Assembly (NCBI GenBank): GCA_030432565.1
Contig: JAUIGV010000027.1
Coordinates: 1-64,000 of the forward strand
From: Verrucomicrobiia bacterium
Lineage (GTDB): Bacteria > Verrucomicrobiota > Verrucomicrobiia > Verrucomicrobiales > Akkermansiaceae
DNA: 64,000 nt
Direction of reading: 5' to 3'
The notes beneath the pieces are model-generated. The model was not told where the DNA came from, searched no databases, and was given only the letters and a program-made list of their open reading frames with translations. The translations under genes were made by a program, and so were the position numbers. This document shows positions 1 through 64,000 of this stretch, one piece after another (position 1 is the first letter of the stretch; the number at the start of each line of letters is the position of its first letter).

Positions 1-44
1 TATTCATCAATGCTCTTTTTGCTCATTTCCATGGCTGGCGCCAT

Positions 45-123
45 GGTGTCCTCTTTTATGAGGCAATGGGGACTTTGCCCGCCCAATCACAATTCCCGTA
101 GGGTGTCCTCTTTTGTGAGGCAA
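45..123. repeat. two copies of a 22-bp direct repeat with hairpin core
   Basis: A 22-base element occurs at 45-66 and again at 102-123 with a single mismatch (A/G at the 14th base). Each copy contains CCTC-N6-GAGG, so each could form a small stem-loop. The copies are 57 bp apart, start to start. If this stretch were translated as part of the following gene it would give the repeated peptide VSSF(M/V)RQ, which looks unlike the rest of that protein. I therefore read it as non-coding sequence upstream of the gene. The family of the repeat is unknown to me. Confidence 0.6.
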
Positions 124-126
124 CAC

Positions 127-840
127 GTGGAGATCCCGGCGCAGCCCATCAAACTCGACGTAGGATTTTGCATCGGCCAAGCTTGGAAATATACCATTGC
201 CAACTTCGGCCAAATCTTCCTTTTCGGGCTCTGCTACTTTGCGGTTTCGATCGTAATCTCAGGTGTCCTGTCCGGGATCGCTCTCGCTGTTGACGGTCCT
301 CCGCAGACCATTCCAATCGAGGGAGGTCAATCATTGACCCTGAACACAAGAGGTCCGATGACCACGGTGACCAGCCTCATTGAGCAGATCGTTTCGATAT
401 TCCTGACCTTGGGTGCCGTCCGCTACGGGCACCGCCTCCTTAACGGAGAAAAACCTCCGATTAGCGATCTTTTCTCTCAGGGAGACAAACTCCTAAGCGG
501 GATAGGAGCTTCCATACTTTACTTTCTAATGGTCATCGTAGGACTGCTTCTTCTGATTATCCCAGGGATCATTGTAGCCCTTCGCTTCGGACTCTTCCAG
601 CAGGCGATTGTAGAAAAACAGCTCGGTGCGATTGATGCGCTGAAATACAGTTGGAATTTAACCCGTGAAAACGGACTCAGCCTCTTTTGCCTCTACTTTT
701 TGTGTTTCCTCATCGTGATTGCCGGAATCCTTGCCATCCTGGTCGGGTTACTGTGGGCTCTCCCAACAGTATGGCTGGCCGGATTGATCGCCTTTCGCTA
801 CCTCCATTGCGGAACTTCATGTGTCGAAATTCGTCCGTAG
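127..840 (+). CDS. polytopic integral membrane protein
   Basis: About 237 residues with several long hydrophobic helices (around residues 20-50, 85-105, 130-160 and 185-225), so an inner-membrane protein. The arrangement, including an internal 'KYSWNLTREN' segment between membrane helices, resembles the DUF975 / glycerophosphodiesterase membrane-domain type of protein, whose role is unknown. The frame is open from an ATG at 10, but the first 39 codons run through a direct repeat. I therefore prefer the GTG at 127, which has a GAGG about six bases upstream. Function cannot be assigned. It is followed by a small hairpin and then typA. Confidence 0.7.
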   Translation: MEIPAQPIKLDVGFCIGQAWKYTIANFGQIFLFGLCYFAVSIVISGVLSGIALAVDGPPQTIPIEGGQSLTLNTRGPMTTVTSLIEQIVSIFLTLGAVRYGHRLLNGEKPPISDLFSQGDKLLSGIGASILYFLMVIVGLLLLIIPGIIVALRFGLFQQAIVEKQLGAIDALKYSWNLTRENGLSLFCLYFLCFLIVIAGILAILVGLLWALPTVWLAGLIAFRYLHCGTSCVEIRP

Positions 841-866
841 GCATTGTGCTGTCGACAAAATGAATT

Positions 867-887
867 TCGCTCAAATCGAGCGATTTC
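867..887 (+). terminator. weak hairpin, possible terminator of the first gene
   Basis: TCGCTC (867-872) can pair with GAGCGA (878-883) around a five-base loop, followed by TTTCTT. It lies 27 bases after the stop of the membrane protein gene. The stem is short and the T run is interrupted, so this is only a candidate. Confidence 0.3.
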
Positions 888-965
888 TTGCTATTCCGAC
901 ATTTCTAAGGCAAGGAGCGCGCGCTGACCTCAATCAAAGGCCCGCAAATTCCATTTGCCACCATC

Positions 966-2792
966 ATGTCCAAGTTCCGTAACCTCGCCATCATCGCCCA
1001 CGTTGACCACGGTAAAACCACTCTCGTCGACGAACTTCTTAAGGCCGGTGGCGCCTATCGTGAAAACCAAGCTGTCACCGAGCGGGCCATGGACTCCATG
1101 GATCTGGAGCGCGAAAAAGGAATCACGATCAAAGCGAAGAACACCGCCGTCCCTTGGGATGGTTACACGATTAATATTGTCGATACTCCCGGGCACGCCG
1201 ACTTCGGTGGCGAGGTGGAGCGCGTCATGAAAATGGTCGATGGTGTCATCCTTGTCGTCGATGCCTTTGGCGGACCGCAGGCGCAGACTCGTTTCGTACT
1301 TCGCAAAGCCCTCGAAGAAGGCCTGAAACCCATCATCGTCGTCAACAAGATCGACCGCCCGAACTCCGACCCTCTTGCCGTCCATGACAAGGTGCTTGAG
1401 CTCTTTCTTGAACTCGACGCCACCGAAGACCAGTTTGATGCTCCAACCCTTTACGGTTCGGCCAAAAACGGCTTTTTCTCAACGTCACACGATGCCACCG
1501 AAGGTGACTGCGCCCCTCTACTAGACGCCATCGTCGCAAACATTCCCGCACCTGAAGTCGACGCAGAAGCCCCCTTCAAGATGCTCGTCTCGAACATCGA
1601 TTGGGACGATTACGTTGGCCGCATTGCCATCGGTAAAATCGTCGCCGGTTCGATTAAAAAGAATGACACCGTCTTTCGTTTCAAGAAAGACGGCACCAAG
1701 GTTCGCACCAAGGTCGGCAAGGTTTTCGAATACAATAACCTGGGAATTCAAGACACTGAGAACGGAGTTGCTGGAAACATTGTGGGAATCTCGGGATTTG
1801 AAGACGCCGACATCGGCGAAACTATCGCCGGTGATGAGGAGGCCGAGCCACTCCCGGCCGTCGCCATTGACCCTCCTTCCGTGCAGATGCAGTTCTCGAT
1901 CAACGATGGCCCTTTCGCCGGCAAGGACGGAAAGCACGTCCAATCCCGCGTCATTCACGAACGTCTCTTCCGCGAAATGAAAACCAACGTTTCCATCCAC
2001 GTCGAAGAAACCAACCTTGCCGGAACCTTCAACGTCTCCGCCCGTGGTGCCATGCAGATCGCCGTTCTCGTCGAAACCATGCGACGCGAGGGCTTTGAAA
2101 TCCTCGTCTCACGCCCCACCGTAATTCTCAAGGAAGATGAGAGAGGCAAACGCCTCGAACCGTGGGAAACTCTCTTTCTTGAAATGCCCTCCGAGTATGC
2201 CAACTCCATTCTTAAGATCTTGAATGACCGCAAGGGCGTCCTCGAAAACATGGAGACCAATGACTCCTCAAACCGAACCCTGATCACAGCCAATATTCCG
2301 ACCCGTGGAATCATCGGCCTCGAGTTCGAACTCGTGAACATCACCTCGGGCCATGGTATCATGTCCCACCTCTTCGACGAGTACAAGCCGTGGGCCGGCA
2401 ACATCGTCACTCGTCAAGCCGGCACCCTCGTCTCCATGGACACCGGTCCGGCCACCGCATACAGCCTTACTGCTCTGGAAGGGCGCGGAACCCTCTTCGT
2501 CAACCCCACCGAGGAGGTCTACACCGGCATGATCGTTGGCGAGAACTCCCGGGCCGATGACCTCCCGGTCAATCCGGTCAAAGCCAAGAAGCTCGACAAC
2601 ATCCGCTCCGCCGGAAAAGACAATACCGTCAAGCTGGCGCCCGCCTTGAAGTTCTCGCTTGAGCGCGCCATCGAATACATCGACCCCGATGAACTTGTCG
2701 AAGCGACCCCCAACTTTCTACGCCTCCGCAAGCGCATCCTTGACCCCAACGAGCGCAAGCGCGCCAACAAGGCGGCCAAGATGGATGCCTGA
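966..2792 (+). CDS. typA: ribosome-associated GTPase TypA/BipA
   Basis: A 608-residue translational GTPase of the EF-G-like family, the usual size for BipA/TypA. It acts in the cytoplasm on the ribosome, mainly under stress or low temperature. The G motifs are all present near the N-terminus: AHVDHGKTT (G1), the EREKGITI switch I region, DTPGHADF (G3), NKIDRP (G4) and GSAKNG (G5). They are followed by domain II and the EF-G III/V-like domains, with the BipA-type C-terminus rich in Lys/Arg. ATG 966 gives the canonical short start before '[15 protein letters not shown]'; no clear Shine-Dalgarno sequence is visible. It appears to be a single-gene unit. Confidence 0.97.
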
Positions 2793-2872
2793 GGTATTGC
2801 CTCACCAGATTGAAGTGACACCGTCCACCTTTCCCGCCTCTTGCCCGGGACCGGGTAACGAGAGGGAATTCT

Positions 2873-4348
2873 CTACGTGAGAATTTCGGAGATGGAGTGT
2901 CCATGGACATCCGTCAAACGGCGTTCGATGCCGTTGTGGTAAAACATCAGACGCTCGTGATCGAGCCCAAGGAGGTGCAGGATGGTGGCATTAAAATCGT
3001 AGAGGGGATGAATATCCTGCACGGCCTTGCGCCCAAGTTCGTCGGTGACCCCGTGACTGACGCCCGGCTTCACTCCGGCCCCGGTCATCCAACAAGTGAA
3101 TCCGTCGGGATTATGATCTCGCCCTTTTGCCCCTTTCTGAAACATCGGCATGCGCCCAAACTCAGTACACCACACCACCAGGGTGTCATCCAACATTCCC
3201 CGCGCTTTCAAATCCTTGATTAGAGCGGCTGCCGGTTGGTCCAGGATTTCGGCATGGACGTCATACTGACCCTTGAGGTCGCTGTGGCCATCCCAATTCA
3301 ACTTCCCGCCGCTGGCGTAGGCTCCATTGAAAAGCTGGACAAAACGGACTCCCTTCTCAAGCAAACGGCGGGCCAGAATGCAGTTTTTGGCAAACCCGGC
3401 CTTGGTGGGGTTGGCTGGGTCATCGGCACCATAGCTCTTTAAAAGATAATCCGGCTCGGTGCTTAAATCGCTGATTTCCGGAACACTGAGCTGCATGCGG
3501 GCGGCCAGTTCATAGCTTGCGATGCGGGCCGCAAGCTGACCATCGCCCGGGTGATCTTCGAGGTGGCGGGCATTCAGACGCCGCAGGATGTCGCGCGCGG
3601 CGCGATCATGGGCCGAGGGTGTTCCGGCGGGTGAGGTCAGGTGCCGCAGGGGCTTGGACGCGCTGAACGGGGTGCCCTGAAATTCAGCCGGGAGAAAGCC
3701 CGGCCCCCAGTTGTTGACGCTGGCCTGGGGGACGCCCCGGGGATCCGGGATCGAAACGAAGGCCGGAAGATTCTGGTTTTCGCTCCCAAGCGCGTAGCTC
3801 GCCCAGCCCCCGAGACTGGGAAAACCGTCCTGTACAAATCCGGTTGAGAGGAAATTTTCAGCCGGACCGTGGGTGTTTGACTTACTGGTCAACGAGTGGA
3901 CAAAGGCGAGGTCATCGGTGAGTTCAGCAAGGTGCGGGATCATCTCGGAAACCATTTTCCCGGTCTCTCCGCGGGGTTTGAACTCATATTGGGGACGCGC
4001 CAGATTTCCCGCGGGCCCCTGAAAAGTCACCGCCGGTCCGCCAACCAACGGCTTGCCATCCTGCTTGATCAACTCGGGTTTGTAATCCCACGTTTCCAGT
4101 TGACTGACCGCTCCGGCACAGAAAATGACGAGAACCTTTTTCGCTTTGGGCTCAAAGTGCGGAGGCCTCGGGGCATAGGGTTGGGAAGGATCGATCAGCG
4201 GCCGGTCCCCCGCCAGAAGCCCTTCGCCCCGGAGTAAACTGGTCAGGGCAATCGAGCTCAGCGCCGTCGCGCTGTTGCCGAGAAAGGCGCGCCGGTTAAG
4301 GAGCAGGCGCCCGTCCGGGGAAATGTATTCCGCTTGAGAATCAGTCAT
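2873..4348 (-). CDS. DUF1501 family exported protein (sulfatase-like fold)
   Basis: A 491-residue DUF1501 protein. The N-terminus carries a twin-arginine signal ([15 protein letters not shown]), implying Tat export of a folded, probably metal-binding enzyme. Family-typical segments are present: '[22 protein letters not shown]' near the start, '[13 protein letters not shown]' and '[11 protein letters not shown]' followed by '[11 protein letters not shown]' in the C-terminal half. DUF1501 proteins belong to the alkaline-phosphatase/sulfatase superfamily; their substrates are not established. Its ATG overlaps the stop of the upstream DUF1549/DUF1553 gene (ATGA, 4345-4348), so the two are translationally coupled. 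This pairing is standard in Planctomycetota and Verrucomicrobiota. Confidence 0.92.
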
Positions 4349-7077
4349 GGCATGAAAAGAAATTCGCTGCTGTTGAAGATGGCCCGGCAGAGGGTGGCGA
4401 GACCGTGTTCTCGAACGAGCGGTTCCATCTCACCCAGTTCGTCCACCTCCGGAGCCCGCCCGTAGGCCAGTTGATAAGCCCGGGTGATCTGGTCGCCCGC
4501 TTCCGGTCCGGCCTCATCCCGAACCCGCTGGGCGAAAGCTTCCGAGGCATCGATGACAAACTGGCTGTTAAATAGATTGAGCGCCTGGATGGGAGTGGTG
4601 CTTTGTTGGCGTCGCGCCGTACTTTGTCCGGCATCCGGACAATCAAAGGCTCCAAAAACCGAGCCGGGTTCCATGCGAATCTTGTGCGCGTAAATCATGC
4701 GCCGAAGGCCCTCCCCCCTGAATTGGTTGACCGGAGGGAAGCCATTGAGTCCGCCCCGCGACTTGAAGAGATCAAAGCCAGGACCTCCGGTTTTAAGATT
4801 GAGAAGTCCGCTGACCGCGAGAATGGAATCGCGAATGCTCTCCGCTTCCAGGCGGCGGGAGGGAAAGCGCCAGAGCAAGCGCACACCGGTATCCCTGGCC
4901 TGTCCAGACGAGGTGATCTTTTCCGACTGACGATAGGTTTTCGAGAGAACGATGAGACGGTGAAGGTGCTTCATCGACCAACCGGACCGGATGAATTCAT
5001 GCGCCAGCCAATCGAGGAGTTTGGGATGGGACGGCGCCACTCCGGCCCGCCCGAAGTCGTTTGAGGTTTCGACCAACCCGATGCCGAAGTGCCCCTGCCA
5101 GATGCGATTGACCGCCACACGCGCGGTAAGCGGATTCTCCGGCCGGGCGATCCAATCAGCCAAGGCCAACCGACGCTCCTGATCGCCCGCCTCTTTAGCC
5201 AGCTCCGTTTCCCCGAGAGCAGCAAGGACCGAAGGGATCACCTCCTGTTGGGGCTGTTCGGGATCACCCCGGTGCAGGAGAAAAGTCGCCTCCGGTTTGC
5301 CGAAAACCCCGCCAAAAACAACCCGGGAGCGCGACAATTCCGCAAGCCGGCTCTCAATGTTTCTCTTTTCTTTCAGCAGGGCCGAGGCCTGCTCTTGAAA
5401 TTCGGGGGCAAAGCTCGCGGAATCGGACTCCGCTTTCCCCACCCCGGGCCGACGATCGCTTGAGTCCGCCACCACCTGCCATGCGCCCGAATCACCCGCC
5501 ACTTCAATGACATACTCGATAGGCAGTCGGTCGGTATAACGTCCGTTGCGGTCACGGGACCACATGATGCGCCCGATCCTCCTTTCAGTGGGAAATTCCA
5601 GCATCACCCAAGAATTAATCTCGCTGGCCATCCAACTCCGTTCGTTGCCATAATCACCGTCGTTGATGAATTCAAGTTGATGCCGGTTGGCGGACACCTT
5701 GCTTCCCGAGGCACTTCGTAAAACGCCGGGGGCATCGAGGGCCACATTCTGTCCGTCCCGATCAAATACCTCAAGCTCATCAAGACAGGGCTCATACAAG
5801 TTGGTCTTGCGGATGCTGAAGCGCACCTTGCGGGCCTTCACCGTTTCAAAGCGTTCGACATTCAGCAAGGCACTCACCGGCGGGCGTTCGGTCCCGGATT
5901 TGGCCGGAGGAACGAGTCCTGCCAGCTCGTAATCGACTTCCCGCTTGCGGGTTTCCAGGGCCTTCGCCTCCGCACGCAAGGTCTCAGCCTCCGGCGATTG
6001 AATTTCGCGGTCTCCATAGGAAACCCCGGAGAAGAAGGCCTGCATCGAGTAGTAATCCTCTGCCGAAATGGCATCGAATTTATGATTGTGACAACGGGCG
6101 CACCCGACGGTCAGTCCCAGAAAGGCCCCGCTCGTATTAATGACAATTTCGCCCAACTCATCCTGCCGGGCGAGGCGCTTCGAGGCAGCGTCTTTGCCAA
6201 TCTGACCGGGAAGAAGACGAGCGGCCGTCACCAAAAATCCGGTGGCCCGATCCTCGCCTAGTTGGTCTCCGGCCAGTTGTTCGCGGATGAATTGATCAAA
6301 GGGCGTATCCTCATTGAAGGCCTCGATGACATAGTCGCGATAGGGCCAGGCATTCTCCCGGGGGGTATTTACCTCGAAGCCGTGCGTATCGGCGTAGCGC
6401 ACCACATCAAGCCAGTGTTGCGCCCAGCGTTCCCCATGGCGGGGTGACGCGAGCAAACGGTCGACCACCCGCTCATATGCCCCGGGTCTGGCATCCTCAA
6501 GAAAGGCGTTCACTTCTTCGGGGGTGGCCGGCAGTCCGGTGAGATCAAAAGTAGCGCGTCTCAGCCAGGACAAGCGATCCACTTCCGGCGACATCACGAG
6601 ACCGTTTTCCTTCAGCTTTTCTCCCACGAAGTCGTCGATTCTGCGGTTTTCATCATAGGGAGCCAGCCGCTTGAAAGACCAATGATCGGTGCGGTCGACC
6701 GCCTTCACCCGATCGACGCCATCCGGCCAAAGAGCCCCTTGCTTGACCCAGGCCGTGAGGGTCGCAATATCAACTTTCGCTAACCGCTTGCCCTTGGGCG
6801 GCATACGCCTATCGGGGTCCCGGCCACTGACGAAGCGAATGAGATGACTGGCTTTCGGGTCTCCCGGGATTATTGTGGGCTGGTAAAATTCCCCGCCGGT
6901 AAAAGCCCCCGCACGCAAATCAAGGCGGAGGCCGGACTTTTGCTTTTTCGCGCCATGGCACTCATAGCAGTGCGCCTCGAAAATTGGACGAACGTCGCGA
7001 ACAAAGTCGATTATTTTGGCATTGATCTTTCCGACACAGAGAAGACCCAGCGAGAGAATGGTGAACTGGATTTTCAC
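4345..7077 (-). CDS. PSD1-type c-cytochrome with DUF1549, F5/8-like and DUF1553 domains
   Basis: A 910-residue exported protein with an N-terminal signal peptide. It has a planctomycete-type cytochrome c motif CYECH near residue 37 with the distal Met in 'RRMPPKGKR'. DUF1549 follows (from '[14 protein letters not shown]'), with a second motif CARCH ('[10 protein letters not shown]'). Next comes an inserted beta-rich segment that reads like an F5/8 type C (discoidin) carbohydrate-binding domain around residues 405-550, and then DUF1553 to the C-terminus. The start is a GTG at 7077 that overlaps the upstream stop as GTGA; the next gene overlaps by ATGA. The function is unknown. The domain mix suggests periplasmic, haem-dependent processing of a polysaccharide; that is inference. 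Confidence 0.92.
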
Positions 7078-7604
7078 TGAATTTGGGGGTGAGGGTGACC
7101 CGGGATGACCATTCCGTCGATTCTCTCACTGAGCTTGCATCCCTCCTGATTCCAGGCGCCAATCTGAATTGAACGCAGCCCTACCGGATAGGCGGTGGAT
7201 CGCCGGGCCTCTTTTTTAAGCCGACCGTTGTGGTAGAAGCGGCCATTTCTTCTGGTGGCATCGCAGACCTTCGCCCAATTGACCCCGCACCATTGATCGG
7301 CCGGGTCCGGGGTGCGGGATTCCGGATAATCCTGACTTTCATTCGACCCGGGAGCCAACAGGTCGCCCGACATTCCCAACCGCATCGTCGCGGCGTCATT
7401 GACCACCCGGTGGTTCAGCCGGTAGTTGCCCCTGTTCCACCCGTCGGCATGAGACAGTGATGGATCGATTTCTCCGGGATGATCCAGCCCAACCCGGCCC
7501 GCCAGGGTCGACAACAGGAGTCGGGCGCGAGCACGGATCGCTGGTTCGTTCGCCGGCAAAAGACGAAGGAATTGGTCATGGCGTTCATCCTCGGAAGGGC
7601 TCAT
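7074..7604 (-). pseudogene. ECF sigma N-terminus fused to FecR/LamG C-terminus (deletion remnant)
   Basis: An intact 176-codon frame that reads as two halves of different genes. Residues 1-33 (with 'QFLRLLPANEPAIRA') match the start of region 2 of the ECF sigma factors that head these operons. From about residue 48 the text matches the end of the partner FecR/LamG protein: 'ADGWNRGN', 'DQW..VNWAKV.D', 'FYHNGRLK', 'IQIGAWNQEG' and 'ERIDGMVI'. Sigma regions 2-4, the anti-sigma/FecR part and the start of LamG are missing. The original signals survive: AAGGAG five bases before ATG 7604, and a GTGA overlap with the cytochrome gene. I infer one in-frame deletion. The ORF may still be translated and couple translation to the downstream genes, but it cannot work as a sigma factor. 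Confidence 0.7.
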
Positions 7605-8017
7605 GGATCTCCTTTTAATTTCCCCCATTCCCCGGAATTTAACGAACAAAATTATGGCAAATCGAGGGGCCGATAGTTCCTCCGTCAAAAAAGTGGCGAT
7701 ATCATTAGGGGTGACCAGATGATACCAGCCCCGGCAAGCAGAGCCAGAGTGGCGCGGACTAGACCATTTGCCAGAAGTGATTGCGGGAAAAGGCCGAGAC
7801 TGTGGGAATTGAGTGCAAGGCGCGAGGAAGGTGCGTATGAACACACGCAACTGACGAGCAACGCCGCAATCGGATCCCACGGGCCGGAAGTCTGTCAGCC
7901 CTCCCGCGCAGCGGCTGATCCTCTCGACACAACAATCCCCGTTTTCACGTAAGGACTCTTGGCAGATGGTCTATAGTGCAACGTCCGGATTCACAGCATG
8001 GTCAAAGTTGCCGGGCG
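7605..8017. other. 413-bp gene-free stretch upstream of the DUF1501 operon
   Basis: No convincing gene on either strand. A minus-strand frame is open from 7880 through the fusion gene, but the part before ATG 7604 resembles nothing I know and lacks a ribosome binding site. The stretch must hold the promoter of the minus-strand operon and contains a long imperfect palindrome at 7802-7880. I could not pick out a convincing -35/-10 pair. Confidence 0.5.
7802..7880. repeat. 79-bp imperfect extragenic palindrome
   Basis: Nested inverted arms are visible: GTGGGA (7802-7807) with TCCCAC (7875-7880), ATTG (7808-7811) with CAAT (7867-7870), TGC (7814-7816) with GCA (7865-7867), GGCG (7819-7822) with CGCC (7862-7865) and TGCGT (7832-7836) with ACGCA (7844-7848). 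The general style (a GCAAGGCG arm opposite a GCAACGCCGC arm around a small inner hairpin) recalls dispersed extragenic palindromes of bacterial genomes. Whether it is repeated elsewhere cannot be seen from this window. Confidence 0.5.
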
Positions 8018-8272
8018 CTATTTCGAATCGATGGATTCGAGACAACGCATGAAGCCCAAACCGCCCGCCGAGATAAAGACAGCGCCCGCAGTCACGCCGG
8101 TCAGCAGCAGATAGTTTTCTCCAATGACCCAGGCTAGCAATCCCGCTGCCATCATCCCGACGCCCGTGACCGACATTGTCAAAACAATCAGAAATCGAAC
8201 GACTGAAGTTCGCTTCCAATTTGGGAGTTTAAAAACACGAGCACTTTTCTCTTCGAATGTTTTATTTTCCAT
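8018..8272 (-). CDS. small two-helix membrane protein
   Basis: An 84-residue protein beginning MENKTFEEK at ATG 8272. It has a charged, cytoplasmic-looking N-terminus of about 24 residues and then two hydrophobic segments ('VVRFLIVLTMSVTGVGMMAAGLLAWVI' and 'YLLLTGVTAGAVFISAGGLGF'). The frame continues upstream to 8380, inside the end of the kinase gene; I chose 8272 because it clears that gene and gives a natural membrane-protein start. It lies 68 bases downstream of the kinase-like gene on the same strand and may be co-transcribed with it. No family is recognised. Confidence 0.55.
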   Translation of the reverse strand: MENKTFEEKSARVFKLPNWKRTSVVRFLIVLTMSVTGVGMMAAGLLAWVIGENYLLLTGVTAGAVFISAGGLGFMRCLESIDSK

Positions 8273-8340
8273 AACGAAGACAAGTTCATGAAACTGCGTG
8301 AATCCATGGTGAAGGGGTCGTGAAAGCTTCGTGAAAAAAA

Positions 8341-10896
8341 CTACTTCACGCCAACCTCTGCGAGGCGATTGACGGCCCACTGATAGCCTTCCCTGATCTC
8401 CAGTTGATCACCTTCATCACGCGCCAATTCCTGCCAGTATCGTTTGCATTCCTGAAGGTAGATAATGGCGTCTTCCCGCTTGTTCCTGAGATCGGAAGCA
8501 TGACCGAGATCACCGCAAAGGTAGGCCAGGGACTTACGCACCTCGGAAGGACGTGGCTGTTTCATGGCAGGATTTTTTAGAAGCGCCTTCAGTTCATGGT
8601 GAGCTTCCGCACCGAGCCTGAGTTCTTCGTCACCGCTTCCCTGCCGCCCCAGAAGTCCGGAGAGCTGCCACTTTAAGGAAGCCAGCAAATAACGGGCACT
8701 CCAGTTTTCGGGATATTCTTTCACGCCCTTCCCGAGTACCGCGATCTCTTTCGATAGAAGACTCTGGGCTTCGGTTAATTTCCCCTCGTCCCGAAGAGCG
8801 GTCGCGATGATCCCCCTCTGTGAGGCAAGATCAATGGCGACTCTAAAGTCGCCGGGCATTTTACTTTGAAGCGCTGTGAGACTTGTGACGCCTTCCCTTG
8901 CCAACTTCTCCGCCCCAAATGAATCTCCTTGTTGCCACAACGAGACCGCCCGGGCCGCTTTTGCGGAAGCAATTTGATATTGAATCTCCGGAGCCGGATT
9001 TTCCTGCTTTTTGGCCAAAGCAACAAAAGCGGCCGCAGCTTCACCCCGGAGCTTCGCTGCATTCCCGGGAGAACCTTCACCTTCTGCGGCAAGAGCGGCC
9101 GTAAGGAAGCGTCGCCCAACGATTAAGCCGATTGTAGTATTTGCAGGGTAGAGTTTTTCGAGCTCTTGAAATCCCTTCAAGCTATCGAGATAGGCCGCCA
9201 AGGCTCCCGCTCCATCGCCGGTCGCTTCGGCGAGGCGGGCTTTCACAAGATCCAAGGCTGCTTTTGCGCGGAGTCGGCGGTGGTCGTCGCCTTGGTAGGC
9301 ATCCAGAATTCCAGCCTCATGCCTGCCGAGAAGGCCTTTCAATTCGGATGGTTTTTGTTTCGAAGCCAGCAGCAAGTTCCGGAGTCGTGCCCTCGCCGCC
9401 AGCTCGGGAGGCAATTTTGGATCATCGATCGCTTCCTTGAGCCAGTTCCCGCCTTTTTCCAAGTCACCCATCGCGAGGGCCAGCTCGGCGCGGCGCAGTT
9501 TCAAAATGCTAGCCTGCTCTGCAAGTCCGGGCCTGGCAGACAATCCTTTGAGCTGTTTCCCGACCTCCGCAAGAAGTGACTCGAGTCTTGCCGTCCTCCC
9601 TTCGAGGACAGGCAATCCCTCGATGCCTTCCTCCAGGACCCAGTTGAAAAGCTTTTCGTTCGTGTCCTGGGCCGACCGCAGTTCATCGCTCGCGAGGCTC
9701 TTCTCCCGGGCCAGTGCAGTTTCGGCCAATTCCTTTGCGGCAATGGCGATACTTTCTGACTGGAAAGCCGCCTCCCGTTGATTGGTCAAATCGGACACTT
9801 TCGCTTCGGCACCTTCCCGATAGTCAGCTAACAATTCTTTTGCCTTCTTCGCCTCCTGCACTTTCAGAAATTGAGTCACGCCCCAGCCACCTGCCAGAGC
9901 GAGAGCGATCAAGGAAGTGGTGGCGAAACACCTCGAGGCACGCCGTCGTTTTTGGTCGGCTTGCTTCTTTAGGAATTCGAGACGGTCCCGCTCCTTCTTT
10001 TGAGCCAGTTCGATCTCGATCGCCCCAAACCGGCGGGCGACCTCCCGCATGTTGAACGGGCGACTCCGCGGATCAAGCTGAAGGCAGGAATCAATGATGG
10101 CGCGAAAGGCCTTCTCCTTTTCATCGGCGGCTTCATCGGGCCAATAGACACCGGGCTGTTCCTCCAAACCTGCGGCAATGCCCTCGTGATCGGCATCAAT
10201 TTCAAACCGCTGGTTTTCGCCGGGAGGCGGAGAAACCGACTGGAAAAGATCATTTGATCGTGGAAAGGCTCCGGTCAGCAAGCGATAGGCAAGAACACCA
10301 AAAGCATAAACATCCCAACGATATCCGGCCTCGCCTTCGTAGCCCTGCGGAGAGCGAAGTTGCTCGGGCGGAGAATAAAGAAGCGCATCGCTATAATTCG
10401 CGCGATGAACCCCGGGCATCAACCCGCTCGCGAAATCAGCAAGGAGAGGTAATCCATCCTGCCCCAGAAAGATATTTCCGGGCTTGAGATTTCCGTGCGC
10501 CACCCGGGCCGAGTGGAGCTTGGCAAGAGCCGACGCCAAGTTTTGCAGAAACGGCCAGGTCGAGTCGCTTTTCAGGTATTGGTTGAAAGCAAGTTGGAGA
10601 GTGCTCGATTCGACCGAGCTTTCATCGGGCGCGCTCCCAGTCAACAAGTCCATGATGACACAAGCGGGCCTGGCATCCAAAGCCTGCGCGGTAATTGGAA
10701 CGATGGCGCCCTGGGCTCCGGCTTCGAGAACCCGGTGGATGCGATCGGCGAGCAAGCCCGGATTGGAAGACATGCTGTCGAAGACCTTGATCGCACAGCG
10801 GGAGCCGTCGTCACGGGTGGCCAGATAGACGACACCAGCGGCCCCCGAACCAATCTCGGCCTGAATCTGGTATCCTTGGATTTGGGGAGCTTCCAT
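8341..10896 (-). CDS. membrane-anchored Ser/Thr pseudokinase with helical-repeat C-terminus
   Basis: 851 residues. The N-terminal 290 residues are a Hanks-type kinase fold: glycine loop GSGAAG at 17-22 and the VAIK-type lysine K37. The catalytic loop reads HGNLKPGN (134-141) instead of HRDLKPEN, and the DFG motif reads DFA (154-156). With the catalytic Asp replaced by Asn and the metal-loop Gly by Ala, phosphotransfer is doubtful, so I call it a probable pseudokinase. A Lys/Arg-rich juxtamembrane stretch precedes a transmembrane helix (about 322-344), a short coiled coil and some 450 residues of TPR-like helices that should lie in the periplasm. It is divergent from the DUF1501-PPC-cytochrome-WD40 operon. 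A role in sensing or scaffolding for the flanking exported systems is inference. Confidence 0.85.
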   Translation of the reverse strand: MEAPQIQGYQIQAEIGSGAAGVVYLATRDDGSRCAIKVFDSMSSNPGLLADRIHRVLEAGAQGAIVPITAQALDARPACVIMDLLTGSAPDESSVESSTLQLAFNQYLKSDSTWPFLQNLASALAKLHSARVAHGNLKPGNIFLGQDGLPLLADFASGLMPGVHRANYSDALLYSPPEQLRSPQGYEGEAGYRWDVYAFGVLAYRLLTGAFPRSNDLFQSVSPPPGENQRFEIDADHEGIAAGLEEQPGVYWPDEAADEKEKAFRAIIDSCLQLDPRSRPFNMREVARRFGAIEIELAQKKERDRLEFLKKQADQKRRRASRCFATTSLIALALAGGWGVTQFLKVQEAKKAKELLADYREGAEAKVSDLTNQREAAFQSESIAIAAKELAETALAREKSLASDELRSAQDTNEKLFNWVLEEGIEGLPVLEGRTARLESLLAEVGKQLKGLSARPGLAEQASILKLRRAELALAMGDLEKGGNWLKEAIDDPKLPPELAARARLRNLLLASKQKPSELKGLLGRHEAGILDAYQGDDHRRLRAKAALDLVKARLAEATGDGAGALAAYLDSLKGFQELEKLYPANTTIGLIVGRRFLTAALAAEGEGSPGNAAKLRGEAAAAFVALAKKQENPAPEIQYQIASAKAARAVSLWQQGDSFGAEKLAREGVTSLTALQSKMPGDFRVAIDLASQRGIIATALRDEGKLTEAQSLLSKEIAVLGKGVKEYPENWSARYLLASLKWQLSGLLGRQGSGDEELRLGAEAHHELKALLKNPAMKQPRPSEVRKSLAYLCGDLGHASDLRNKREDAIIYLQECKRYWQELARDEGDQLEIREGYQWAVNRLAEVGVK

Positions 10897-11028
10897 CGTC
10901 GTTTGCGACCAGAAGTCTGTCCATCCGAACAGAAATGTCCAGCCCCCGAAAATGAGTCATTTTTTTTAGGAAGAATTGATTAAAAAATCTAAACCGTTCC
11001 GTAAAAAAAGCAGCTATACCATCAAACT

Positions 11029-12360
11029 ATGAAAGAACGCTGCCCCGGCAATCCCTTTGCCAATGACTTCTCCCGCCGTGGATTCCTCCACGTCGGCCTG
11101 CTCGGAGGCCTCGGCCTCTCCCTTCCCCAATTTCTCTCCATGGAGGCCAAAGCGCAACAAAAGCACTACAAAACCCGTGAAGGTGTTGCCAAATCGGTGA
11201 TCCAGATCTTCCTCCCCGGCGGAATGGCCCACCAGGAATCCTGGGATCCCAAGCCCTATGCTCCAACCGAATACCGTGGGCCCTTTGGCACCATCGACAC
11301 CTCAATCAAAGGGATCAAATTCAGTGAGAATCTAAAGCACACCGCCAAAATAGCCGATAAGATGACCATCATTCGGTCCATGGCTCACGGCGAGGCGGCT
11401 CATGAGCGTGGAACCCACAACATGTTTACCGGTTACAAACCCTCTCCCGCGCTCGAATACCCGGCGATGGGATCGGTGGTGGCTCACGAATTGGGGCCCC
11501 GTAACAATCTCCCCCCTTATGTTTGTGTCCCATCGGTTCCCAATGAATTCGCCAACTCCGGATACCTTTCATCGGCATTTGGACCATTTGCAATTGGTTC
11601 GGAACCATCCCGCGGGGATTTCAAAGTGCGTGACCTTAATATGCCCGGCGGCGTCGATGATGCCCGCTTTGAGCGCCGCCGCAGCCTGCTGGAGACGGTT
11701 GATCACCACTTCAAGACGATCGAAGAGTCGGATGCCCTCGATTCGATGGATGCCTTCTACCAGCATGCTTACAAATTGATCTCCTCGCAGGAGGCCCGCG
11801 AAGCCTTCAATCTCAAAGCCGAGCCGGAAGCGGTCCGGAATCGCTACGGGATGAACACCCCCGGACAAAGGATGCTTCTGGCGCGCCGCCTGGTGGAAGC
11901 AGGCACGCGCTTCGTTTCACTCACCGCCGGTGGTTGGGATCACCACGACAATATCAAAAATGGAATCCAACAGCAGCTTCCTCCGGTCGACCAAGCCATC
12001 GCGGCCCTCATTTCCGATCTTGATGAGCGGGGACTCCTTGACTCCACCCTTGTGATGGTCACTTCGGAATTTGGCCGCACCCCGAAAATCAATGGAACCG
12101 GTGGTCGCGACCACTGGCCACGCGTCTTCTCGGTCGGACTTGCTGGTGGTGGAATGCATCGCGGACTTGTGCACGGAATGTCCGATGCCCTTGGCGGCGA
12201 GCCCGAGGAAGACATGGTTGGCATCGAAGACTTGGCCACCACCGTCTACAATCAGCTGGGGATCACCGGCGACAAAGAGCTCATGGCTCCCGGAGACCGC
12301 CCGATCGAGATCGTCGATGGAGGTCGCATCGTCGATGAAATCCTGGCCAAGAAAGCCTAA
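11029..12360 (+). CDS. DUF1501 family exported protein
   Basis: 443 residues with a twin-arginine leader (SRRGFLHVGLLGGLG) ending near 'AKAQQK'. Hallmarks of DUF1501 are 'IQIFLPGGMAHQESWDPK', 'GGWDHHDN', 'VMVTSEFGRTPKINGTGGRDHW' and the C-terminal 'GDRPIEIVDGG'. It is first in a plus-strand run of four closely spaced genes (four bases to the PPC-domain gene). It is a different subfamily from the DUF1501 at 2873-4348, being shorter and containing the SEFGRTP variant. The role is unknown; the sulfatase-like fold suggests a hydrolase. It diverges from the kinase-like gene across a 132-bp A/T-rich gap that should contain both promoters. Confidence 0.92.
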   Translation: MKERCPGNPFANDFSRRGFLHVGLLGGLGLSLPQFLSMEAKAQQKHYKTREGVAKSVIQIFLPGGMAHQESWDPKPYAPTEYRGPFGTIDTSIKGIKFSENLKHTAKIADKMTIIRSMAHGEAAHERGTHNMFTGYKPSPALEYPAMGSVVAHELGPRNNLPPYVCVPSVPNEFANSGYLSSAFGPFAIGSEPSRGDFKVRDLNMPGGVDDARFERRRSLLETVDHHFKTIEESDALDSMDAFYQHAYKLISSQEAREAFNLKAEPEAVRNRYGMNTPGQRMLLARRLVEAGTRFVSLTAGGWDHHDNIKNGIQQQLPPVDQAIAALISDLDERGLLDSTLVMVTSEFGRTPKINGTGGRDHWPRVFSVGLAGGGMHRGLVHGMSDALGGEPEEDMVGIEDLATTVYNQLGITGDKELMAPGDRPIEIVDGGRIVDEILAKKA

Positions 12361-12364
12361 GCTA

Positions 12365-14803
12365 ATGATCGCCATGGCTCGCGCGCTGATCTTGTTTTTG
12401 TTCTCTTCCCTTTTTGCCAACGGCTTCAGCCCCGAACTGTCGCGGGTTGAACCCCGTGGCGGCAAGCTTGGTTCCGAGATTGAAATCCGACTCTACGGCA
12501 AGCGATTGAAGGATCCGCAGGAACTCTTGCTCTACCACGAGGGCCTGACGGTGAAATCCCTCGCCCCCGGGAAGGATGACAACAGTGTGATGGCAGTCAT
12601 TGCCATCGCTCCGGATGCGCCTCTGGGCGAACACCCGATGAGGCTGCGCTGCAAAGGCGGGCTCACCTACATGCGCACATTCTGGGTAGGGCAGTTCCCA
12701 ACGGTCATGGAAGCCCGGTCCGAGGACAACACCAAGGATCTCAACGACACCTTTCTGGAGCCGCAAAAAGTCGATCTCAATGTCACCGTCCAAGGGGTCG
12801 CCGACCGGGAAGACGACGACTATTATCAGGTGCAGTGCAAAAAAGGCCAACGACTTTCGGTCGAGGTCGAAGCAATGCGCCTGGGGCGTGTGATGTTCGA
12901 TCCCTATGTCGCGATTCTCGACAAGAATCGATTCGAACTCGCCGTCAATGATGATTCCCCTCTGTTAAAACGAGACTGTGCGGCTTCGATTATCGTTCCC
13001 GAAGATGGCCCTTACACTGTCGTGATCCGGGAGTCCTCATACGAAGGAAATCCGGCTTCGCAATACCGCATGCATATCGGCAGCTTCCCCCGTCCGCGTG
13101 CCGTTTTCCCACCCGCCGCGAAGCCCGGCGAGGAGATCGAATTCACCTTCATCGGCGACGCAAAAGGTGATTTAAAGAAGAGAATTAAGGTTGGCAATCA
13201 ACCCTTTGACGCCTTTGTTGAAGACGGCGGACAGAGTTCCCCATCCGGCAATAGCGTTCATGTTTCCGCTCTCGATTACATCAACGAGGTCGAGCCCAAC
13301 GAAAATTACAAGCAGGCATTTCCGGCAGAAAATCCACCAAAGGCCCCTGTTGCTTTTCATGGAATCCTGTCGAGCGCAGATGACAGGGATTGGTTTCGCT
13401 TTCAGGCCAAGAAGGGCGAGAGACTGCGTTTTCAGGTTTTAGCCCGACACCTTCGGTCACCTCTCGATAGCGTGATCTCAATACGTCAGGCGGCGGACAA
13501 CAAATACCTCGTCGCGAACGACGACCAGACCGGCGGTATTCCCGACAGTCGCCTCGATTACGAAATTCCAGCCGACGGGGAATACGTCCTTGAGGTTCGC
13601 GACCAACTTAAGCGTGGCGGGCCGGATTTCGTCTATCGCGTCGAAATTCAAAACCGTGCCCCGGCGATTTCCGCGACTCTTCCCGCGGCTGACCGGGTCG
13701 ACACCCAGAAGCACAAGATGATTCATATTCCACGAGGAAATCGTCTCGCTTTTGCCCCCAACATCGCCCGCTCCAACATCGGTTGCGACATCGACTTTCA
13801 CGCCCCCAACCTTCCGCAGGGTGTCTCGGCAACCTCCCATACCGTTCCACGCAGTTTGAGTAGCTTTCCAGTTTTATTTGAAGCGAAAGCAGACGCGCCG
13901 ATCGCCGGGGGGCTTTATTCCTTCGAAATCGAAGACCCAAAAACAAAACTCAGGGGTCCATTCACCGAAAAGATCTCGCACCTCTACGTGAACAATCAAG
14001 GCGATTACCAGGTTACCGATACCGAAAAGATCTCGGTCGCGGTGATTGAAGAGGCTCCCTTCCATCTGGAGTTATTTACTCCTCCAGTTCCTCTTGTTCG
14101 TAATGGCACCATGACCCTCAAAGTCACCGCCAAACGCGCGAAGGATTTCACGAAGAGGATTAAGGTGAGACTCCCCTGGAAGCCACCCGGGATTGGAGCT
14201 CCGAACGAGGTCGACATCCCCGAGGGTAAGAACGAAGTGAACCTCGTTCTCAATGCCAATGGTGATGCTCCCGTCCAGGACTGGAAGATTCTCGTCACTG
14301 GTGAAGCAATCACCGATCAGGGAACTGTCCGGGTTTCCTCGCAGTTTGCAGACCTCAAGGTTTCCGAACCCTTCGTCAACCTCACAATTGCCATGGCTGC
14401 AACCAACCCGGGGAAAAACACCAGTGTGATCGCTTCGGTTGAACACCTCGAACCCTTCCCCGGTGAGGCCCGGGTCATCCTTCAAGCTCTCCCCCACGGA
14501 GTGAAATCCGACGAGAAAAAGATCACCACCGAATCCGGCGAAATCACCTTTCCACTGGAGGTGGCCGAGGACGCCCGTAAGGGAAAGCATTCCAATCTTT
14601 TCTGTCAGGTCATCATTACCAAAGACGGCCACCCGATTCCACACAACGTAGGCCACGGAGGCACCTTGCGAATCGACCCACCACCGCCTGCCCCCAAAAA
14701 GAAACCGGCAACGGAGACCACTCCGGTCAAAACAGAGAAAAAAGAAGAGCCCAAGAAGCCCCTCTCACGCCTCGAACAACTTCGCCAGTCCCAAAACCAA
14801 TGA
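12365..14803 (+). CDS. exported protein with two PPC (pre-peptidase C-terminal) domains
   Basis: 812 residues from ATG 12365, starting with a signal peptide ('ARALILFLFSSLFANG'). The frame is open further upstream but overlaps the preceding gene. The order is an IPT/TIG-like beta domain ('SRVEPRGGKLGSEIEIRLYGK'), a first PPC domain ('DDYYQVQCKKGQRLSVEVEA...YTVVIRESSY'), a second PPC domain ('DRDWFRFQAKKGERLRF...YVLEVRDQLKRGG'), further beta-sandwich sequence and a Lys/Pro/Glu-rich tail. PPC domains usually occur on secreted proteins, where they aid export or binding. There is no peptidase domain here. Its stop overlaps the next ATG by ATGA, showing tight coupling to the cytochrome gene. In such operons this protein is a constant, uncharacterised partner. 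Confidence 0.85.
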   Translation: MIAMARALILFLFSSLFANGFSPELSRVEPRGGKLGSEIEIRLYGKRLKDPQELLLYHEGLTVKSLAPGKDDNSVMAVIAIAPDAPLGEHPMRLRCKGGLTYMRTFWVGQFPTVMEARSEDNTKDLNDTFLEPQKVDLNVTVQGVADREDDDYYQVQCKKGQRLSVEVEAMRLGRVMFDPYVAILDKNRFELAVNDDSPLLKRDCAASIIVPEDGPYTVVIRESSYEGNPASQYRMHIGSFPRPRAVFPPAAKPGEEIEFTFIGDAKGDLKKRIKVGNQPFDAFVEDGGQSSPSGNSVHVSALDYINEVEPNENYKQAFPAENPPKAPVAFHGILSSADDRDWFRFQAKKGERLRFQVLARHLRSPLDSVISIRQAADNKYLVANDDQTGGIPDSRLDYEIPADGEYVLEVRDQLKRGGPDFVYRVEIQNRAPAISATLPAADRVDTQKHKMIHIPRGNRLAFAPNIARSNIGCDIDFHAPNLPQGVSATSHTVPRSLSSFPVLFEAKADAPIAGGLYSFEIEDPKTKLRGPFTEKISHLYVNNQGDYQVTDTEKISVAVIEEAPFHLELFTPPVPLVRNGTMTLKVTAKRAKDFTKRIKVRLPWKPPGIGAPNEVDIPEGKNEVNLVLNANGDAPVQDWKILVTGEAITDQGTVRVSSQFADLKVSEPFVNLTIAMAATNPGKNTSVIASVEHLEPFPGEARVILQALPHGVKSDEKKITTESGEITFPLEVAEDARKGKHSNLFCQVIITKDGHPIPHNVGHGGTLRIDPPPPAPKKKPATETTPVKTEKKEEPKKPLSRLEQLRQSQNQ

Positions 14804-17592
14804 AACCCATCACCCCCCTTGTACTCACCGCCCTCACCCTTGGAGCTTCTGCTTCCATCAATGATGTTCGCGACATCTTTGAACATTCCTGCGTGGAATG
14901 CCACAATGCCGACAAGGACAAAGGCGGCCTTCGCATGGACGTGAAAGCGAACTTCCTGGAAGGTGGAGATTCAGGGTCTCCCGTCGACTTGAAAGCACCG
15001 GATAAATCCGAACTTCTTCGCCGGATTCAGCTTCCGCACGATGATGATGAATTCATGCCTCCTTCTTCAAAAAAAGAGGAGCGCAAACCTCTGACCCAGG
15101 AGGAGATTGCACGTATCAAAAACTGGATCACCAGTGGCGCGGAGTGGGATGACAAGATCACTCTCCAGCATCGGGAACGAAGCACCGCGACCGAGGATCA
15201 CTCGGCCCCGGACCCGGATCTGGCTTCGATTGCGGTCTACCCCTCCTCGGTCACTCTGGAAACGAAACGTGATTTCCACCGTCTCATCATTCTCGCGACC
15301 GATAAGAATGCCGTCACCCGCGATGTCACCTCTTCGGTTAAGTTCACCATCGCCGATCCATCACTCACCCGTATCGAAGGCTCGACCCTGCACCCGATCA
15401 AAGACGGCTCGACGACCGTCAAAATCACTTTCAGGGGAAAGGAACTTACCGTCCCGGTCACCGTGAAAGACGCGGCAAAGGATCGTCGGGTCAGCTTTCA
15501 ACAGGACGTTGTCCCCGTCTTCACTGCCTCAGGTTGTAACACCGGCGCCTGCCATGGTTCCGCTCGTGGTCAGGACGGATTTATGATCTCGCTCTTCGGC
15601 TATGATCCCAAGGGTGATTATCACCGTGTCACCCGTGAACTTGCCGGCCGCCGAATCAATCTGGCCCTTCCTGAAGAATCCCTCCTTCTAACCAAGGCAG
15701 TCGGATCGGTTCCACATACCGGTGGCAAGCTCTTCGAAAAGGACTCCCCTTATTACGCGACCCTTCTTGAGTGGATTCAAGATGGTGCCCATTACGATCC
15801 CGAGGAGATTGCACTGCCCGTCAAAATTGAGGTCGAGCCCAAGGAGTTTCTCCTTGAAGGATCAGGCAAGAAAATCCCGCTTACCGTCAAGGCCACCTAC
15901 TCCGATGGCACCGATCGCGATGTCTCGACACTCTCGAGTTACACCTCTTCGAACGACAACTCTGTTTCAATTGATGAAAGTTCCGGGGTGACCAGCTCAA
16001 AGGCCCAGGGAGAAGCCTTCCTCATGGCCCGCTTCCACACTTTCACCGAAGGTTCCATGGCCATCGTGATTCCCGATGGATTGCAATACACGCGTCCCCA
16101 ACTCCCGGAATTCAACTACATCGACAAACATGTTCACGAGAAGCTTCACAAACTACGTATCGTCCCATCCGAAATCTGTTCCGACGAAGTGTTCATCCGA
16201 CGCGTCTACCTCGACATCGTCGGGCTTCTCCCGACCGAGGAGGAACTGAATACGTTTGTCACCGATTCCAATCCAAAGAAACGTGAAGCATTGGTCGACC
16301 AATTGCTGGAGCGAAAGGACTTCACCGAGCTTTGGGTCATGAAGTGGGCCGAGCTTCTGCAGATCCGGACCACTGGAAACAACGGTAACGATGTCACCTA
16401 CAAGTCGGCCCTTCTCTGGTATGAGTGGCTCCGCGGCCAAATCGCCAACAATCGTCCCTTCAACGAGATCGTTCGTGACCTACTCTCGGCAACCGGTGGT
16501 TCCTACGAAAGCCCGGCGACCAACTTCTTTAAATCCGAACAGGACATTAAGAAGCTCACCGAGAATGTCGCCCAGGTTTTCATGGGGACCCGCATTCAAT
16601 GCGCCCAGTGCCACAACCACCCCTTCGATCGCTGGACCATGGATGACTACTATGGCTTCGCCTCGTTCTTCACCCAGGTGAAGCGCAAGCGTGGTGAAGA
16701 CCCGACCGACATGATTATCTACGATGGTGGTGGAGAGATTCAACACCCTGTCACCAAACAAAGTGCCATTCCCACCTACCTTGGTGATGGTCTTGCCGAA
16801 GTGAAGGGCACGACCCGGCGCAAGGCAGTTGCCGAGTGGCTGACCAAGCCCGGAAACCCCTGGTTTGCCAGGAATGTCTCCAATATCATTTGGTCCCACT
16901 TCTTCGGCATTGGGATTGTCGATCCGGTCGATGACGTCCGCATTTCCAATCCCGCCACCAATCCCGCCCTCCTTGAAGCCCTCGGTCAAAAGTTCACCGA
17001 ATACAACTTCGACATGAAACGACTGGTCCGCGATATCTGCACCTCGCGCACCTATCAACTTTCCACCAAGGCGAACGAGACCAACGGAAGCGATGAAACG
17101 AACTTCTCCAAGTCGCGCATTCGCCGACTGCGTGCCGAGGTGCTTCTCGACACTCTGGCGCAAGTCACGGACACCCCGAACAAGTTTCGAGGCCTTCCCC
17201 TTGGATCACGGGCCGTCAACATTGCCGATGGAAATACCTCGACCTACTTCCTGACCACCTTCGGACGTGCCACCCGCAAGACGGTTTGCTCATGCGAAGT
17301 GAAGATGGAGCCCAACCTTTCCCAGGCACTCCACCTCCTTAATGGCGACTCCGTGCACAATCGTATCATTCGGGGGCGGGTCATTAACAAGATGATCGAC
17401 GAGAAAATGCCGCCCGAGGAAATTGTGAAATCACTTTATCGCAAGACTCTTTCCCGGGATCCAAATGAGGCCGAGGTCTCAAAGCTCAACCACACTCTCG
17501 CGAATGCCAGGGAGCCAAAAGAGAAGCTTGTTGTTTTAGAGGACATCTTTTGGGCTCTCCTCAATTCCAAGGAGTATCTCTTCAATCACTAA
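14800..17592 (+). CDS. multihaem-type DUF1549/DUF1553 cytochrome with Ig-like domains
   Basis: 930 residues with a signal peptide. The order is a planctomycete cytochrome motif CVECH near residue 34 with 'FMPP', a BIG2-like Ig domain (about 145-220), a second cytochrome-like motif CNTGACH ('SGCNTGACHGSARGQDGF'), a second BIG2-like domain (about 345-420), DUF1549 (from 'IDKHVHEKLHKLRIVPS') containing CAQCHNHPFDRW, and DUF1553 at the C-terminus. Three CxxCH-type sites (one as CxxxxCH-like CNTGACH) suggest two or three haems. It overlaps the upstream gene (ATGA at 14800) and is followed after 12 bases by the cytochrome-WD40 gene. Predicted to be a periplasmic redox enzyme; substrate unknown. Confidence 0.92.
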   Translation: MKPITPLVLTALTLGASASINDVRDIFEHSCVECHNADKDKGGLRMDVKANFLEGGDSGSPVDLKAPDKSELLRRIQLPHDDDEFMPPSSKKEERKPLTQEEIARIKNWITSGAEWDDKITLQHRERSTATEDHSAPDPDLASIAVYPSSVTLETKRDFHRLIILATDKNAVTRDVTSSVKFTIADPSLTRIEGSTLHPIKDGSTTVKITFRGKELTVPVTVKDAAKDRRVSFQQDVVPVFTASGCNTGACHGSARGQDGFMISLFGYDPKGDYHRVTRELAGRRINLALPEESLLLTKAVGSVPHTGGKLFEKDSPYYATLLEWIQDGAHYDPEEIALPVKIEVEPKEFLLEGSGKKIPLTVKATYSDGTDRDVSTLSSYTSSNDNSVSIDESSGVTSSKAQGEAFLMARFHTFTEGSMAIVIPDGLQYTRPQLPEFNYIDKHVHEKLHKLRIVPSEICSDEVFIRRVYLDIVGLLPTEEELNTFVTDSNPKKREALVDQLLERKDFTELWVMKWAELLQIRTTGNNGNDVTYKSALLWYEWLRGQIANNRPFNEIVRDLLSATGGSYESPATNFFKSEQDIKKLTENVAQVFMGTRIQCAQCHNHPFDRWTMDDYYGFASFFTQVKRKRGEDPTDMIIYDGGGEIQHPVTKQSAIPTYLGDGLAEVKGTTRRKAVAEWLTKPGNPWFARNVSNIIWSHFFGIGIVDPVDDVRISNPATNPALLEALGQKFTEYNFDMKRLVRDICTSRTYQLSTKANETNGSDETNFSKSRIRRLRAEVLLDTLAQVTDTPNKFRGLPLGSRAVNIADGNTSTYFLTTFGRATRKTVCSCEVKMEPNLSQALHLLNGDSVHNRIIRGRVINKMIDEKMPPEEIVKSLYRKTLSRDPNEAEVSKLNHTLANAREPKEKLVVLEDIFWALLNSKEYLFNH

Positions 17593-17604
17593 CCTCCTTT
17601 CAAG

Positions 17605-19974
17605 ATGCTGAAGCCATCACTCTCAATTCTTCTTATCTCCACCGGTGTCTCCGGTGCGGCTGACAAGATCACCTACGACGATCACATCTTTCCGATCTTC
17701 GAATCGAAGTGCCTGAATTGCCACAATCCCGATAAGAAAAAGGGCGACCTCGATCTCTCCACTTATACCGGCACCATGTCCGGTAGCTCGGGCGGAAAGA
17801 TTGCACTCTCCGGAGATGGTGGATCGTCGAAACTTTACACCGTGACCGTCCACACCGAGGAGCCGGTCATGCCTCCCGAGGGTGACAAAATTGCAAAGAA
17901 GGATGCCGATCTCATTCGCGCATGGATTGACGGTGGACTTCTCGAAAACAAAGGATCAAAGGCCAAAAAACGACAGAAGCCGGCTTTTTCGCTCGGGTCT
18001 GTCCCGACCGGCAAACGGCCCGAGGGCCCGCCTCCGATGCCTCAGGATCTGCTCCTCGAACCCGTGGTGACACCGACGCGCTCAACCGTCGTTGCCGACA
18101 TGGACGCAAGCCCCTGGGCACCGCTTCTGGCTGTGACCGGGCAAAAGCAAGTTCTCCTTTACCACTCCGACACCCTGGAATTGGTCGGAGTTCTCCCCTT
18201 CCCCAAGGGGAACCCTGAAACCGTTTCCTTTCACCCCAGCGGAAAATATCTCATCGCCGGCGGCGGGATTGGCGGAAAGTCGGGAACGACCATTACATGG
18301 GACGTCACCACCGGGAAGGAAATGATGACGATGGGCAAGGAATTCGATTCCGTGCTCGCCGCCGATATCCGGGCGGACCTCGGAGGGGTGGCTCTGGGCG
18401 GACCGGCACGACTCGTCAAACTTTGGGACACTCAGGAAGGCGAACAGATCAAGAGCATTAAAAAACACACCGACTGGGTGACCGCCCTCGCCTATTCACC
18501 GGATGGTGTTCTTCTTGCGACCGGTGGTCGTGGCAGCGGAGTGCAAATCTGGGAGGCTGCAACCGGAAACGAATTCCACAGCCTGCGTGGTCACCAAAAG
18601 GCCATTGTGGACGTCAAATGGCGTGCCGATTCCAACTTGGTGGCGAGCGCTTCCGAGGACGGAACAATCCGTTTCTGGGACATGAACCAAGGCAGGGAAA
18701 TCAAACAAGGCAACGCCGGTGGCGGAGGGATTCTGGCTCTCGACTATGCCCGGAATGGACAACTCATTTGCGCAACGCGCGATCGCCGAGTCAAGCTTTG
18801 GAAGCCGGACCTTTCCCTCGAAAAGCAGTCCCAACCATTCACCGACATGGTGACGGAGGTTGCCTTTTCCCATGATGCCGCCCGATACTTCACCGCTGAT
18901 TGGAACGGAAAAATTGAAGTCTGGAATACGGTTGACTTGAAAAAAATCGGTGAACTTAGCGCGACTCCACCTTCGATCCAAGAGAGAATCGCTTCGATTA
19001 TCGAAGAGGAGAAAACCTTCAAAGCGGCACTTGTTTCGCTTCGAGGAAAAAGTGTGGCCGCGGACAACGCAGTCAAAGAAGCCCGCACAAACCTCACCAG
19101 AGCGGAGGCAAACATTGCCGCCCTCAAAAAAGAAAGCGCTGATCTGCAACAGGCCGCGAATGTCCTGTCCACCCAATGGAAGCAGCTTGACCAACAAGCC
19201 GGGAATAAGATCAAAGAGCGAGAGCAAATCGCCAAAAAGGCCAAAGAATTAACCGAGCAGAGAAACAAGCTTGCCCAGGAGATGCACAAGCTTGCTGGCG
19301 AAAAACAAGCAATTGGGCAAGAGCATGCCGCCGCAAATCAAACCTTGGTTGCCGCCAGTCGTGATACCGCTCAAAAACGAGAGGAATCAAACAAGGATCC
19401 TCAGAATGTCGACAAGAAGAACGCTCTGATTGCCGCCGAACAAGACGAACACCGTCAAAGACAGATCGTTGGGGAACTTGCCGGAAGATTGGCAAACCAT
19501 GGGAAACTTCTGGCCGCCCAAGCCGAAGAAAGCAAAAACCTGGAAGCTGAAATGACCGAACATAATGCACGGATCAAACAGCTCACGACGGAACATCAGC
19601 AGTTGATTGTGCAACGTGACCAATCAAGCAAGGATAAGGATGCGAGGCTTGCCGAAATGAAGGCCAAGCAGGCCAGAATTCCAGAAGTTCAAAAGCAGCT
19701 GCAGCCGCTCCGCAAGGCAATTCAGGACAAGGAAAAAATTTCGCAAGCAGCCAAGGACGAGCTCGGAGCGGCCACTGCCAAGGAATCCCAATTCGCCGCG
19801 CGGCTCAAAAAATGGCAGGCCGCGGCAATCAACACGAGCTTGATTCAGGCCCGGGCGGAACTTGCCGATCTCGTCTTATTGAAAGATGAGGACCCTTCGG
19901 TCGCCCCCAAGATTGCCGCCCAGCAAAAGAAATGTGAGGATCTGGCAGTGCAATACCAGGCCGCTAAAAAATAG
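17605..19974 (+). CDS. cytochrome c domain + WD40 propeller + long coiled coil
   Basis: 789 residues. A signal peptide is followed by a planctomycete-type cytochrome domain (CLNCH near residue 36, distal 'VMPPEGDKI'), then a WD40 beta-propeller (about 150-450; repeats such as 'VKLWDTQEGEQ', 'VQIWEAATGNE', 'IRFWDMNQGRE', 'VKLWKPD', 'IEVWNTVD'), and finally about 300 residues of nearly continuous heptad-rich coiled coil ending 'CEDLAVQYQAAKK'. It is the last gene of the DUF1501-PPC-DUF1549-WD40 operon. A periplasmic haem protein with a propeller and a 40-nm-scale coiled coil looks like a scaffold for the other three products; that is inference. The stop lies three bases from the convergent rex stop. 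Confidence 0.9.
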   Translation: MLKPSLSILLISTGVSGAADKITYDDHIFPIFESKCLNCHNPDKKKGDLDLSTYTGTMSGSSGGKIALSGDGGSSKLYTVTVHTEEPVMPPEGDKIAKKDADLIRAWIDGGLLENKGSKAKKRQKPAFSLGSVPTGKRPEGPPPMPQDLLLEPVVTPTRSTVVADMDASPWAPLLAVTGQKQVLLYHSDTLELVGVLPFPKGNPETVSFHPSGKYLIAGGGIGGKSGTTITWDVTTGKEMMTMGKEFDSVLAADIRADLGGVALGGPARLVKLWDTQEGEQIKSIKKHTDWVTALAYSPDGVLLATGGRGSGVQIWEAATGNEFHSLRGHQKAIVDVKWRADSNLVASASEDGTIRFWDMNQGREIKQGNAGGGGILALDYARNGQLICATRDRRVKLWKPDLSLEKQSQPFTDMVTEVAFSHDAARYFTADWNGKIEVWNTVDLKKIGELSATPPSIQERIASIIEEEKTFKAALVSLRGKSVAADNAVKEARTNLTRAEANIAALKKESADLQQAANVLSTQWKQLDQQAGNKIKEREQIAKKAKELTEQRNKLAQEMHKLAGEKQAIGQEHAAANQTLVAASRDTAQKREESNKDPQNVDKKNALIAAEQDEHRQRQIVGELAGRLANHGKLLAAQAEESKNLEAEMTEHNARIKQLTTEHQQLIVQRDQSSKDKDARLAEMKAKQARIPEVQKQLQPLRKAIQDKEKISQAAKDELGAATAKESQFAARLKKWQAAAINTSLIQARAELADLVLLKDEDPSVAPKIAAQQKKCEDLAVQYQAAKK

Positions 19975-19977
19975 CGA

Positions 19978-20637
19978 TTAGGGGACGATCTTCGCGTCGG
20001 TGTTGGATGTCCCGTCTGTCTTGATGAAGAAGCTGACCTGCTCCAGCTCAAGGGCGAGATCGACGCTGTTGACGGTCACCGAATCCGGAACCTGAAGTAC
20101 CGTTGGCGAAAAGCTGAGGATTCCCTGGATTCCGGCATCCACCAATTCGTTGGTGACCTCCTGGGCATGCGCTGCCGGAACCGAAAGCACGGCCAGTTTG
20201 ACCTTATGTTTCCGGATAAAGGCCGGCATTTCATCGACATGATGAACCGGGACATTGATTCCACGAAGCATCACCGCTTCCGGAACGGTGTCGAAGGCCC
20301 CAATTGGTTCAAATCCTTCTTTCTTGAACCCATCATACCGGAGCAGGGCCGCTCCCAAATTACCCACTCCGACCAAGATGACAGGTTGCAGGTTTTCGCG
20401 CCCCAAAACCTCGCGGATTGCCTCGGCGAGCTCGATGACCGGATAACCAAGGCCACGCGTTCCGAACGTTCCCAGATATCCGAGGTCACGACGAAGTTGG
20501 GCGGGATTGACGCCAGCGGCTTTTGCAAGTCCCGACGAACTTACCGTTTCGATTGAATTATCTTCCAATTTCCGCAAGCAGCGATGGTAGATCGAAAGTC
20601 GATAAATGGTTTTTCCAGGGATTGCAGGCTTATCCAC
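19978..20637 (-). CDS. rex: redox-sensing transcriptional repressor Rex
   Basis: 219 residues, the standard Rex size. The N-terminal winged helix includes 'SSGLAKAAGVNPAQLRRDLGYLGTFGTRGLGY', the family signature. A Rossmann NAD(H)-binding domain follows with GVGNLG at 90-95 and 'FEPIGAFDT', and a C-terminal swapped helix. Rex senses the NADH/NAD ratio and represses fermentative and respiratory genes. It is convergent with the cytochrome-WD40 gene and 66 bases downstream of the frameshifted gene on the same strand. No palindromic Rex operator stood out nearby. Confidence 0.95.
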   Translation of the reverse strand: MDKPAIPGKTIYRLSIYHRCLRKLEDNSIETVSSSGLAKAAGVNPAQLRRDLGYLGTFGTRGLGYPVIELAEAIREVLGRENLQPVILVGVGNLGAALLRYDGFKKEGFEPIGAFDTVPEAVMLRGINVPVHHVDEMPAFIRKHKVKLAVLSVPAAHAQEVTNELVDAGIQGILSFSPTVLQVPDSVTVNSVDLALELEQVSFFIKTDGTSNTDAKIVP

Positions 20638-20703
20638 GAAAAGATTTTCGTCTGTTGAAAAATAATGTCAAGAGGCTGAAATTCATGACTGGCTAACAAC
20701 TCG

Positions 20704-22030
20704 TCAATCACCCTCACCCTGACGTGCTGCAATGATCGATTTAATTTCAGAAACTTGTGACTCGGAAAGTTGAAATTGGGGAATGAGATCTGTCACCAAT
20801 TTGGGGTTCTGGCTCATTGGGTTTTGTTGCGAGGCAAAAGGATCGCGTGAGACATGGCCCTCGTAGTCTGCAGAGTGTGCGGCGAGTTTCAGGATTTTAA
20901 ATCGTTCATCACGATCCGGCAGGAGTCTCGCCGCTCGCACAGTGGGTTCTCCGACCGTTGGTGAGTCAAAAAGGTATCGCAGGGTTTCAAGATACTTTGC
21001 CTCCTGACCCGAGACGATCTGTTCCTCGATCCACAATGAACTTTTGTCGGGAGAGCGTTCGTGCCAAACATCCATCAGTCTTTCCCAATCGTTTTGGAAA
21101 AGGCTCTCATCGCTGGCCGCGCGCTCTTTTGTGAACCATTGGATGGCTTCGGCCGGTTCCTCATCGGCCCATCTCGCAAAGAGTTCCGGCCCCGGGCCAC
21201 TGAGCACAACCAACGCTGCCGGTTCTCCCGGGCCGAATTTGCAGGCCTCAAAATCCCGGGCGATCTTGCCCCAATCCTGCCCCCCCGGGAAGGCTCCGAA
21301 AGACAGAATCGCGACTTTCCCACGATATCCATTCGCCATCGTCAATCTTCCCTGATCTGGAAATGAGCCCGAGCGCAAGAGCGGAGTGTTTCTTCGCTAG
21401 TTCACCGAGAAGATTTCTCCTGACTCGATCCATAAAGAAACCGGCATCAGAAAACCCATTCCCCGGCTTGATCATTTCCTGAAATCCCTCCCAAGCCTCG
21501 AGAGGAGCCACTGAAGCCCAACCTAGAAAAGTGTATCCGAAGACATTCGTCCAATCTTCGTTGTCTGAAGCACTCAATTCCCTCGCGAAAGCCAAGCCAT
21601 CGTCAGGAGCCAGCTTGCCCCAATGCTGAATCAACTGAAAATACAAGCCGAGACCTTGGTTGGGAAATTTGGCGCTTATTTCATGGAAATGTCTGACCAA
21701 TCGCTCGGACTCCATCGCTCCCAATCCATTGATAAAGTCTTGAATGCCTGCCGGAAGTGTCTCCCCGAATTCGTCATCGGAGTGGAGCTCCTTCCGTATT
21801 TTTGCCAAGGCCTCCAACAACTCGTCCAATGAACGGGGCTTGCGGACATTTTGCCCAACAAAGCCGCCCCGATTCTTCGAGGTGAGATCGTCAACGTCAG
21901 ATAACTTCCGCTCGCTGACAGGAGGATTTTCCGGAATTTCACCGCTACCTCCCCCTGGACCAACAGAAAAAACCAGCCAAGTCAGCCAAAGAAGTCCGGC
22001 GATGGAAATTGTCTGAATCAAACGAAGCAT
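20704..22030 (-). pseudogene. exported helical protein gene split by a +1 frameshift at a C7 tract
   Basis: Two overlapping minus-strand frames make one protein of about 440 residues. The first starts at ATG 22030 with a signal/anchor (MLRLIQTISIAGLLWL) and reads sensibly to 'RSLPGG'. After the run of seven C's on the plus strand (21280-21286; G7 in the mRNA) it falls into an early stop at 21248. Removing one G continues in the other frame as 'QDWGKIARDFEAC...PELFARWADEEPAEAIQWF' to 20704. The joined product is a Trp-rich helical-repeat protein with 'W...P.EAW' motifs, a type common in Verrucomicrobiota and without known function. The cause may be a real mutation, slippage or an assembly error. 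It is divergent from ptsH. Confidence 0.75.
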
Positions 22031-22205
22031 CTTTTGGGAATTCAAAATAATTTGGGAGGATTTTGGGCCAAACCCTCCTCTCAAAGTAATGCACAATCCT
22101 GTAACTGCAGACCAAGTGACAACACGTTCACAAAGCATGCCAGAATATTTATCTTTGCGACTTTGAGTTTCGTATACAGAATAAACGCGTCACACGAACG
22201 TTTTT

Positions 22206-22481
22206 ATGCCTCAAAAAGATTTTACCATCACCAATCAGCTTGGAATCCATGCCCGCCCTGCTGCGCAATTCGTCAAGATTGCGAACACCTTTCCATGCGA
22301 CATTCGTGTGGAGAAAGACGACGATGAGGTTGATGGCAAAAGTATTCTTGGTCTGATGATGTTGGCAGCGGGACATGGATCTGTCATCTCCGTCACTACG
22401 GAAGGTGAAAAGGAGAAAGAGGCACTTGCCGCTCTTGGGGAATTGATCGAGAGAAACTTCGAAGAGGTGGCTCCAGCTTAG
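22206..22481 (+). CDS. ptsH: phosphocarrier protein HPr
   Basis: 91 residues with the active-site motif GIHARPA (His15, phosphorylated by enzyme I) and the regulatory-serine region GKSILGL (Ser46), the position used by HPr kinase in organisms that have one. It carries phosphate from PEP via enzyme I to EII components or to regulatory targets. It lies 24 bases upstream of the enzyme I gene, a classic ptsHI operon. No EII permease is in this window, so the role could be sugar uptake elsewhere or purely regulatory. Confidence 0.95.
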   Translation: MPQKDFTITNQLGIHARPAAQFVKIANTFPCDIRVEKDDDEVDGKSILGLMMLAAGHGSVISVTTEGEKEKEALAALGELIERNFEEVAPA

Positions 22482-22550
22482 GCGCGCCAATCCTCCAAAC
22501 CCCTTATGATTGACCGAACGGGCACAGCTCGTCAGGCTCCCTCCTGTTTA

Positions 22551-24317
22551 ATGGCGAAAGAGACTCCAGAAGAAAGAGTATTTTACGGCACCCCGGTGTC
22601 GCGTGGTATTGCTTTCGGTCCCGTTCATGTCTCCGCCCGCGGGTTTTCAGCACCGGATGTCTATGAGATCCCGGAGGAAGGAATCGAACGGGAAAAAGAG
22701 CGCCTGGCAACAGCCTTCGATATTACCAGGAAGCAACTGGCCGACTTAAAGACAAAGATCGATGAAGTCGCTGGCGGCGATGAAGGCTTGGTCTTCGAGG
22801 CGCATGGCATGGTTCTCGCAGACCCCAGCCTGCAAGCAAAAGTCGAGCGCGCTATTGAAGACCGAAAGCAAAATGCCGAGTTTTGTTTTTATGCGGTGAT
22901 GCAGACCGTCCTTGAAGCCATGCGTCGCATTGTCGATCCCTACCTCCGCGAGAGAACGATCGACATCGAGGACGTTTCCCAGCGGGTTTTAAGGAATTTT
23001 GAGGCCTCCCAGGAAGTCATCGACCCGGACCATCAACATCTCCTTGTAGCCTACGAACTGACGCCATCGGATACCGCCTCGATGGATCGGAGCAAACTCC
23101 TTGGTTTCGTAACCGAAGGCGGAAGTGTCAATTCACATACCGCAATTCTTGCCCGGGCTCTTGGGATCCCGGCCATTGTCGGACTGGGAAAGGCCGTCGT
23201 AGAAATCACCGCGCTCGCACCGGCCATCATCGATGGATACAGTGGGAAGTTCATTGTCGATCCATCCGAGGAAACGACCGGGCATTATCGCTCGCTCGCC
23301 AATCGAAAGCGCGAACAACGTGAAGCGCTTGAAGAGCTTCGTGACCAGGAAAGCACGACCAAAGACGGCCGCCACATCACGCTTTCGGCAAATATTGAAT
23401 TCACTCACGAACTCGACCTCGTTCAAGACAATCGCGCCGAGGGCGTCGGGCTTTTTCGAACCGAATTCTTCCTTCTCGAAGCGGGCCGAACTCCTACTGA
23501 AGACGATCAGACAAAGACCTACACCGAGCTCGCGAGGCGAACCGGGTCCCAGCCCGCGATCATTCGGACCCTCGATTCCGGAGGTGACAAGCTATCGGCG
23601 GAGCCTCTCACGGAACCGGAGCCCAACCCGTTTCTGGGGTGGCGTGGCATTCGCGTCTCTCTGGATCGACCTGATTTTTTCAAGGAGCAACTGCGTGCCA
23701 TTCTTCGTGCGAGTGCCCATGGAAAGCTCGGCATGATGTTCCCTTTCATTTCCGGGGTCAGCGAGATCCGACAATGCCAGGCTCTCGTCAAGGAGTGCAT
23801 GAACGAACTGGATCTCGAAGGGAGTGAATATGATGCCAATCTTGAAGTCGGAGCGATGATTGAGATTCCCTCAGCCGTTCTTGTCGCCGATGAAATCGCT
23901 CAAGAGGTCGATTTTTTCTCCATCGGAACGAACGATTTGATCCAGTACACCGTTGCGGTTGATCGTATCAATAACCGCGTAGCCAAGCTCTACCGATCCA
24001 CCCATCCTGCTGTCGTTCGAATGATTAAAATGACGACCGACGCCGCATCCCGGGCGGGAATCTGGACCGGAATTTGCGGAGAAATGGCTGCCGATCTGAG
24101 TCTGACTCCTCTGCTCGTGGGTCTTGGTGTCGATGAACTTTCAGTGGGACCTCGTGAAGTTGCTCCCGTTCGCAAGGCTCTCATGTCTCTGGATTTCAGT
24201 GAATGCAAAGCTCTGGCCCGGGAAGCGCTGGCTATGCCAACCAGCGCGGAAATTTACGAGCTCAGCCACGCTGCCGCCCGGGCCGCCTATCCCGACTTGA
24301 TCGAGGAAGACGAGTAG
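22551..24317 (+). CDS. ptsI: PTS enzyme I (phosphoenolpyruvate-protein phosphotransferase)
   Basis: 588 residues from ATG 22551. The frame is open from an ATG at 22506, but 'MAKETPEERVFYGTPVSRGIAFG' is the natural start. The EI N-terminal helical domain precedes the phospho-histidine loop GGSVNSHTAILAR (His196). The C-terminal PEP-binding barrel includes 'GVGLFRTEFF', 'IRTLDSGGDK', 'NPFLGWRGIR', 'FFSIGTNDLIQYT' and 'GICGEMAAD', with the catalytic Cys in the last. It transfers phosphate from PEP to HPr. All active-site segments look intact. Confidence 0.95.
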   Translation: MAKETPEERVFYGTPVSRGIAFGPVHVSARGFSAPDVYEIPEEGIEREKERLATAFDITRKQLADLKTKIDEVAGGDEGLVFEAHGMVLADPSLQAKVERAIEDRKQNAEFCFYAVMQTVLEAMRRIVDPYLRERTIDIEDVSQRVLRNFEASQEVIDPDHQHLLVAYELTPSDTASMDRSKLLGFVTEGGSVNSHTAILARALGIPAIVGLGKAVVEITALAPAIIDGYSGKFIVDPSEETTGHYRSLANRKREQREALEELRDQESTTKDGRHITLSANIEFTHELDLVQDNRAEGVGLFRTEFFLLEAGRTPTEDDQTKTYTELARRTGSQPAIIRTLDSGGDKLSAEPLTEPEPNPFLGWRGIRVSLDRPDFFKEQLRAILRASAHGKLGMMFPFISGVSEIRQCQALVKECMNELDLEGSEYDANLEVGAMIEIPSAVLVADEIAQEVDFFSIGTNDLIQYTVAVDRINNRVAKLYRSTHPAVVRMIKMTTDAASRAGIWTGICGEMAADLSLTPLLVGLGVDELSVGPREVAPVRKALMSLDFSECKALAREALAMPTSAEIYELSHAAARAAYPDLIEEDE

Positions 24318-24327
24318 GCTGCTTCGT

Positions 24328-24738
24328 TCAGATGTAAAACATCGGCTCGTCCTCAGCCGCCAGCGTTTCGAGGCTGTTCTTTGCAAGAATCTGCCGACTG
24401 CTCTCGCGGACGCTTTCCCAGAGCTTACCCACAGCAACCCCGGACTCGCCGGTTGGTTGGGGAATTTGCCCTAGCGCTTCTGGTTCCAGTGCCTCCACAA
24501 TCTGCAGCAAGCTGATATTCGCGGGCGATTCGATGAGCTTCCACCCACCGGTCTTGCCCCGCCGACTGGTGACCAACCCGGTTCTTTTGAGTTCATGCAG
24601 GATTTGAGCTAAAAAACTAGATGGTATCCCCTCGCTCTCTGCAATATCGTCGGCCCGAACGACCGATTGGCCATCGTGCTTCTTGGCAAGATGAACCATC
24701 GCGCGACTTGCATAATCCAATTTCTGCGAAATCCTCAC
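24328..24738 (-). CDS. Rrf2 family regulator without Fe-S cysteines (CymR-like)
   Basis: 136 residues with the Rrf2 winged-helix start ('RISQKLDYASRAMVHLAK', 'IPSSFLAQILHELKRTGLVTSRRGKTGGW'). The start codon is GTG at 24738. The protein contains no cysteine at all, so it cannot hold the iron-sulfur cluster of IscR or NsrR. Rrf2 members without cluster cysteines include CymR, the cysteine-metabolism repressor, which acts with cysteine synthase. The divergent neighbour here is a serine acetyltransferase, which fits that role. The two start codons are only two bases apart, so each promoter must lie inside the other gene or one start is misplaced. Confidence 0.85.
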   Translation of the reverse strand: MRISQKLDYASRAMVHLAKKHDGQSVVRADDIAESEGIPSSFLAQILHELKRTGLVTSRRGKTGGWKLIESPANISLLQIVEALEPEALGQIPQPTGESGVAVGKLWESVRESSRQILAKNSLETLAAEDEPMFYI

Positions 24739-24740
24739 TG

Positions 24741-25598
24741 ATGAAAGGAGACCACACCAATACTCAAAACACCATCACTAAGAGTGATCTCTTATGTGCG
24801 AAGGGGAAACCGAACCTCGATCTGGTGTGGCAAAGCCTGCAGGACGAAGCTCATCGGATCGCAAGTTCCGAGCATCGTCTCGCCGCCCTCATGCAGGATA
24901 TTTTTATTTCACGGAAGTCCATCGCCTGCTCGGTGGCGGCTCGTCTTTCCCGTAAGCTGGCTCGCGAGGACATGACGCGTGACGAACTCCTGCCGCTCTT
25001 ACAGGAGATTCTTATTGAGCACCCCGAACTCGTTTCAAGCATGGCTTCCGATCTTATTGCCATCGACGAACGCGACCCTGCCTGCCACTCGCTCACGCAA
25101 CCGCTCCTGTATTACAAGGGATTCCTGGCGCTGGCGACTTACCGGCTGGGTCACCAAATGTGGAAAAATGGCCGCCATGATTTGGCCTATTACTTTCAAA
25201 GCCTTGCTTCAGAGGTCTTCGGGGTCGATATCCACCCGGCCGCCCAGCTAGGCTGCGGAATCTTCCTCGATCACGCCACCAGTGTCGTCATCGGGGAAAC
25301 CTCAATTGTTGAGGATAATGTCTCAATTTTGCACGAGGTCACCCTTGGCGGAACGGGAAAAACATCGGGAAATCGCCATCCAATCGTCCGCTCTGGAGTG
25401 ATGATTGGAGCAGGATCCAAGATTCTCGGCCGCGTCGAGATCGGAAAAGGCTCAAAAATCGGTGCGGGAAGCGTGGTCCTCGATGACGTGGCTCCACATA
25501 AAACGGTCGCGGGAGTCCCCGCTATTGTTGTCGGAACCAGCCCCTCTGAAAACCCCGCCGAGGCCATGGATCAGAGCCTTTCATGCTCCGGAATCTAG
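24741..25598 (+). CDS. cysE: serine O-acetyltransferase
   Basis: About 285 residues. An N-terminal helical domain ('LAALMQDIFISRKSIACSVAARLSRKL', 'RDPACHSLTQPLLYYKGFLALATYRLGH') is followed by a left-handed beta-helix with hexapeptide repeats ('DIHPAAQLGCGIFLDHATSVVIGETSIVEDNVSILHEVTLGG'), the SAT signature. It makes O-acetylserine, the first step of cysteine synthesis. The frame is open from 24621, but upstream codons lie inside the Rrf2 gene. ATG 24741 is followed by, not preceded by, an AAAGGAG, so the true start is uncertain. The C-terminus ends 'SLSCSGI'; many SATs are inhibited by cysteine through this tail. Confidence 0.92.
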   Translation: MKGDHTNTQNTITKSDLLCAKGKPNLDLVWQSLQDEAHRIASSEHRLAALMQDIFISRKSIACSVAARLSRKLAREDMTRDELLPLLQEILIEHPELVSSMASDLIAIDERDPACHSLTQPLLYYKGFLALATYRLGHQMWKNGRHDLAYYFQSLASEVFGVDIHPAAQLGCGIFLDHATSVVIGETSIVEDNVSILHEVTLGGTGKTSGNRHPIVRSGVMIGAGSKILGRVEIGKGSKIGAGSVVLDDVAPHKTVAGVPAIVVGTSPSENPAEAMDQSLSCSGI

Positions 25599-25685
25599 CC
25601 GAACGATCTTGGATGCTTGCCAAGCCACCCGTTTGTCGCTTGATTACTGGAAACCACACGATTCCAAACCACACACACCAAGATC

Positions 25686-27092
25686 ATGTCAGAAACCAAA
25701 GAAGTTCGAGAGATCACCGAGGCCGACTTGCCGGCTTCCCTCAAGGAACACTGGAAGAATGCCAAAGCCAGTGTTGAAAGAAACAACCACGGGTATGCCA
25801 TCAAATTCCTCCAGGCAATCCTCAAGGAAGAGCCTGGATTTTTGAATGCCCGCAAGCTGCTCCGTCAGGCCGAAATCATTCAAAACGGTGCTTCCCCGGG
25901 TTCCGCTAAGAAGGGGCTGTTTGGCGGCAGCGGCGGAGGCGGAGGTTCGTTCACCCGTCAGGCCAAAAAAGATCCAGCGGGTGCGCTGGTCGCAATCGAA
26001 AAGGAGCTTGAGAAAGACCCTTTTAACTGCGGCGTCAACGAAGCGCTTCATGAGATCGCCCTTCGCATGAACCTTCTCGATACTGCGGCCTTCGCACTTG
26101 AAACCGCGAAAAAAGGAAATCCTGAAAACACCAAAGTCGCTCACAAACTGGCCCAGTTTTACGTGGCCCGCGAGATGCACCTCGATGCCTCACGAGTCTA
26201 CCGCGAAATCGTGAAACAGGATCCCGGCGATGGTGAAGCTGTCCGCGGAGAAAAAGACTGTTCGGCGAAAGCTTCGATGCAGCAAAACCGCATGTCGGAG
26301 AACTCCAGCTTCAAGGACATGGTGAAGAGTGATGAAGCCGCTGAATTGGAAAAGGCCTCCCGGGTCTCTCTGACCAAGGATCAGTTGGAGGAGCGCGCTG
26401 GCGAACTCGTCGCACAATACGAGGCTGACCCAAACAATCTCGCTGTCGTGAAGCAGCTCGCGCTGACCTACGAACAGCTCGAAGACTGGAACACCTCCCA
26501 CTCATTTTACAGCTGGGCGCACGAGCTCTCGAACGGAGACGTTGCTCTGAGAAACAAGGCCAACCAGATCAAGGACAAAGCCGCCGATCAATACATCAAG
26601 GATGTCGAAGCCGCAGCCGCAGCCGATCCTGATAACGAGGAGCTCCAGGCCCAAATGAGGGAGATTCAACAGGCGCGGATTGTGGAGCGACTTGAAGAAT
26701 GCCGCGAGCGAGTGAAACAAAACCCGACTGATCCCAAGATGCGCTTTGACCTTGGTCAGGCCCTTTACGATGCCGGGGAACACAGTGACGCCATTCCTCA
26801 CCTTCAGCAGGCGACCCGGAATCCTCACATCCGAATTAAGGTGCTTCTCCTTCTTGGCCGGACCTTCGATGCCAAAGGGATGACCGATTTGGCCATCAAG
26901 CAGCTCAAGGATGCCAACGACGAGCTCACCCAAATGGACAACACCAAGAAGGAAATCCTTTATGAATTGGGAGTCATCTACACCAAGGCTGAGAAGAAGC
27001 AGGAGGCTCTCGATTGCTTCAAGCAGATCTATGAGGTCGACTACGGCTACCGCGACGTCGCATCCCGCGTGGAAGGATCTTACGAAGGGTAA
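25686..27092 (+). CDS. cytoplasmic tetratricopeptide repeat protein
   Basis: 468 residues without a signal peptide. It starts with 'SLKEHWKNAKASVERNNHGYAIKFLQAIL', continues with a Gly-rich linker (around 78-95, 'GLFGGSGGGGG'), and then multiple TPR units ('AHKLAQFYVAREMHLDASRVYREIVKQDPGD', 'LALTYEQLEDWNTSHSFYSWA', 'RFDLGQALYDAGEHSDAIPHLQQAT', 'LYELGVIYTKAEKKQEALDCFKQIYEVD'). TPRs mediate protein-protein contacts; no enzymatic domain is visible. It is followed by a good intrinsic terminator, so it ends its transcript. The same architecture is common in Verrucomicrobiota but its role is unknown to me. Confidence 0.85.
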   Translation: MSETKEVREITEADLPASLKEHWKNAKASVERNNHGYAIKFLQAILKEEPGFLNARKLLRQAEIIQNGASPGSAKKGLFGGSGGGGGSFTRQAKKDPAGALVAIEKELEKDPFNCGVNEALHEIALRMNLLDTAAFALETAKKGNPENTKVAHKLAQFYVAREMHLDASRVYREIVKQDPGDGEAVRGEKDCSAKASMQQNRMSENSSFKDMVKSDEAAELEKASRVSLTKDQLEERAGELVAQYEADPNNLAVVKQLALTYEQLEDWNTSHSFYSWAHELSNGDVALRNKANQIKDKAADQYIKDVEAAAAADPDNEELQAQMREIQQARIVERLEECRERVKQNPTDPKMRFDLGQALYDAGEHSDAIPHLQQATRNPHIRIKVLLLLGRTFDAKGMTDLAIKQLKDANDELTQMDNTKKEILYELGVIYTKAEKKQEALDCFKQIYEVDYGYRDVASRVEGSYEG

Positions 27093-27116
27093 GTCGTCAT
27101 TACCTCATCATTTTCA

Positions 27117-27149
27117 AACGCCGCCCGGAGAAATCCGCGCGGCGTTTTT
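27117..27149 (+). terminator. intrinsic terminator of the TPR gene
   Basis: AACGCCGC (27117-27124) pairs perfectly with GCGGCGTT (27139-27146) around a 14-base loop and runs into five T's (27145-27149). It starts 24 bases after the TPR gene stop and touches the end of the convergent gene (27148), so the stem may also serve that strand. Confidence 0.8.
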
Positions 27150-28419
27150 ATTCATCGTCATCAAGGAGATATCCCTCTCGGATTTGCTCGATGATTTGCT
27201 CGATCAGGTCAGCGGAAACATCCAGTTCACGAAGAGATCCGCGCATCTCCTTCTTCTTTCCAACCTGACAAAACATTCCGACATTCGCTTCTCCCTTTAG
27301 AAGTTCGCGGAGAACGCTTTCCCGTTCGTTTCTTGAAAAGCACGCAACCATCATTTCCCTTAGACTCGCCGGTGGAACAATTTCATCCAAAGAGCCCGCT
27401 GACTTGTCCAAGAGATCGCGGACAACGGACTGCCTCTCTCTCAACCACTTCAGGGAAGAGTTAAAATCCGTCGCCATCCACCTCACGATGGCAGGCCTCA
27501 TCGAAACCCTGACTCTGAGTTTCAGATCTGGATCAACGTTCCGGCCGAAAAGGAATCTCGCGGTGCTTGAATCCAACGAATAATACGTTTCGTCGGTGAC
27601 AACCATCAAAGATTTCTCGCTCCAAAACCAATCTTCCGCGGCCTCATAGTCATGGGGCAACCAGCGGGCCAAGAGATTCTCACGGATAACATACTTTAAT
27701 TGCTCGAGGTGTTTCCTTGAAAGATCCACAGCTTTCTTGAGAGCTTCCTCCCAGTCTGTTTCTTCCGGTAATCCGCGAGAGATTCCCCTCAATATAGATT
27801 CCCGATAATTGGCAAACCTGTCGTCCGGGAAATTTGCAAACTCTTCCCATGCATACGCCGCATCAACGGCAGCAAGATTTTCGAAGATTCGGATCGGAGT
27901 CAAATAGCCAAAGTCTTCGTTAAAGAGCACAAGATGAGAGACCCGCCCATTCGGCTTCTTGGTCGCATTCCAGGCAGCTTTTGGATCCTTTCGCGACCAA
28001 CCAGCCATCATTGAATCAAAAATGCTCCACTCGCGGCTCAGCACTGCTTCCGCTGGATTTGCCTCCAAACCCTTACCGGCCCTTTCGCTTAATTTCTGTT
28101 TCTCTGAATTAGTCGCTCCAAAGCTTTCAAGAAGTTCTTCCGGATCCAAATAGGCCCATCTTTCAACCAAAAGCTCCCCAAAGTCAGACTTTCGATGATC
28201 CGGGTAATGATCGAGAAATCCCTTAATTTCCGCAATCGACCACGCGAACGTGAACGTCTCAAGCTCTTTCCAATTTTCCGAATACGCCAAATCCTCCTTC
28301 CAGAGTCCATCAACCCTTTGCTGCAAGTCTTCAGGAGATCGGGTCACCTCCTTCCCCTCCGGCTCTTGTCCCAGCAAGGAACAACAGCAAATGATCCAAA
28401 CCGAAATCAACCATCTCAT
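27148..28419 (-). CDS. exported helical protein, paralogue of the next gene
   Basis: 423 residues with a signal peptide (MRWLISVWIICCCSLLGQ; a lipoprotein cysteine is possible). The body is helical and Trp-rich with recurring 'W...DP..AW' units: 'GWSRKDPKAAWNATKKPNG', 'VDAAYAWEEFANFPDD', 'ARWLPHDYEAAEDWFWSE', and an acidic tail (LLDDDE). It is clearly homologous along its length to the protein at 28488-29792 (for example 'RESILRGISRGLPE' against 'RESLLKGISSGMPE'). The two genes are adjacent and on the same strand, so they arose by tandem duplication. Function unknown. Confidence 0.75.
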   Translation of the reverse strand: MRWLISVWIICCCSLLGQEPEGKEVTRSPEDLQQRVDGLWKEDLAYSENWKELETFTFAWSIAEIKGFLDHYPDHRKSDFGELLVERWAYLDPEELLESFGATNSEKQKLSERAGKGLEANPAEAVLSREWSIFDSMMAGWSRKDPKAAWNATKKPNGRVSHLVLFNEDFGYLTPIRIFENLAAVDAAYAWEEFANFPDDRFANYRESILRGISRGLPEETDWEEALKKAVDLSRKHLEQLKYVIRENLLARWLPHDYEAAEDWFWSEKSLMVVTDETYYSLDSSTARFLFGRNVDPDLKLRVRVSMRPAIVRWMATDFNSSLKWLRERQSVVRDLLDKSAGSLDEIVPPASLREMMVACFSRNERESVLRELLKGEANVGMFCQVGKKKEMRGSLRELDVSADLIEQIIEQIREGYLLDDDE

Positions 28420-28487
28420 GACCGGCAGCCTGCCAAATTACATTCTGGTGTCGAGTACGCTTCACAAGCGACCAACAGACAGATTCA

Positions 28488-29792
28488 TCATTTTCCGCGA
28501 AATTCCTGTAGAATTACCTGAACGATTTCTTCCGTAAACGCCGGAGAGATTCTCAGCTCTCCAATTCCTCTCCGAACCGTCTCCTCTTCCTCAGCATCAA
28601 CGAGATAAGTCAGATCAAATACTGTAAAATCATCGTCCTCCATGAACTTTCGCAGCAGCTCTTCCCTTTCCAGTGGAGAAAAACATTCAATCAGGATTGC
28701 CCTGTATTCCGGAAATGACAGACCTGCAGCATTCCCATGAAATGCCGTGAACATTTCCTTCGCTATCTCAGGCCTCGTTTTAAGCCAAGTCAGCCCTGTT
28801 TTGAAGTCTCTGGACAACCAAAACTTTACGGCAGGAGTCATTGAAAGAGGAACACGATAAGTGACCTTTCCGCGAAGCCTGCCTCCGGCCAGAAAAGAGA
28901 AAAACGCACCTTCCAATGAAGTCGTCCCAGATCTGGTTGAAATGATCTTCCCGGCCTCACTCTGATACCACGCCTCCGCCGCTACGGGATCTTTCGCCAA
29001 CCACCGCCCAAATAGTCGTTCAAGAAGAACCGGTTTCAAATGCTCTAACTCATCAGCACAAAGCTTGATGGCCTTCTCGAGAACGACCTGCCAATCAGGA
29101 ACTTCCGGCATTCCACTGCTGATTCCCTTTAACAAGGACTCTCGATAAACCCATCGAAATTTCGTTTCTGGAAAGGTGTCGAACTCTTCCCAAGCCTTTT
29201 TAGGGTCAACTTTCGCCAGCCTGTAAATCAGATTACCGAGGTAAATATGACCATAACTATGTTCATCTTTAAGTGGCAATAGATAGGAGACTTTCCCGTC
29301 GGGTTCCTTTGTCGCCTCCCACGCAGCAAGAGGGTCTCTCTCCGACCATCCCTTCATAAAAGAATTAAAGACCTCGTCCTGCCTTCCCCGCAATCCTCCC
29401 ACAACCGAAAATGAGCCTCGGGTTCCTGTCTTTTCGATAAGCCTTAAGATCTTGCGATCTTCCGCCTGCAGCCAGAGAAGCATTTCCCGCTCATCTAAAA
29501 ACGCCCAACGCTCAATCATCCGTAACCCCACATTTGAGGTGTAATTATAGCGACCGTGTTCCAGGTAGTTTCGCATTTCATCAAAAGTGAGACTCTCGAT
29601 GAAATCCCCCAGCCTTTTGTATCGCTCTGCAGCGGTCGTCTCTTTTTGTTCCGTGAGTTCTTGAATCTTTTCCTCAAGCTGCTCACCCGTCCTGGGTTTG
29701 GCAGCCCCATCATACTCGCCGGCAAGCTGTCCCGCCAATGGGTGCAGCACCGTAAGAAAGGCGGCAACAAAGACAACAGGAAAAGAATTCAC
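28488..29792 (-). CDS. exported helical protein, paralogue of the previous gene
   Basis: About 434 residues from a GTG at 29792, which begins a signal peptide (VNSFPVVFVAAFLTVLHPLAGQ). The frame is open to 29867, but that start would overlap thrC. It shares 'GWSERDPLAAWEATKEPDG', 'VDPKKAWEEFDTFPE' and 'GRWLAKDPVAAEAWYQSE' with its neighbour. It lies 50 bases downstream of thrC, so the minus-strand order thrB-thrC-this gene-paralogue may be one transcript. No enzymatic motif is seen. The family appears as multiple lineage-specific copies in Verrucomicrobiota; that is from general knowledge, not checked here. Confidence 0.75.
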   Translation of the reverse strand: MNSFPVVFVAAFLTVLHPLAGQLAGEYDGAAKPRTGEQLEEKIQELTEQKETTAAERYKRLGDFIESLTFDEMRNYLEHGRYNYTSNVGLRMIERWAFLDEREMLLWLQAEDRKILRLIEKTGTRGSFSVVGGLRGRQDEVFNSFMKGWSERDPLAAWEATKEPDGKVSYLLPLKDEHSYGHIYLGNLIYRLAKVDPKKAWEEFDTFPETKFRWVYRESLLKGISSGMPEVPDWQVVLEKAIKLCADELEHLKPVLLERLFGRWLAKDPVAAEAWYQSEAGKIISTRSGTTSLEGAFFSFLAGGRLRGKVTYRVPLSMTPAVKFWLSRDFKTGLTWLKTRPEIAKEMFTAFHGNAAGLSFPEYRAILIECFSPLEREELLRKFMEDDDFTVFDLTYLVDAEEEETVRRGIGELRISPAFTEEIVQVILQEFRGK

Positions 29793-29842
29793 ACGGAATC
29801 GATACCCCGAAGGATACCCTCTGTCGATCTCTCGAAGTGACC

Positions 29843-31153
29843 CTATTCGTCGAGAGACCGCAACCACTCCGCGAATCCCTCCTCATCCGGACCCATTGAA
29901 TATGCGACCTTTTCCAAATGAGCGAGACACCCAAGTCGTTCGGGGATCTCCACTGATCCTTCTCCCAATTCTTCTTCCATGACGTCGAGGAATTTGGCGG
30001 GATGAGCGGTTTCCAAAACGACGGTGTGCGCTTCGGGATTGGACTTTCGCCACGCTTCAGCGGCCAACCAGCCGACGGCCCCGTGGGGTTCTAAAGTGTA
30101 GCCTGTTTCCTCCCTAATCCGACGAATCGTATCGCGGGTCATTTGATCATCGTAGGCAAACCCGGCAACACGTTCCTTCATTGATTCCCATTCGTGGCCG
30201 AAGATGCTTTCCATCCTTGCGAAGTTGCTTGGCGCCCCGACATCCATCGCGTTGGAAATCGTAGCCACACTCGGTCTCGGACGATACTCTCCCTCACGCA
30301 AATACTCGGGGACAACATCATTGCGATTGGTGGCCGCCACAAATCGCTCGACCTCCAAACCCAACTTCTCCGCAAGTAATCCTGCGGTGAGATTCCCAAA
30401 GTTTCCGCTCGGAATCACGAAAGTTGGCTTCACTCCCTCGGGTAAATTCTTGGCCGCTTCAAAGTAATAAAAACTCTGCGGCACCAGCCGCGAAATGTTA
30501 ATCGAGTTGGCCGAAGTAAGGTTCAGCGTCTCTGCCATTTCACGTTGAAGGAAGGCTGACTTCACAAGTCTCTGGCAATCGTCAAAAGTACCATCGATTT
30601 CCAAAGCAGTGATATTCCCACCCAGAGTCGTAAGTTGCTTTTCCTGAAGTCCGCTCACCTTTCCCTGTGGATAAAGAATCACGACCCGCGTTCCGGGAAC
30701 ATGGTGAAAAGCACTGGCCACCGCGCCCCCGGTGTCGCCGCTGGTAGCGACCAGCACCGTCAGCAGTCCTTCGTCCTCGCGAGTCAGCCACCCCATCAGG
30801 CGCGCCATGAAACGGGCTCCGAAATCTTTAAAGGCCAAAGTCGGACCATGGAATAGTTCCAATACGTGCTCCCGCTCCCTCACTGTCACGAGGGGAGCCG
30901 GGAAGTTGGCCGATTCATGGACAATCTTCTCAAGTTGTTCTGCCGGAACGCTGTCACCAAAAATCCCCTTGGCCACTTCAAAGCCGATTTCAGGCAAGGA
31001 AAGGCTCCTCCAATTGTCCCAAAAGTCAGCAGACAAAGGTTCGATGCTTTCCGGCATATAGAGCCCGTTATCGGCAGGCAGTGACCGGAGAACCGCCTCT
31101 TTCACATCAACAAATTGGTCCGGGCTTCTGGTGCTGTAAAATCGCTGGGACAT
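29843..31153 (-). CDS. thrC: threonine synthase
   Basis: 436 residues from ATG 31153 (MSQRFYSTRSPD). The frame continues upstream to 31582, but that part runs through the thrB gene and is not protein-like. PLP enzyme of fold type II: 'HGPTLAFKDFGARFMARL' contains the PLP lysine, with 'VLVATSGDTGGAVASAF' and 'FVIPSGNFGNLTAGLLA' for phosphate and PLP binding. It converts O-phosphohomoserine to threonine. It sits eight bases downstream of thrB, so a thrBC operon. Complete and of the usual E. coli-type length. Confidence 0.95.
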   Translation of the reverse strand: MSQRFYSTRSPDQFVDVKEAVLRSLPADNGLYMPESIEPLSADFWDNWRSLSLPEIGFEVAKGIFGDSVPAEQLEKIVHESANFPAPLVTVREREHVLELFHGPTLAFKDFGARFMARLMGWLTREDEGLLTVLVATSGDTGGAVASAFHHVPGTRVVILYPQGKVSGLQEKQLTTLGGNITALEIDGTFDDCQRLVKSAFLQREMAETLNLTSANSINISRLVPQSFYYFEAAKNLPEGVKPTFVIPSGNFGNLTAGLLAEKLGLEVERFVAATNRNDVVPEYLREGEYRPRPSVATISNAMDVGAPSNFARMESIFGHEWESMKERVAGFAYDDQMTRDTIRRIREETGYTLEPHGAVGWLAAEAWRKSNPEAHTVVLETAHPAKFLDVMEEELGEGSVEIPERLGCLAHLEKVAYSMGPDEEGFAEWLRSLDE

Positions 31154-31161
31154 GATTCCAA

Positions 31162-32109
31162 TTATCCGATAACTTTGACGCCCGTTTGGTTCACTTTGGA
31201 AATATAGAGTTGGTTCCCAAGATCGACTTTCGAGAAAACACCTGAGATTGCTGCGCCAACCTTCCTGGCAGACTCCTCCCCCTCGCAGAGACCAAAAACA
31301 CTGGGACCGGCCCCGGAAATACTGAAGCCGAGTGCTCCTGCCGCCATCGCCGAGCGCTTGGCCTGATAGAACTCCGGAATCAGCTTTTGACGCCGAGGCT
31401 CGGCAATCACATCGTGAACCGAGCGACTGATCATGCCATAGTCTTCCTGGATCAAACCACAAATCAGACCGCCGAGATTGCCGATTTGCTGGGTTACATT
31501 TGCGAGCGGAACTTCGGTCGGAAGAATCCCCCTTGCCACTTTCGTTAGGATTTCGATATCCGGATGAACCACTGCCGCCCAAAGATCCTTCGGGACCGGA
31601 AGCTGGGCGATATCAAGCTCCTGGTTGTCGCGGATAAAAACGATTCCCCCCAAAAGACACGGACCCACGTTATCCGCGTGCCACGCACCATCGGCACTGG
31701 CTTCGCCGGTCATTGCAAATGGCAGCAGTTGCTTCTTGGTCAATGGTTCTCCAATGAGCTTGTTCACCGCGTAGGCTCCCGCGACCGCGCTCGCGGCACT
31801 GGATCCGAGGCCACTTCCAAAAGGCATTTTTTTGTGGATCTCCAGCTCGATCCCGAGATCAAGCATTCCAAGATGCTTCAACAAATCCAGGGCCGCGACT
31901 CCCGCGGTATTCTTATCGGCCTCCAAAGGAAGTTTCCCGTCATCACCGGTGATTTTGGCAATTCGCAATCCAGGCTCTTCCGAGTGGCGGGCCACCACTT
32001 CATCGCCCGGAGCATCAATCGCAAACCCGAGAACGTCATATCCACAAGCGACATTCGCCACCGTTGCGGGAGCAAACACGCGCACTTCCTTCAGCCTATC
32101 CGTCGTCAT
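31162..32109 (-). CDS. thrB: homoserine kinase
   Basis: 315 residues from ATG 32109 (MTTDRLKEVRVFAPATVANVACGYD). The frame extends to 32148 without a better start. A GHMP kinase: 'FAPATVANVACGYDVLGFAI' at the N-terminus, the ATP-loop 'PFGSGLGSSAASAVAG', and the C-terminal 'GFSISGAGPSVFGL'. It phosphorylates homoserine to give the substrate of the adjacent threonine synthase. It is divergent from the site-2 protease gene with about 107 bases between starts, where the thrBC promoter should lie. Confidence 0.95.
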   Translation of the reverse strand: MTTDRLKEVRVFAPATVANVACGYDVLGFAIDAPGDEVVARHSEEPGLRIAKITGDDGKLPLEADKNTAGVAALDLLKHLGMLDLGIELEIHKKMPFGSGLGSSAASAVAGAYAVNKLIGEPLTKKQLLPFAMTGEASADGAWHADNVGPCLLGGIVFIRDNQELDIAQLPVPKDLWAAVVHPDIEILTKVARGILPTEVPLANVTQQIGNLGGLICGLIQEDYGMISRSVHDVIAEPRRQKLIPEFYQAKRSAMAAGALGFSISGAGPSVFGLCEGEESARKVGAAISGVFSKVDLGNQLYISKVNQTGVKVIG

Positions 32110-32216
32110 TTCAAGACGGGCGGTAGCAGATCCCACGTATACGGGCAATCCTTACCTTGTTAGGAAGTTTACTCACTTTAGGTTGCGGTAGACCTTCAAC
32201 TCCGTAGGTTTTCAGC

Positions 32217-32936
32217 ATGCTGAATTTTAAGATTCTCGGGGTTCCCGTGCAAGTGCAGCCAATTTTCTGGCTGATGGCTTTTGTGATCGGGGGAGGTTTT
32301 GGCATTGAGCCCAATCGCGAAGGCTTTATCGCGATTCTTTTGAGCATGGCGGTGATCTTTCTCTCGGTTCTTGTCCATGAATTCGGACATGCCCTGACCA
32401 GTCGCAAGCTCACTGGCGTAAATCCTTCGGTCTCGCTTGTGGCAATGGGTGGACTCGCCACCCCCAATACCCATCTCACCAACAAGCAAAGCTTCTGGGT
32501 TACATGGGCTGGTCCACTGGCCGGTTTTGGCCTCTTCCTCATCACTCTGCTTGGCTTGATTTTCGTATATGGACCATCTTCCGGGCTCCATTTCGCGTTT
32601 GCCTACCTCATTCCCGGAATTGATCCCGACCAACGTTTTCTCGAGGTTGCGCTGCACATGAATCGTTTTGCACTTGTTGCAGTCACCATGCTTCTCTTCG
32701 CTAATTTTTGGTGGAGCGTCATCAATCTCCTCCCGATCTTCCCGCTCGATGGAGGACAAATCTACGCTGCCGTCGAGCCGTCACAAATCAAGGTGGTGAC
32801 CGTGGGGATGGTCACCGGGATTATTGCGGCGGTTGCTTTTCTTATTTTTGGCCGCCTGATCGGGGCCGTTCTCTTCGGATTTTTAGCCTATGAAAACTAC
32901 CAACGCCTCCAGCAAATGAAGGGTGGCTATCGCTAG
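32217..32936 (+). CDS. site-2 protease family (M50) intramembrane metalloprotease
   Basis: 239 residues, several transmembrane helices. Zinc site HEFGH at 54-58 within 'VLVHEFGHALTSRKL', and the second motif 'NLLPIFPLDGGQI', which supplies the third metal ligand (Asp). There is no PDZ or CBS domain, so it is the short SpoIVFB-like type. Such proteases cut membrane-bound anti-sigma factors or other membrane proteins; the substrate here is unknown. Its stop overlaps the convergent TauE gene by four bases. Confidence 0.9.
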   Translation: MLNFKILGVPVQVQPIFWLMAFVIGGGFGIEPNREGFIAILLSMAVIFLSVLVHEFGHALTSRKLTGVNPSVSLVAMGGLATPNTHLTNKQSFWVTWAGPLAGFGLFLITLLGLIFVYGPSSGLHFAFAYLIPGIDPDQRFLEVALHMNRFALVAVTMLLFANFWWSVINLLPIFPLDGGQIYAAVEPSQIKVVTVGMVTGIIAAVAFLIFGRLIGAVLFGFLAYENYQRLQQMKGGYR

Positions 32937-33661
32937 CCGGCCAAAACCAACCGAACCCCGGCGAGAACCGCAAAACCAATAATCATCCATTCAAAAACGC
33001 GCTGGGAAATCAGCTGAAGAAGTTGACGCCCCAGAAAGATTCCAAGCAGAATCAACGGGACCAACTTGAAGTTTAGCAAAAGGCTTTCCGGCGTGGTGAA
33101 ATGCAACCCGCCCATGAAGGGCAGCTTGATCAAGTTGATTAGCAAAAAAAAGCGGGCACCAATTCCAATTAGCTCCATCTTCGGGAGCCGTCGCGCCAGA
33201 AAGTAAAGCTGAAAAACCGGTCCGGCCGCGTTGGCGATCGTGGTTGCGATCCCCGCGAAACTCCCCGCAGCCACGCCAAATCCTCCGGAATGAGCAAGCT
33301 TGTGGAAAAAATCACGGGCAAACTGGCGGACCAATTGCAGTGCGACCATCAATAGAATAATGCTTCCTATCACCGGTTTGGCCCATTCCTCGGGCATCCG
33401 GTCGAGCAGGAAAAACCCAACAACCATTCCAACCAATGCCGGAGGCAGCAACCTCCACACCGGAGCCCACGAGGCATGCTTGCGAAACATCGGGTAAACA
33501 CTCACATCAGCCACAATAAGCATGGGGAGAAGCACTCCCACCGAAGCCTTTCCAAATAGCTCGGCCATGATGAAAACCGCGATTAACCCGAGCCCCGAAA
33601 ACCCGGCCTTCCCCAGGCCCACGCACATGGCGGCTAGCGAGACGAGAATCCATCCGGTCAT
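32933..33661 (-). CDS. TauE/SafE family sulfite/organosulfonate exporter-like permease
   Basis: About 242 residues from ATG 33661; an alternative TTG at 33697 is less likely. It has seven or eight hydrophobic helices and the family pattern 'LAAMCVGLGKAGFSGLGLIAVFIMAE' at the N-terminus, with the second half repeating it ('GFGVAAGSFAGIATTIANAAGPVFQLYFLARRL'). TauE/SafE proteins move sulfite, sulfonates or related anions; the substrate cannot be told from sequence. Convergent with the M50 protease and divergent from the lipoprotein hydrolase. Confidence 0.9.
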   Translation of the reverse strand: MTGWILVSLAAMCVGLGKAGFSGLGLIAVFIMAELFGKASVGVLLPMLIVADVSVYPMFRKHASWAPVWRLLPPALVGMVVGFFLLDRMPEEWAKPVIGSIILLMVALQLVRQFARDFFHKLAHSGGFGVAAGSFAGIATTIANAAGPVFQLYFLARRLPKMELIGIGARFFLLINLIKLPFMGGLHFTTPESLLLNFKLVPLILLGIFLGRQLLQLISQRVFEWMIIGFAVLAGVRLVLAG

Positions 33662-33752
33662 ACTGTCGATCACGCCCCCGTTCTTCTCCAAATCCAAAGA
33701 AGACTCAAGCAGCCTTTGCTCGTCACTGCAAATCGACTACACTACCACCATC

Positions 33753-35318
33753 GTGAAGTGGCTCCCGCTCATCCCTCTCCTGTTTCTTCTTTGCCAATGT
33801 GGCACGCCCACACCTCCGAAGTGTTGGACCATCCCCCTGAAGTCGCGTGTTCCAGCGCAGGACCTGGTTACCCGGGCCCGAACCGCCTGGAAGCAAATGG
33901 AGCGAAACCCCACGCAGAAAGCGGCCGCGGATTACAACCTCGCCATTTCACAACTTTTTGATCATTTGCACTGTGGAGAAACCGCATGGGATCGCAAGGC
34001 TGCGGCAATGGGGACACAAATCGACAGGGCCCATACCCTTGGAACCGGACTGAAGCTTGAACAACTCGACGGTCTGGTCCGGGCTTCCAAGGTCTCTCTC
34101 AAAGGGATCGGTCAACGACACTCCGTCCCTGGCCTGGGCATTCCCCTGGTCGGATGGAAATCGACACCAGTGGGAACCAAGCGTCGCTTCGAATTCGCCC
34201 CACCCAACGGTATCCCTCTAAATCTCACGACCTTCCTGGACTTCTCCACCGATACCCCCACTTGGCGCTTCGTTTACGGCGACCGCGTTCCCCGCGTCAA
34301 GATCGGCAACAATGCCCTTCCGGTGGCCATCGATTGGTCTGCACCCGGCGCATTCTACTGGCTCATGAGCGACCTCGATGATGTCGATCTCATTAAGGTT
34401 TTTCTTCCTACTCGCTTCACCGATCACGCCGGCCTCTTTTTTGCAACGCCCTACTCGAAAGATAAAATTCCTCTCGTCTTGGTCCATGGGCTCAATTCAA
34501 GTCCCGGCACTTACAAGACCCTCTATAACGATTTGGCCGGACAAAAATGGTTTCGCGAAAAATACCAGGCTCTTTTCTTCAGCTATCCCACCGGTATCGC
34601 CTGGCCCTACAATGCTGCTGAATTTCGCCGCCAAATGCGCCGGGCCCGTGACTACGCCGCCAAACAAGGGACGCTGAAAAACTGGAATAAAATGGTCGTC
34701 GTTGGGCACTCCATGGGAGGCGTTATTTCCCACGCTTCACTGATCGAACCCGGAAATCGCTTTTACAATGCCTCTTATCGCCGGCCCATCGGGGAACTGC
34801 CGATTTCAAATTCGACACGCCGTGCCATCGAAAGCGTCCGCCTTTACAAACCTCTCGAGTCTCCCTCACGCGCCATCTTCATGGCTGCGCCCCACCGGGG
34901 TTCACCCCTAGCCGACCGACAACTCGTCACCTGGATTAGCTCCATTATCAGACTTCCCAAGACTCTGACCATCGATCTCGCAACAGCCACGCTCGACGAG
35001 ATCACAAAGGCGATCCAGCAAGGAGGCCAAACCCGACCGCCCCAGACCTCGATCGGAACACTTTCTCCAAACTACAAACCCTACAAGGCTTTGGAAGCTT
35101 CCCCTTTCCGTCCGGGACTGGTCTACCACTCAATCATTGGAGACCGGGGCAAGGGCGACGGCAAAAAAGGCAGCGATGGAATTGTCCCCTATTGGTCCTC
35201 GCATCTGGATGGTGCTAAAAGTGAGAGTATCGTCCCTGCCGGACACAGCCTTACCGGGCATCCCGAAACGATTCAGGAAATCCTCCGCATTCTCCGTAAT
35301 CACGTCGAAAAGCAGTAG
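33753..35318 (+). CDS. alpha/beta-hydrolase lipoprotein
   Basis: 521 residues from GTG 33753, which begins a lipoprotein-type signal ('VKWLPLIPLLFLLCQCG'; upstream codons lie inside the divergent TauE gene). A central alpha/beta-hydrolase domain carries 'LVLVHGLNSSPGTYKTLY' (oxyanion region), the nucleophile elbow VVGHSMGG with Ser320, 'MAAPHRGSPLADRQL', 'SDGIVPYWSSHLDGA' (acidic residue) and 'VPAGHSLTGHPETI' (catalytic His). This looks like a complete lipase/esterase triad. The cell-surface or outer-membrane location comes from the lipobox. Substrate unknown. Confidence 0.88.
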   Translation: MKWLPLIPLLFLLCQCGTPTPPKCWTIPLKSRVPAQDLVTRARTAWKQMERNPTQKAAADYNLAISQLFDHLHCGETAWDRKAAAMGTQIDRAHTLGTGLKLEQLDGLVRASKVSLKGIGQRHSVPGLGIPLVGWKSTPVGTKRRFEFAPPNGIPLNLTTFLDFSTDTPTWRFVYGDRVPRVKIGNNALPVAIDWSAPGAFYWLMSDLDDVDLIKVFLPTRFTDHAGLFFATPYSKDKIPLVLVHGLNSSPGTYKTLYNDLAGQKWFREKYQALFFSYPTGIAWPYNAAEFRRQMRRARDYAAKQGTLKNWNKMVVVGHSMGGVISHASLIEPGNRFYNASYRRPIGELPISNSTRRAIESVRLYKPLESPSRAIFMAAPHRGSPLADRQLVTWISSIIRLPKTLTIDLATATLDEITKAIQQGGQTRPPQTSIGTLSPNYKPYKALEASPFRPGLVYHSIIGDRGKGDGKKGSDGIVPYWSSHLDGAKSESIVPAGHSLTGHPETIQEILRILRNHVEKQ

Positions 35319-35371
35319 AATTCACTCACTGAATCCTTGACCAAAACGTCCGTCGTTTGCATCGTCCACCC

Positions 35372-35491
35372 ATGTTGACCCGCAAGCACATCGAACTCGG
35401 TGCCAAGCTTTACATCGTCCTCCACATTGCCTTCTTCATTTACTGGACAATCGACGTGATGAAGATGATGGGATTCTTCGGCGGCAAGTAA
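35372..35491 (+). CDS. 39-residue single-helix membrane peptide
   Basis: A short frame MLTRKHIELGAK followed by a hydrophobic helix ('LYIVLHIAFFIYWTIDVM') and 'KMMGFFGGK'. The basic N-terminus before the helix suggests an N-in membrane peptide. It lies 53 bases after the hydrolase gene on the same strand and before a terminator-like hairpin at 35586-35613, so it could end that transcript. Supported only by composition and context. Confidence 0.4.
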   Translation: MLTRKHIELGAKLYIVLHIAFFIYWTIDVMKMMGFFGGK

Positions 35492-35551
35492 GTTGCTCCG
35501 GAGTATCGATTCTTCCTTAAGTCGGCGGCAAACCGGGAATGGTGTGTCCGG

Positions 35552-35740
35552 TTGGATGCCACATATTTTCAGCTCTCTGATCAATTGCCGGAGGGCAAAA
35601 CCGGCATTTTTTTAGATTTCAGAAACCCGACATTCGGTCTGGAATTTGAAGTCCCCGCCAATCTTCCACCGGGCGATATCCAACGCGATCACTGGGCTGA
35701 AATTTCGAACAGGATCCTAGCCTCCAAACAGGCAGTCTGA
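35552..35740 (+). CDS. possible 62-residue protein (weak)
   Basis: An open frame with a TTG start and balanced, protein-like composition ('PTFGLEFEVPANLPPGDIQRDHWAEISNRIL'). The same frame is open back to the stop of the 39-residue ORF at 35491 without a good start codon. A perfect terminator-like hairpin with T7 lies inside it, which argues against it being a gene expressed from upstream. No family is recognised. Confidence 0.3.
   Translation: MDATYFQLSDQLPEGKTGIFLDFRNPTFGLEFEVPANLPPGDIQRDHWAEISNRILASKQAV
35586..35613 (+). terminator. intrinsic terminator downstream of the lipoprotein hydrolase
   Basis: TGCCGG (35586-35591) pairs with CCGGCA (35601-35606) around a nine-base loop, followed directly by seven T's (35607-35613). 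It lies 95 bases after the 39-residue ORF. It falls inside a weak open frame (35552-35740), which makes one of the two calls doubtful; I favour the terminator. Confidence 0.6.
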
Positions 35741-35869
35741 AAAATTCCCAACGAGTGTTTTAGATTTGATACGATGGAGAATCGCGGCTGCGCCGATTGA
35801 TTGGAAAAGGAACCCTGTCGGGTTGGGAGGCCTTTCAAATCAAACTGCGTTGCTCCATGGCCACGGGCG

Positions 35870-36115
35870 CTATTCCCCCTTCCCAGCCTCAGGTTTCTTC
35901 TCAGCGGGCTGGATCGGAATTTCAGGGATTGCCTTTCGTTGCGGGATCCGCCTCTCACCCTTGGGAGCCTTTTGAGCAGGGCGAACAGGTGCTGCGGGAA
36001 GAACTTCCACCCGGGGAGCCACTTCAGCCGGAACTGCCTGGAGCTGTGGCCCCGCCATCTGGACCTCTACGCCTTTGGCTGCGAGGAAGTAAAATAAGAG
36101 CAAAAGTAATTTCAT
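35870..36115 (-). CDS. small exported Pro/Ala/Lys-rich protein
   Basis: 81 residues with a clear signal peptide (MKLLLLLFYFLAAKG) and a mature part rich in Pro, Ala, Glu and Lys ('APVRPAQKAPKGERRIPQRKAIPEIPIQP', ending 'EKKPEAGKGE'), probably disordered. It starts 12 bases downstream of the YebC stop on the same strand, so probably an operon. Overlapping plus-strand frames lack a comparable start. No family is recognised. Confidence 0.55.
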   Translation of the reverse strand: MKLLLLLFYFLAAKGVEVQMAGPQLQAVPAEVAPRVEVLPAAPVRPAQKAPKGERRIPQRKAIPEIPIQPAEKKPEAGKGE

Positions 36116-36127
36116 GATTTCAAAGGC

Positions 36128-36838
36128 TTAGCGATCGACATTGGTGAAAACAGCTTGAACGTCTTCATCGTCCTCCAGCTTATCAACCAGCGCGTCAATT
36201 TCAACAAGTTGTTCCTCGGTAAACTTCTGCGGGTTGTTGGAAATCCTTTCCAGACTCGCCTTGGTCACCTCAACGCCGAGGCGCTCGAAAACTTCGGTCA
36301 ACTTTCCAAACGAAGTGAAATCGCCATAAACAAGACCCATGTCATCCTCCACTTCCATTTCCTCCAAACCGGCATCCATGAGCTCCAGCTCCAGCTCCTC
36401 CAGATTCACTCCGTCCGGCTTAAACTCAATGACGCTCTTGCGGTCGAAGAGGAATTCCAGCGATCCCGAGTTCTGCATCTCGCCGCCGTTTTTATTGAAA
36501 GTCGTCCGAACATTGGTCACCGAACGATTCGTGTTCTCGGTCGCGCATTCCACATAAAAAAGACTCCCGTGCGGCCCCTTGCCCTCGTAATTGATCTCGG
36601 TAATGTCGCCAAGGTCTTTGCCGGAAGCTCGTTTGATCGCCTTGTCGATATTATCCTTCGGCATATTCTCCGCCTTGGCGTTCATAATCGCCGTACGCAG
36701 CTTCGAGTTGGAATCCGGATCCGGGCCACCTTCCTTGGCCGCCATCGTGATTGACTTGGCCAACTTTGGAAAAATGCGTGACATCTTTCCCCAACGCGCT
36801 TCCTTCGAAGCCTTCCGATATTCAAATGCTCTTCCCAT
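36128..36838 (-). CDS. yebC: YebC/PmpR family protein
   Basis: 236 residues, the usual length. Family hallmarks: '[51 protein letters not shown]' at the N-terminus (often GHSKWANI in other phyla; this is the variant form), '[16 protein letters not shown]', '[14 protein letters not shown]' and '[16 protein letters not shown]'. Members are described both as DNA-binding regulators and as ribosome-associated factors that relieve stalling. Followed by the small exported protein gene. Confidence 0.93.
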
Positions 36839-36910
36839 AGTGGTCTGACTTGCTGGAGTGAAGCTAGCGATCTCACGACATTTTCAAATGCCAAAATTTT
36901 CCATCAAGTC

Positions 36911-36943
36911 GTGGAATCGCTAAAAAAGATTCCACACCCCCCC
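36911..36943 (+). promoter_or_regulatory. 8-bp perfect hairpin and C7 tract just before a start codon
   Basis: GTGGAATC (36911-36918) pairs perfectly with GATTCCAC (36928-36935) around the nine-base loop GCTAAAAAA. A run of seven C's (36937-36943) fills the gap to ATG 36944. The hairpin would sit where a ribosome binding site is expected, and no other Shine-Dalgarno sequence is visible. It could control translation, or be a protein-binding operator. Confidence 0.5.
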
Positions 36944-38752
36944 ATGAAATCACCTCTCAAGCCTTCCTGGAAATGCTTCGTCGTCATCATCTTTTTCACC
37001 GGGATGATCACAGGAGGCTTCCATTCAACCCAACTCGTGAGAGAACTCAGCCAGATCCGGGAACTCACCGGAAGTCCGCTCGCCCCATCTCAAGCCCCGA
37101 GGACCGGGGACGGGGAGCTGAAGCTACTGCTTCAAGGCGACCTCACCAAAGGAAGTGAAATCGCACGCTGGAAAAGTGTTCACGATGCATCCCCGGACAG
37201 CGCGCTTCACTTTGCCCGCTACATCCAGCAGGCGCAAATCATCCCCGAGGGCTGCGCAGAGACCATCGAAAAACTTGCCCCATCCAACGGGTGGTTTGAC
37301 GTCTGGGAAATCGCACAAGTCACTTCGGGCTCACTTCGCAAAGCAGACCACCCAAGTGATGACGATGACGAATCCCCCGATCAAGCTCCCCTGTATGAAA
37401 TTCAAGAGCCGGAAGCCCTCAGGCAAGCCATCGGGCTCTACCACGAAGCCGCCGACAAAGAAGAATTCACCAGCTACTTTATTGAGATGCAGAACCTGAT
37501 GCAAGCCGGGATCGGAAGGCCGCAGACCTGGCTGGACGAAGTCGATTACCGCTTCAAAACCCTCCAAATCACCGCTCCGGCATCGGTTGCGTCCGCCCTG
37601 AATGATTTTACCTGCGCCGCTTTCCAATTTCTTATTGAAAAGAACGATCGTGAAGGGTTTCTCAAGTTCGGACACTCGTCCGAGCGACTCGCGCCCAAGC
37701 TCCACGCGGATTCCCACGATGGTGTCGGCAGCTTGCGCACCTTGGTTTGGCTGCGAAATTTTTACCAGCAGATGATCGCCGGAGGGAAACATTTCCAGGT
37801 TCCGGAAATCACCCGTAAATATCAAGACCTCTGGGACCGGCTTCAAGAACGAGATCGCAAGATGAGTGATCAGCGTGATGGGCCTGTTAGCCGGAACAAC
37901 CGCCACGTCCTAAGGCGCCACGGAGCTATCATGGTTCAGCTTGGCACGGGCTTTAATTTCACCAGCCGACCGATTCCATTCACTCGTGACGATCTCCGCC
38001 CCTCGTGTCGCGCTGAGAATGCCATGATTTCCCGCATCTTCACCACGGCTTGCTTTCTTCTCCTTCTCGCCATCGCAATCGATCTCTGGATCGTCTCTCT
38101 CCGAGCGCCGCTTTCCTGCCAAAATGAAATCGCCAATCGTCTCGCCCAACAGGGCACCTCCGCACGCTGGAGAACACTCACGATCGGAGTGATTCTCCCT
38201 TTTGGAATTCTCCTCGCCATTCGGTACCTCACCCCGCTCGGCCAACTCGACTTCGCGGCAACCTCGTCCCAATTTGCACATCTCGCGATCCCGCTCGTCG
38301 CCTCCGGACTTCTCATCATCGCCACCATCATCGTGATCGTTCGTCAGCTTGCAGAGTCAAAACCCGGCTCACCCATTAAATTGGTCATCCCGGTCCTGCT
38401 TCCACTTGCCGCCATCCTCATCGTGGGCGGGTATCACGCCCTCGGTCGAAACAGCTTTTTTCTTTTGATTTCCGGGACTGCAAATCTCGCCTTCCTCATC
38501 TGGTTGGCCTTCATCGCCAGCCGCTTTCACCGCCAAAAAGAAGCCTCCAAATATCTCAAGGCCCGTCTCGCTGCGCCAGCCTTCTTTCTCGCTGCCGGAC
38601 TCTTCGGAATTTGGACCCGGGCACTTGTCGAAGAAGAGAAGTATTGGATCGCAAACGACGAGTTTGGGACTCCGGAAGCCCACTTCATTACCAAATACGA
38701 AGCCAAAATGACCCGCAACTTCCTCTCCGAACTGAAGGCGCTTCTCCCCTAG
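36944..38752 (+). CDS. membrane protein with periplasmic helical domain and six C-terminal helices
   Basis: 602 residues from ATG 36944 (MKSPLKPSWK). The frame is open from a GTG at 36911, but that codon is inside a hairpin. One N-terminal transmembrane helix ('CFVVIIFFTGMITGGF') is followed by about 310 residues of soluble helical sequence with an acidic stretch 'PSDDDDESPDQ'. Around residue 365 begin about six transmembrane helices ('IFTTACFLLLLAIAIDLWIV', 'LTIGVILPFGILLAI', 'LAIPLVASGLLIIATIIVIV', 'LVIPVLLPLAAILIVGG', 'FFLLISGTANLAFLIWLAF', 'APAFFLAAGLFGIWT'). No known family recognised. The stop overlaps the convergent gene. Confidence 0.75.
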   Translation: MKSPLKPSWKCFVVIIFFTGMITGGFHSTQLVRELSQIRELTGSPLAPSQAPRTGDGELKLLLQGDLTKGSEIARWKSVHDASPDSALHFARYIQQAQIIPEGCAETIEKLAPSNGWFDVWEIAQVTSGSLRKADHPSDDDDESPDQAPLYEIQEPEALRQAIGLYHEAADKEEFTSYFIEMQNLMQAGIGRPQTWLDEVDYRFKTLQITAPASVASALNDFTCAAFQFLIEKNDREGFLKFGHSSERLAPKLHADSHDGVGSLRTLVWLRNFYQQMIAGGKHFQVPEITRKYQDLWDRLQERDRKMSDQRDGPVSRNNRHVLRRHGAIMVQLGTGFNFTSRPIPFTRDDLRPSCRAENAMISRIFTTACFLLLLAIAIDLWIVSLRAPLSCQNEIANRLAQQGTSARWRTLTIGVILPFGILLAIRYLTPLGQLDFAATSSQFAHLAIPLVASGLLIIATIIVIVRQLAESKPGSPIKLVIPVLLPLAAILIVGGYHALGRNSFFLLISGTANLAFLIWLAFIASRFHRQKEASKYLKARLAAPAFFLAAGLFGIWTRALVEEEKYWIANDEFGTPEAHFITKYEAKMTRNFLSELKALLP

Positions 38753-39243
38753 ACGTTCTCCCGTTTCACCACTTCCATCTCGCCTTTCCAGTGGCGTTTG
38801 AAGGTCAGCCGCTCGCGGCGCGTCTCTGATTTTCTGGCGGATCCATGTTCAACCAACATCACCGCACGACTGCTCTTCACCATCAACTCACGGACCCGGA
38901 AAACCGGCTCGGTTCTCGTTCTAAAAAACGCGTGAAGCGCCACATCCCAGTGATCGGCGTTCCAAAGAAACGCCCCCGGCTCAAAATCATGGAGCCACGA
39001 AAGAGCCTGAAAGAGCTCCCGAATCTGGGCTTCGCCATGCTCACGGACCAAACGCCGGGCTGCCCGTTTATTCAACAATCCCTCGATATAACCTGCAATC
39101 GGATTAAAATGAAAGTAGTCCGCTTCCTTCAAAAGTTCTTTCTGATGCTCGCCCATCAGGCGATGCATCTCTTCACGTTCAATCTCTCCCTCCTGCCATT
39201 GGAGGATCAAATTACGAGGGGTCGGAAATGGAGCCAACTTCAT
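38749..39243 (-). CDS. hypothetical soluble protein
   Basis: 164 residues from ATG 39243 (MKLAPFPTPRNLILQWQ); an in-frame start at 39261 is also possible. It is rich in charged residues and Trp, largely helical ('EREEMHRLMGEHQKELLKEADYFHFNPIAGYIEGLLNKRAARRLVREHGEAQIRELFQALSWL' region), with a basic tail. There is no signal peptide or membrane segment. The gene is convergent with the preceding membrane protein gene and divergent from the VOC gene. No family recognised. Confidence 0.7.
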   Translation of the reverse strand: MKLAPFPTPRNLILQWQEGEIEREEMHRLMGEHQKELLKEADYFHFNPIAGYIEGLLNKRAARRLVREHGEAQIRELFQALSWLHDFEPGAFLWNADHWDVALHAFFRTRTEPVFRVRELMVKSSRAVMLVEHGSARKSETRRERLTFKRHWKGEMEVVKRENV

Positions 39244-39308
39244 CGGACCGATCCTTAACATAAAGAGTGCGCCTTGTCCACCCGCCGAAGCGGTGTTAGT
39301 TACCTCCC

Positions 39309-39656
39309 ATGCAGGTTCAAAAAGTGAAATATGCCATCTGGGCAGCCGACCACCTCCGTGCCATTAAATTCTACCAAAAGACCTTTGGCGCAGAACTCTC
39401 CTTCGAAATGGAAGTCTGGAGCGAGGTCACCCTCTGTGGCTCCACGATTGGAATTCATGGCGGTGGTGAAGGAAAACGCACATGGACCGGCCTCAGCTTC
39501 CAGTGCGACGACATCCTCGCCGGAATCAAACTCGTTAAGGAAAACGGTGGCGGCTTGGTCCGCGAACCCGAGGAAGAAGACGGTTTCGTTCATCTCGCCT
39601 TCTGCTTCGACACCGAAGGCAACGAATTCATGCTCACCCAAAAACGTCCGTCCTAA
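39309..39656 (+). CDS. VOC (glyoxalase/bleomycin-resistance) family protein
   Basis: 115 residues. Starts 'KVKYAIWAADHLRAIKFYQKTFGAEL', a typical VOC first beta-alpha-beta unit, and ends 'VHLAFCFDTEGNEFMLTQKR', the usual closing metal-ligand (Glu) strand. Such proteins are small metal-dependent isomerases, lyases or dioxygenases, or binding proteins; which one cannot be said. The downstream DUF3817 gene starts five bases after its stop. Confidence 0.88.
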   Translation: MQVQKVKYAIWAADHLRAIKFYQKTFGAELSFEMEVWSEVTLCGSTIGIHGGGEGKRTWTGLSFQCDDILAGIKLVKENGGGLVREPEEEDGFVHLAFCFDTEGNEFMLTQKRPS

Positions 39657-39660
39657 AGTC

Positions 39661-39972
39661 ATGTTCCAGTTTCCACTTGGCCTCCTGCGCCTTTTTTCCC
39701 TCCTCGATGGAATCTCATTCATCATCCTCCTTTACTTCGCAATCTACGAAAAACGGATCCTTGGGGACGACACCGCCGTCCGAATTCCGGGAATGGTGCA
39801 CGGAGTAATTTTCACCATCTTCCTCATCCTCCTCTACCTCACCATGGAGAAACGCAAATGGCCCATCAAGCGCGCCGCTCTCGTCTTCGTCTGCTCGCTC
39901 ATCCCCTTCGCCCCCTTCTTTCTGGAGACGAAACTCAAGAATGAGCAGGAAGGTTCGGCAACCCAGGATTGA
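39661..39972 (+). CDS. DUF3817 family small integral membrane protein
   Basis: 103 residues from ATG 39661 (MFQFPLGLLRLFSLLDGISFIILLYFA). It has three transmembrane helices with 'RIPGMVHGVIFTIFLILLYL' containing the conserved PGMVHG-type histidine motif of DUF3817, and a third helix 'AALVFVCSLIPFAPFFLE'. The frame is open upstream only as a shadow of the VOC gene. The function of DUF3817 is unknown. Probably co-transcribed with the VOC gene. Confidence 0.85.
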   Translation: MFQFPLGLLRLFSLLDGISFIILLYFAIYEKRILGDDTAVRIPGMVHGVIFTIFLILLYLTMEKRKWPIKRAALVFVCSLIPFAPFFLETKLKNEQEGSATQD

Positions 39973-40181
39973 TTTTCACCATTCCCACTGGGGAGATTCT
40001 CAAGTCAGAAATCATCTCCACCGACACCTTTCCGCAAACTGTCCGCGTTCAAGATGGGAATACCGTCCTCTTTGACTCTATCGCCACCGACCCTGCCCGA
40101 TTGCCCTGGAATGGCTCACCCGGAAACTCTCCGAATATTTTTCCTAGAGAGATCATCCCATTCCACTCACACTGCGGCCCC

Positions 40182-40580
40182 ATGAAAACAATCATCATCG
40201 CGCTCGCCGCCCTCGTCCCAGTTCTCGCCATGGCCGATCATCACAAAGAAACACCTGCCGCTAAAACCGAAGCAACCTCTCCTCTTCGCCACATCGTTTG
40301 TTTGAAGTTCAAAGAAGATGCCACTCCCGCCCAGATTAAGAACATCGAGAAGGAATTTGCAGCCCTCAAGGGGAAGATCGACACCATCACCGGCCTCGAG
40401 TGGGGCACCAACGTCAGCCCCGAGGACCGCGCCAAAGGCTTCACTCATTGCTTTGTCGTCAGCTTCAAGGACATGGCCGGCCTCAAGGTCTATGGCCCGC
40501 ACGACGCCCACCAGGCCTTTGTCAAGATCCTCAAGCCCATCCTCGACGACGTCTTCGTCTTCGACTTCGTTGCCAGATAA
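40182..40580 (+). CDS. exported Dabb (stress-responsive alpha/beta barrel) domain protein
   Basis: 132 residues from ATG 40182 with a signal peptide (MKTIIIALAALVPVLAMA, cleavage after AMA). The mature part is one Dabb domain: 'LRHIVCLKFKEDATPAQIKNIEKEFAAL', 'GLEWGTNVSPEDRAKGFTHCFVVSFKD', 'YGPHDAHQAFVKILKPILDDVFVFDF'. The first His and the 'Y.PHDAH..F' segment are the usual conserved positions. Dabb proteins form small dimeric barrels, most with unknown roles. The exported form is common in Planctomycetota and Verrucomicrobiota. Six bases before the DUF2071 gene. Confidence 0.9.
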   Translation: MKTIIIALAALVPVLAMADHHKETPAAKTEATSPLRHIVCLKFKEDATPAQIKNIEKEFAALKGKIDTITGLEWGTNVSPEDRAKGFTHCFVVSFKDMAGLKVYGPHDAHQAFVKILKPILDDVFVFDFVAR

Positions 40581-40586
40581 CAATCG

Positions 40587-41315
40587 ATGAACATCCCCGC
40601 GATCAAAGGAATCATCCGGCGTCGCCTTCTCTTGAATTATCGGGTCTCGCCCGAAGTCATTCAGTCACATCTGCCGGACAACTTCCGGCCGAAACTCGTA
40701 AAAGGTCACGCCATCGCGGGGATTTGCCTCATCAGGTTGGAACAGGTCCGACCTACCTTCCTTCCGGCCTTCACCGGAATCAAGAGCGAGAACTCAGCCC
40801 ACCGTGTCGCCGTCGAATGGGACGACGAAAACGGCGGGACCAAAGAAGGCGTCTTTGTCCCACGTCGCGACACCGACTCTCTTCTCAACTCCCTCGCCGG
40901 AGGCCGGATCTTCCCCGGAGTCCACCATCACTCCCGATTCGAGATCACCGACCAAAACGGCGATATTTCCATCAAGGTCACCTCGAACGACGCCCCCCTC
41001 GTCGAGGTCCACGCCAAAGAAGTCGAAACCTTTCCAGAAGACTCCATCTTTGAATCGTTTGAAGAATCATCCCGCTTCTTTGAAAATGGCTGTATCGGCT
41101 ACTCCTCCCGCCCCAATTCCTCACGCCTCGACGGGCTCCTTCTGAAAGTTTCAAACTGGCAAGCATCCCCGCTCGAAGTCCAAAAAATTGAATCGTCGTT
41201 CTTCGACAACCCTGAGCACTTCCCTGAAGACGCCATCACCTTCGACCATGCCCTCCTTATGCGGGACATCCCGCACGAATGGCACTCGGAACCGGAACTC
41301 AGTCACTCAAAGTAG
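40587..41315 (+). CDS. DUF2071 (YqjF-like) family protein
   Basis: 242 residues. Starts 'IKGIIRRRLLLNYRVSPEVIQSHLPDNFRPKL', the DUF2071 opening, followed by 'AGICLIRLEQVRPTFLPAF' and 'SAHRVAVEW'. A beta-barrel type acetoacetate-decarboxylase-like fold has been proposed for the family; no catalytic role is established. It probably shares a transcript with the Dabb gene. Its last 13 bases overlap the convergent cupin gene. Confidence 0.85.
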   Translation: MNIPAIKGIIRRRLLLNYRVSPEVIQSHLPDNFRPKLVKGHAIAGICLIRLEQVRPTFLPAFTGIKSENSAHRVAVEWDDENGGTKEGVFVPRRDTDSLLNSLAGGRIFPGVHHHSRFEITDQNGDISIKVTSNDAPLVEVHAKEVETFPEDSIFESFEESSRFFENGCIGYSSRPNSSRLDGLLLKVSNWQASPLEVQKIESSFFDNPEHFPEDAITFDHALLMRDIPHEWHSEPELSHSK

Positions 41316-41656
41316 GTGTCCTCATGCGCATAAGGCGGCGCACAACAGCAGAGAAATCGCATCTCTTCAGTCGCCTTGATCTCATGCCAGGCTCCCGCCG
41401 GAATCAAAATGGCATCTCCTGGCCCCACTTCGCGTTCCTCACCGTCGATCTCCATCACACCCCGCCCCTCCAGCAGGTAATAAAACTCCTCGCTTACTTT
41501 GTGGTAATGCCGCTCTGTCGAACCACCTTTTGGTAAAGTCGCCTCAGCCAAACTCTGCTCCTTCACCGGCGCATTACTCAGATCCAGCAAACTCCGGATC
41601 GTCGAACCATCCTTCGTCGTAAACGGCTCCTGCTCTTCGCGATTTCGTATCTCCAT
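41303..41656 (-). CDS. cupin domain protein
   Basis: 117 residues. A single cupin barrel: motif 1 'STERHYHKVSEEFYYLLEGRG' (metal ligands H-x-H and E), 'MEIDGEEREVGPGDAILIPAGAWHEI' for motif 2 with its His. The C-terminus 'RFLCCCAPPYAHEDTYFE' is cysteine-rich. Probably a metal-binding small enzyme or ligand sensor; substrate unknown. Starts three bases after the end of the FAD oxidoreductase gene on the same strand, so co-transcription is likely. Confidence 0.9.
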   Translation of the reverse strand: MEIRNREEQEPFTTKDGSTIRSLLDLSNAPVKEQSLAEATLPKGGSTERHYHKVSEEFYYLLEGRGVMEIDGEEREVGPGDAILIPAGAWHEIKATEEMRFLCCCAPPYAHEDTYFE

Positions 41657-41659
41657 GAT

Positions 41660-43228
41660 TTATCGTATTTCATTGATCGCCGCCTCCGCGCAGCGCCGTC
41701 CATCCAGCGCCGCCGAAACAATGCCGCCCGCATAACCCGCTCCCTCGCCACACGGATAAAGCCCCTTCACTTCCGGGTGTTGCAAATCATCCCCACGCGG
41801 AATCCTCACCGGCGAACTCGTCCGCGTTTCAAAGCCAATCAACAAAGCATCCGGCCCGGTGTATCCCCTGATCATCCGGCCAAACTTCCGCAATCCTCCC
41901 GCCAGTCTTTCCCCGATCTCTCCCGGTAAAACCTCATCCAGTTTCACCGAATTCAAACCCGGAAAATAACTCGTCTTGGGCAGATTCTTCGAAATCTTGC
42001 CCGCCAAAAAATCAGTCACCTTCTGCCCGGGAGCCACCTGACCACCGCCCCCTGCCTTCTTTGCCAGCTGCTCGATGTGCTTCTGATACCGAATCCCAGC
42101 CAGCACATCATCGCCACCAAATCCCCGCACATCCTCCGGCTCCACTCCCACCACCATGCCGCTGTTCGCAAAGGGCGAATCCCGACGCGAAAGGCTCATA
42201 CCATTCACCACGACCTCGTCATTCTCCGTCGCGGCCGGAACCACAAATCCCCCCGGACACATACAGAAGGAATGCACGCTCCGCCCTTTAATCTGTGTCG
42301 CCAGCCGATACCGCGAGGCCGGCAGGTTCCGCCCCCTCTCCTCATCTTCCCGCAAGTGATATTGCACCCGGTCGATCAAAGGCTGCGGGTGCTCAATTCG
42401 CACTCCCACCGCAAACGGTTTCGCTTCCATCAAGATTTTCTGCTCATTCAGCAGCTCGTAAATATCCCGCGCCGAATGCCCTGTCGCCAAAATCACCGCT
42501 TTCCCGCGAAACTCCCGACCATCCTCCGTCGCCACGCCCACCAGTCGCCCGCCCGATTTCAAAAACTCCACCACCTTCGCCCCAAAGTGAACCTCGCCAC
42601 CCGCTTCCCGCACCGACTCCCGCATCGCCATCACCACCTTCGGCAATAAGTTCGATCCAATGTGCGGATGCGCCTCCACCAAAATCTTCTCCGGAGCTCC
42701 GTGTGCTACCAAGGTCCGATAAACCTCCGCCACCGGGCCCCGCTTCGTCGCCCGCGTGTAAAGTTTCCCGTCCGAAAACGTCCCTGCACCACCCTCGCCA
42801 AAACAGTAATTCGATTCCTCGATCACCCGTCCCTCTTTCAGAATCGGACCCAAATCAAATCGTCGCGAAGACGCATCCTTGCCCCGCTCCAAAACCACCG
42901 GCTTGTAGCCCAACTCCAGACACCGTAACGCCGCAAACATTCCCGCCGGACCACACCCCACAATCACCACTTCCTCCGGCTCCTTCGCCAATGCCTTCAC
43001 CTCCCAAACAGCCTTAGGCTCTTCCGGTAAATCTTTATCAAGCCCCACCTCCAGCCGCAGCCGAAACTTCACCGGACGCTTCCGCGCATCCAGCGACCGC
43101 TTCACCAGCCGATACCCCTTCACCCGCTCCGGCTTCACCCGCAGCTTCCGCGGAATCTTCGACGACCAAACACCCTCATTCGCCGCCTCCGCCGGAGTCA
43201 GTACCAGTTCAACAATCTCCACAGCCAT
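41660..43228 (-). CDS. FAD-dependent dehydrogenase (COG2509 type)
   Basis: 522 residues from ATG 43228 (MAVEIVELVLTPAEA); the frame is open to 43312 but upstream codons approach the divergent promoter. The N-terminal about 85 residues resemble the ferredoxin-like domain seen in this family. The FAD motif 'VVIVGCGPAGMFAALRCLELGYKPVVLERG' follows, then 'YCFGEGGAGTFSDGKLYT', 'FCMCPGGFVVPAATE' and the C-terminal 'GLYPCGEGAGYAGGIVSAALDG', all characteristic of the uncharacterised FAD-dependent dehydrogenases in COG2509. Substrate unknown. It is divergent from the SOS mutagenesis operon; the LexA-type box lies 95 bases upstream of its start and might affect it as well. Confidence 0.9.
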   Translation of the reverse strand: MAVEIVELVLTPAEAANEGVWSSKIPRKLRVKPERVKGYRLVKRSLDARKRPVKFRLRLEVGLDKDLPEEPKAVWEVKALAKEPEEVVIVGCGPAGMFAALRCLELGYKPVVLERGKDASSRRFDLGPILKEGRVIEESNYCFGEGGAGTFSDGKLYTRATKRGPVAEVYRTLVAHGAPEKILVEAHPHIGSNLLPKVVMAMRESVREAGGEVHFGAKVVEFLKSGGRLVGVATEDGREFRGKAVILATGHSARDIYELLNEQKILMEAKPFAVGVRIEHPQPLIDRVQYHLREDEERGRNLPASRYRLATQIKGRSVHSFCMCPGGFVVPAATENDEVVVNGMSLSRRDSPFANSGMVVGVEPEDVRGFGGDDVLAGIRYQKHIEQLAKKAGGGGQVAPGQKVTDFLAGKISKNLPKTSYFPGLNSVKLDEVLPGEIGERLAGGLRKFGRMIRGYTGPDALLIGFETRTSSPVRIPRGDDLQHPEVKGLYPCGEGAGYAGGIVSAALDGRRCAEAAINEIR

Positions 43229-43303
43229 CTCCCCGAGGAATAGTCGCTCACAGCTCCAAAGACAACCTCTTGTCGGCTCATTTGATGTTAGATCTCCATC
43301 TTC

Positions 43304-43331
43304 TTGACTCACTCCAAAAAAATGTTCTAAT
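43304..43331 (+). promoter_or_regulatory. sigma-70 type promoter of the imuA-imuB-dnaE2 operon
   Basis: TTGACT (-35, 43304-43309) and TCTAAT (-10, 43326-43331) are separated by 16 bases, each one mismatch from consensus. The expected transcription start at about 43338-43340 is almost at the TTG codon of imuA (43341), so the mRNA would be leaderless or nearly so. The -10 lies inside the LexA-type palindrome, as expected for repression. Confidence 0.65.
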
Positions 43332-43336
43332 GAACA
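43323..43336. promoter_or_regulatory. candidate LexA (SOS) box TGTTC-N4-GAACA
   Basis: TGTTCTAATGAACA is an inverted repeat of TGTTC/GAACA around TAAT, overlapping the -10 of the mutagenesis operon promoter. From memory this is the spacing and sequence described for verrucomicrobial LexA; I have not checked it. The downstream genes (imuA, imuB, dnaE2) are classic LexA targets, which strengthens the call. Confidence 0.8.
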
Positions 43337-43340
43337 CGTT

Positions 43341-43949
43341 TTGAGCGTCCTGCAAATTGAGCAACTCCGCCGCCAGCTTCGCGAGAAGTTTCCGGCCGCT
43401 CATCGTGCTCCTGCCCCCGAAGAACCCACGCCTCAAGCCGCCCCCCTGGAATTCTCTGCCGGCCATCTCAGCGAAATCATCTCGCCACGCCACTCCGCCG
43501 GAGCCTCCCTCGTCATCTCCGAACTCCTCGAGCAAAAACGCGACCTCCCCCTCGCTCTCGTCGATGGTCGCGACACCTTCGATCCCGCTTCTTATGGGAA
43601 CGAAAAATGCCACCACCTCATCTGGCTCCGCTGCTCCAAAACCGAACAAGCGCTCAAGTGTACCGACCTGCTCCTGAGCGACGGAAATCTCCCGCTCGTC
43701 ATCCTCGATCTCCACCTCGTCTCCGAGCGCGAGCTCCGTCAAATCCCCACCGCTCTCTGGCATCGGCTCAAAATCCAGGCCCGCGACTCCGGAGCCACCC
43801 TCGTCGCGATGACCCCGCGCGCCCTCGTGCCCACGCCGCATCGTCGTCTCACCCTCGGCGGACGCTTCACCCTCGATCACCTCGAACTCACCAAGCCCAC
43901 CCTCCAACTCCACCAGTCCGAAAGCCAACAACTCGCCGGAAAAGCATGA
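43341..43949 (+). CDS. imuA: ImuA, RecA-like accessory protein of the SOS mutasome
   Basis: 202 residues starting at a TTG (SVLQIEQLRRQLREKFPAAH); no in-frame ATG exists until deep in the gene. The RecA-like fold lacks a real P-loop, as in ImuA proteins: 'AGHLSEIISPRHSAGASLVISELL', 'LPLALVDGRDTFDPASYG', 'LIWLRCSKTEQALKCTDLLLSDGNLPLVILDL'. ImuA works with ImuB and DnaE2 in translesion synthesis after DNA damage. Its stop overlaps the imuB start (ATGA, 43946-43949). The presumed promoter places the transcript start within a few bases of the TTG. Confidence 0.88.
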   Translation: MSVLQIEQLRRQLREKFPAAHRAPAPEEPTPQAAPLEFSAGHLSEIISPRHSAGASLVISELLEQKRDLPLALVDGRDTFDPASYGNEKCHHLIWLRCSKTEQALKCTDLLLSDGNLPLVILDLHLVSERELRQIPTALWHRLKIQARDSGATLVAMTPRALVPTPHRRLTLGGRFTLDHLELTKPTLQLHQSESQQLAGKA

Positions 43950-45406
43950 ACTACGCCGCGCTCCATTTCCGTGACCTCGCTCTCAGCTCCCTACTGGCGC
44001 GCGACGGCATCCCGCCCGACCAACCCGCTGCCCTCCTCTCTTCCGGCGAGCGGGAAAAGTCCCACCTCATCGCCGTCAACCAAGCCGCCCGCCAATTCGA
44101 CATCCACCCCGGCCTCGGCACCACCCGCGGCCTCGCCCGCTGTGCCGACCTCCTCCTCCTCGACCCCGACTCCACCGCCGAAAAATCAGCCCGCAGCGAA
44201 ACCCTCGCCTTCGTCGATTCTCTCGTCCCGGACTTTGAGCTCACCACGCCCGAAACCTACCTCCTCGATCTTTCCACCCTCCTCATGACATCCGAAGCTG
44301 ACTGGATCGCTCAAACCATCGAGGCTTCCACCTACCTCGCCCTGCCCCTCCAAGTCGGCCTCGGCAAAACGCCAGACCTCGCCCACCTCGCTTCACTTTG
44401 CCCAAATCAAGCCGATCCACTCACCCTCAAACTCGCCGATCTCGTTCTCGCCAAAACTTTCCCGCTTCCCCACGCCCCCGTCCTCCAACTCTGGGGCCTG
44501 CAAACCCTCGCCGATCTCGCCAAACTCCCGCGACAAGGCCTCGCCGAACGCCTCGGCAAAGAACTCGCCCGGCTCCACGACATCGCCCACGGCAAACATC
44601 ACCGTCTCCTCACGCTCTACCGCGCCCGGGACCACTACCGCGTCACCCATCAATTCGAACCTCCGGTCGAGAGCCATGAGCCCCTTCTTTTCATGGCCAA
44701 ACGGCTCCTGCAAACCCTCTGCAATCGTCTCCATCATCATCAACGCTCCGCCGCCGAAATCCAACTCACCCTTGCCTTCGACAACGGAGCTGCCCACGCC
44801 CGCAAGCTCATCCTCTCCGACCCTTCTCTCTCACCTGATGTCCTTCTCCGCACCCTCCACACCCATCTTGAGACCGTTAAAGCACCCGCACCCATGGAGG
44901 AATTCCACCTCGAACTCACCCCGACTCTTCCGCGTCACGCCCAGCACCAACTCTTCTCACGAGGTCTCAAGGACCCCAACGAATTTGCCGACACCCTCCG
45001 TCGTCTCTCCGGGATTCTCGGGTCAAATCGCATTGGAATCCCTTATCAGATCAACACCCATCGCCCCGATATCGTCGCGCTCTCTCCAGTCATCTCTGAT
45101 TTCAAAACCCCACTCGCTCCCGATATCCCTCCAGTTAACCAACTTCCCCTCAAACGACAACGCCCGCCCATTCCCGTTCATGTCGCCTCCGAAAAACGAG
45201 GCCGTTATCATCATCCCCTCGCCCTCCTCACCGGCCCCCACCAAGGTCAAATTCATAAAGCTCGCGGTCCTTTCCCGCTCTCCGGCTCTTGGTGGGAAAA
45301 TGGCTGGCAACAAGCCCAATGGGACGTCGAACTCCAGGACTCCCTTCTCCTCCAACTCGCCTTCCTCCCGCCCAAACAGTGGCACCTCACCGGAATTTAC
45401 GCCTAA
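43946..45406 (+). CDS. imuB: ImuB, Y-family polymerase-like mutasome subunit
   Basis: 486 residues from ATG 43946; longer readings of the frame lie within imuA. A Y-family architecture: 'MNYAALHFRDLALSSLLARDG' replaces the catalytic DxD start of active polymerases, so the polymerase is probably inactive, as in other ImuB proteins. 'LQLWGLQTLADLAKLPRQGLAERLGKE' is the thumb/HhH region and a little-finger-like domain follows with 'EIQLTLAFDNGAA'. It bridges ImuA, DnaE2 and the sliding clamp. It is followed by a 91-bp leader with competing hairpins before dnaE2. Confidence 0.88.
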   Translation: MNYAALHFRDLALSSLLARDGIPPDQPAALLSSGEREKSHLIAVNQAARQFDIHPGLGTTRGLARCADLLLLDPDSTAEKSARSETLAFVDSLVPDFELTTPETYLLDLSTLLMTSEADWIAQTIEASTYLALPLQVGLGKTPDLAHLASLCPNQADPLTLKLADLVLAKTFPLPHAPVLQLWGLQTLADLAKLPRQGLAERLGKELARLHDIAHGKHHRLLTLYRARDHYRVTHQFEPPVESHEPLLFMAKRLLQTLCNRLHHHQRSAAEIQLTLAFDNGAAHARKLILSDPSLSPDVLLRTLHTHLETVKAPAPMEEFHLELTPTLPRHAQHQLFSRGLKDPNEFADTLRRLSGILGSNRIGIPYQINTHRPDIVALSPVISDFKTPLAPDIPPVNQLPLKRQRPPIPVHVASEKRGRYHHPLALLTGPHQGQIHKARGPFPLSGSWWENGWQQAQWDVELQDSLLLQLAFLPPKQWHLTGIYA

Positions 45407-45415
45407 GGAACCTAG

Positions 45416-45480
45416 CCGAAAGCTCCCGCTTTCGGAACCGCGACTCACTTGCTCCGCATCCTGAAAACAGGAGCTTTCAG
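45416..45480 (+). promoter_or_regulatory. mutually exclusive hairpins between imuB and dnaE2
   Basis: CCGAAAGC (45416-45423) pairs perfectly with GCTTTCGG (45428-45435). The overlapping segment GAAAGCTCC (45418-45426) is also fully complementary to GGAGCTTTC (45470-45478), and CTGAAA (45461-45466) can pair with TTTCAG (45475-45480). Three alternative pairings in a 65-base leader ending 17 bases before the dnaE2 ATG suggest an attenuator or translational switch. Structure only; no function shown. Confidence 0.4.
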
Positions 45481-45497
45481 CGACTTCATTTCCAAAC

Positions 45498-48400
45498 ATG
45501 GAACTCCTCGCCAAATCAAATTTCTCCTTCCTACGCGGCGCTTCCTCGCCCGAGGAGTTGGTGAATCGTGCCGCGGAACTCGGCCATCATTCCCTCGGAC
45601 TCGTTGACCACATGGGGTTTTACGGCTCCGCCCGCGCTCACGCCGAAGCTCAAAAAGTCGGCATCAAAGCCATTACCGGAGCCACTTTGGAGTCGATTTC
45701 CTGCTTCCACCAATTGACGATTTTAAACAAATCTCGAACCGGTTACCAAAACCTCTCCCGACTCATCACCTCTCTCCACTGCCAGCCGGAAGTTGATGCT
45801 TTCGCGCATCACGACATCACTGGAACTCACGCTATCCTCACTCCGGAGTCTCTTCTGACACCCACCAAAGCCAATCTGCTCTCGGCAGCCAAAAAACTCC
45901 TCCGCCACTTCGGCCAGGGAAATGTCTCGATCGCCCTGTTCCGCCACTTCCGGCGTGGCGAAGACCGCATCAATCAACTCCTCCGCGATCTGGGCGACTT
46001 TCTCAAGATTCCAGTGATTGCCAGCAATTCGCCGACCTGTTCACAACGCTCGGATCGCCTTCTCGTCGACGCTTTCACCTGCTTGCGCGAACACAAAACC
46101 CTTGATGACGCCGGACGCCTTCTCGAACAAAATGGAGAGCGCTTCTTAAAACCTCCGGAAGTTATTCGCAATCTATTCGCAGACTATCCACAGGCTTTCC
46201 ACAACTCAATCGCGCTCTCCGAAGAGTGCAGCGAATTCTCGCTCGCAAATCTGGGCTACCGCTTCCCATCCTACCGCGATCCCGATACCGGGAAGTTATT
46301 CACAGACCGTGAACAGTGTGAATATCTTAGAAAAGTCGTCGAAAGCGGGCTTGAAAAACGATTCCGTGATTTAAGTGAAAAACATCGTCAACAAATTGAT
46401 CAGGAATTATTAACTATTTCAAAACTAGGTTTTTCAGGCTACTTTCTCATCGTCTGGGATCTTGTTCGCTTTGCTCGCTCTCAAGGCATCCTCTGCCAGG
46501 GCCGGGGCTCGGCTGCCAACTCACTGGTCTGTTACGCAATTGGCGTAACAAGTGTCGATCCGGTCGAAAGCGGCCTCCTCTTCGAGCGCTTTCTCTCTGA
46601 AAATCGGCAATCGTGGCCCGATATTGATATCGACTTCCCTTCCGGCGACCGGCGCGAATCCGTCATCCAATACGTTTACCAAAAATATGCCCCACGCGGA
46701 GCTGCGATGACCGCCAACGTGATCACCTACAAACCGCGCTCGGCCTTCCGGGAAATGTCCAAAATTCTGGGTTTTCCGGAATCGATCGCAAATCGCTTCA
46801 CCGACCTTTGCGCCTCGCCCAAGGTTCATGACGCCTCCCGCGAGCCCGTGAGCGAGGAAGTTTCGATGAGCAACTACTACCCCGGCGACAAAGTCATGGA
46901 GCTCGCCGGAACGATCGAAAAATCGGGCATCCCCCCTTCCCACCCGCGCTTTAAACCCCTTTTACGACTTTACCATGCCGTCCTTCATTGCCCCCGCCAT
47001 CTCGGACAGCACTCGGGAGGAATGGTCTTTTGCGACGACGGACTCGACCACGTGGTTCCACTTCAGCCCGCCGCGATGGAGAATCGCACGGTGCTGCAAT
47101 GGGACAAAGATGATTGCGAGGATCTCGGCATCGTGAAGGTCGATCTCCTCGGACTCGGGATGCTGGCCGCGATGGAGGATGCCCTGAAGATTTGCGAGCG
47201 CCGCGGACGTCCGGTCAATCTCGCCAGGATCCCAAAAGACGATCCCGCCACTTACGACCTCCTCTGCCGCGCCGACACCGTGGGCACCTTCCAGGTTGAG
47301 TCACGCGCGCAGATGGCCACCCTCCCGATCATGCAACCGCGCAAATTTTACGACCTCGCGGTTGAGATCGCCATCATCCGCCCTGGCCCCATCGTGGGAG
47401 ACCTCGTCCACCCTTATCTGAACCGTCGAACCGGCCGCGAGCAAATCGAATACATCCACCCCGATTTCGAGCCCATCCTGAAGCGCACTCTCGGCGTGCC
47501 GCTCTTTCAGGAACAAGTCCTCCGGATGGCCATGGTGATTGCGGGGTTTTCGGGCGTGGAGGCTGATTTCTTACGTAAAGCGATGTCCTTCAAACGATCC
47601 GATGAGCGCATGAATGCCATCGTGAATAAACTGAAAACCCGCATGAACGAGCGGGAGGTTGCCCCCGGGGTTCAACAACGGGTCGTCGAGTCGATTGGGT
47701 CCTTTGCGCTTTACGGCTTCCCCGAATCCCACGCCATCTCCTTCGCTCTCATCGCTTACGCTTCCTGCTGGCTCAAGGTTCACCGCCCGGCGGAGTTTTA
47801 CTGTGGATTGATCAATAACCAGCCCATGGGGTTTTACTCGGTCAACACCCTCCTGCAGGACGCCAAACGCCATGGCGTGCGGGCGAGACCCATCTCGGTG
47901 ACGCATTCCATGATTACAACCGAGGTCATCGATGACAACACCCTGCGCCTCGGTCTCCATCGATTGAAGGGCTTGCGACAAAAAACAATGGAGCGATTGA
48001 TTGAAGAGCGCTCGATTTCACCCTTTGCTTCGCTCGATAACTTCCTTCGAAGAGTCCGTCCGAATATCAAAGAACGTCGCATTCTCGCCGCCGCTGGCAC
48101 GCTCAACGATTTACCCGAAGTTGAGCACCGCCGCGACGCCCTTTGGCAGGCCGAGCAACTGCCGTTCGATGACCTTTTTGCGAAACCGCAGAACCGGGAA
48201 CAGGTGTTGGAAATGATGTCGCCGGCCGAACGACTGCAAACTGACTTTTCCCTCGTGGGTGCAACCATCGGCCCTCATCCGATGAAGCTTTGGCGAAAGG
48301 AGCAGAATGTGGATCTCGCCACTTCGGCAAGCCTCTTTGAAATGCCGCACGGAATGCCTCTGATCATCGCCGGCTTGGTCATCTGCCGACAACGACCAGG

Positions 48401-48635
48401 CACCGCAAAGGGACATTGTTTTATTTCGCTCGAAGACGAATTCGGAATCGCAAACCTCTTTATTCCCCGCAAAACCTTCCATCAATTCAAACTCATTATT
48501 ACCGGTGAATCGTTTTTACTGGTGCAGGGGCGCTTGCAAATCACCGAAGGTCGGCAGCCCACGGTCTACGTCACCTCACTGCAGCCTCTGGGCGTCTCCG
48601 GAGAACTCGCGACGGTTTCACACGACTTTCACTAG
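45498..48635 (+). CDS. dnaE2: error-prone DNA polymerase III alpha subunit DnaE2 (ImuC)
   Basis: 1045 residues, the DnaE2 length. An N-terminal PHP domain ('MELLAKSNFSFLRGASSPEELVNRAAELGHHSLGLVDHMG') is followed by the polymerase core with 'GFSGYFLIVWDLVRFARSQGILCQGRGSAANS', the catalytic PDIDIDF (Asp375 and Asp377), 'RSAFREMSKILGFP', 'HCPRHLGQHSGGMV' and 'FPESHAISFALIAYASCWLK'. A C-terminal OB fold contains 'GLVICRQRPGTAKGHCFISLEDEFG', which is typical of DnaE2. It carries out translesion synthesis with ImuB and ImuA under SOS control. Confidence 0.95.
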   Translation: MELLAKSNFSFLRGASSPEELVNRAAELGHHSLGLVDHMGFYGSARAHAEAQKVGIKAITGATLESISCFHQLTILNKSRTGYQNLSRLITSLHCQPEVDAFAHHDITGTHAILTPESLLTPTKANLLSAAKKLLRHFGQGNVSIALFRHFRRGEDRINQLLRDLGDFLKIPVIASNSPTCSQRSDRLLVDAFTCLREHKTLDDAGRLLEQNGERFLKPPEVIRNLFADYPQAFHNSIALSEECSEFSLANLGYRFPSYRDPDTGKLFTDREQCEYLRKVVESGLEKRFRDLSEKHRQQIDQELLTISKLGFSGYFLIVWDLVRFARSQGILCQGRGSAANSLVCYAIGVTSVDPVESGLLFERFLSENRQSWPDIDIDFPSGDRRESVIQYVYQKYAPRGAAMTANVITYKPRSAFREMSKILGFPESIANRFTDLCASPKVHDASREPVSEEVSMSNYYPGDKVMELAGTIEKSGIPPSHPRFKPLLRLYHAVLHCPRHLGQHSGGMVFCDDGLDHVVPLQPAAMENRTVLQWDKDDCEDLGIVKVDLLGLGMLAAMEDALKICERRGRPVNLARIPKDDPATYDLLCRADTVGTFQVESRAQMATLPIMQPRKFYDLAVEIAIIRPGPIVGDLVHPYLNRRTGREQIEYIHPDFEPILKRTLGVPLFQEQVLRMAMVIAGFSGVEADFLRKAMSFKRSDERMNAIVNKLKTRMNEREVAPGVQQRVVESIGSFALYGFPESHAISFALIAYASCWLKVHRPAEFYCGLINNQPMGFYSVNTLLQDAKRHGVRARPISVTHSMITTEVIDDNTLRLGLHRLKGLRQKTMERLIEERSISPFASLDNFLRRVRPNIKERRILAAAGTLNDLPEVEHRRDALWQAEQLPFDDLFAKPQNREQVLEMMSPAERLQTDFSLVGATIGPHPMKLWRKEQNVDLATSASLFEMPHGMPLIIAGLVICRQRPGTAKGHCFISLEDEFGIANLFIPRKTFHQFKLIITGESFLLVQGRLQITEGRQPTVYVTSLQPLGVSGELATVSHDFH

Positions 48636-48668
48636 CCATGGGTGCCGGAAAATGTCTCATTCGCGGCA

Positions 48669-49283
48669 ATGTCGCCACTTTATCTTGCCGATCTCATCGG
48701 GGTCTTTGTCTTCGCCGTCTCCGGCGCGATCGCTGGACGCCAAAAAGAGATGGATCTTTTTGGCATGTTCATGCTGGCCACCGTGACCTGTGTAGGAGGA
48801 GGAACCCTGCGAAGCCTCCTCATCGGAGTCACACCACCGCCGGTTTTAAATGATCCCGCCTATCTCATCGTGGCAGCAATCGCGACGATCGCTTCATTTT
48901 ACGCCGAACCCATCTGGGAGCGTGGCGAGCGAGCGGTCTCTCTCTTTGACGCCCTGGGCTTGGGCGTCTTTGTCTGCATTGGCGTGCAAGTTTCCCAGGC
49001 AAATCAACTCGCCTGGTGGGCTGCCGTGGGAATGGGAATGGTCACCGCAACGTTCGGCGGAGTGATTCGAGATCTACTTCGAACCGAGGTTCCACTCATC
49101 TTCCGAAGGGAAATCTACGCAACGGCTGCCCTCATCGGAGGCTTGATCTATCTGGGGATGGAACGGATTCATGTCCCGATTGGCTTCAATATTCTGATTA
49201 CAACCACGATTACCGCGGCAATTCGCATTACCGCAATCCGCCTCAACCTCAACCTCCCCACAATTGTAGAAAATAAAAACTAA
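48669..49283 (+). CDS. TRIC-family (UPF0126) cation channel-like membrane protein
   Basis: About 204 residues from ATG 48669 (MSPLYLADLIGVFVFAVSGA); a GTG at 48642 is an alternative. Two repeats of three helices with the signature Gly-rich kinks: 'ATVTCVGGGTLRSLLIG' in the first and 'GMVTATFGGVIRDLLRTEVPLIFRREIYA' in the second, plus a seventh helix. Prokaryotic TRIC proteins form trimeric K+/Na+-type channels; the physiological role is unclear. It follows dnaE2 by about 33 bases on the same strand; co-transcription with the SOS operon is possible but not shown. Confidence 0.88.
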   Translation: MSPLYLADLIGVFVFAVSGAIAGRQKEMDLFGMFMLATVTCVGGGTLRSLLIGVTPPPVLNDPAYLIVAAIATIASFYAEPIWERGERAVSLFDALGLGVFVCIGVQVSQANQLAWWAAVGMGMVTATFGGVIRDLLRTEVPLIFRREIYATAALIGGLIYLGMERIHVPIGFNILITTTITAAIRITAIRLNLNLPTIVENKN

Positions 49284-49347
49284 ATCTGCTGGGGATCGCT
49301 GCAATTTGTGTAGACTGACGCTAGGAAATATAGCGACAAACCCTTAA

Positions 49348-49387
49348 CCCACTTCTTTTTCCCCGGGGAATGGAATCAAGAAGTGGG
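49348..49387. repeat. 10-bp inverted repeat with nested 12-bp palindrome
   Basis: CCCACTTCTT (49348-49357) pairs perfectly with AAGAAGTGGG (49378-49387), and the loop contains the perfect palindrome TTCCCCGGGGAA (49359-49370). It lies right at the start of the broken RES gene. It could be an operator of the former toxin-antitoxin unit or a deletion scar. Confidence 0.5.
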
Positions 49388-49827
49388 CGGCTACCGCGTT
49401 TTCAGACGAAGGAGTCCGACTTTATGGCGGGCGGTGGAATTCACCGGACCGCTCCATGGTCTATCTTTCCACCAGCCGGGCTCTCGCCGCTTTGGAATTA
49501 CTGGTTCATCTCACCACTCCGGGTTCCAGGCGAATTTCCAGGACGCTTGTCACGGTGCTGGTCCCCAGGAATCCTATTGGAGGGGAACCCTGGCAGAACG
49601 AAGGTTGGCGTAATGATCCTCCCGGATAAAGATCCAGCGACCAAGGTGACGATTGCTTGCGCACCGGAAAAACAGGCGGAGTATTTGCGCCATCAGCAAC
49701 CATTCCTGCCGAACAAAATCTCCAGCTGAATCCTTGTCGCGTTGATTTCGACAAAGCAGACCTCATTAAAGCAGAGCCTTTCGCTTTCGATCATCGTTTG
49801 GCCGGAAAAGAATTCCTGATATCTTGA
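49383..49827 (+). pseudogene. RES-domain toxin gene, broken by frameshift/deletion and a stop
   Basis: Read in two frames, this stretch gives a recognisable RES domain (the NAD-consuming toxin of RES-Xre systems). 'GGYRVFRRR' in the frame of 49383 jumps at about 49410 to 'GVRLYGGRWNSPDRSMVYLSTSRALAALELLVHL' in the next frame, and the roughly ten residues expected between them are missing. That frame runs to 'RNDPPG', meets an in-frame TAA (49627-49629), then continues in the same frame as 'GDDCLRTGKTGGVFAPSATIPAEQNLQLNP' and 'AEPFAFDHRLAGKE' to TGA 49825-49827. No intact Xre/ParS antitoxin gene precedes it. The family is inferred from the RLYGGRWNS and QNLQLNP motifs. Almost certainly dead. 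Confidence 0.8.
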
Positions 49828-49870
49828 ATTCAAACCTCCTCATTTCACGGCGCTCCGCTATCCTTGAGTC

Positions 49871-50524
49871 ATGAGCGAGATCATGCGATTTCCAGAGCAA
49901 CAATTGGATTTTGTCGAAAGCCGGGTGTTGGGTTCTCTTTTGGAAAAGGAGACCACGACACCGGACTACTACCCGATGACTCTCAAGGCGATTGAAGCAG
50001 CCTGCAATCAGTCCTCAAACCGCTACCCGGTCACCCGCTTATCCTCGGAGGAAGTCGGGGAAGCGGTGCAGAGACTCCGTCAAAAAGAGATTATCATCCA
50101 GGTGCATATTTCAGGCTCACGCGCTCCAAAATATGAGCATCAACTTTCCGGGATCCTGGACCTGACTTCACCAGAAAAAGCCGTCATAACGGTGCTGCTT
50201 CTTCGTAGCATCCAGACCGCCGGCGAAATCAAGCAACGCTGCGAACGAATGCACCCCTTCGAAAGCGTGGGGCAGGTTGAAGAAATCCTCGAAGGCTTCA
50301 TGGAGTATTCTTACGGACCTTTGGTGAAGGAAATCCCGGTGGGTGAAGGTCGTCGCGTCAAAACCTACGGTCACCTTCTTGGCGGAGAGAAAGGCTTCGA
50401 GGCCGACACCCGCTTTAAGACAGATCCGCCCAACAAGGATGAATCCGGCCTGGAAGAGCGGGTGGCGCTCCTCGAAGGGAAACTCGCACAAATCTGCGAA
50501 CAATTGGGAATCGAAGAAGACTAG
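49871..50524 (+). CDS. yceH: YceH family (DUF480) protein
   Basis: 217 residues. Starts 'LDFVESRVLGSLLEKETTTPDYYPMTLKAIEAACNQSSNRYPV', the DUF480 signature, with tandem winged-helix domains; the second begins 'TSPEKAVITVLLLRSIQTAGEIKQRCERMHPF'. The tail 'ESGLEERVALLEGKLAQICEQLG' forms a short coiled coil. The function is not firmly established. Six bases before the NAD(P)H-hydrate repair gene, so co-transcription is likely. Confidence 0.93.
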   Translation: MSEIMRFPEQQLDFVESRVLGSLLEKETTTPDYYPMTLKAIEAACNQSSNRYPVTRLSSEEVGEAVQRLRQKEIIIQVHISGSRAPKYEHQLSGILDLTSPEKAVITVLLLRSIQTAGEIKQRCERMHPFESVGQVEEILEGFMEYSYGPLVKEIPVGEGRRVKTYGHLLGGEKGFEADTRFKTDPPNKDESGLEERVALLEGKLAQICEQLGIEED

Positions 50525-50530
50525 TACGAG

Positions 50531-52009
50531 ATGTTTCTGACTTCCAGGGAAATGTGTGCGGCCGAAGATACGCTCTTCGAGTCCGGAGTCGCAGCCGAAT
50601 CATTGATGAATATGGCCGGCCAAAAAATCGCACAAGAAATTCTGGGGAGATTTGCAGAAACCCCACCGGGCAGGGCCGTCGCAGTCGTCGGAACCGGCAA
50701 TAATGGTGCGGATGCCCTTGTCGCTCTCCGTCACTTTAAAGAAGCTGGCTGGGAAGTCTCGGTTCGAAGTGCCATTCAGCCATCCGAAATGAAGGGATTA
50801 CTCGCAAAGAAGTGGCATGAGTTGGGATCCGCGCAGCCCCTTGATTCACTTGATGAGTTCTATAAGCCCGGCCCCTTTGTCGTTCTCGATGGACTTCTGG
50901 GGATCGGCACCAAAGGAGATCTCCGCGAACCTCTTTCCAAATTGGCAGGCGAAATCAACGGATTGAGCCAAAAGAGAATGGTCTTTGTTGCTGCGGTCGA
51001 TGTGCCATCCGGACTGAATTGCGACACTGGCCAGTGTGGAAGACAAACCGTTCGTGCGAATCTCACTTGCACCCTCGGATCGCCAAAAATTGGACTCATC
51101 GCAGACCAAGCCACCGATTACGTAGGATCACTGGCACTTCTCACCCTGAACGGCTTGAGCAATTGGAAAGCCGGTGAAGACCATCTCATCACCCCGGCGA
51201 CTCTGCCTGTCGAGAAGCTCTCCAGGCCCTACGAATTCCACAAGGGCCAAGCCGGCCGGATTGGCATGATCGCAGGCTCGCAAGGATTGGCAGGAGCCGC
51301 GGCATTGGTGTCACTCGGAGCGCTGCGCGGAGGAGGTGGGCTCATCACCTTGTTTGTTAGAAAAGAAGACTACCCCCTGATTCTGCCGATCATCCCGGTA
51401 GAGGTCATGGTAAAGCCGGTGGATCGCTACGTCGAAGCACTCCACGAAAATCTCGATGCAATTGCCGTCGGCCCCGGTCTTGGAAAAGCCGGGCAAGACA
51501 TCCTCTCTGTCATCAAAAACTTCAAAGGGCCCACTGTGATTGATGCCGATGCTCTAAACTTGATTGCCCGGCAATCGCATATTTCAACGCTCCGGGCGAA
51601 TCACCTTGTGACTCCCCACCCGGGCGAGATGGCACGACTTCTCCCAGGTGGGAATGAACCGAGCAACCGGGCCGCCATTGCCCGAGAATTCACAAGCCGG
51701 AGCGAGGCCACCCTCCTCTTCAAAGGCACCCGCACAATCGTCACTAATCGAAGTTCCCCCTTGGCCTATAATACCACCGGCACTCCCGGAATGGCGACCG
51801 GAGGGCAAGGAGATGTTTTATCAGGACTTCTCGCAGCCTTAATGGCGCGGGGATTCGAACCTCTTGAAGCCGCTAAAACCGGGTCCTGGTTATGCGGCTG
51901 TGCCTCCGAGTTGGCCTTATCCCGTCAATCCGAAGAGTCGCTATCAGCCACCACCACCGCCAATTATATTGGATCGGCCTTCAAAAAACTCCGCTCTACG
52001 CCGATTTAA
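50531..52009 (+). CDS. nnr: bifunctional NAD(P)H-hydrate epimerase / ADP-dependent dehydratase
   Basis: 492 residues with two domains. The N-terminal YjeF_N epimerase (about 1-215) contains 'VAVVGTGNNGADALVALRHF' and 'VAAVDVPSGLNCDTG', with Gly-Ala-Asp in place of the usual Gly-Gly-Asp. The C-terminal ribokinase-like dehydratase (about 230-490) carries 'HKGQAGRIGMIAGSQGLAGAAALVSLGALRGGGGL', 'DADALNLIA', 'VTPHPGEMARLL' and 'NTTGTPGMATGGQGDVLSGLLAALMARG'. Together they repair hydrated NADH and NADPH. Complete; ends 63 bases before the tRNA. Confidence 0.95.
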   Translation: MFLTSREMCAAEDTLFESGVAAESLMNMAGQKIAQEILGRFAETPPGRAVAVVGTGNNGADALVALRHFKEAGWEVSVRSAIQPSEMKGLLAKKWHELGSAQPLDSLDEFYKPGPFVVLDGLLGIGTKGDLREPLSKLAGEINGLSQKRMVFVAAVDVPSGLNCDTGQCGRQTVRANLTCTLGSPKIGLIADQATDYVGSLALLTLNGLSNWKAGEDHLITPATLPVEKLSRPYEFHKGQAGRIGMIAGSQGLAGAAALVSLGALRGGGGLITLFVRKEDYPLILPIIPVEVMVKPVDRYVEALHENLDAIAVGPGLGKAGQDILSVIKNFKGPTVIDADALNLIARQSHISTLRANHLVTPHPGEMARLLPGGNEPSNRAAIAREFTSRSEATLLFKGTRTIVTNRSSPLAYNTTGTPGMATGGQGDVLSGLLAALMARGFEPLEAAKTGSWLCGCASELALSRQSEESLSATTTANYIGSAFKKLRSTPI

Positions 52010-52071
52010 AAAAATCGTCAGATCGAATTCATTCGTTTGACGCCTTCCTTGTTGTCGGTCACGCTAATCGC

Positions 52072-52164
52072 GGAGAGTGCTGCGTGCCTGGTGGTCGCCG
52101 CGGTTTTCAAAACCGTTGAAGGGCAATCTGTCCTTGGTGGGTTCAATTCCTTCCCTCTCCGCCA
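52072..52164 (+). tRNA. selC: candidate selenocysteine tRNA, anticodon UCA
   Basis: A 93-base segment ends in an encoded GCCA. Anticodon stem GCGGT/ACCGT encloses the loop TTTCAAA, giving anticodon UCA. A long variable arm of seven pairs (AAGGGCA with TGTCCTT, loop ATC) and a T loop GTTCAATTC follow. The acceptor GGAGAG pairs with CTCTCC, then G73 and CCA. Length, variable arm and UCA fit tRNA-Sec rather than a suppressor. Odd points: the seventh acceptor position is a T-C mismatch, the T stem has one T-T mismatch, and the D stem appears to have a bulged T. It may be divergent or decaying. No selA, selB or selD is in the window. Confidence 0.7.
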
Positions 52165-52388
52165 CTCCCCCTTTCGTTCAACAGGTTGAGTGCCGCTGCA
52201 AGCTGCACCGTTAGCCAAAATTCATCATATTAAGGCGGATTTTTTTAATATGAAATTCGTTGCACTAAAAGTCCGAAGCCTTGTTTCCTCGCCCAAAAAA
52301 ATAGCAGAATTCTCGCCCCCCCTAATCATATTTTAATTTCAGATGTTCGCTTGTCACCACGAAGGCAAGTTGCTAGACCATCCTGCAG
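52165..52388 (+). other. gene-free leader of the giant repeat-protein gene
   Basis: 224 bases between the tRNA and the giant gene, clearly more A/T-rich than the surroundings from about 52220 on. It contains A7 (52295-52301), C7 (52316-52322) and TAATCATATTTTAATTT (52323-52339). The promoter of the giant gene should be here; TATTTT or TAATCA just after the C7 tract are possible -10 elements but no -35 is convincing. No ORF is supported. Confidence 0.45.
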
Positions 52389-55300
52389 ATGAGTCACTTC
52401 CTCCCGCCCTTAGACAGGCTCGCCATCTTTTGGAATTCAAAGTGGTCGACCGGCCTAAGATCCAAGGGACGCATTTCACTCCTGCTCAGCATCCTTCTAC
52501 TTGCTTTTCAAACCCCGGCAGCCCTCGCCCAAGAAGACTCCGTTCCGGTTATTATTAGTTCTCTGGAATTACGTTCGCCTTCAAATCGTGTAATCAACTA
52601 TCAAATAGCGGCAAATGGAAATCCTGATGACTTTTCAGTCGACGAACTTCCGGGGTCGCTCACGCTTGATAGCCAAGCCGGCTTAATCTCGGGATTTGTC
52701 ACTACGCCCGGTGAATACACCATCGAGATCTCAGCCGAAAACAACCTTGGCACTGGGTCTGCGACCCTCACTCTGACCATTGTAGAGCCTGAATCAATCG
52801 GAGATCTCCGCATCCTTAGACTTGGCAACCGGAACTCAACGGTTGTTGCAACGAATAACCTCACTGGAGACGATCGGGCTGGAATCGCGGTAAGTTTTGA
52901 TAGGGTCGTGGTGACCGGAGACACCTCGACTGCATCCTACAGTCTCTCAAATCTCACAGAAGGCCGCTCTCTTGACGCTCGCTACGACTCCCTTTTCTCG
53001 GATTTTGCGACCGGTAAAGTCTTTGTCTTTGGGTTCGACGGAGTTTCTCATGATGGCGAAGGCACGACGATCAATCAACTGATTGAGATTGATCCGTCTT
53101 CGGGGCAACCAACAGGCTTGATAGTCCCGCTCTCATCTACGATTCCAGTCAGCCCAAACAGCGGTGTTTTCAGCGGAAATGGACGGGTCGTACTTCACAA
53201 TGGAGAGACAGTTTTCGACATCATTATTTCAACAGGTGAAGTTTCCTCCCTTGGACGAATGTCGCGCCCCGCGTGGTACGCGACCGAGGGATGGGCCAGC
53301 TGGGGAGTCGCAGAATCCTTCGGCAATCGAATCCATCTCGCTTATCGGGGAAGTGAAAATAGCGGCAATACCATTTACAGGACCCGGGTCCCGGATGGTT
53401 TGACCGAGCCGATCTCCAGCTTTTTCAACCTCGGGGATCTCGGATCGTGGACGATTTCACCTCTCACCAGTCGTTGGTATTTCCAGTATGAAGGGGGCAA
53501 TCAATTTGGTGGATCGAATGAAACACTGGGGTATGCAGAAGCCCTGATCGACCTCGGTGAACCGACCTTCGCTCCTGCCTTACAGCCCCCTTTCGAAGTG
53601 CGTTCATTCGTGACTAATTTCAGCTATCAAATCCAAGCTTCCGGATTCCCAACAAGCTTTAGCGCCTCAGGGTTGCCCCAAGGACTATCGCTGAACCCTA
53701 CAACCGGAGTGATATCTGGTAATCTATCCGAACCTGGCGAATATGAGTTCGAGATTTCGGCGACAAACAGCATCGGGACCTCGACCGAATCTCTGGCTCT
53801 CACGGTATTTGCAGCCCCAGCGAACCAAACCCTGCAAATTCGCGAGCTCGGAGAGACCGGCTCAAAGGTAGTCGATCACGATGCTCTGACGGGCGATGAT
53901 CGTGGTGGCATTGCCGTGGGGCTGGATCGCGTTCTGGTAACCGGAGACTCTTCGACAGCTTCCTATGATCTGTTCAATCTCGAATCCGGGGTAAGCCTGG
54001 GATTTCGATATGACTCTCTTTTCACCGATCTTTCCAATGGAACAGTCTTCACCATGGCAATGGATGGTGCACCTTACAATAGCAATGGACCAACGGTTAA
54101 TCAGTTTATCGAGGTAAATCCCGCCACAGGAGAATTGACTGATCTGGTGATACCACTGAGCGAAACGATCCGTATTAATTCAGGCGGAGGCATGTTTAGC
54201 GGAAACGGTCGTCTGGCGCTCTACACGAATGGAGAGGTCATCGATATTCAGATTGCCAGTGGTATCGTAGCATCCCGCACCCCCTTGGCGCGGCCTTCCT
54301 GGTATACGACGGAGAGTTGGGCAATCTGGGGAGTGGCTGAGTATTTTGGAGGACAACTCTATTTGGCTTATCGCGGTGGTGGCAACACCGCCAACGCTAT
54401 TTTAAGGACGCAGGTCTCCAACGGATTCACCGAGACGATCTCAACGTTTCAAAATCTCGGTGATCTGGGTTCGTGGACAGTTTCACCTTTCACCAACCGT
54501 TGGTATTTTCACCATGAAGGGGGCAACCAATTCGGAGGAACAAGGGAGACCCTGGGTTATGCCGATGCCGTGATTGATATTGGCGAACCCACCGAACCTC
54601 CTTTGATTCTGGTTAATGATTCATTCATCTCGCCGACAGGACGGAATTTGGAGATTCAAATCCGCGGAAGTGGCTCGCCAACAAGCTATGGCGCCAGCGA
54701 TCTCCCCGACGGACTCACGATCAATTCCTCAACCGGATTGATTACAGGCACGCCCACCACAGCCGGAATTTATAGCGTCGAAATCGCGGCCACCAACACT
54801 ATCGGGACCTCCACCACAATAGTGACCCTCAATGTGATTGAAGTTCCTATCGGGCAGACCCTGCGAATTCTGCAAATGAATGCAAGTGGAGCGCAAGCGG
54901 TCGAGACCACCCCTTTCTCTGGTGACGACCGGGCCGGAATCGCCGTCGGATTTGACCGGGTTCTTACCACCGGCGATTCGGCAACAGCAGGCCTCGATGC
55001 CGAAGACCTGGACGAGGCGTACTCACTTGGAACCCGATACGATGGGATCTTTTCTGATCTTGGGAGCGGGACGATCTACTCCTTTGCTTTGAACGGAGTT
55101 CCGCATCTCGATAGCAGCAGATCCATCAATCAATTGCTTGTCCTTGATCCGGTCAGCGGCAGTCCGACAGGTGCCGTAATCGACCTCAGCTCGGCGATTC
55201 CAGTGGTTAACAATTGCGGTGTCTTCAGTGGAGCCGGACGGGTTGTCATTCACAATGGAACCTTTGTCTTCGATATCGACATCGCGACGGGATTTGTAAC

Positions 55301-58300
55301 CGAGCTCGGATCAATGCCCCGCCCCAATTGGTTCACCTCCGAAGGTTGGGCAGTCTGGGGTGTCGCCGAGTTTTTCAATGACCAGCTTCACATCGCGTAC
55401 CGGGGAACAGGAGATAGCGCCAACTCCTTCGTAAGGACCCAGGTGCCCGATGGTCCAACGACAACAATCGCGACTTTTGACAATCTCGGTGACTTATCCT
55501 CCTGGTCGATTTCCCCGATTGCCAATCGCTGGTATTTCCAGCACGAAGGAACCAGTCAGTTTAGTAGCACCTTCAATGAGACGATAGGTTTTGCGGATGC
55601 CACGATTTCAATCGGTGCCTCAAACCGCCCACCCCAAATCTTTGCTCCTGCGGATATCCGCACTCTGACCGGTCGAGATCTTGAGATCAGGCTCCGGGCC
55701 AGCGGGTCTCCGACCGAGGTTGAAGTGACCGGACTACCGGACGGTCTTGACTTCGACTTCGCCACCGGCCTCATTTCCGGAAGCGCGACCACGGCCGGGA
55801 ACTATACCATCGAAGTTTCAGCGACCAACGCGATCGGGACCTCTAATGCCTCCATTGCAATTACTGTGATTGGCACGGTGCCACTGGGCGACTTCCGCAT
55901 TCGTGAATTAAGTGACACACGTTCAAAGGTCATTGATCACAATTCACTCACGGGAGATGACAGAGCCGGGATTGCCGTTTCTTTCGACCGGGTCTTTGTG
56001 ACAGGAGACAGCAGCACGGCATCTTATAATCTGGATGATCTTGGTAACGGCAACCGTCTGAACAGAATTGTGGACGGCCTTTGTTCGGATCTCGCAAACG
56101 GGCTCGTCTTCACACTGGCTCTCGACGGTGTTCCTCACACCAACGGGTCGACAGCCATCAACCAGTTGATCGAGTTGGACCCCGTCTCAGGAGATCCAAC
56201 CCCGAATGGAGTGATTAATTTGTCTCAAACGATTCCTGTAAGCAACATATCCGGAGTATTCAGCGGCGGAGGCAGAATCGTCATTCACAACGGTCAGGAT
56301 GTTTTCGAAATCCAGACAGCCACCGGAACAGTGAGAGCACTCGGGGCAATGACCCGACCAAATTGGGGTGGAACAGAGGGATGGGCGGCTTGGGGAGTCG
56401 CAGAATTTTTCGGTGGCCAACTCTATATTACCTATCGGGAAGCAGGGACCAATTCCATCACACGCGCCCGCGTCCCGGACGGCTTCACCGAAACTGTGGC
56501 CACCTTCAACAATCTCGGGCAGACCGGAAGCTGGACCGTCTCCCCTCTCACCAATCGTTGGTATTTCCATTACGAAGGAGGCGCTCAGTTTGGGGGGGGG
56601 AGCGAAACACTCGGGTATGCCGATGCCATCATTGAGATGGGTAATCCGACAGAACCACCCGTCTTTACGGAGCCCTTATCCTTCCGTGCGGTTGTCAACC
56701 AAGACGTGGATTTCCAGATCAGGGCATTAAGAACCCCCACCCGTTATTCCGCAACCGGGCTTCCCTCCGGACTCACAATCAATGAAGACACCGGCCGAAT
56801 TTCAGGCGCGGTGACGACAACTGGAGATTTCCAGGTAGAGGTATCGGCTACCAACATTGTCGGAACAACGAGCCAGACTTACTCGATCAATGTCGTCCAG
56901 ATCGATCCTCCTCGAAACCTGCGGATTCTTTCACTTGAGGACTCCGGAGTTGTTACCTCGGACGCAGTTGCCTTCATGGGCGATGATCGCGGTGGCATCG
57001 CCGTTTCTCCCGACCGGGTTCTGGTAACCGGTGACAGTTCAACAGCCTCTTTCAACCGTGAGGATCTGGACGACGGGAGGTTAACCAACTCGATTGTCGA
57101 CGGTCTTTTCTCCGACCTCAACTCAGGAGGAGTTTACACCTTTGGATTCGACGGGAGGCCTCACTCTTCGGGAGCCAGCACCATCAACGAGATCGCGGAA
57201 CTGGATCCCCAAACAGGTGTTGGAACCGGATTGATCATTCGCCTTTCCCAACCGATTTCAGTCTCATCAAGTGGATGCGGGATCTTTGCTGGTGCAGGCC
57301 GTGTTGTCATTCACAACAGATTCGAGGTCTTTGATATCGAGCTAGCTTCGGGCACCGTGACCAATCTTGGAGCCATGGCAATGCCACTTTGGTTCAATTC
57401 GGAATCATGGTCCGTCTGGGGCGTTGCTGAATTCTTTGGAAATAATCTCTACCTCGTCTACCGGGGAACCGGTGATAGTCAGAATTCATTCATTCGTAAC
57501 CAGGTTCCCGACGGCCCGACCGAAAAAATCATCACTTCTTTCACAAATCTGGGCTCCCTTTCAACATGGACTATCTCACCGCAAGACAACCGTTGGTATT
57601 TTCAATTCGAAGGAACCAATCAATTTGGAAGTGTGAGCCAAGGCATTGGGTATGCCGATGCCATTCTTGACTATGGCGCACCGACAGAGGTTCCGGCATT
57701 CCTCGGATCTCTCTCCCCCAAGGTATTAATTACCAACTTTAATTATCAAATCCAGGCAAGTGGATCACCCACTAGCTTCGGTGCAAGCGGTCTTCCGGAC
57801 GGTCTGATTCTCGACCCCACAAGCGGGTTGATCACCGGCAGTCCATCTGAGCCCGGCCGATTTCCGGTCGAGATTTCTGCCACCAACGCCATTGGCACCA
57901 GTTCCACTACGATCACCTTTGACATCTTTGAACTGACGCCGGCATCAGACCTCCGCATCGTTGAACTTGGCATCACTAACTCGCAGGTTATCGATCATGA
58001 CATCTTCAGCGGAGATGACCGGTCCGGTATTGCGGTCGGCAACAGTCGTGTTCTGGTCACAGGTGACTCCGCGACTTCTTCCCACAGCCTCTTAAATCTG
58101 ACTGGAGGCCGCTCGCTTGGCATCCGCTATGATTCACTTTGTTCAGATCTTGCCACAGGTGCTGTTTACACCCTTGCCCTGAATGGGGTGCCACATCTCA
58201 GAGGGGGGCCATCCTTCAATCAATTGCTGGAGATTGATCAATCTACCGGACGTTTGACCGGCGAGGAAATCAATTTTGATGAGGAAATTTCAGTCGCAAA

Positions 58301-61300
58301 CGGAAGCGGAATATTTAGCGGCATGGGGCGCGTCGTCGTTCACAATGGCGCGGAGGTCTATGACCTCCATATTGAAACTGAGACCGCAACCTTGGTCGGA
58401 AGCATGGATCGTCCCGAGTGGTATATCAGTGAAAGTTGGGCTACCTGGGGTGTTGCGGAGTTTTTCGATGGGAGGATCCATCTTGCTTACCGAAGCGCCG
58501 AAAGCGTTACTCGTAATTCTATTTTGAGAGCCAGGGTTCCAGACGGACTCACCGAATCAATTGCTGATTTCGACAACTTGGGCGACATGGCTTCCATGAC
58601 CGTTTCACCCCTGACCGGGAGATGGTATTTCCTCCATGAAGGATCGAGTCAGTTTGGTGGCGGAAGTGAAACGCTGGGATATGCCGATGCGATTCTAGAA
58701 ATCAGTGAACCCACTGAACTCCCACGAATTCTGACGCCGGACACCCTGCGAACCCTCTCCGGCGTGGCGATCCAAATTCCAGTCAGAGCCGGGGGATCCC
58801 CTTCCAGTTACGAGGTTGCCGATTTGCCGGAAGGCCTCACTTATGATGCAACTGCTGGTCTCATTACAGGTGCTCTCAATACTGCCGGAGAATACCAAAT
58901 TGACATCTCAGCAACCAACGTGATCGGGACTTCAAGCGCCACAATCACGATCACTGTTTTGCAAATACCCTCTTTTGCCAGTCTCCAAATTCGCGAGCTG
59001 CGCGCCACCGGATCACAGGTGATTGATCACAATGCTCTGACCGGAGATGATCGTGCTGGAATCGCGGTCGGATTTGACCGTGTCCTTGTCACCGGTGACT
59101 CCCGAACCGCTTCCTATGATCTTCAAGACCTCTCCGGAGGAGTCCGATTGAGCACCCGTTATGATTCGCTCTTTTCAGATCTCTCCACCGGAACAATCTT
59201 CACTCTTGGAAGTGATGGAGTTCCTCATCAAGCCGGAGGGATTATCAACGAGATCCATGAAATCGATCAATCAAATGGCGAATTAACCGGATTTACTATT
59301 CCTCTTACTCAATCGATCCCTACCAATTCAGGTGGTGGTGGAGTATTCAGTGGAGCGGGTCGCGTTGTGGTTTTCACCCAAGGAGAGGTTTTTGACATTC
59401 ACATCGCCACAGGAATTGTTGTGCCTCGAGGCTCCATGCCAACCCCTAATTGGTATGGCACTGAAGGCTGGGCCGTTTGGGGAGTGGCCGAATCGTTCGA
59501 TAATCAACTTTATCTGACATACCGTTCCCGTGGGGTCGATCCCTTCGGACAGCAAGATCCCAATCTCATCGTCCGTTCTCGCGTGCCGGACGGGGCGACC
59601 GAAGTCGTCGCATCTTTCGCCAACCTCGGTGACCTCGGAACCTGGACGATTTCGCCCATCACCAACCGTTGGTATTTCCACCACGAGGGTGGTAATGAGT
59701 TTGGAGGGTCAAGCGAAACGCTGGGATATGCTGATGCCGTAATCGAAATCGGAGAGTCAAATGATCCCCCTCGTATCTTCGTAGTCGAATCACAGCGAGT
59801 GGTTTCCAGCGGTAATATTGAGATTCCTATCCGTATCAGCGGGAATCCCACGGGTGTTGAAGTCACAGGATTACCCGAGGGTCTGACCTTTAGTTCCTCG
59901 ACCGGATTAATCTCGGGCTCAGCAACGGAGCCGGGCACCTACCAAATTGAAGTCTCGGCAACCAATTCCAATGGGACCACCTCGGCTTCATTCCAATTAG
60001 ACGTCTTCGAACTTCCTCCTGTGGGAGAATTGCAGATTCGTGAACTCAGATCGACCGGCTCAAATGTCATCGATCACAACTCGCTCACCGGGGATGATCG
60101 AGCTGGTATTGCCGTCGGCGTCGACCGGGTTCTGGTCACAGGTGACTCAGCGACGGCTTCCTATGGTCTTAACAATCTGGATAACGGAGTGTCACTCGGG
60201 ACCCGCTATGACTCCCTGTTCTCAGATCTCTCAACCGGGCTAATCTTCACGCTCGCGATCGATGGCACGCCTCATACCATTGGCGACCAGAGTGTGAACC
60301 AACTCATTGAGATTGATCCCAATACCGGACAACTGACAGACTTTGTCATTTCCCTCAGCGAATCAGTCCCGCTCACAAGCTCGGGCGCCGGAGTCTTTAG
60401 CGGAGCCGGTCGGGTCGTTATTCATAATGGGACCGAAGTATTTGATATCCTGATCGCTACCGGAACAGTCAGACCTCAAGGGGCCATGCAGCGACCCAAT
60501 TGGTATGGCACTGAAAGTTGGGCGGTCTGGGGTGTTGCTGAATTCTTCAATGGTCAGCTTTACATTGCGTATCGTGGCGGCGGGGCCGACGGGAATAGCT
60601 TTCTCCGTGCAAGTGTTCCGGATGGAATCACTGAGACGATCTCAACCTTCACCAGCCTTGGCGACCTAGGAACCTGGACGGTTTCACCGCTTACCAATCG
60701 TTGGTATTTCCACAACGAAGGATCCAATCAGTTCGGAGGGTCCAGCGAAACACTCGGTTATGCCGATGCGGTGATTGACCTCAACATCCCGTCCCGACCT
60801 CCTTTCTTCGTGAGTAGCGATCCGATTAAAACGATCGCCGGGCAGAATTTCAGTTTTCAGGTCAGAGCACTCGGAAACCCCACAAGCTTCAGCGTCGACA
60901 CCCTGCCGATCGGATTGGGCTATAACCCAACCACCGGATTATTTTCGGGATCGATTGCCAACCCCGGTGTCTATTCGATCGAAATCAGCGCTGAAAATGA
61001 GTTCGGAATCTCGACCCAAACTATCGAGATCATTGCACCAAGTCTTGATGGTAAGAGGATTGCTCTCTTCGCTAACGAAACCTACGTTGACCTAGAGCAA
61101 GAAGCCGCCAGCGTTCGAAATTCACTGCTCTCTCTCGGATTCGAAGTGGTCTCCTTTACCGGCATCACGGCGGCAGATTGGGAAGCAGCATTTGCGGCTG
61201 ACATCGTCATTATTCCCGAGCTTGAGAAATCACTGCTGGACCTCTCCTCAGATGCCCGCAGCGCAATCAATGATCAATTGGCGGTCGGCAAAGTCCTCAT

Positions 61301-63656
61301 TGTTATGGGCTCGGCGGATGAGCATGAAGAACAATTACTCAACTCACTCAGAGGCTGGGCTCTTGTTGGTTCGATTATCGAAAACGACGGGACTTTGACG
61401 AAATCTACGCAGCGTGATGTCTTCACCAAGTCTCCGGCAGAACTCTCGACCTTTAGTGGAACTTATCTGCTCGCCAGCAATTCCATCCCTGCGGATTCCA
61501 ATTCGGTTTACACCCAGTTGAATGACACCGCTGTCTTCTACGGCGAGGGCATTGGATACCTCGGATACGATTGGTTTTCCGGGTCTGACACTGACTGGGA
61601 TCCTGTTCTGGAGGATATGATCTCAGCACTCTTGGCACCGGGACTTCAGCAATTCTCCATCTCCAGCCTGGCCGCAACCGTCAACGAAGGAAATGAGGGC
61701 CTCACCGAGGCTACCTTCACGGTAAGCCGGATTGGCAACCCCGATGTTTCGGCCTCGGTCGACTGGAGTATTGATCTGGCAGCAGCAAATCTTTCAGAAG
61801 CTGATTTCGGAGAAACATCCGGAACCATCGACTTCCCTGCGGGAGTTTCGGAACAAACACTCAACGTCTCAATAACCACCGACTTGATTGTAGAACTCGA
61901 TGAAGTCTTCACGGTCAGCATTTCCAATCCCCAAGGCATCCTCCCGGTTCTCGTTGCAAATGCCTCTTCGGCAGATGGCACCATCACCAATGATGATGCT
62001 GCAATCTTGACCCTCACTGGAAATGCTCAACTCGAAGGCGACCAAGGTGCACCAGTTCTGACTTTCACCGCCAGTCTGGACCGGCCTGTCGATGTTCCCG
62101 TGACCGGATTGTTTTCAACTCTGTCACTCGGTGGATCAACCGCGACCGAAGATATTGATTACGGTAGCATCACGGACGAGCCAATTTCAATTCCAGCTTT
62201 CACAACGGAAACCACCATCACGGTGGCCATCAGCCCCGACAACGCAGCAGAGCTCGATGAAATCGTGCAAGCTGTAATGAGTAATCTCGAAAGTGGTGGC
62301 CGGAATGTCGCACAATCGGATCAAAACCCAGAGACCGCGCGCGGAACCATCCTGGATGACGATTTCTCTCCAATTGGAAATGATGACGGAGTTTACGAAG
62401 TTGTCGAAGACGGCTCCCTGTCCGTTGCTCCCGACCTTGGCATCCTGGCCAACGACACCGATGAGGATGACGGGCTCAACGCACTCACCGTCTTTTTGGT
62501 CGATGATGTCAGCAATGGCAGTCTCAATCTCATGGACGATGGCTCCTTTTCCTACACTCCGAATCCTGACTACTTTGGCGCGGATTCGTTCACCTACCGC
62601 TCAAGCGATGGCACCAACCAAAGTGCTGACACCACTGTTTCAATCGAAGTCATTGAGCGGATCGACCTCGCCTTGGGAGCGGATATCCTGCAAACTCCGC
62701 TGGTTGCTGGTGGTGAGGCGCTGGACACCTTCCGCATAACGGTCACCAACAAAGGACCAAGCCGCGCCACTGATGTGCGTCTGGCTCTCAACTCGATCTT
62801 TCCACAGGGAGTCCTTCTGACCAATTCCACGACTAGCCTTGGCTCTTTCGATGGGGATTTCTGGACAATTGACACCCTCGATGAAAACGAGAGTGCCACC
62901 TTGGTTTTGACAATTCAAGCGTCACAGGATTCCAGTAGCGGCGCGAACAATGTGGCATTCACGATAGCTGCCACAGACGCCAACCAGACTGACACAGATC
63001 CAAGTAACGATACCGCGACTGCAGCAGTCTCAGTAATCAGTGCAGCCGACACCGGCACGGCCATAACGGCTGCTCCAGGACTGGAACTGCAGAGTGGACT
63101 GTTGACCGGCCGGGTAACCGTTACGAACAGCAACGAGGAAGCTCTCCCGGCATTCCGGCTCTACATCGGCAATCTACCTGATGATGTAAAAGTCCACAAT
63201 GCCCATGGAATTCGCTCCTTTGGGGACCCAGCCATAGATCGACCGTTCCTTCTCTACAATCAGACCCTGGCCGCTTCAGCGAGTGTCACCCTCACCGTGG
63301 AATTCTTTCGTGCGACACTCGATGCCGATTTCGACCCCGTTTACGAAATCGAACTCCTGCCCTTCTCCGAATCACTGGTCGCCAATGATCCCAATCAGAC
63401 GAACATCGCCGTCGAACGTCAGGAGGTTCTCTCGAACGGAGACTTCCTGATCGAGATCGCATCGATTCCGGACACCGTTTATGCCGTGGAATACAGCGAG
63501 AACATGACCGATTGGACTCGAGTACCGGCCACGATCACCGCAGTCGCCAACCGGCTCCAATGGATCGATAACGGAGCGCCGAAAACGAGGTCGCACCCGT
63601 CACAAGTTGCATCCCGTTTTTACCGATTTGTCATTGTCACCCCGGGGAACCAATAA
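52389..63656 (+). CDS. giant exported protein with eight tandem Ig/beta units
   Basis: 3755 residues. A signal peptide ('ISLLLSILLLAFQTPAALAQ') is followed by eight units of about 343 residues. Each has a putative Ig (He_PIG-type) domain ('GLP.GL..N..TGLISG...PG.Y..EISATN.IGTS') and a module of about 245 residues of unknown fold marked 'TGDDRAGIAVGFDRVLVTGDS.TASY', 'RYDSLFSDL', 'GVFSGAGRVVIHNG', 'AVWGVAEFF' and 'NRWYF.HEG..QFGGSSETLGYADA'. A ninth Ig domain comes next, then a Rossmann-like amidotransferase-type domain without nucleophile Cys ('GKRIALFANETYVD'), two Calx-beta domains, a cadherin-like domain ('GILANDTDEDDG'), a DUF11 domain and a verrucomicrobial C-terminal domain ('VEYSENMTDWTRVP', 'PSQVASRFYRF'). 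Likely a cell-surface adhesin or stalk protein. ATG 52389 is chosen because it precedes the signal peptide; an AGACC upstream is only a weak ribosome binding site. Confidence 0.92.
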   Translation: MSHFLPPLDRLAIFWNSKWSTGLRSKGRISLLLSILLLAFQTPAALAQEDSVPVIISSLELRSPSNRVINYQIAANGNPDDFSVDELPGSLTLDSQAGLISGFVTTPGEYTIEISAENNLGTGSATLTLTIVEPESIGDLRILRLGNRNSTVVATNNLTGDDRAGIAVSFDRVVVTGDTSTASYSLSNLTEGRSLDARYDSLFSDFATGKVFVFGFDGVSHDGEGTTINQLIEIDPSSGQPTGLIVPLSSTIPVSPNSGVFSGNGRVVLHNGETVFDIIISTGEVSSLGRMSRPAWYATEGWASWGVAESFGNRIHLAYRGSENSGNTIYRTRVPDGLTEPISSFFNLGDLGSWTISPLTSRWYFQYEGGNQFGGSNETLGYAEALIDLGEPTFAPALQPPFEVRSFVTNFSYQIQASGFPTSFSASGLPQGLSLNPTTGVISGNLSEPGEYEFEISATNSIGTSTESLALTVFAAPANQTLQIRELGETGSKVVDHDALTGDDRGGIAVGLDRVLVTGDSSTASYDLFNLESGVSLGFRYDSLFTDLSNGTVFTMAMDGAPYNSNGPTVNQFIEVNPATGELTDLVIPLSETIRINSGGGMFSGNGRLALYTNGEVIDIQIASGIVASRTPLARPSWYTTESWAIWGVAEYFGGQLYLAYRGGGNTANAILRTQVSNGFTETISTFQNLGDLGSWTVSPFTNRWYFHHEGGNQFGGTRETLGYADAVIDIGEPTEPPLILVNDSFISPTGRNLEIQIRGSGSPTSYGASDLPDGLTINSSTGLITGTPTTAGIYSVEIAATNTIGTSTTIVTLNVIEVPIGQTLRILQMNASGAQAVETTPFSGDDRAGIAVGFDRVLTTGDSATAGLDAEDLDEAYSLGTRYDGIFSDLGSGTIYSFALNGVPHLDSSRSINQLLVLDPVSGSPTGAVIDLSSAIPVVNNCGVFSGAGRVVIHNGTFVFDIDIATGFVTELGSMPRPNWFTSEGWAVWGVAEFFNDQLHIAYRGTGDSANSFVRTQVPDGPTTTIATFDNLGDLSSWSISPIANRWYFQHEGTSQFSSTFNETIGFADATISIGASNRPPQIFAPADIRTLTGRDLEIRLRASGSPTEVEVTGLPDGLDFDFATGLISGSATTAGNYTIEVSATNAIGTSNASIAITVIGTVPLGDFRIRELSDTRSKVIDHNSLTGDDRAGIAVSFDRVFVTGDSSTASYNLDDLGNGNRLNRIVDGLCSDLANGLVFTLALDGVPHTNGSTAINQLIELDPVSGDPTPNGVINLSQTIPVSNISGVFSGGGRIVIHNGQDVFEIQTATGTVRALGAMTRPNWGGTEGWAAWGVAEFFGGQLYITYREAGTNSITRARVPDGFTETVATFNNLGQTGSWTVSPLTNRWYFHYEGGAQFGGGSETLGYADAIIEMGNPTEPPVFTEPLSFRAVVNQDVDFQIRALRTPTRYSATGLPSGLTINEDTGRISGAVTTTGDFQVEVSATNIVGTTSQTYSINVVQIDPPRNLRILSLEDSGVVTSDAVAFMGDDRGGIAVSPDRVLVTGDSSTASFNREDLDDGRLTNSIVDGLFSDLNSGGVYTFGFDGRPHSSGASTINEIAELDPQTGVGTGLIIRLSQPISVSSSGCGIFAGAGRVVIHNRFEVFDIELASGTVTNLGAMAMPLWFNSESWSVWGVAEFFGNNLYLVYRGTGDSQNSFIRNQVPDGPTEKIITSFTNLGSLSTWTISPQDNRWYFQFEGTNQFGSVSQGIGYADAILDYGAPTEVPAFLGSLSPKVLITNFNYQIQASGSPTSFGASGLPDGLILDPTSGLITGSPSEPGRFPVEISATNAIGTSSTTITFDIFELTPASDLRIVELGITNSQVIDHDIFSGDDRSGIAVGNSRVLVTGDSATSSHSLLNLTGGRSLGIRYDSLCSDLATGAVYTLALNGVPHLRGGPSFNQLLEIDQSTGRLTGEEINFDEEISVANGSGIFSGMGRVVVHNGAEVYDLHIETETATLVGSMDRPEWYISESWATWGVAEFFDGRIHLAYRSAESVTRNSILRARVPDGLTESIADFDNLGDMASMTVSPLTGRWYFLHEGSSQFGGGSETLGYADAILEISEPTELPRILTPDTLRTLSGVAIQIPVRAGGSPSSYEVADLPEGLTYDATAGLITGALNTAGEYQIDISATNVIGTSSATITITVLQIPSFASLQIRELRATGSQVIDHNALTGDDRAGIAVGFDRVLVTGDSRTASYDLQDLSGGVRLSTRYDSLFSDLSTGTIFTLGSDGVPHQAGGIINEIHEIDQSNGELTGFTIPLTQSIPTNSGGGGVFSGAGRVVVFTQGEVFDIHIATGIVVPRGSMPTPNWYGTEGWAVWGVAESFDNQLYLTYRSRGVDPFGQQDPNLIVRSRVPDGATEVVASFANLGDLGTWTISPITNRWYFHHEGGNEFGGSSETLGYADAVIEIGESNDPPRIFVVESQRVVSSGNIEIPIRISGNPTGVEVTGLPEGLTFSSSTGLISGSATEPGTYQIEVSATNSNGTTSASFQLDVFELPPVGELQIRELRSTGSNVIDHNSLTGDDRAGIAVGVDRVLVTGDSATASYGLNNLDNGVSLGTRYDSLFSDLSTGLIFTLAIDGTPHTIGDQSVNQLIEIDPNTGQLTDFVISLSESVPLTSSGAGVFSGAGRVVIHNGTEVFDILIATGTVRPQGAMQRPNWYGTESWAVWGVAEFFNGQLYIAYRGGGADGNSFLRASVPDGITETISTFTSLGDLGTWTVSPLTNRWYFHNEGSNQFGGSSETLGYADAVIDLNIPSRPPFFVSSDPIKTIAGQNFSFQVRALGNPTSFSVDTLPIGLGYNPTTGLFSGSIANPGVYSIEISAENEFGISTQTIEIIAPSLDGKRIALFANETYVDLEQEAASVRNSLLSLGFEVVSFTGITAADWEAAFAADIVIIPELEKSLLDLSSDARSAINDQLAVGKVLIVMGSADEHEEQLLNSLRGWALVGSIIENDGTLTKSTQRDVFTKSPAELSTFSGTYLLASNSIPADSNSVYTQLNDTAVFYGEGIGYLGYDWFSGSDTDWDPVLEDMISALLAPGLQQFSISSLAATVNEGNEGLTEATFTVSRIGNPDVSASVDWSIDLAAANLSEADFGETSGTIDFPAGVSEQTLNVSITTDLIVELDEVFTVSISNPQGILPVLVANASSADGTITNDDAAILTLTGNAQLEGDQGAPVLTFTASLDRPVDVPVTGLFSTLSLGGSTATEDIDYGSITDEPISIPAFTTETTITVAISPDNAAELDEIVQAVMSNLESGGRNVAQSDQNPETARGTILDDDFSPIGNDDGVYEVVEDGSLSVAPDLGILANDTDEDDGLNALTVFLVDDVSNGSLNLMDDGSFSYTPNPDYFGADSFTYRSSDGTNQSADTTVSIEVIERIDLALGADILQTPLVAGGEALDTFRITVTNKGPSRATDVRLALNSIFPQGVLLTNSTTSLGSFDGDFWTIDTLDENESATLVLTIQASQDSSSGANNVAFTIAATDANQTDTDPSNDTATAAVSVISAADTGTAITAAPGLELQSGLLTGRVTVTNSNEEALPAFRLYIGNLPDDVKVHNAHGIRSFGDPAIDRPFLLYNQTLAASASVTLTVEFFRATLDADFDPVYEIELLPFSESLVANDPNQTNIAVERQEVLSNGDFLIEIASIPDTVYAVEYSENMTDWTRVPATITAVANRLQWIDNGAPKTRSHPSQVASRFYRFVIVTPGNQ
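52543..60797 (+). repeat. eight tandem coding repeats of about 1.03 kb
   Basis: Repeat units begin near 52543, 53566, 54598, 55629, 56655, 57690, 58719 and 59767, and a ninth partial unit (Ig part only) begins near 60797. Spacing is 1023-1048 bp. All units keep the reading frame and the same order of motifs, but differ at many synonymous and non-synonymous sites, so the array is not freshly amplified. Units 3 and 5 lack the otherwise constant 'FGG..ETLGYADA' wording to some degree and are the most divergent. Confidence 0.9.
56592..56600 (+). repeat. G9 homopolymer inside the giant gene
   Basis: Nine consecutive G's encode the three glycines in 'QFGGGSE' of repeat unit 4. In the sister units the same glycines are written with mixed codons (GGTGGA, GGAGGA, GGTGGCGGA, GGAGGG). 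A tract of this length is prone to slippage, which would truncate the protein at about residue 1404. Confidence 0.85.
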
Positions 63657-63684
63657 CCCGTTTGACTCAGCACCCCTTCTCCCC

Positions 63685-64000
63685 ATGAACAACTCTCTCT
63701 CTCTTCTCCTCGCTCTCACGGTCCCATCAATAGCCGGTGAATCCTCCACCGCAAAAGAGGTCATTCCTTTTCCGGACACCGGCGCCAAAGGAATCATCAC
63801 GCCAACCAAAGCAGAAAGTCCGTGGAGCATCCGGTCGGGAATTTCCTGGCGGAGCCTTGGCAAGACCTCCATCGATCCCGGCTTTCGTTCATCGGCGACT
63901 TTCGCCTCCAGTTTCTTCTCCCCCAATCCTGCCTCCGGTCCCCTGGGCCAGAACTCCAACCGAACCTACGATAATGGGTTTGTGAACCTCGGCGCAGCCA
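63685..64000 (+). CDS. exported protein, 5' part only (outer-membrane type)
   Basis: The frame is open from ATG 63685 to the window end (105 residues seen). It has a short signal peptide (MNNSLSLLLALTVPSIAG) and then a mature start with alternating hydrophobic/polar strands ('WSIRSGISWRSLGK', 'SSATFASSFF', 'NRTYDNGFVNLG') that resemble the opening of verrucomicrobial outer-membrane beta-barrel proteins. It begins 28 bases after the stop of the giant gene and is probably co-transcribed, which would fit an outer-membrane partner for it. No family can be fixed from the fragment. Confidence 0.6.
   Translation, partial: MNNSLSLLLALTVPSIAGESSTAKEVIPFPDTGAKGIITPTKAESPWSIRSGISWRSLGKTSIDPGFRSSATFASSFFSPNPASGPLGQNSNRTYDNGFVNLGAA

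Follow-up and report, generated by a model that had tools for sequence, protein, structure and literature searches.

The closest described counterparts of the locus reported here are the T9SS type B pairs of Bacteroidota. As set out in two reports, genes for cargo proteins with a type B CTD are commonly followed directly by a gene for a PorP-SprF-like barrel, as in SprB-SprF and PG1035-PorP (PMC9143113; PMC12618676), the two genes lying side by side in 9 of 12 cases in F. johnsoniae (PMC12618676). The former report further states that the PorP-SprF-like barrel is bound to SprB and is required for the secretion of the two substrates that were tested (PMC9143113). A second point of comparison is BapP of Pseudoalteromonas tunicata, a surface adhesin described as having a single N-terminal, predicted five-bladed propeller, 12 Ig-like sandwiches and possible type I secretion (PMC12153261).

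The locus lies in a window of 64,000 nucleotides (the whole stretch of DNA analysed) at the start of contig JAUIGV010000027.1, from a genome of the Akkermansiaceae. Like the T9SS type B pairs, it combines a large surface-type protein bearing a conserved C-terminal domain, here termed the tail, with an adjoining barrel gene. It differs from them in that neither PorP_SprF nor SprA_N was matched in the present genome (G000, 97% complete): it yielded no PorP_SprF match, against 12 in each of two Bacteroidota control genomes, and no SprA_N match, against positive results in both controls. Eighteen barrels of the kind found here match 8 families, and PorP_SprF (PF11751) is not one of them. A search of NCBIfam with 18 tails, and of Pfam and NCBIfam with the whole protein, gave no CTD family, in libraries that may lack a type B model. 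Nor did Pfam return any POTRA, ShlB or autotransporter family, the marks of two-partner secretion and autotransporters, in the giant protein or in the 18 barrels. BapP, by its description, likewise joins a predicted five-bladed propeller to Ig-like domains, but the present protein has eight propellers, each set between two Ig domains, and its gene is followed by one for a barrel. A literature search in open-licence papers found no publication on such tail/barrel pairs in Verrucomicrobiota.

Architecture of the giant protein

The giant gene occupies positions 52389-63656 of the forward strand; the ORF list and the translation confirmed that it begins with ATG and is read without any internal stop into 3755 residues, as the initial annotation had it. 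The mature protein computed from this sequence has a mass of about 392 kDa and a pI of 4.2. A hydrophobic stretch with an ALA end before a Q, recognized by eye, marks a likely signal peptide (52389-52529, forward strand, as are all features of the protein below), and relatives of its module in other genomes carry secretion-type domains, both in keeping with the earlier description of a surface protein. It is very probable that the giant protein is extracellular. A scan of the upstream region for promoters and terminators gave a single promoter and a single terminator, each on the minus strand, where shuffles give 0.5 and 0.8. The gap just upstream of the gene also contains a selenocysteine tRNA gene (anticodon tca, 52072-52164, forward strand).

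Module search and alignment delineated eight copies of a module at 52806-53558 (module 1, residues 140-390), 53832-54584 (module 2, 482-732), 54861-55616 (module 3, 825-1076), 55896-56642 (module 4, 1170-1418), 56916-57677 (module 5, 1510-1763), 57951-58700 (module 6, 1855-2104), 58983-59753 (module 7, 2199-2455) and 60030-60782 (module 8, 2548-2798). The eight units of about 343 residues proposed earlier are borne out by a start-to-start period of 340-349 residues, with the correction that the module itself, as cut here, spans 249-257 residues and not 245. The phrases that had been called invariant recur exactly in just 3-6 of the 8 copies (TGDDRAGIAV in 4, RVLVTGDS in 5, GVFSGAGRVV in 3, WGVAEFF in 5 and NRWYF in 6), whereas their cores, namely GDDR, G-D, W..WGVAE and RWYF, are indeed present in all eight. 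The coupling of an Ig domain to each module stands as an alternation, but Pfam detected nine He_PIG stretches (E 5.8e-86, 283.5 bits versus a cut-off of 24), beginning with one before module 1 and ending with one after module 8. Domains 1-8 occupy stretches of 91-94 residues that each precede one module, and the ninth lies at 60783-61052.

The array is followed by a stretch of about 200 residues without a family (residues 2889-3088, 61053-61652), which looks alpha/beta by eye and may, by its look, be flavodoxin- or class I GATase-like. This stretch, scanned as 61056-61664, had no match in Pfam and nothing better than E 0.7 among PDB sequences, and its appearance is unusual within an otherwise all-beta surface protein. 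Beyond it lie two Calx-beta stretches (61653-62363; Pfam and BLASTP), a Big_9/Cadherin_5 domain (62364-62654; Pfam) and a DUF11 domain (62655-63038; Pfam), which form part of a base shared with other proteins (see below). The protein ends in a domain of 84 residues without a family name (residues 3672-3755, 63402-63653), with the pattern W.D.G.P.T.SHP ... R.YR, which is a candidate export or anchor signal. The Calx-beta, cadherin-like and DUF11 domains had been foreseen in the initial annotation, which missed the 200-residue stretch and this C-terminal domain.

The modules of the window are pairwise 48-68% identical, with 61 of 262 alignment columns invariant, and when one of them is searched against the genome, its seven sister copies are all recovered with E-values of at most 1.2e-66, far beyond what chance would give. 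At comparable four-fold sites, where the residue and the first two codon letters are equal, the third letter agrees in just 23-44% of cases. As charged sites are kept despite this divergence, the copies are old and under selection at the protein level. An assembly artefact was ruled out by the divergence among the copies, which amounts to 32-52% of residues and is near random at silent sites.

A module family with a predicted propeller fold

No Pfam or NCBIfam family matched module 8, which agrees with the earlier statement that the module is not a recognized one, and the literature search in open-licence papers found no publication on it. To examine its fold we modeled module 8 with a few flanking residues in AlphaFold2, using a 77-row alignment (A3), and obtained a model with a mean pLDDT of 96.6, a pTM of 0.94 and 20 strands of at least 3 residues. 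In VIA-align the best match of this model was papaya glutaminyl cyclotransferase (2iwa; Z 12.4, rmsd 4.1, 203 residues aligned), next to which stood the NHL domain of Brat (5ex7; Z 12.3) and olfactomedin-1 (6qhj; Z 12.0, 211 residues aligned), with a GH62 arabinofuranosidase (Z 10.1) and phytase (Z 9.6) also found; identity among the VIA-align matches listed was 6-12%. Foldseek TM-scores (query) were low, 0.26-0.46 among the 50 matches listed, and the fold assignment relies on the AlphaFold2 model and VIA-align rather than on Foldseek. On this modeling the module almost certainly folds as a beta-propeller, so that of the two folds suggested initially, propeller and beta-helix, the predicted model supports the first and not the second.

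The number of strands and the spacing of the motifs point to five blades; the Z-scores are similar for matches that we take to be five-bladed (glutaminyl cyclotransferase and olfactomedin, 12.4 and 12.0) and six-bladed (NHL, 12.3). From the number and order of strands in the model we infer a five-bladed propeller whose first strand would close the last blade. The initial annotation expected a very long fibre; in this predicted topology the two ends of the module adjoin, and the Ig domains would then form a string from which the propellers project as side knobs. A model of module 7, the intervening Ig domain and module 8 (pTM 0.53, mean pLDDT 76.7, with 7 alignment rows) was too weak to decide on the fibre geometry.

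The known fold did not lead to a known family: no match to a characterized domain turned up that would contradict the novelty of the module. Olfactomedin domains and glutaminyl cyclotransferase resemble it in fold but differ in sequence at the low identity given above, and neither is among the 15 Pfam families that match any of 77 modules at E <=1. A comparison with PDB by sequence drew in S-layer proteins at E 0.03 or worse, which were treated as chance. DUF6923, a Pfam repeat whose function is not known, was considered as a parent family and rejected; Pfam matched it in 5 of 77 modules with a best E of 0.0024, and hhalign gave probabilities of 1.8 and 13.6% in a profile-profile comparison that used only four DUF6923 sequences. 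These four sequences are without the module motifs GDDRGGIA, WG..E and RWYFHHE. A DUF6923 protein is encoded elsewhere in the same genome (L077, contig C41).

Profile searching with the module, which the initial annotation had proposed, found relatives elsewhere. These come from a single scan, restricted by a sequence pattern, that covered 84,980 species genomes and gave 55 loci, by record title 23 from Myxococcota, 12 from 'delta proteobacteria', 7 from Verrucomicrobiota, 4 from Bacteroidota, 3 from Pseudomonadota, 2 each from Planctomycetota and Cyanobacteriota, and 1 each from Ignavibacteria and Actinomycetota. Module relatives are thus mainly found in Myxococcota, and the titles span eight phyla, some of them doubtful. 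Two records titled Akkermansia muciniphila (L020) and Klebsiella pneumoniae (L040) are metagenome bins whose names look like errors of labelling or binning. With three further loci there were 76 module matches over 58 ORFs, 71 of them near full length; the 5 partial ones were excluded from the alignment, and the modules of L010 and L011 were excluded from its 77-row version. These ORFs carry one to three copies each, eight being the highest number seen. No relative was found on plasmids (tblastn) or viral contigs.

Among the relatives that were scanned for other domains, both Bacteroidota members have Por_Secre_tail, all five proteins titled Myxococcota or 'delta' have Stig1-type repeats, and others carry RTX, Calx-beta, Ig, cadherin and cohesin domains; a crude lipobox pattern is present in 16 of the 58 ORFs. 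Five proteins titled Myxococcota or delta (L022, L026, L043, L044 and L071) display stalks rich in Asp, Thr, Gly and Pro with Stig1-type Cys repeats, additional cysteines within the module (CESWA or CENWA, and DMCSF), and a module that is often at the extreme C-terminus.

In an IQ-TREE phylogeny of 79 modules the eight copies of the window form one clade (support 100/99), nested in a set of 13 modules (100/99); the remaining five belong to two genomes from within the order and to two records that carry Verrucomicrobiota in the title. This single origin indicates that the copies multiplied within this lineage. The module of one genome of the same order (G082) is identical to that of L020, a record placed in Verrucomicrobiota, which accords with the placement of the present genome in that phylum. 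Searches of 97 genomes returned a module match in four, namely the present genome, two with a clear single copy and one with a marginal match of 44 residues, and the module was absent from 26 genomes of the same genus. Hence either this lineage acquired the gene or related genomes have lost it.

The conserved base and its partner barrel

The gene next to the giant gene begins 28 nucleotides past its stop codon, on the same strand, and encodes a predicted outer-membrane beta-barrel of 368 residues with a signal-like start and a final Phe. It sits mostly past the end of the window, which contains positions 63685-64000, and continues to contig position 64788 (L087:3686-4789), where it is closed by a stop codon. 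Lying largely out of reach of the initial annotation, this gene is in our view a more important element of the locus than the array. Pfam matched it weakly to OMP_b-brl (E 0.0012, 19.5 bits, below the cut-off of 28.7), a weak match that recurs in 14 of 18 barrels of the family, 17 of which have F as the last residue; the barrels measure 358-435 residues. The genome encodes only two relatives of the barrel, each just downstream of an ORF of 1796 or 1936 residues, and it is these two ORFs that match the last 82 residues of the giant protein, so that all three barrels of the family in this genome have a tail gene as neighbor.

We compared the giant protein by BLASTP with large ORFs from 33 regions that contain a barrel gene. 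Matches were found in 25, and every one of them begins at residue 3081 or later, none lying in the array; the matched length is about 670 residues in G034 and G027, 330-510 in most others and 187-212 in four. The portions preceding this base are of diverse kinds, and in five base-bearing proteins that were scanned they comprise seven Bact_surface_Ig-like domains, DUF7933 with DUF11, PQQ, cadherins with DUF4347, and FG-GAP repeats, respectively. Base and tail therefore stay with the barrel while the heads change. A profile of the tail (A5) has matches in 66 of 97 genomes, most of them weak, and six in the present genome, of which three weak ones are without a barrel. Given that tail matches are wider and weaker than those of the barrel and are in part unaccompanied, the tail belongs to a wider group of domains.

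The association of tail and barrel was assessed at several scales. In 20 regions picked by a barrel match alone, 18 of 21 barrels have a large tail-bearing ORF directly upstream, and of the remaining three one is without upstream sequence, one belongs to a reversed pair (G060) and one has no tail gene (G079). The barrel profile (A6), from which L115-L117 were left out, has matches in 37 of 97 genomes, and pairs were counted between the 50 best tail matches among those listed (E to 2.2e-17) and the best 43 of 49 barrel matches. Thirty of these 43 barrels follow a tail match on the same strand, with 23-454 nucleotides between the profile matches, and 12 of the 30 were not seeds; four directly precede the tail gene (G044, G095:C48, G060 and G066) and one is divergent (G045:C455). 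A tail neighbor is thus present for 35 of the 43 best barrels, and a barrel neighbor for 35 of the 50 best tails, the other 15 having no adjoining barrel. Among the eight barrels without a tail neighbor three are at contig ends (G004, G025 and G050), and for the others (G079, G071, G092, G095:C97 and G045:C188) there is no tail gene in the contig sequence, the last three being on short contigs. The unusual orders can be seen at L128, L130, L131, L132 and L133, the last with divergent and the other four with reversed genes.

A barrel match was seen in 33 of 288 genomes sampled across the phylum. Thirteen barrel regions that were examined comprise eight with the pair (six canonical, two reversed), two with fusions, and three that are short of upstream sequence. 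The pair recurs in family f26, three times in G188 and also in G282 and G112. In G237 and G166, two other genomes of the phylum (L118:2923-7971 and L119:5127-7625), a distant barrel of this kind is the C-terminal part of a long, coiled-coil-looking protein rich in Lys, Glu and Ala, and has no tail partner. Tail protein and barrel are thus encoded by a conserved two-gene cassette, and we regard it as likely that they form a functional pair. At the 58 module loci elsewhere no ORF matches the tail or the barrel profile at E 1, with positive controls that worked; as far as seen, among the loci examined, the module and the tail/barrel cassette are joined only here.

Proposed ligand binding, export and anchoring

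Positions of the module were taken as conserved if a residue was kept in at least 85% of the 69 modules from outside the window, with numbering by the first row of A3. There are 41 such positions, 12 of them charged or His and each of these kept in 62-69 of the 69 modules; the copies of the window retain 89 of 96 charged cells and 210 of 232 other conserved cells. Their charged losses concern D216 in two copies, H232 in four and E244 in one. All 77 modules carry E175 and R197, and D26, D27, D43, E166, D216, E234 and E244 each occur in at least 90%. As each propeller bears nearly the same charged residues, the eight copies most likely share the same putative ligand site, to judge from sequence conservation. 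Five-bladed propellers often place a catalytic site at the mouth of the channel, as in glycosidases and glutaminyl cyclotransferase, and the near-universal charged residues, together with the presence of glutaminyl cyclotransferase, arabinofuranosidase and phytase among the structural matches, could suggest that the propellers are enzymes and the eight copies a surface-bound degrading array. We think this unlikely, as the 77 modules have no convincing match to an enzyme family, solved chains are reached by sequence only at the chance level noted above, and D216 and H232 are missing from two and four of the eight window copies; moreover, Z-scores to enzymes say nothing on catalysis, because propeller folds are common to many functions. 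A similarly low probability attaches to the array being a passive spacer that projects a tip, with conservation reflecting folding. This would account for the 29 conserved positions that are uncharged, many of them G, W, F or L, and for the distribution of charged positions by strand topology, where seven of the twelve in loops of one face against one on the other are not a significant bias (Fisher p 0.15). It sits poorly with the retention of the twelve charged positions both elsewhere and in the window, and with a protein of 345 residues (L055) that consists of a signal region, a single module and a PEP-CTERM-like end scoring 0.1 bit below the cut-off. The module is also hardly a spacer where it ends within 7 residues of the C-terminus, as in 24 of the 58 ORFs, all titled Myxococcota or delta. 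On balance we lean towards ligand binding by the propellers, over catalysis or mere spacing, as the predicted role.

For the barrel, the tight pairing with the tail and the lack of an SprA_N match in the genome could be reconciled with a barrel that performs the translocation on its own, as a two-partner secretion pore responding to the C-terminal signal. We consider this improbable in view of the 18 barrels matching no POTRA, ShlB or autotransporter family, and of their size, which leaves little room for a periplasmic part. A barrel might alternatively be a co-regulated porin for the products of what the head catches, with the protein anchored otherwise, and pairs of a surface binder and an outer-membrane channel for catch and import do exist in Bacteroidota, as exemplified by SusD/SusC. 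Such a porin would be expected to track the ligand of the head, but the barrel tracks the tail, and the proteins paired with it have the base in common and not the heads, so that this appears the more doubtful of the two. That heads differ over a common base is the best reason for supposing that the barrel serves export or anchoring rather than the ligand of the head, and a putative role as shuttle or anchor of the tail protein is accordingly the one that we favor, if by a modest degree.

Taken together, we find it reasonably probable that the giant protein is a modular protein for multivalent display at the surface, provided with a signal for export or anchoring at its C-terminus and with a barrel of its own. 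In this proposal Sec would export the protein into the periplasm, where the 84-residue signal domain that ends the base would be recognized by the cognate outer-membrane barrel from the next gene, and the barrel would carry the protein across the outer membrane, hold it there, or both. Above the base, eight five-bladed propellers strung on nine Ig domains would act as a multivalent binder, either an adhesin or a catcher of glycans.

How very large proteins reach the surface in Verrucomicrobiota is a matter for which a literature search, mostly in open-licence papers, found no explanation. We tentatively raise the possibility that Verrucomicrobiota have a surface export or anchoring system of their own that is free of SprA, in which base and signal domain are read by a dedicated barrel, the eight-propeller protein being one cargo with an exchangeable head. 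With tail and barrel conserved over families f1, f3, f6 and f26 while heads change, the question of surface export becomes directly testable, and the tail domain can serve as a label for listing cargoes. The propeller module, in turn, is a well-bounded domain family with fixed charged residues that is ready for studies of its structure and ligands. Should the pair function in the manner of SprB/SprF but independently of SprA, it would represent convergence on the anchoring of a cargo by its own barrel.
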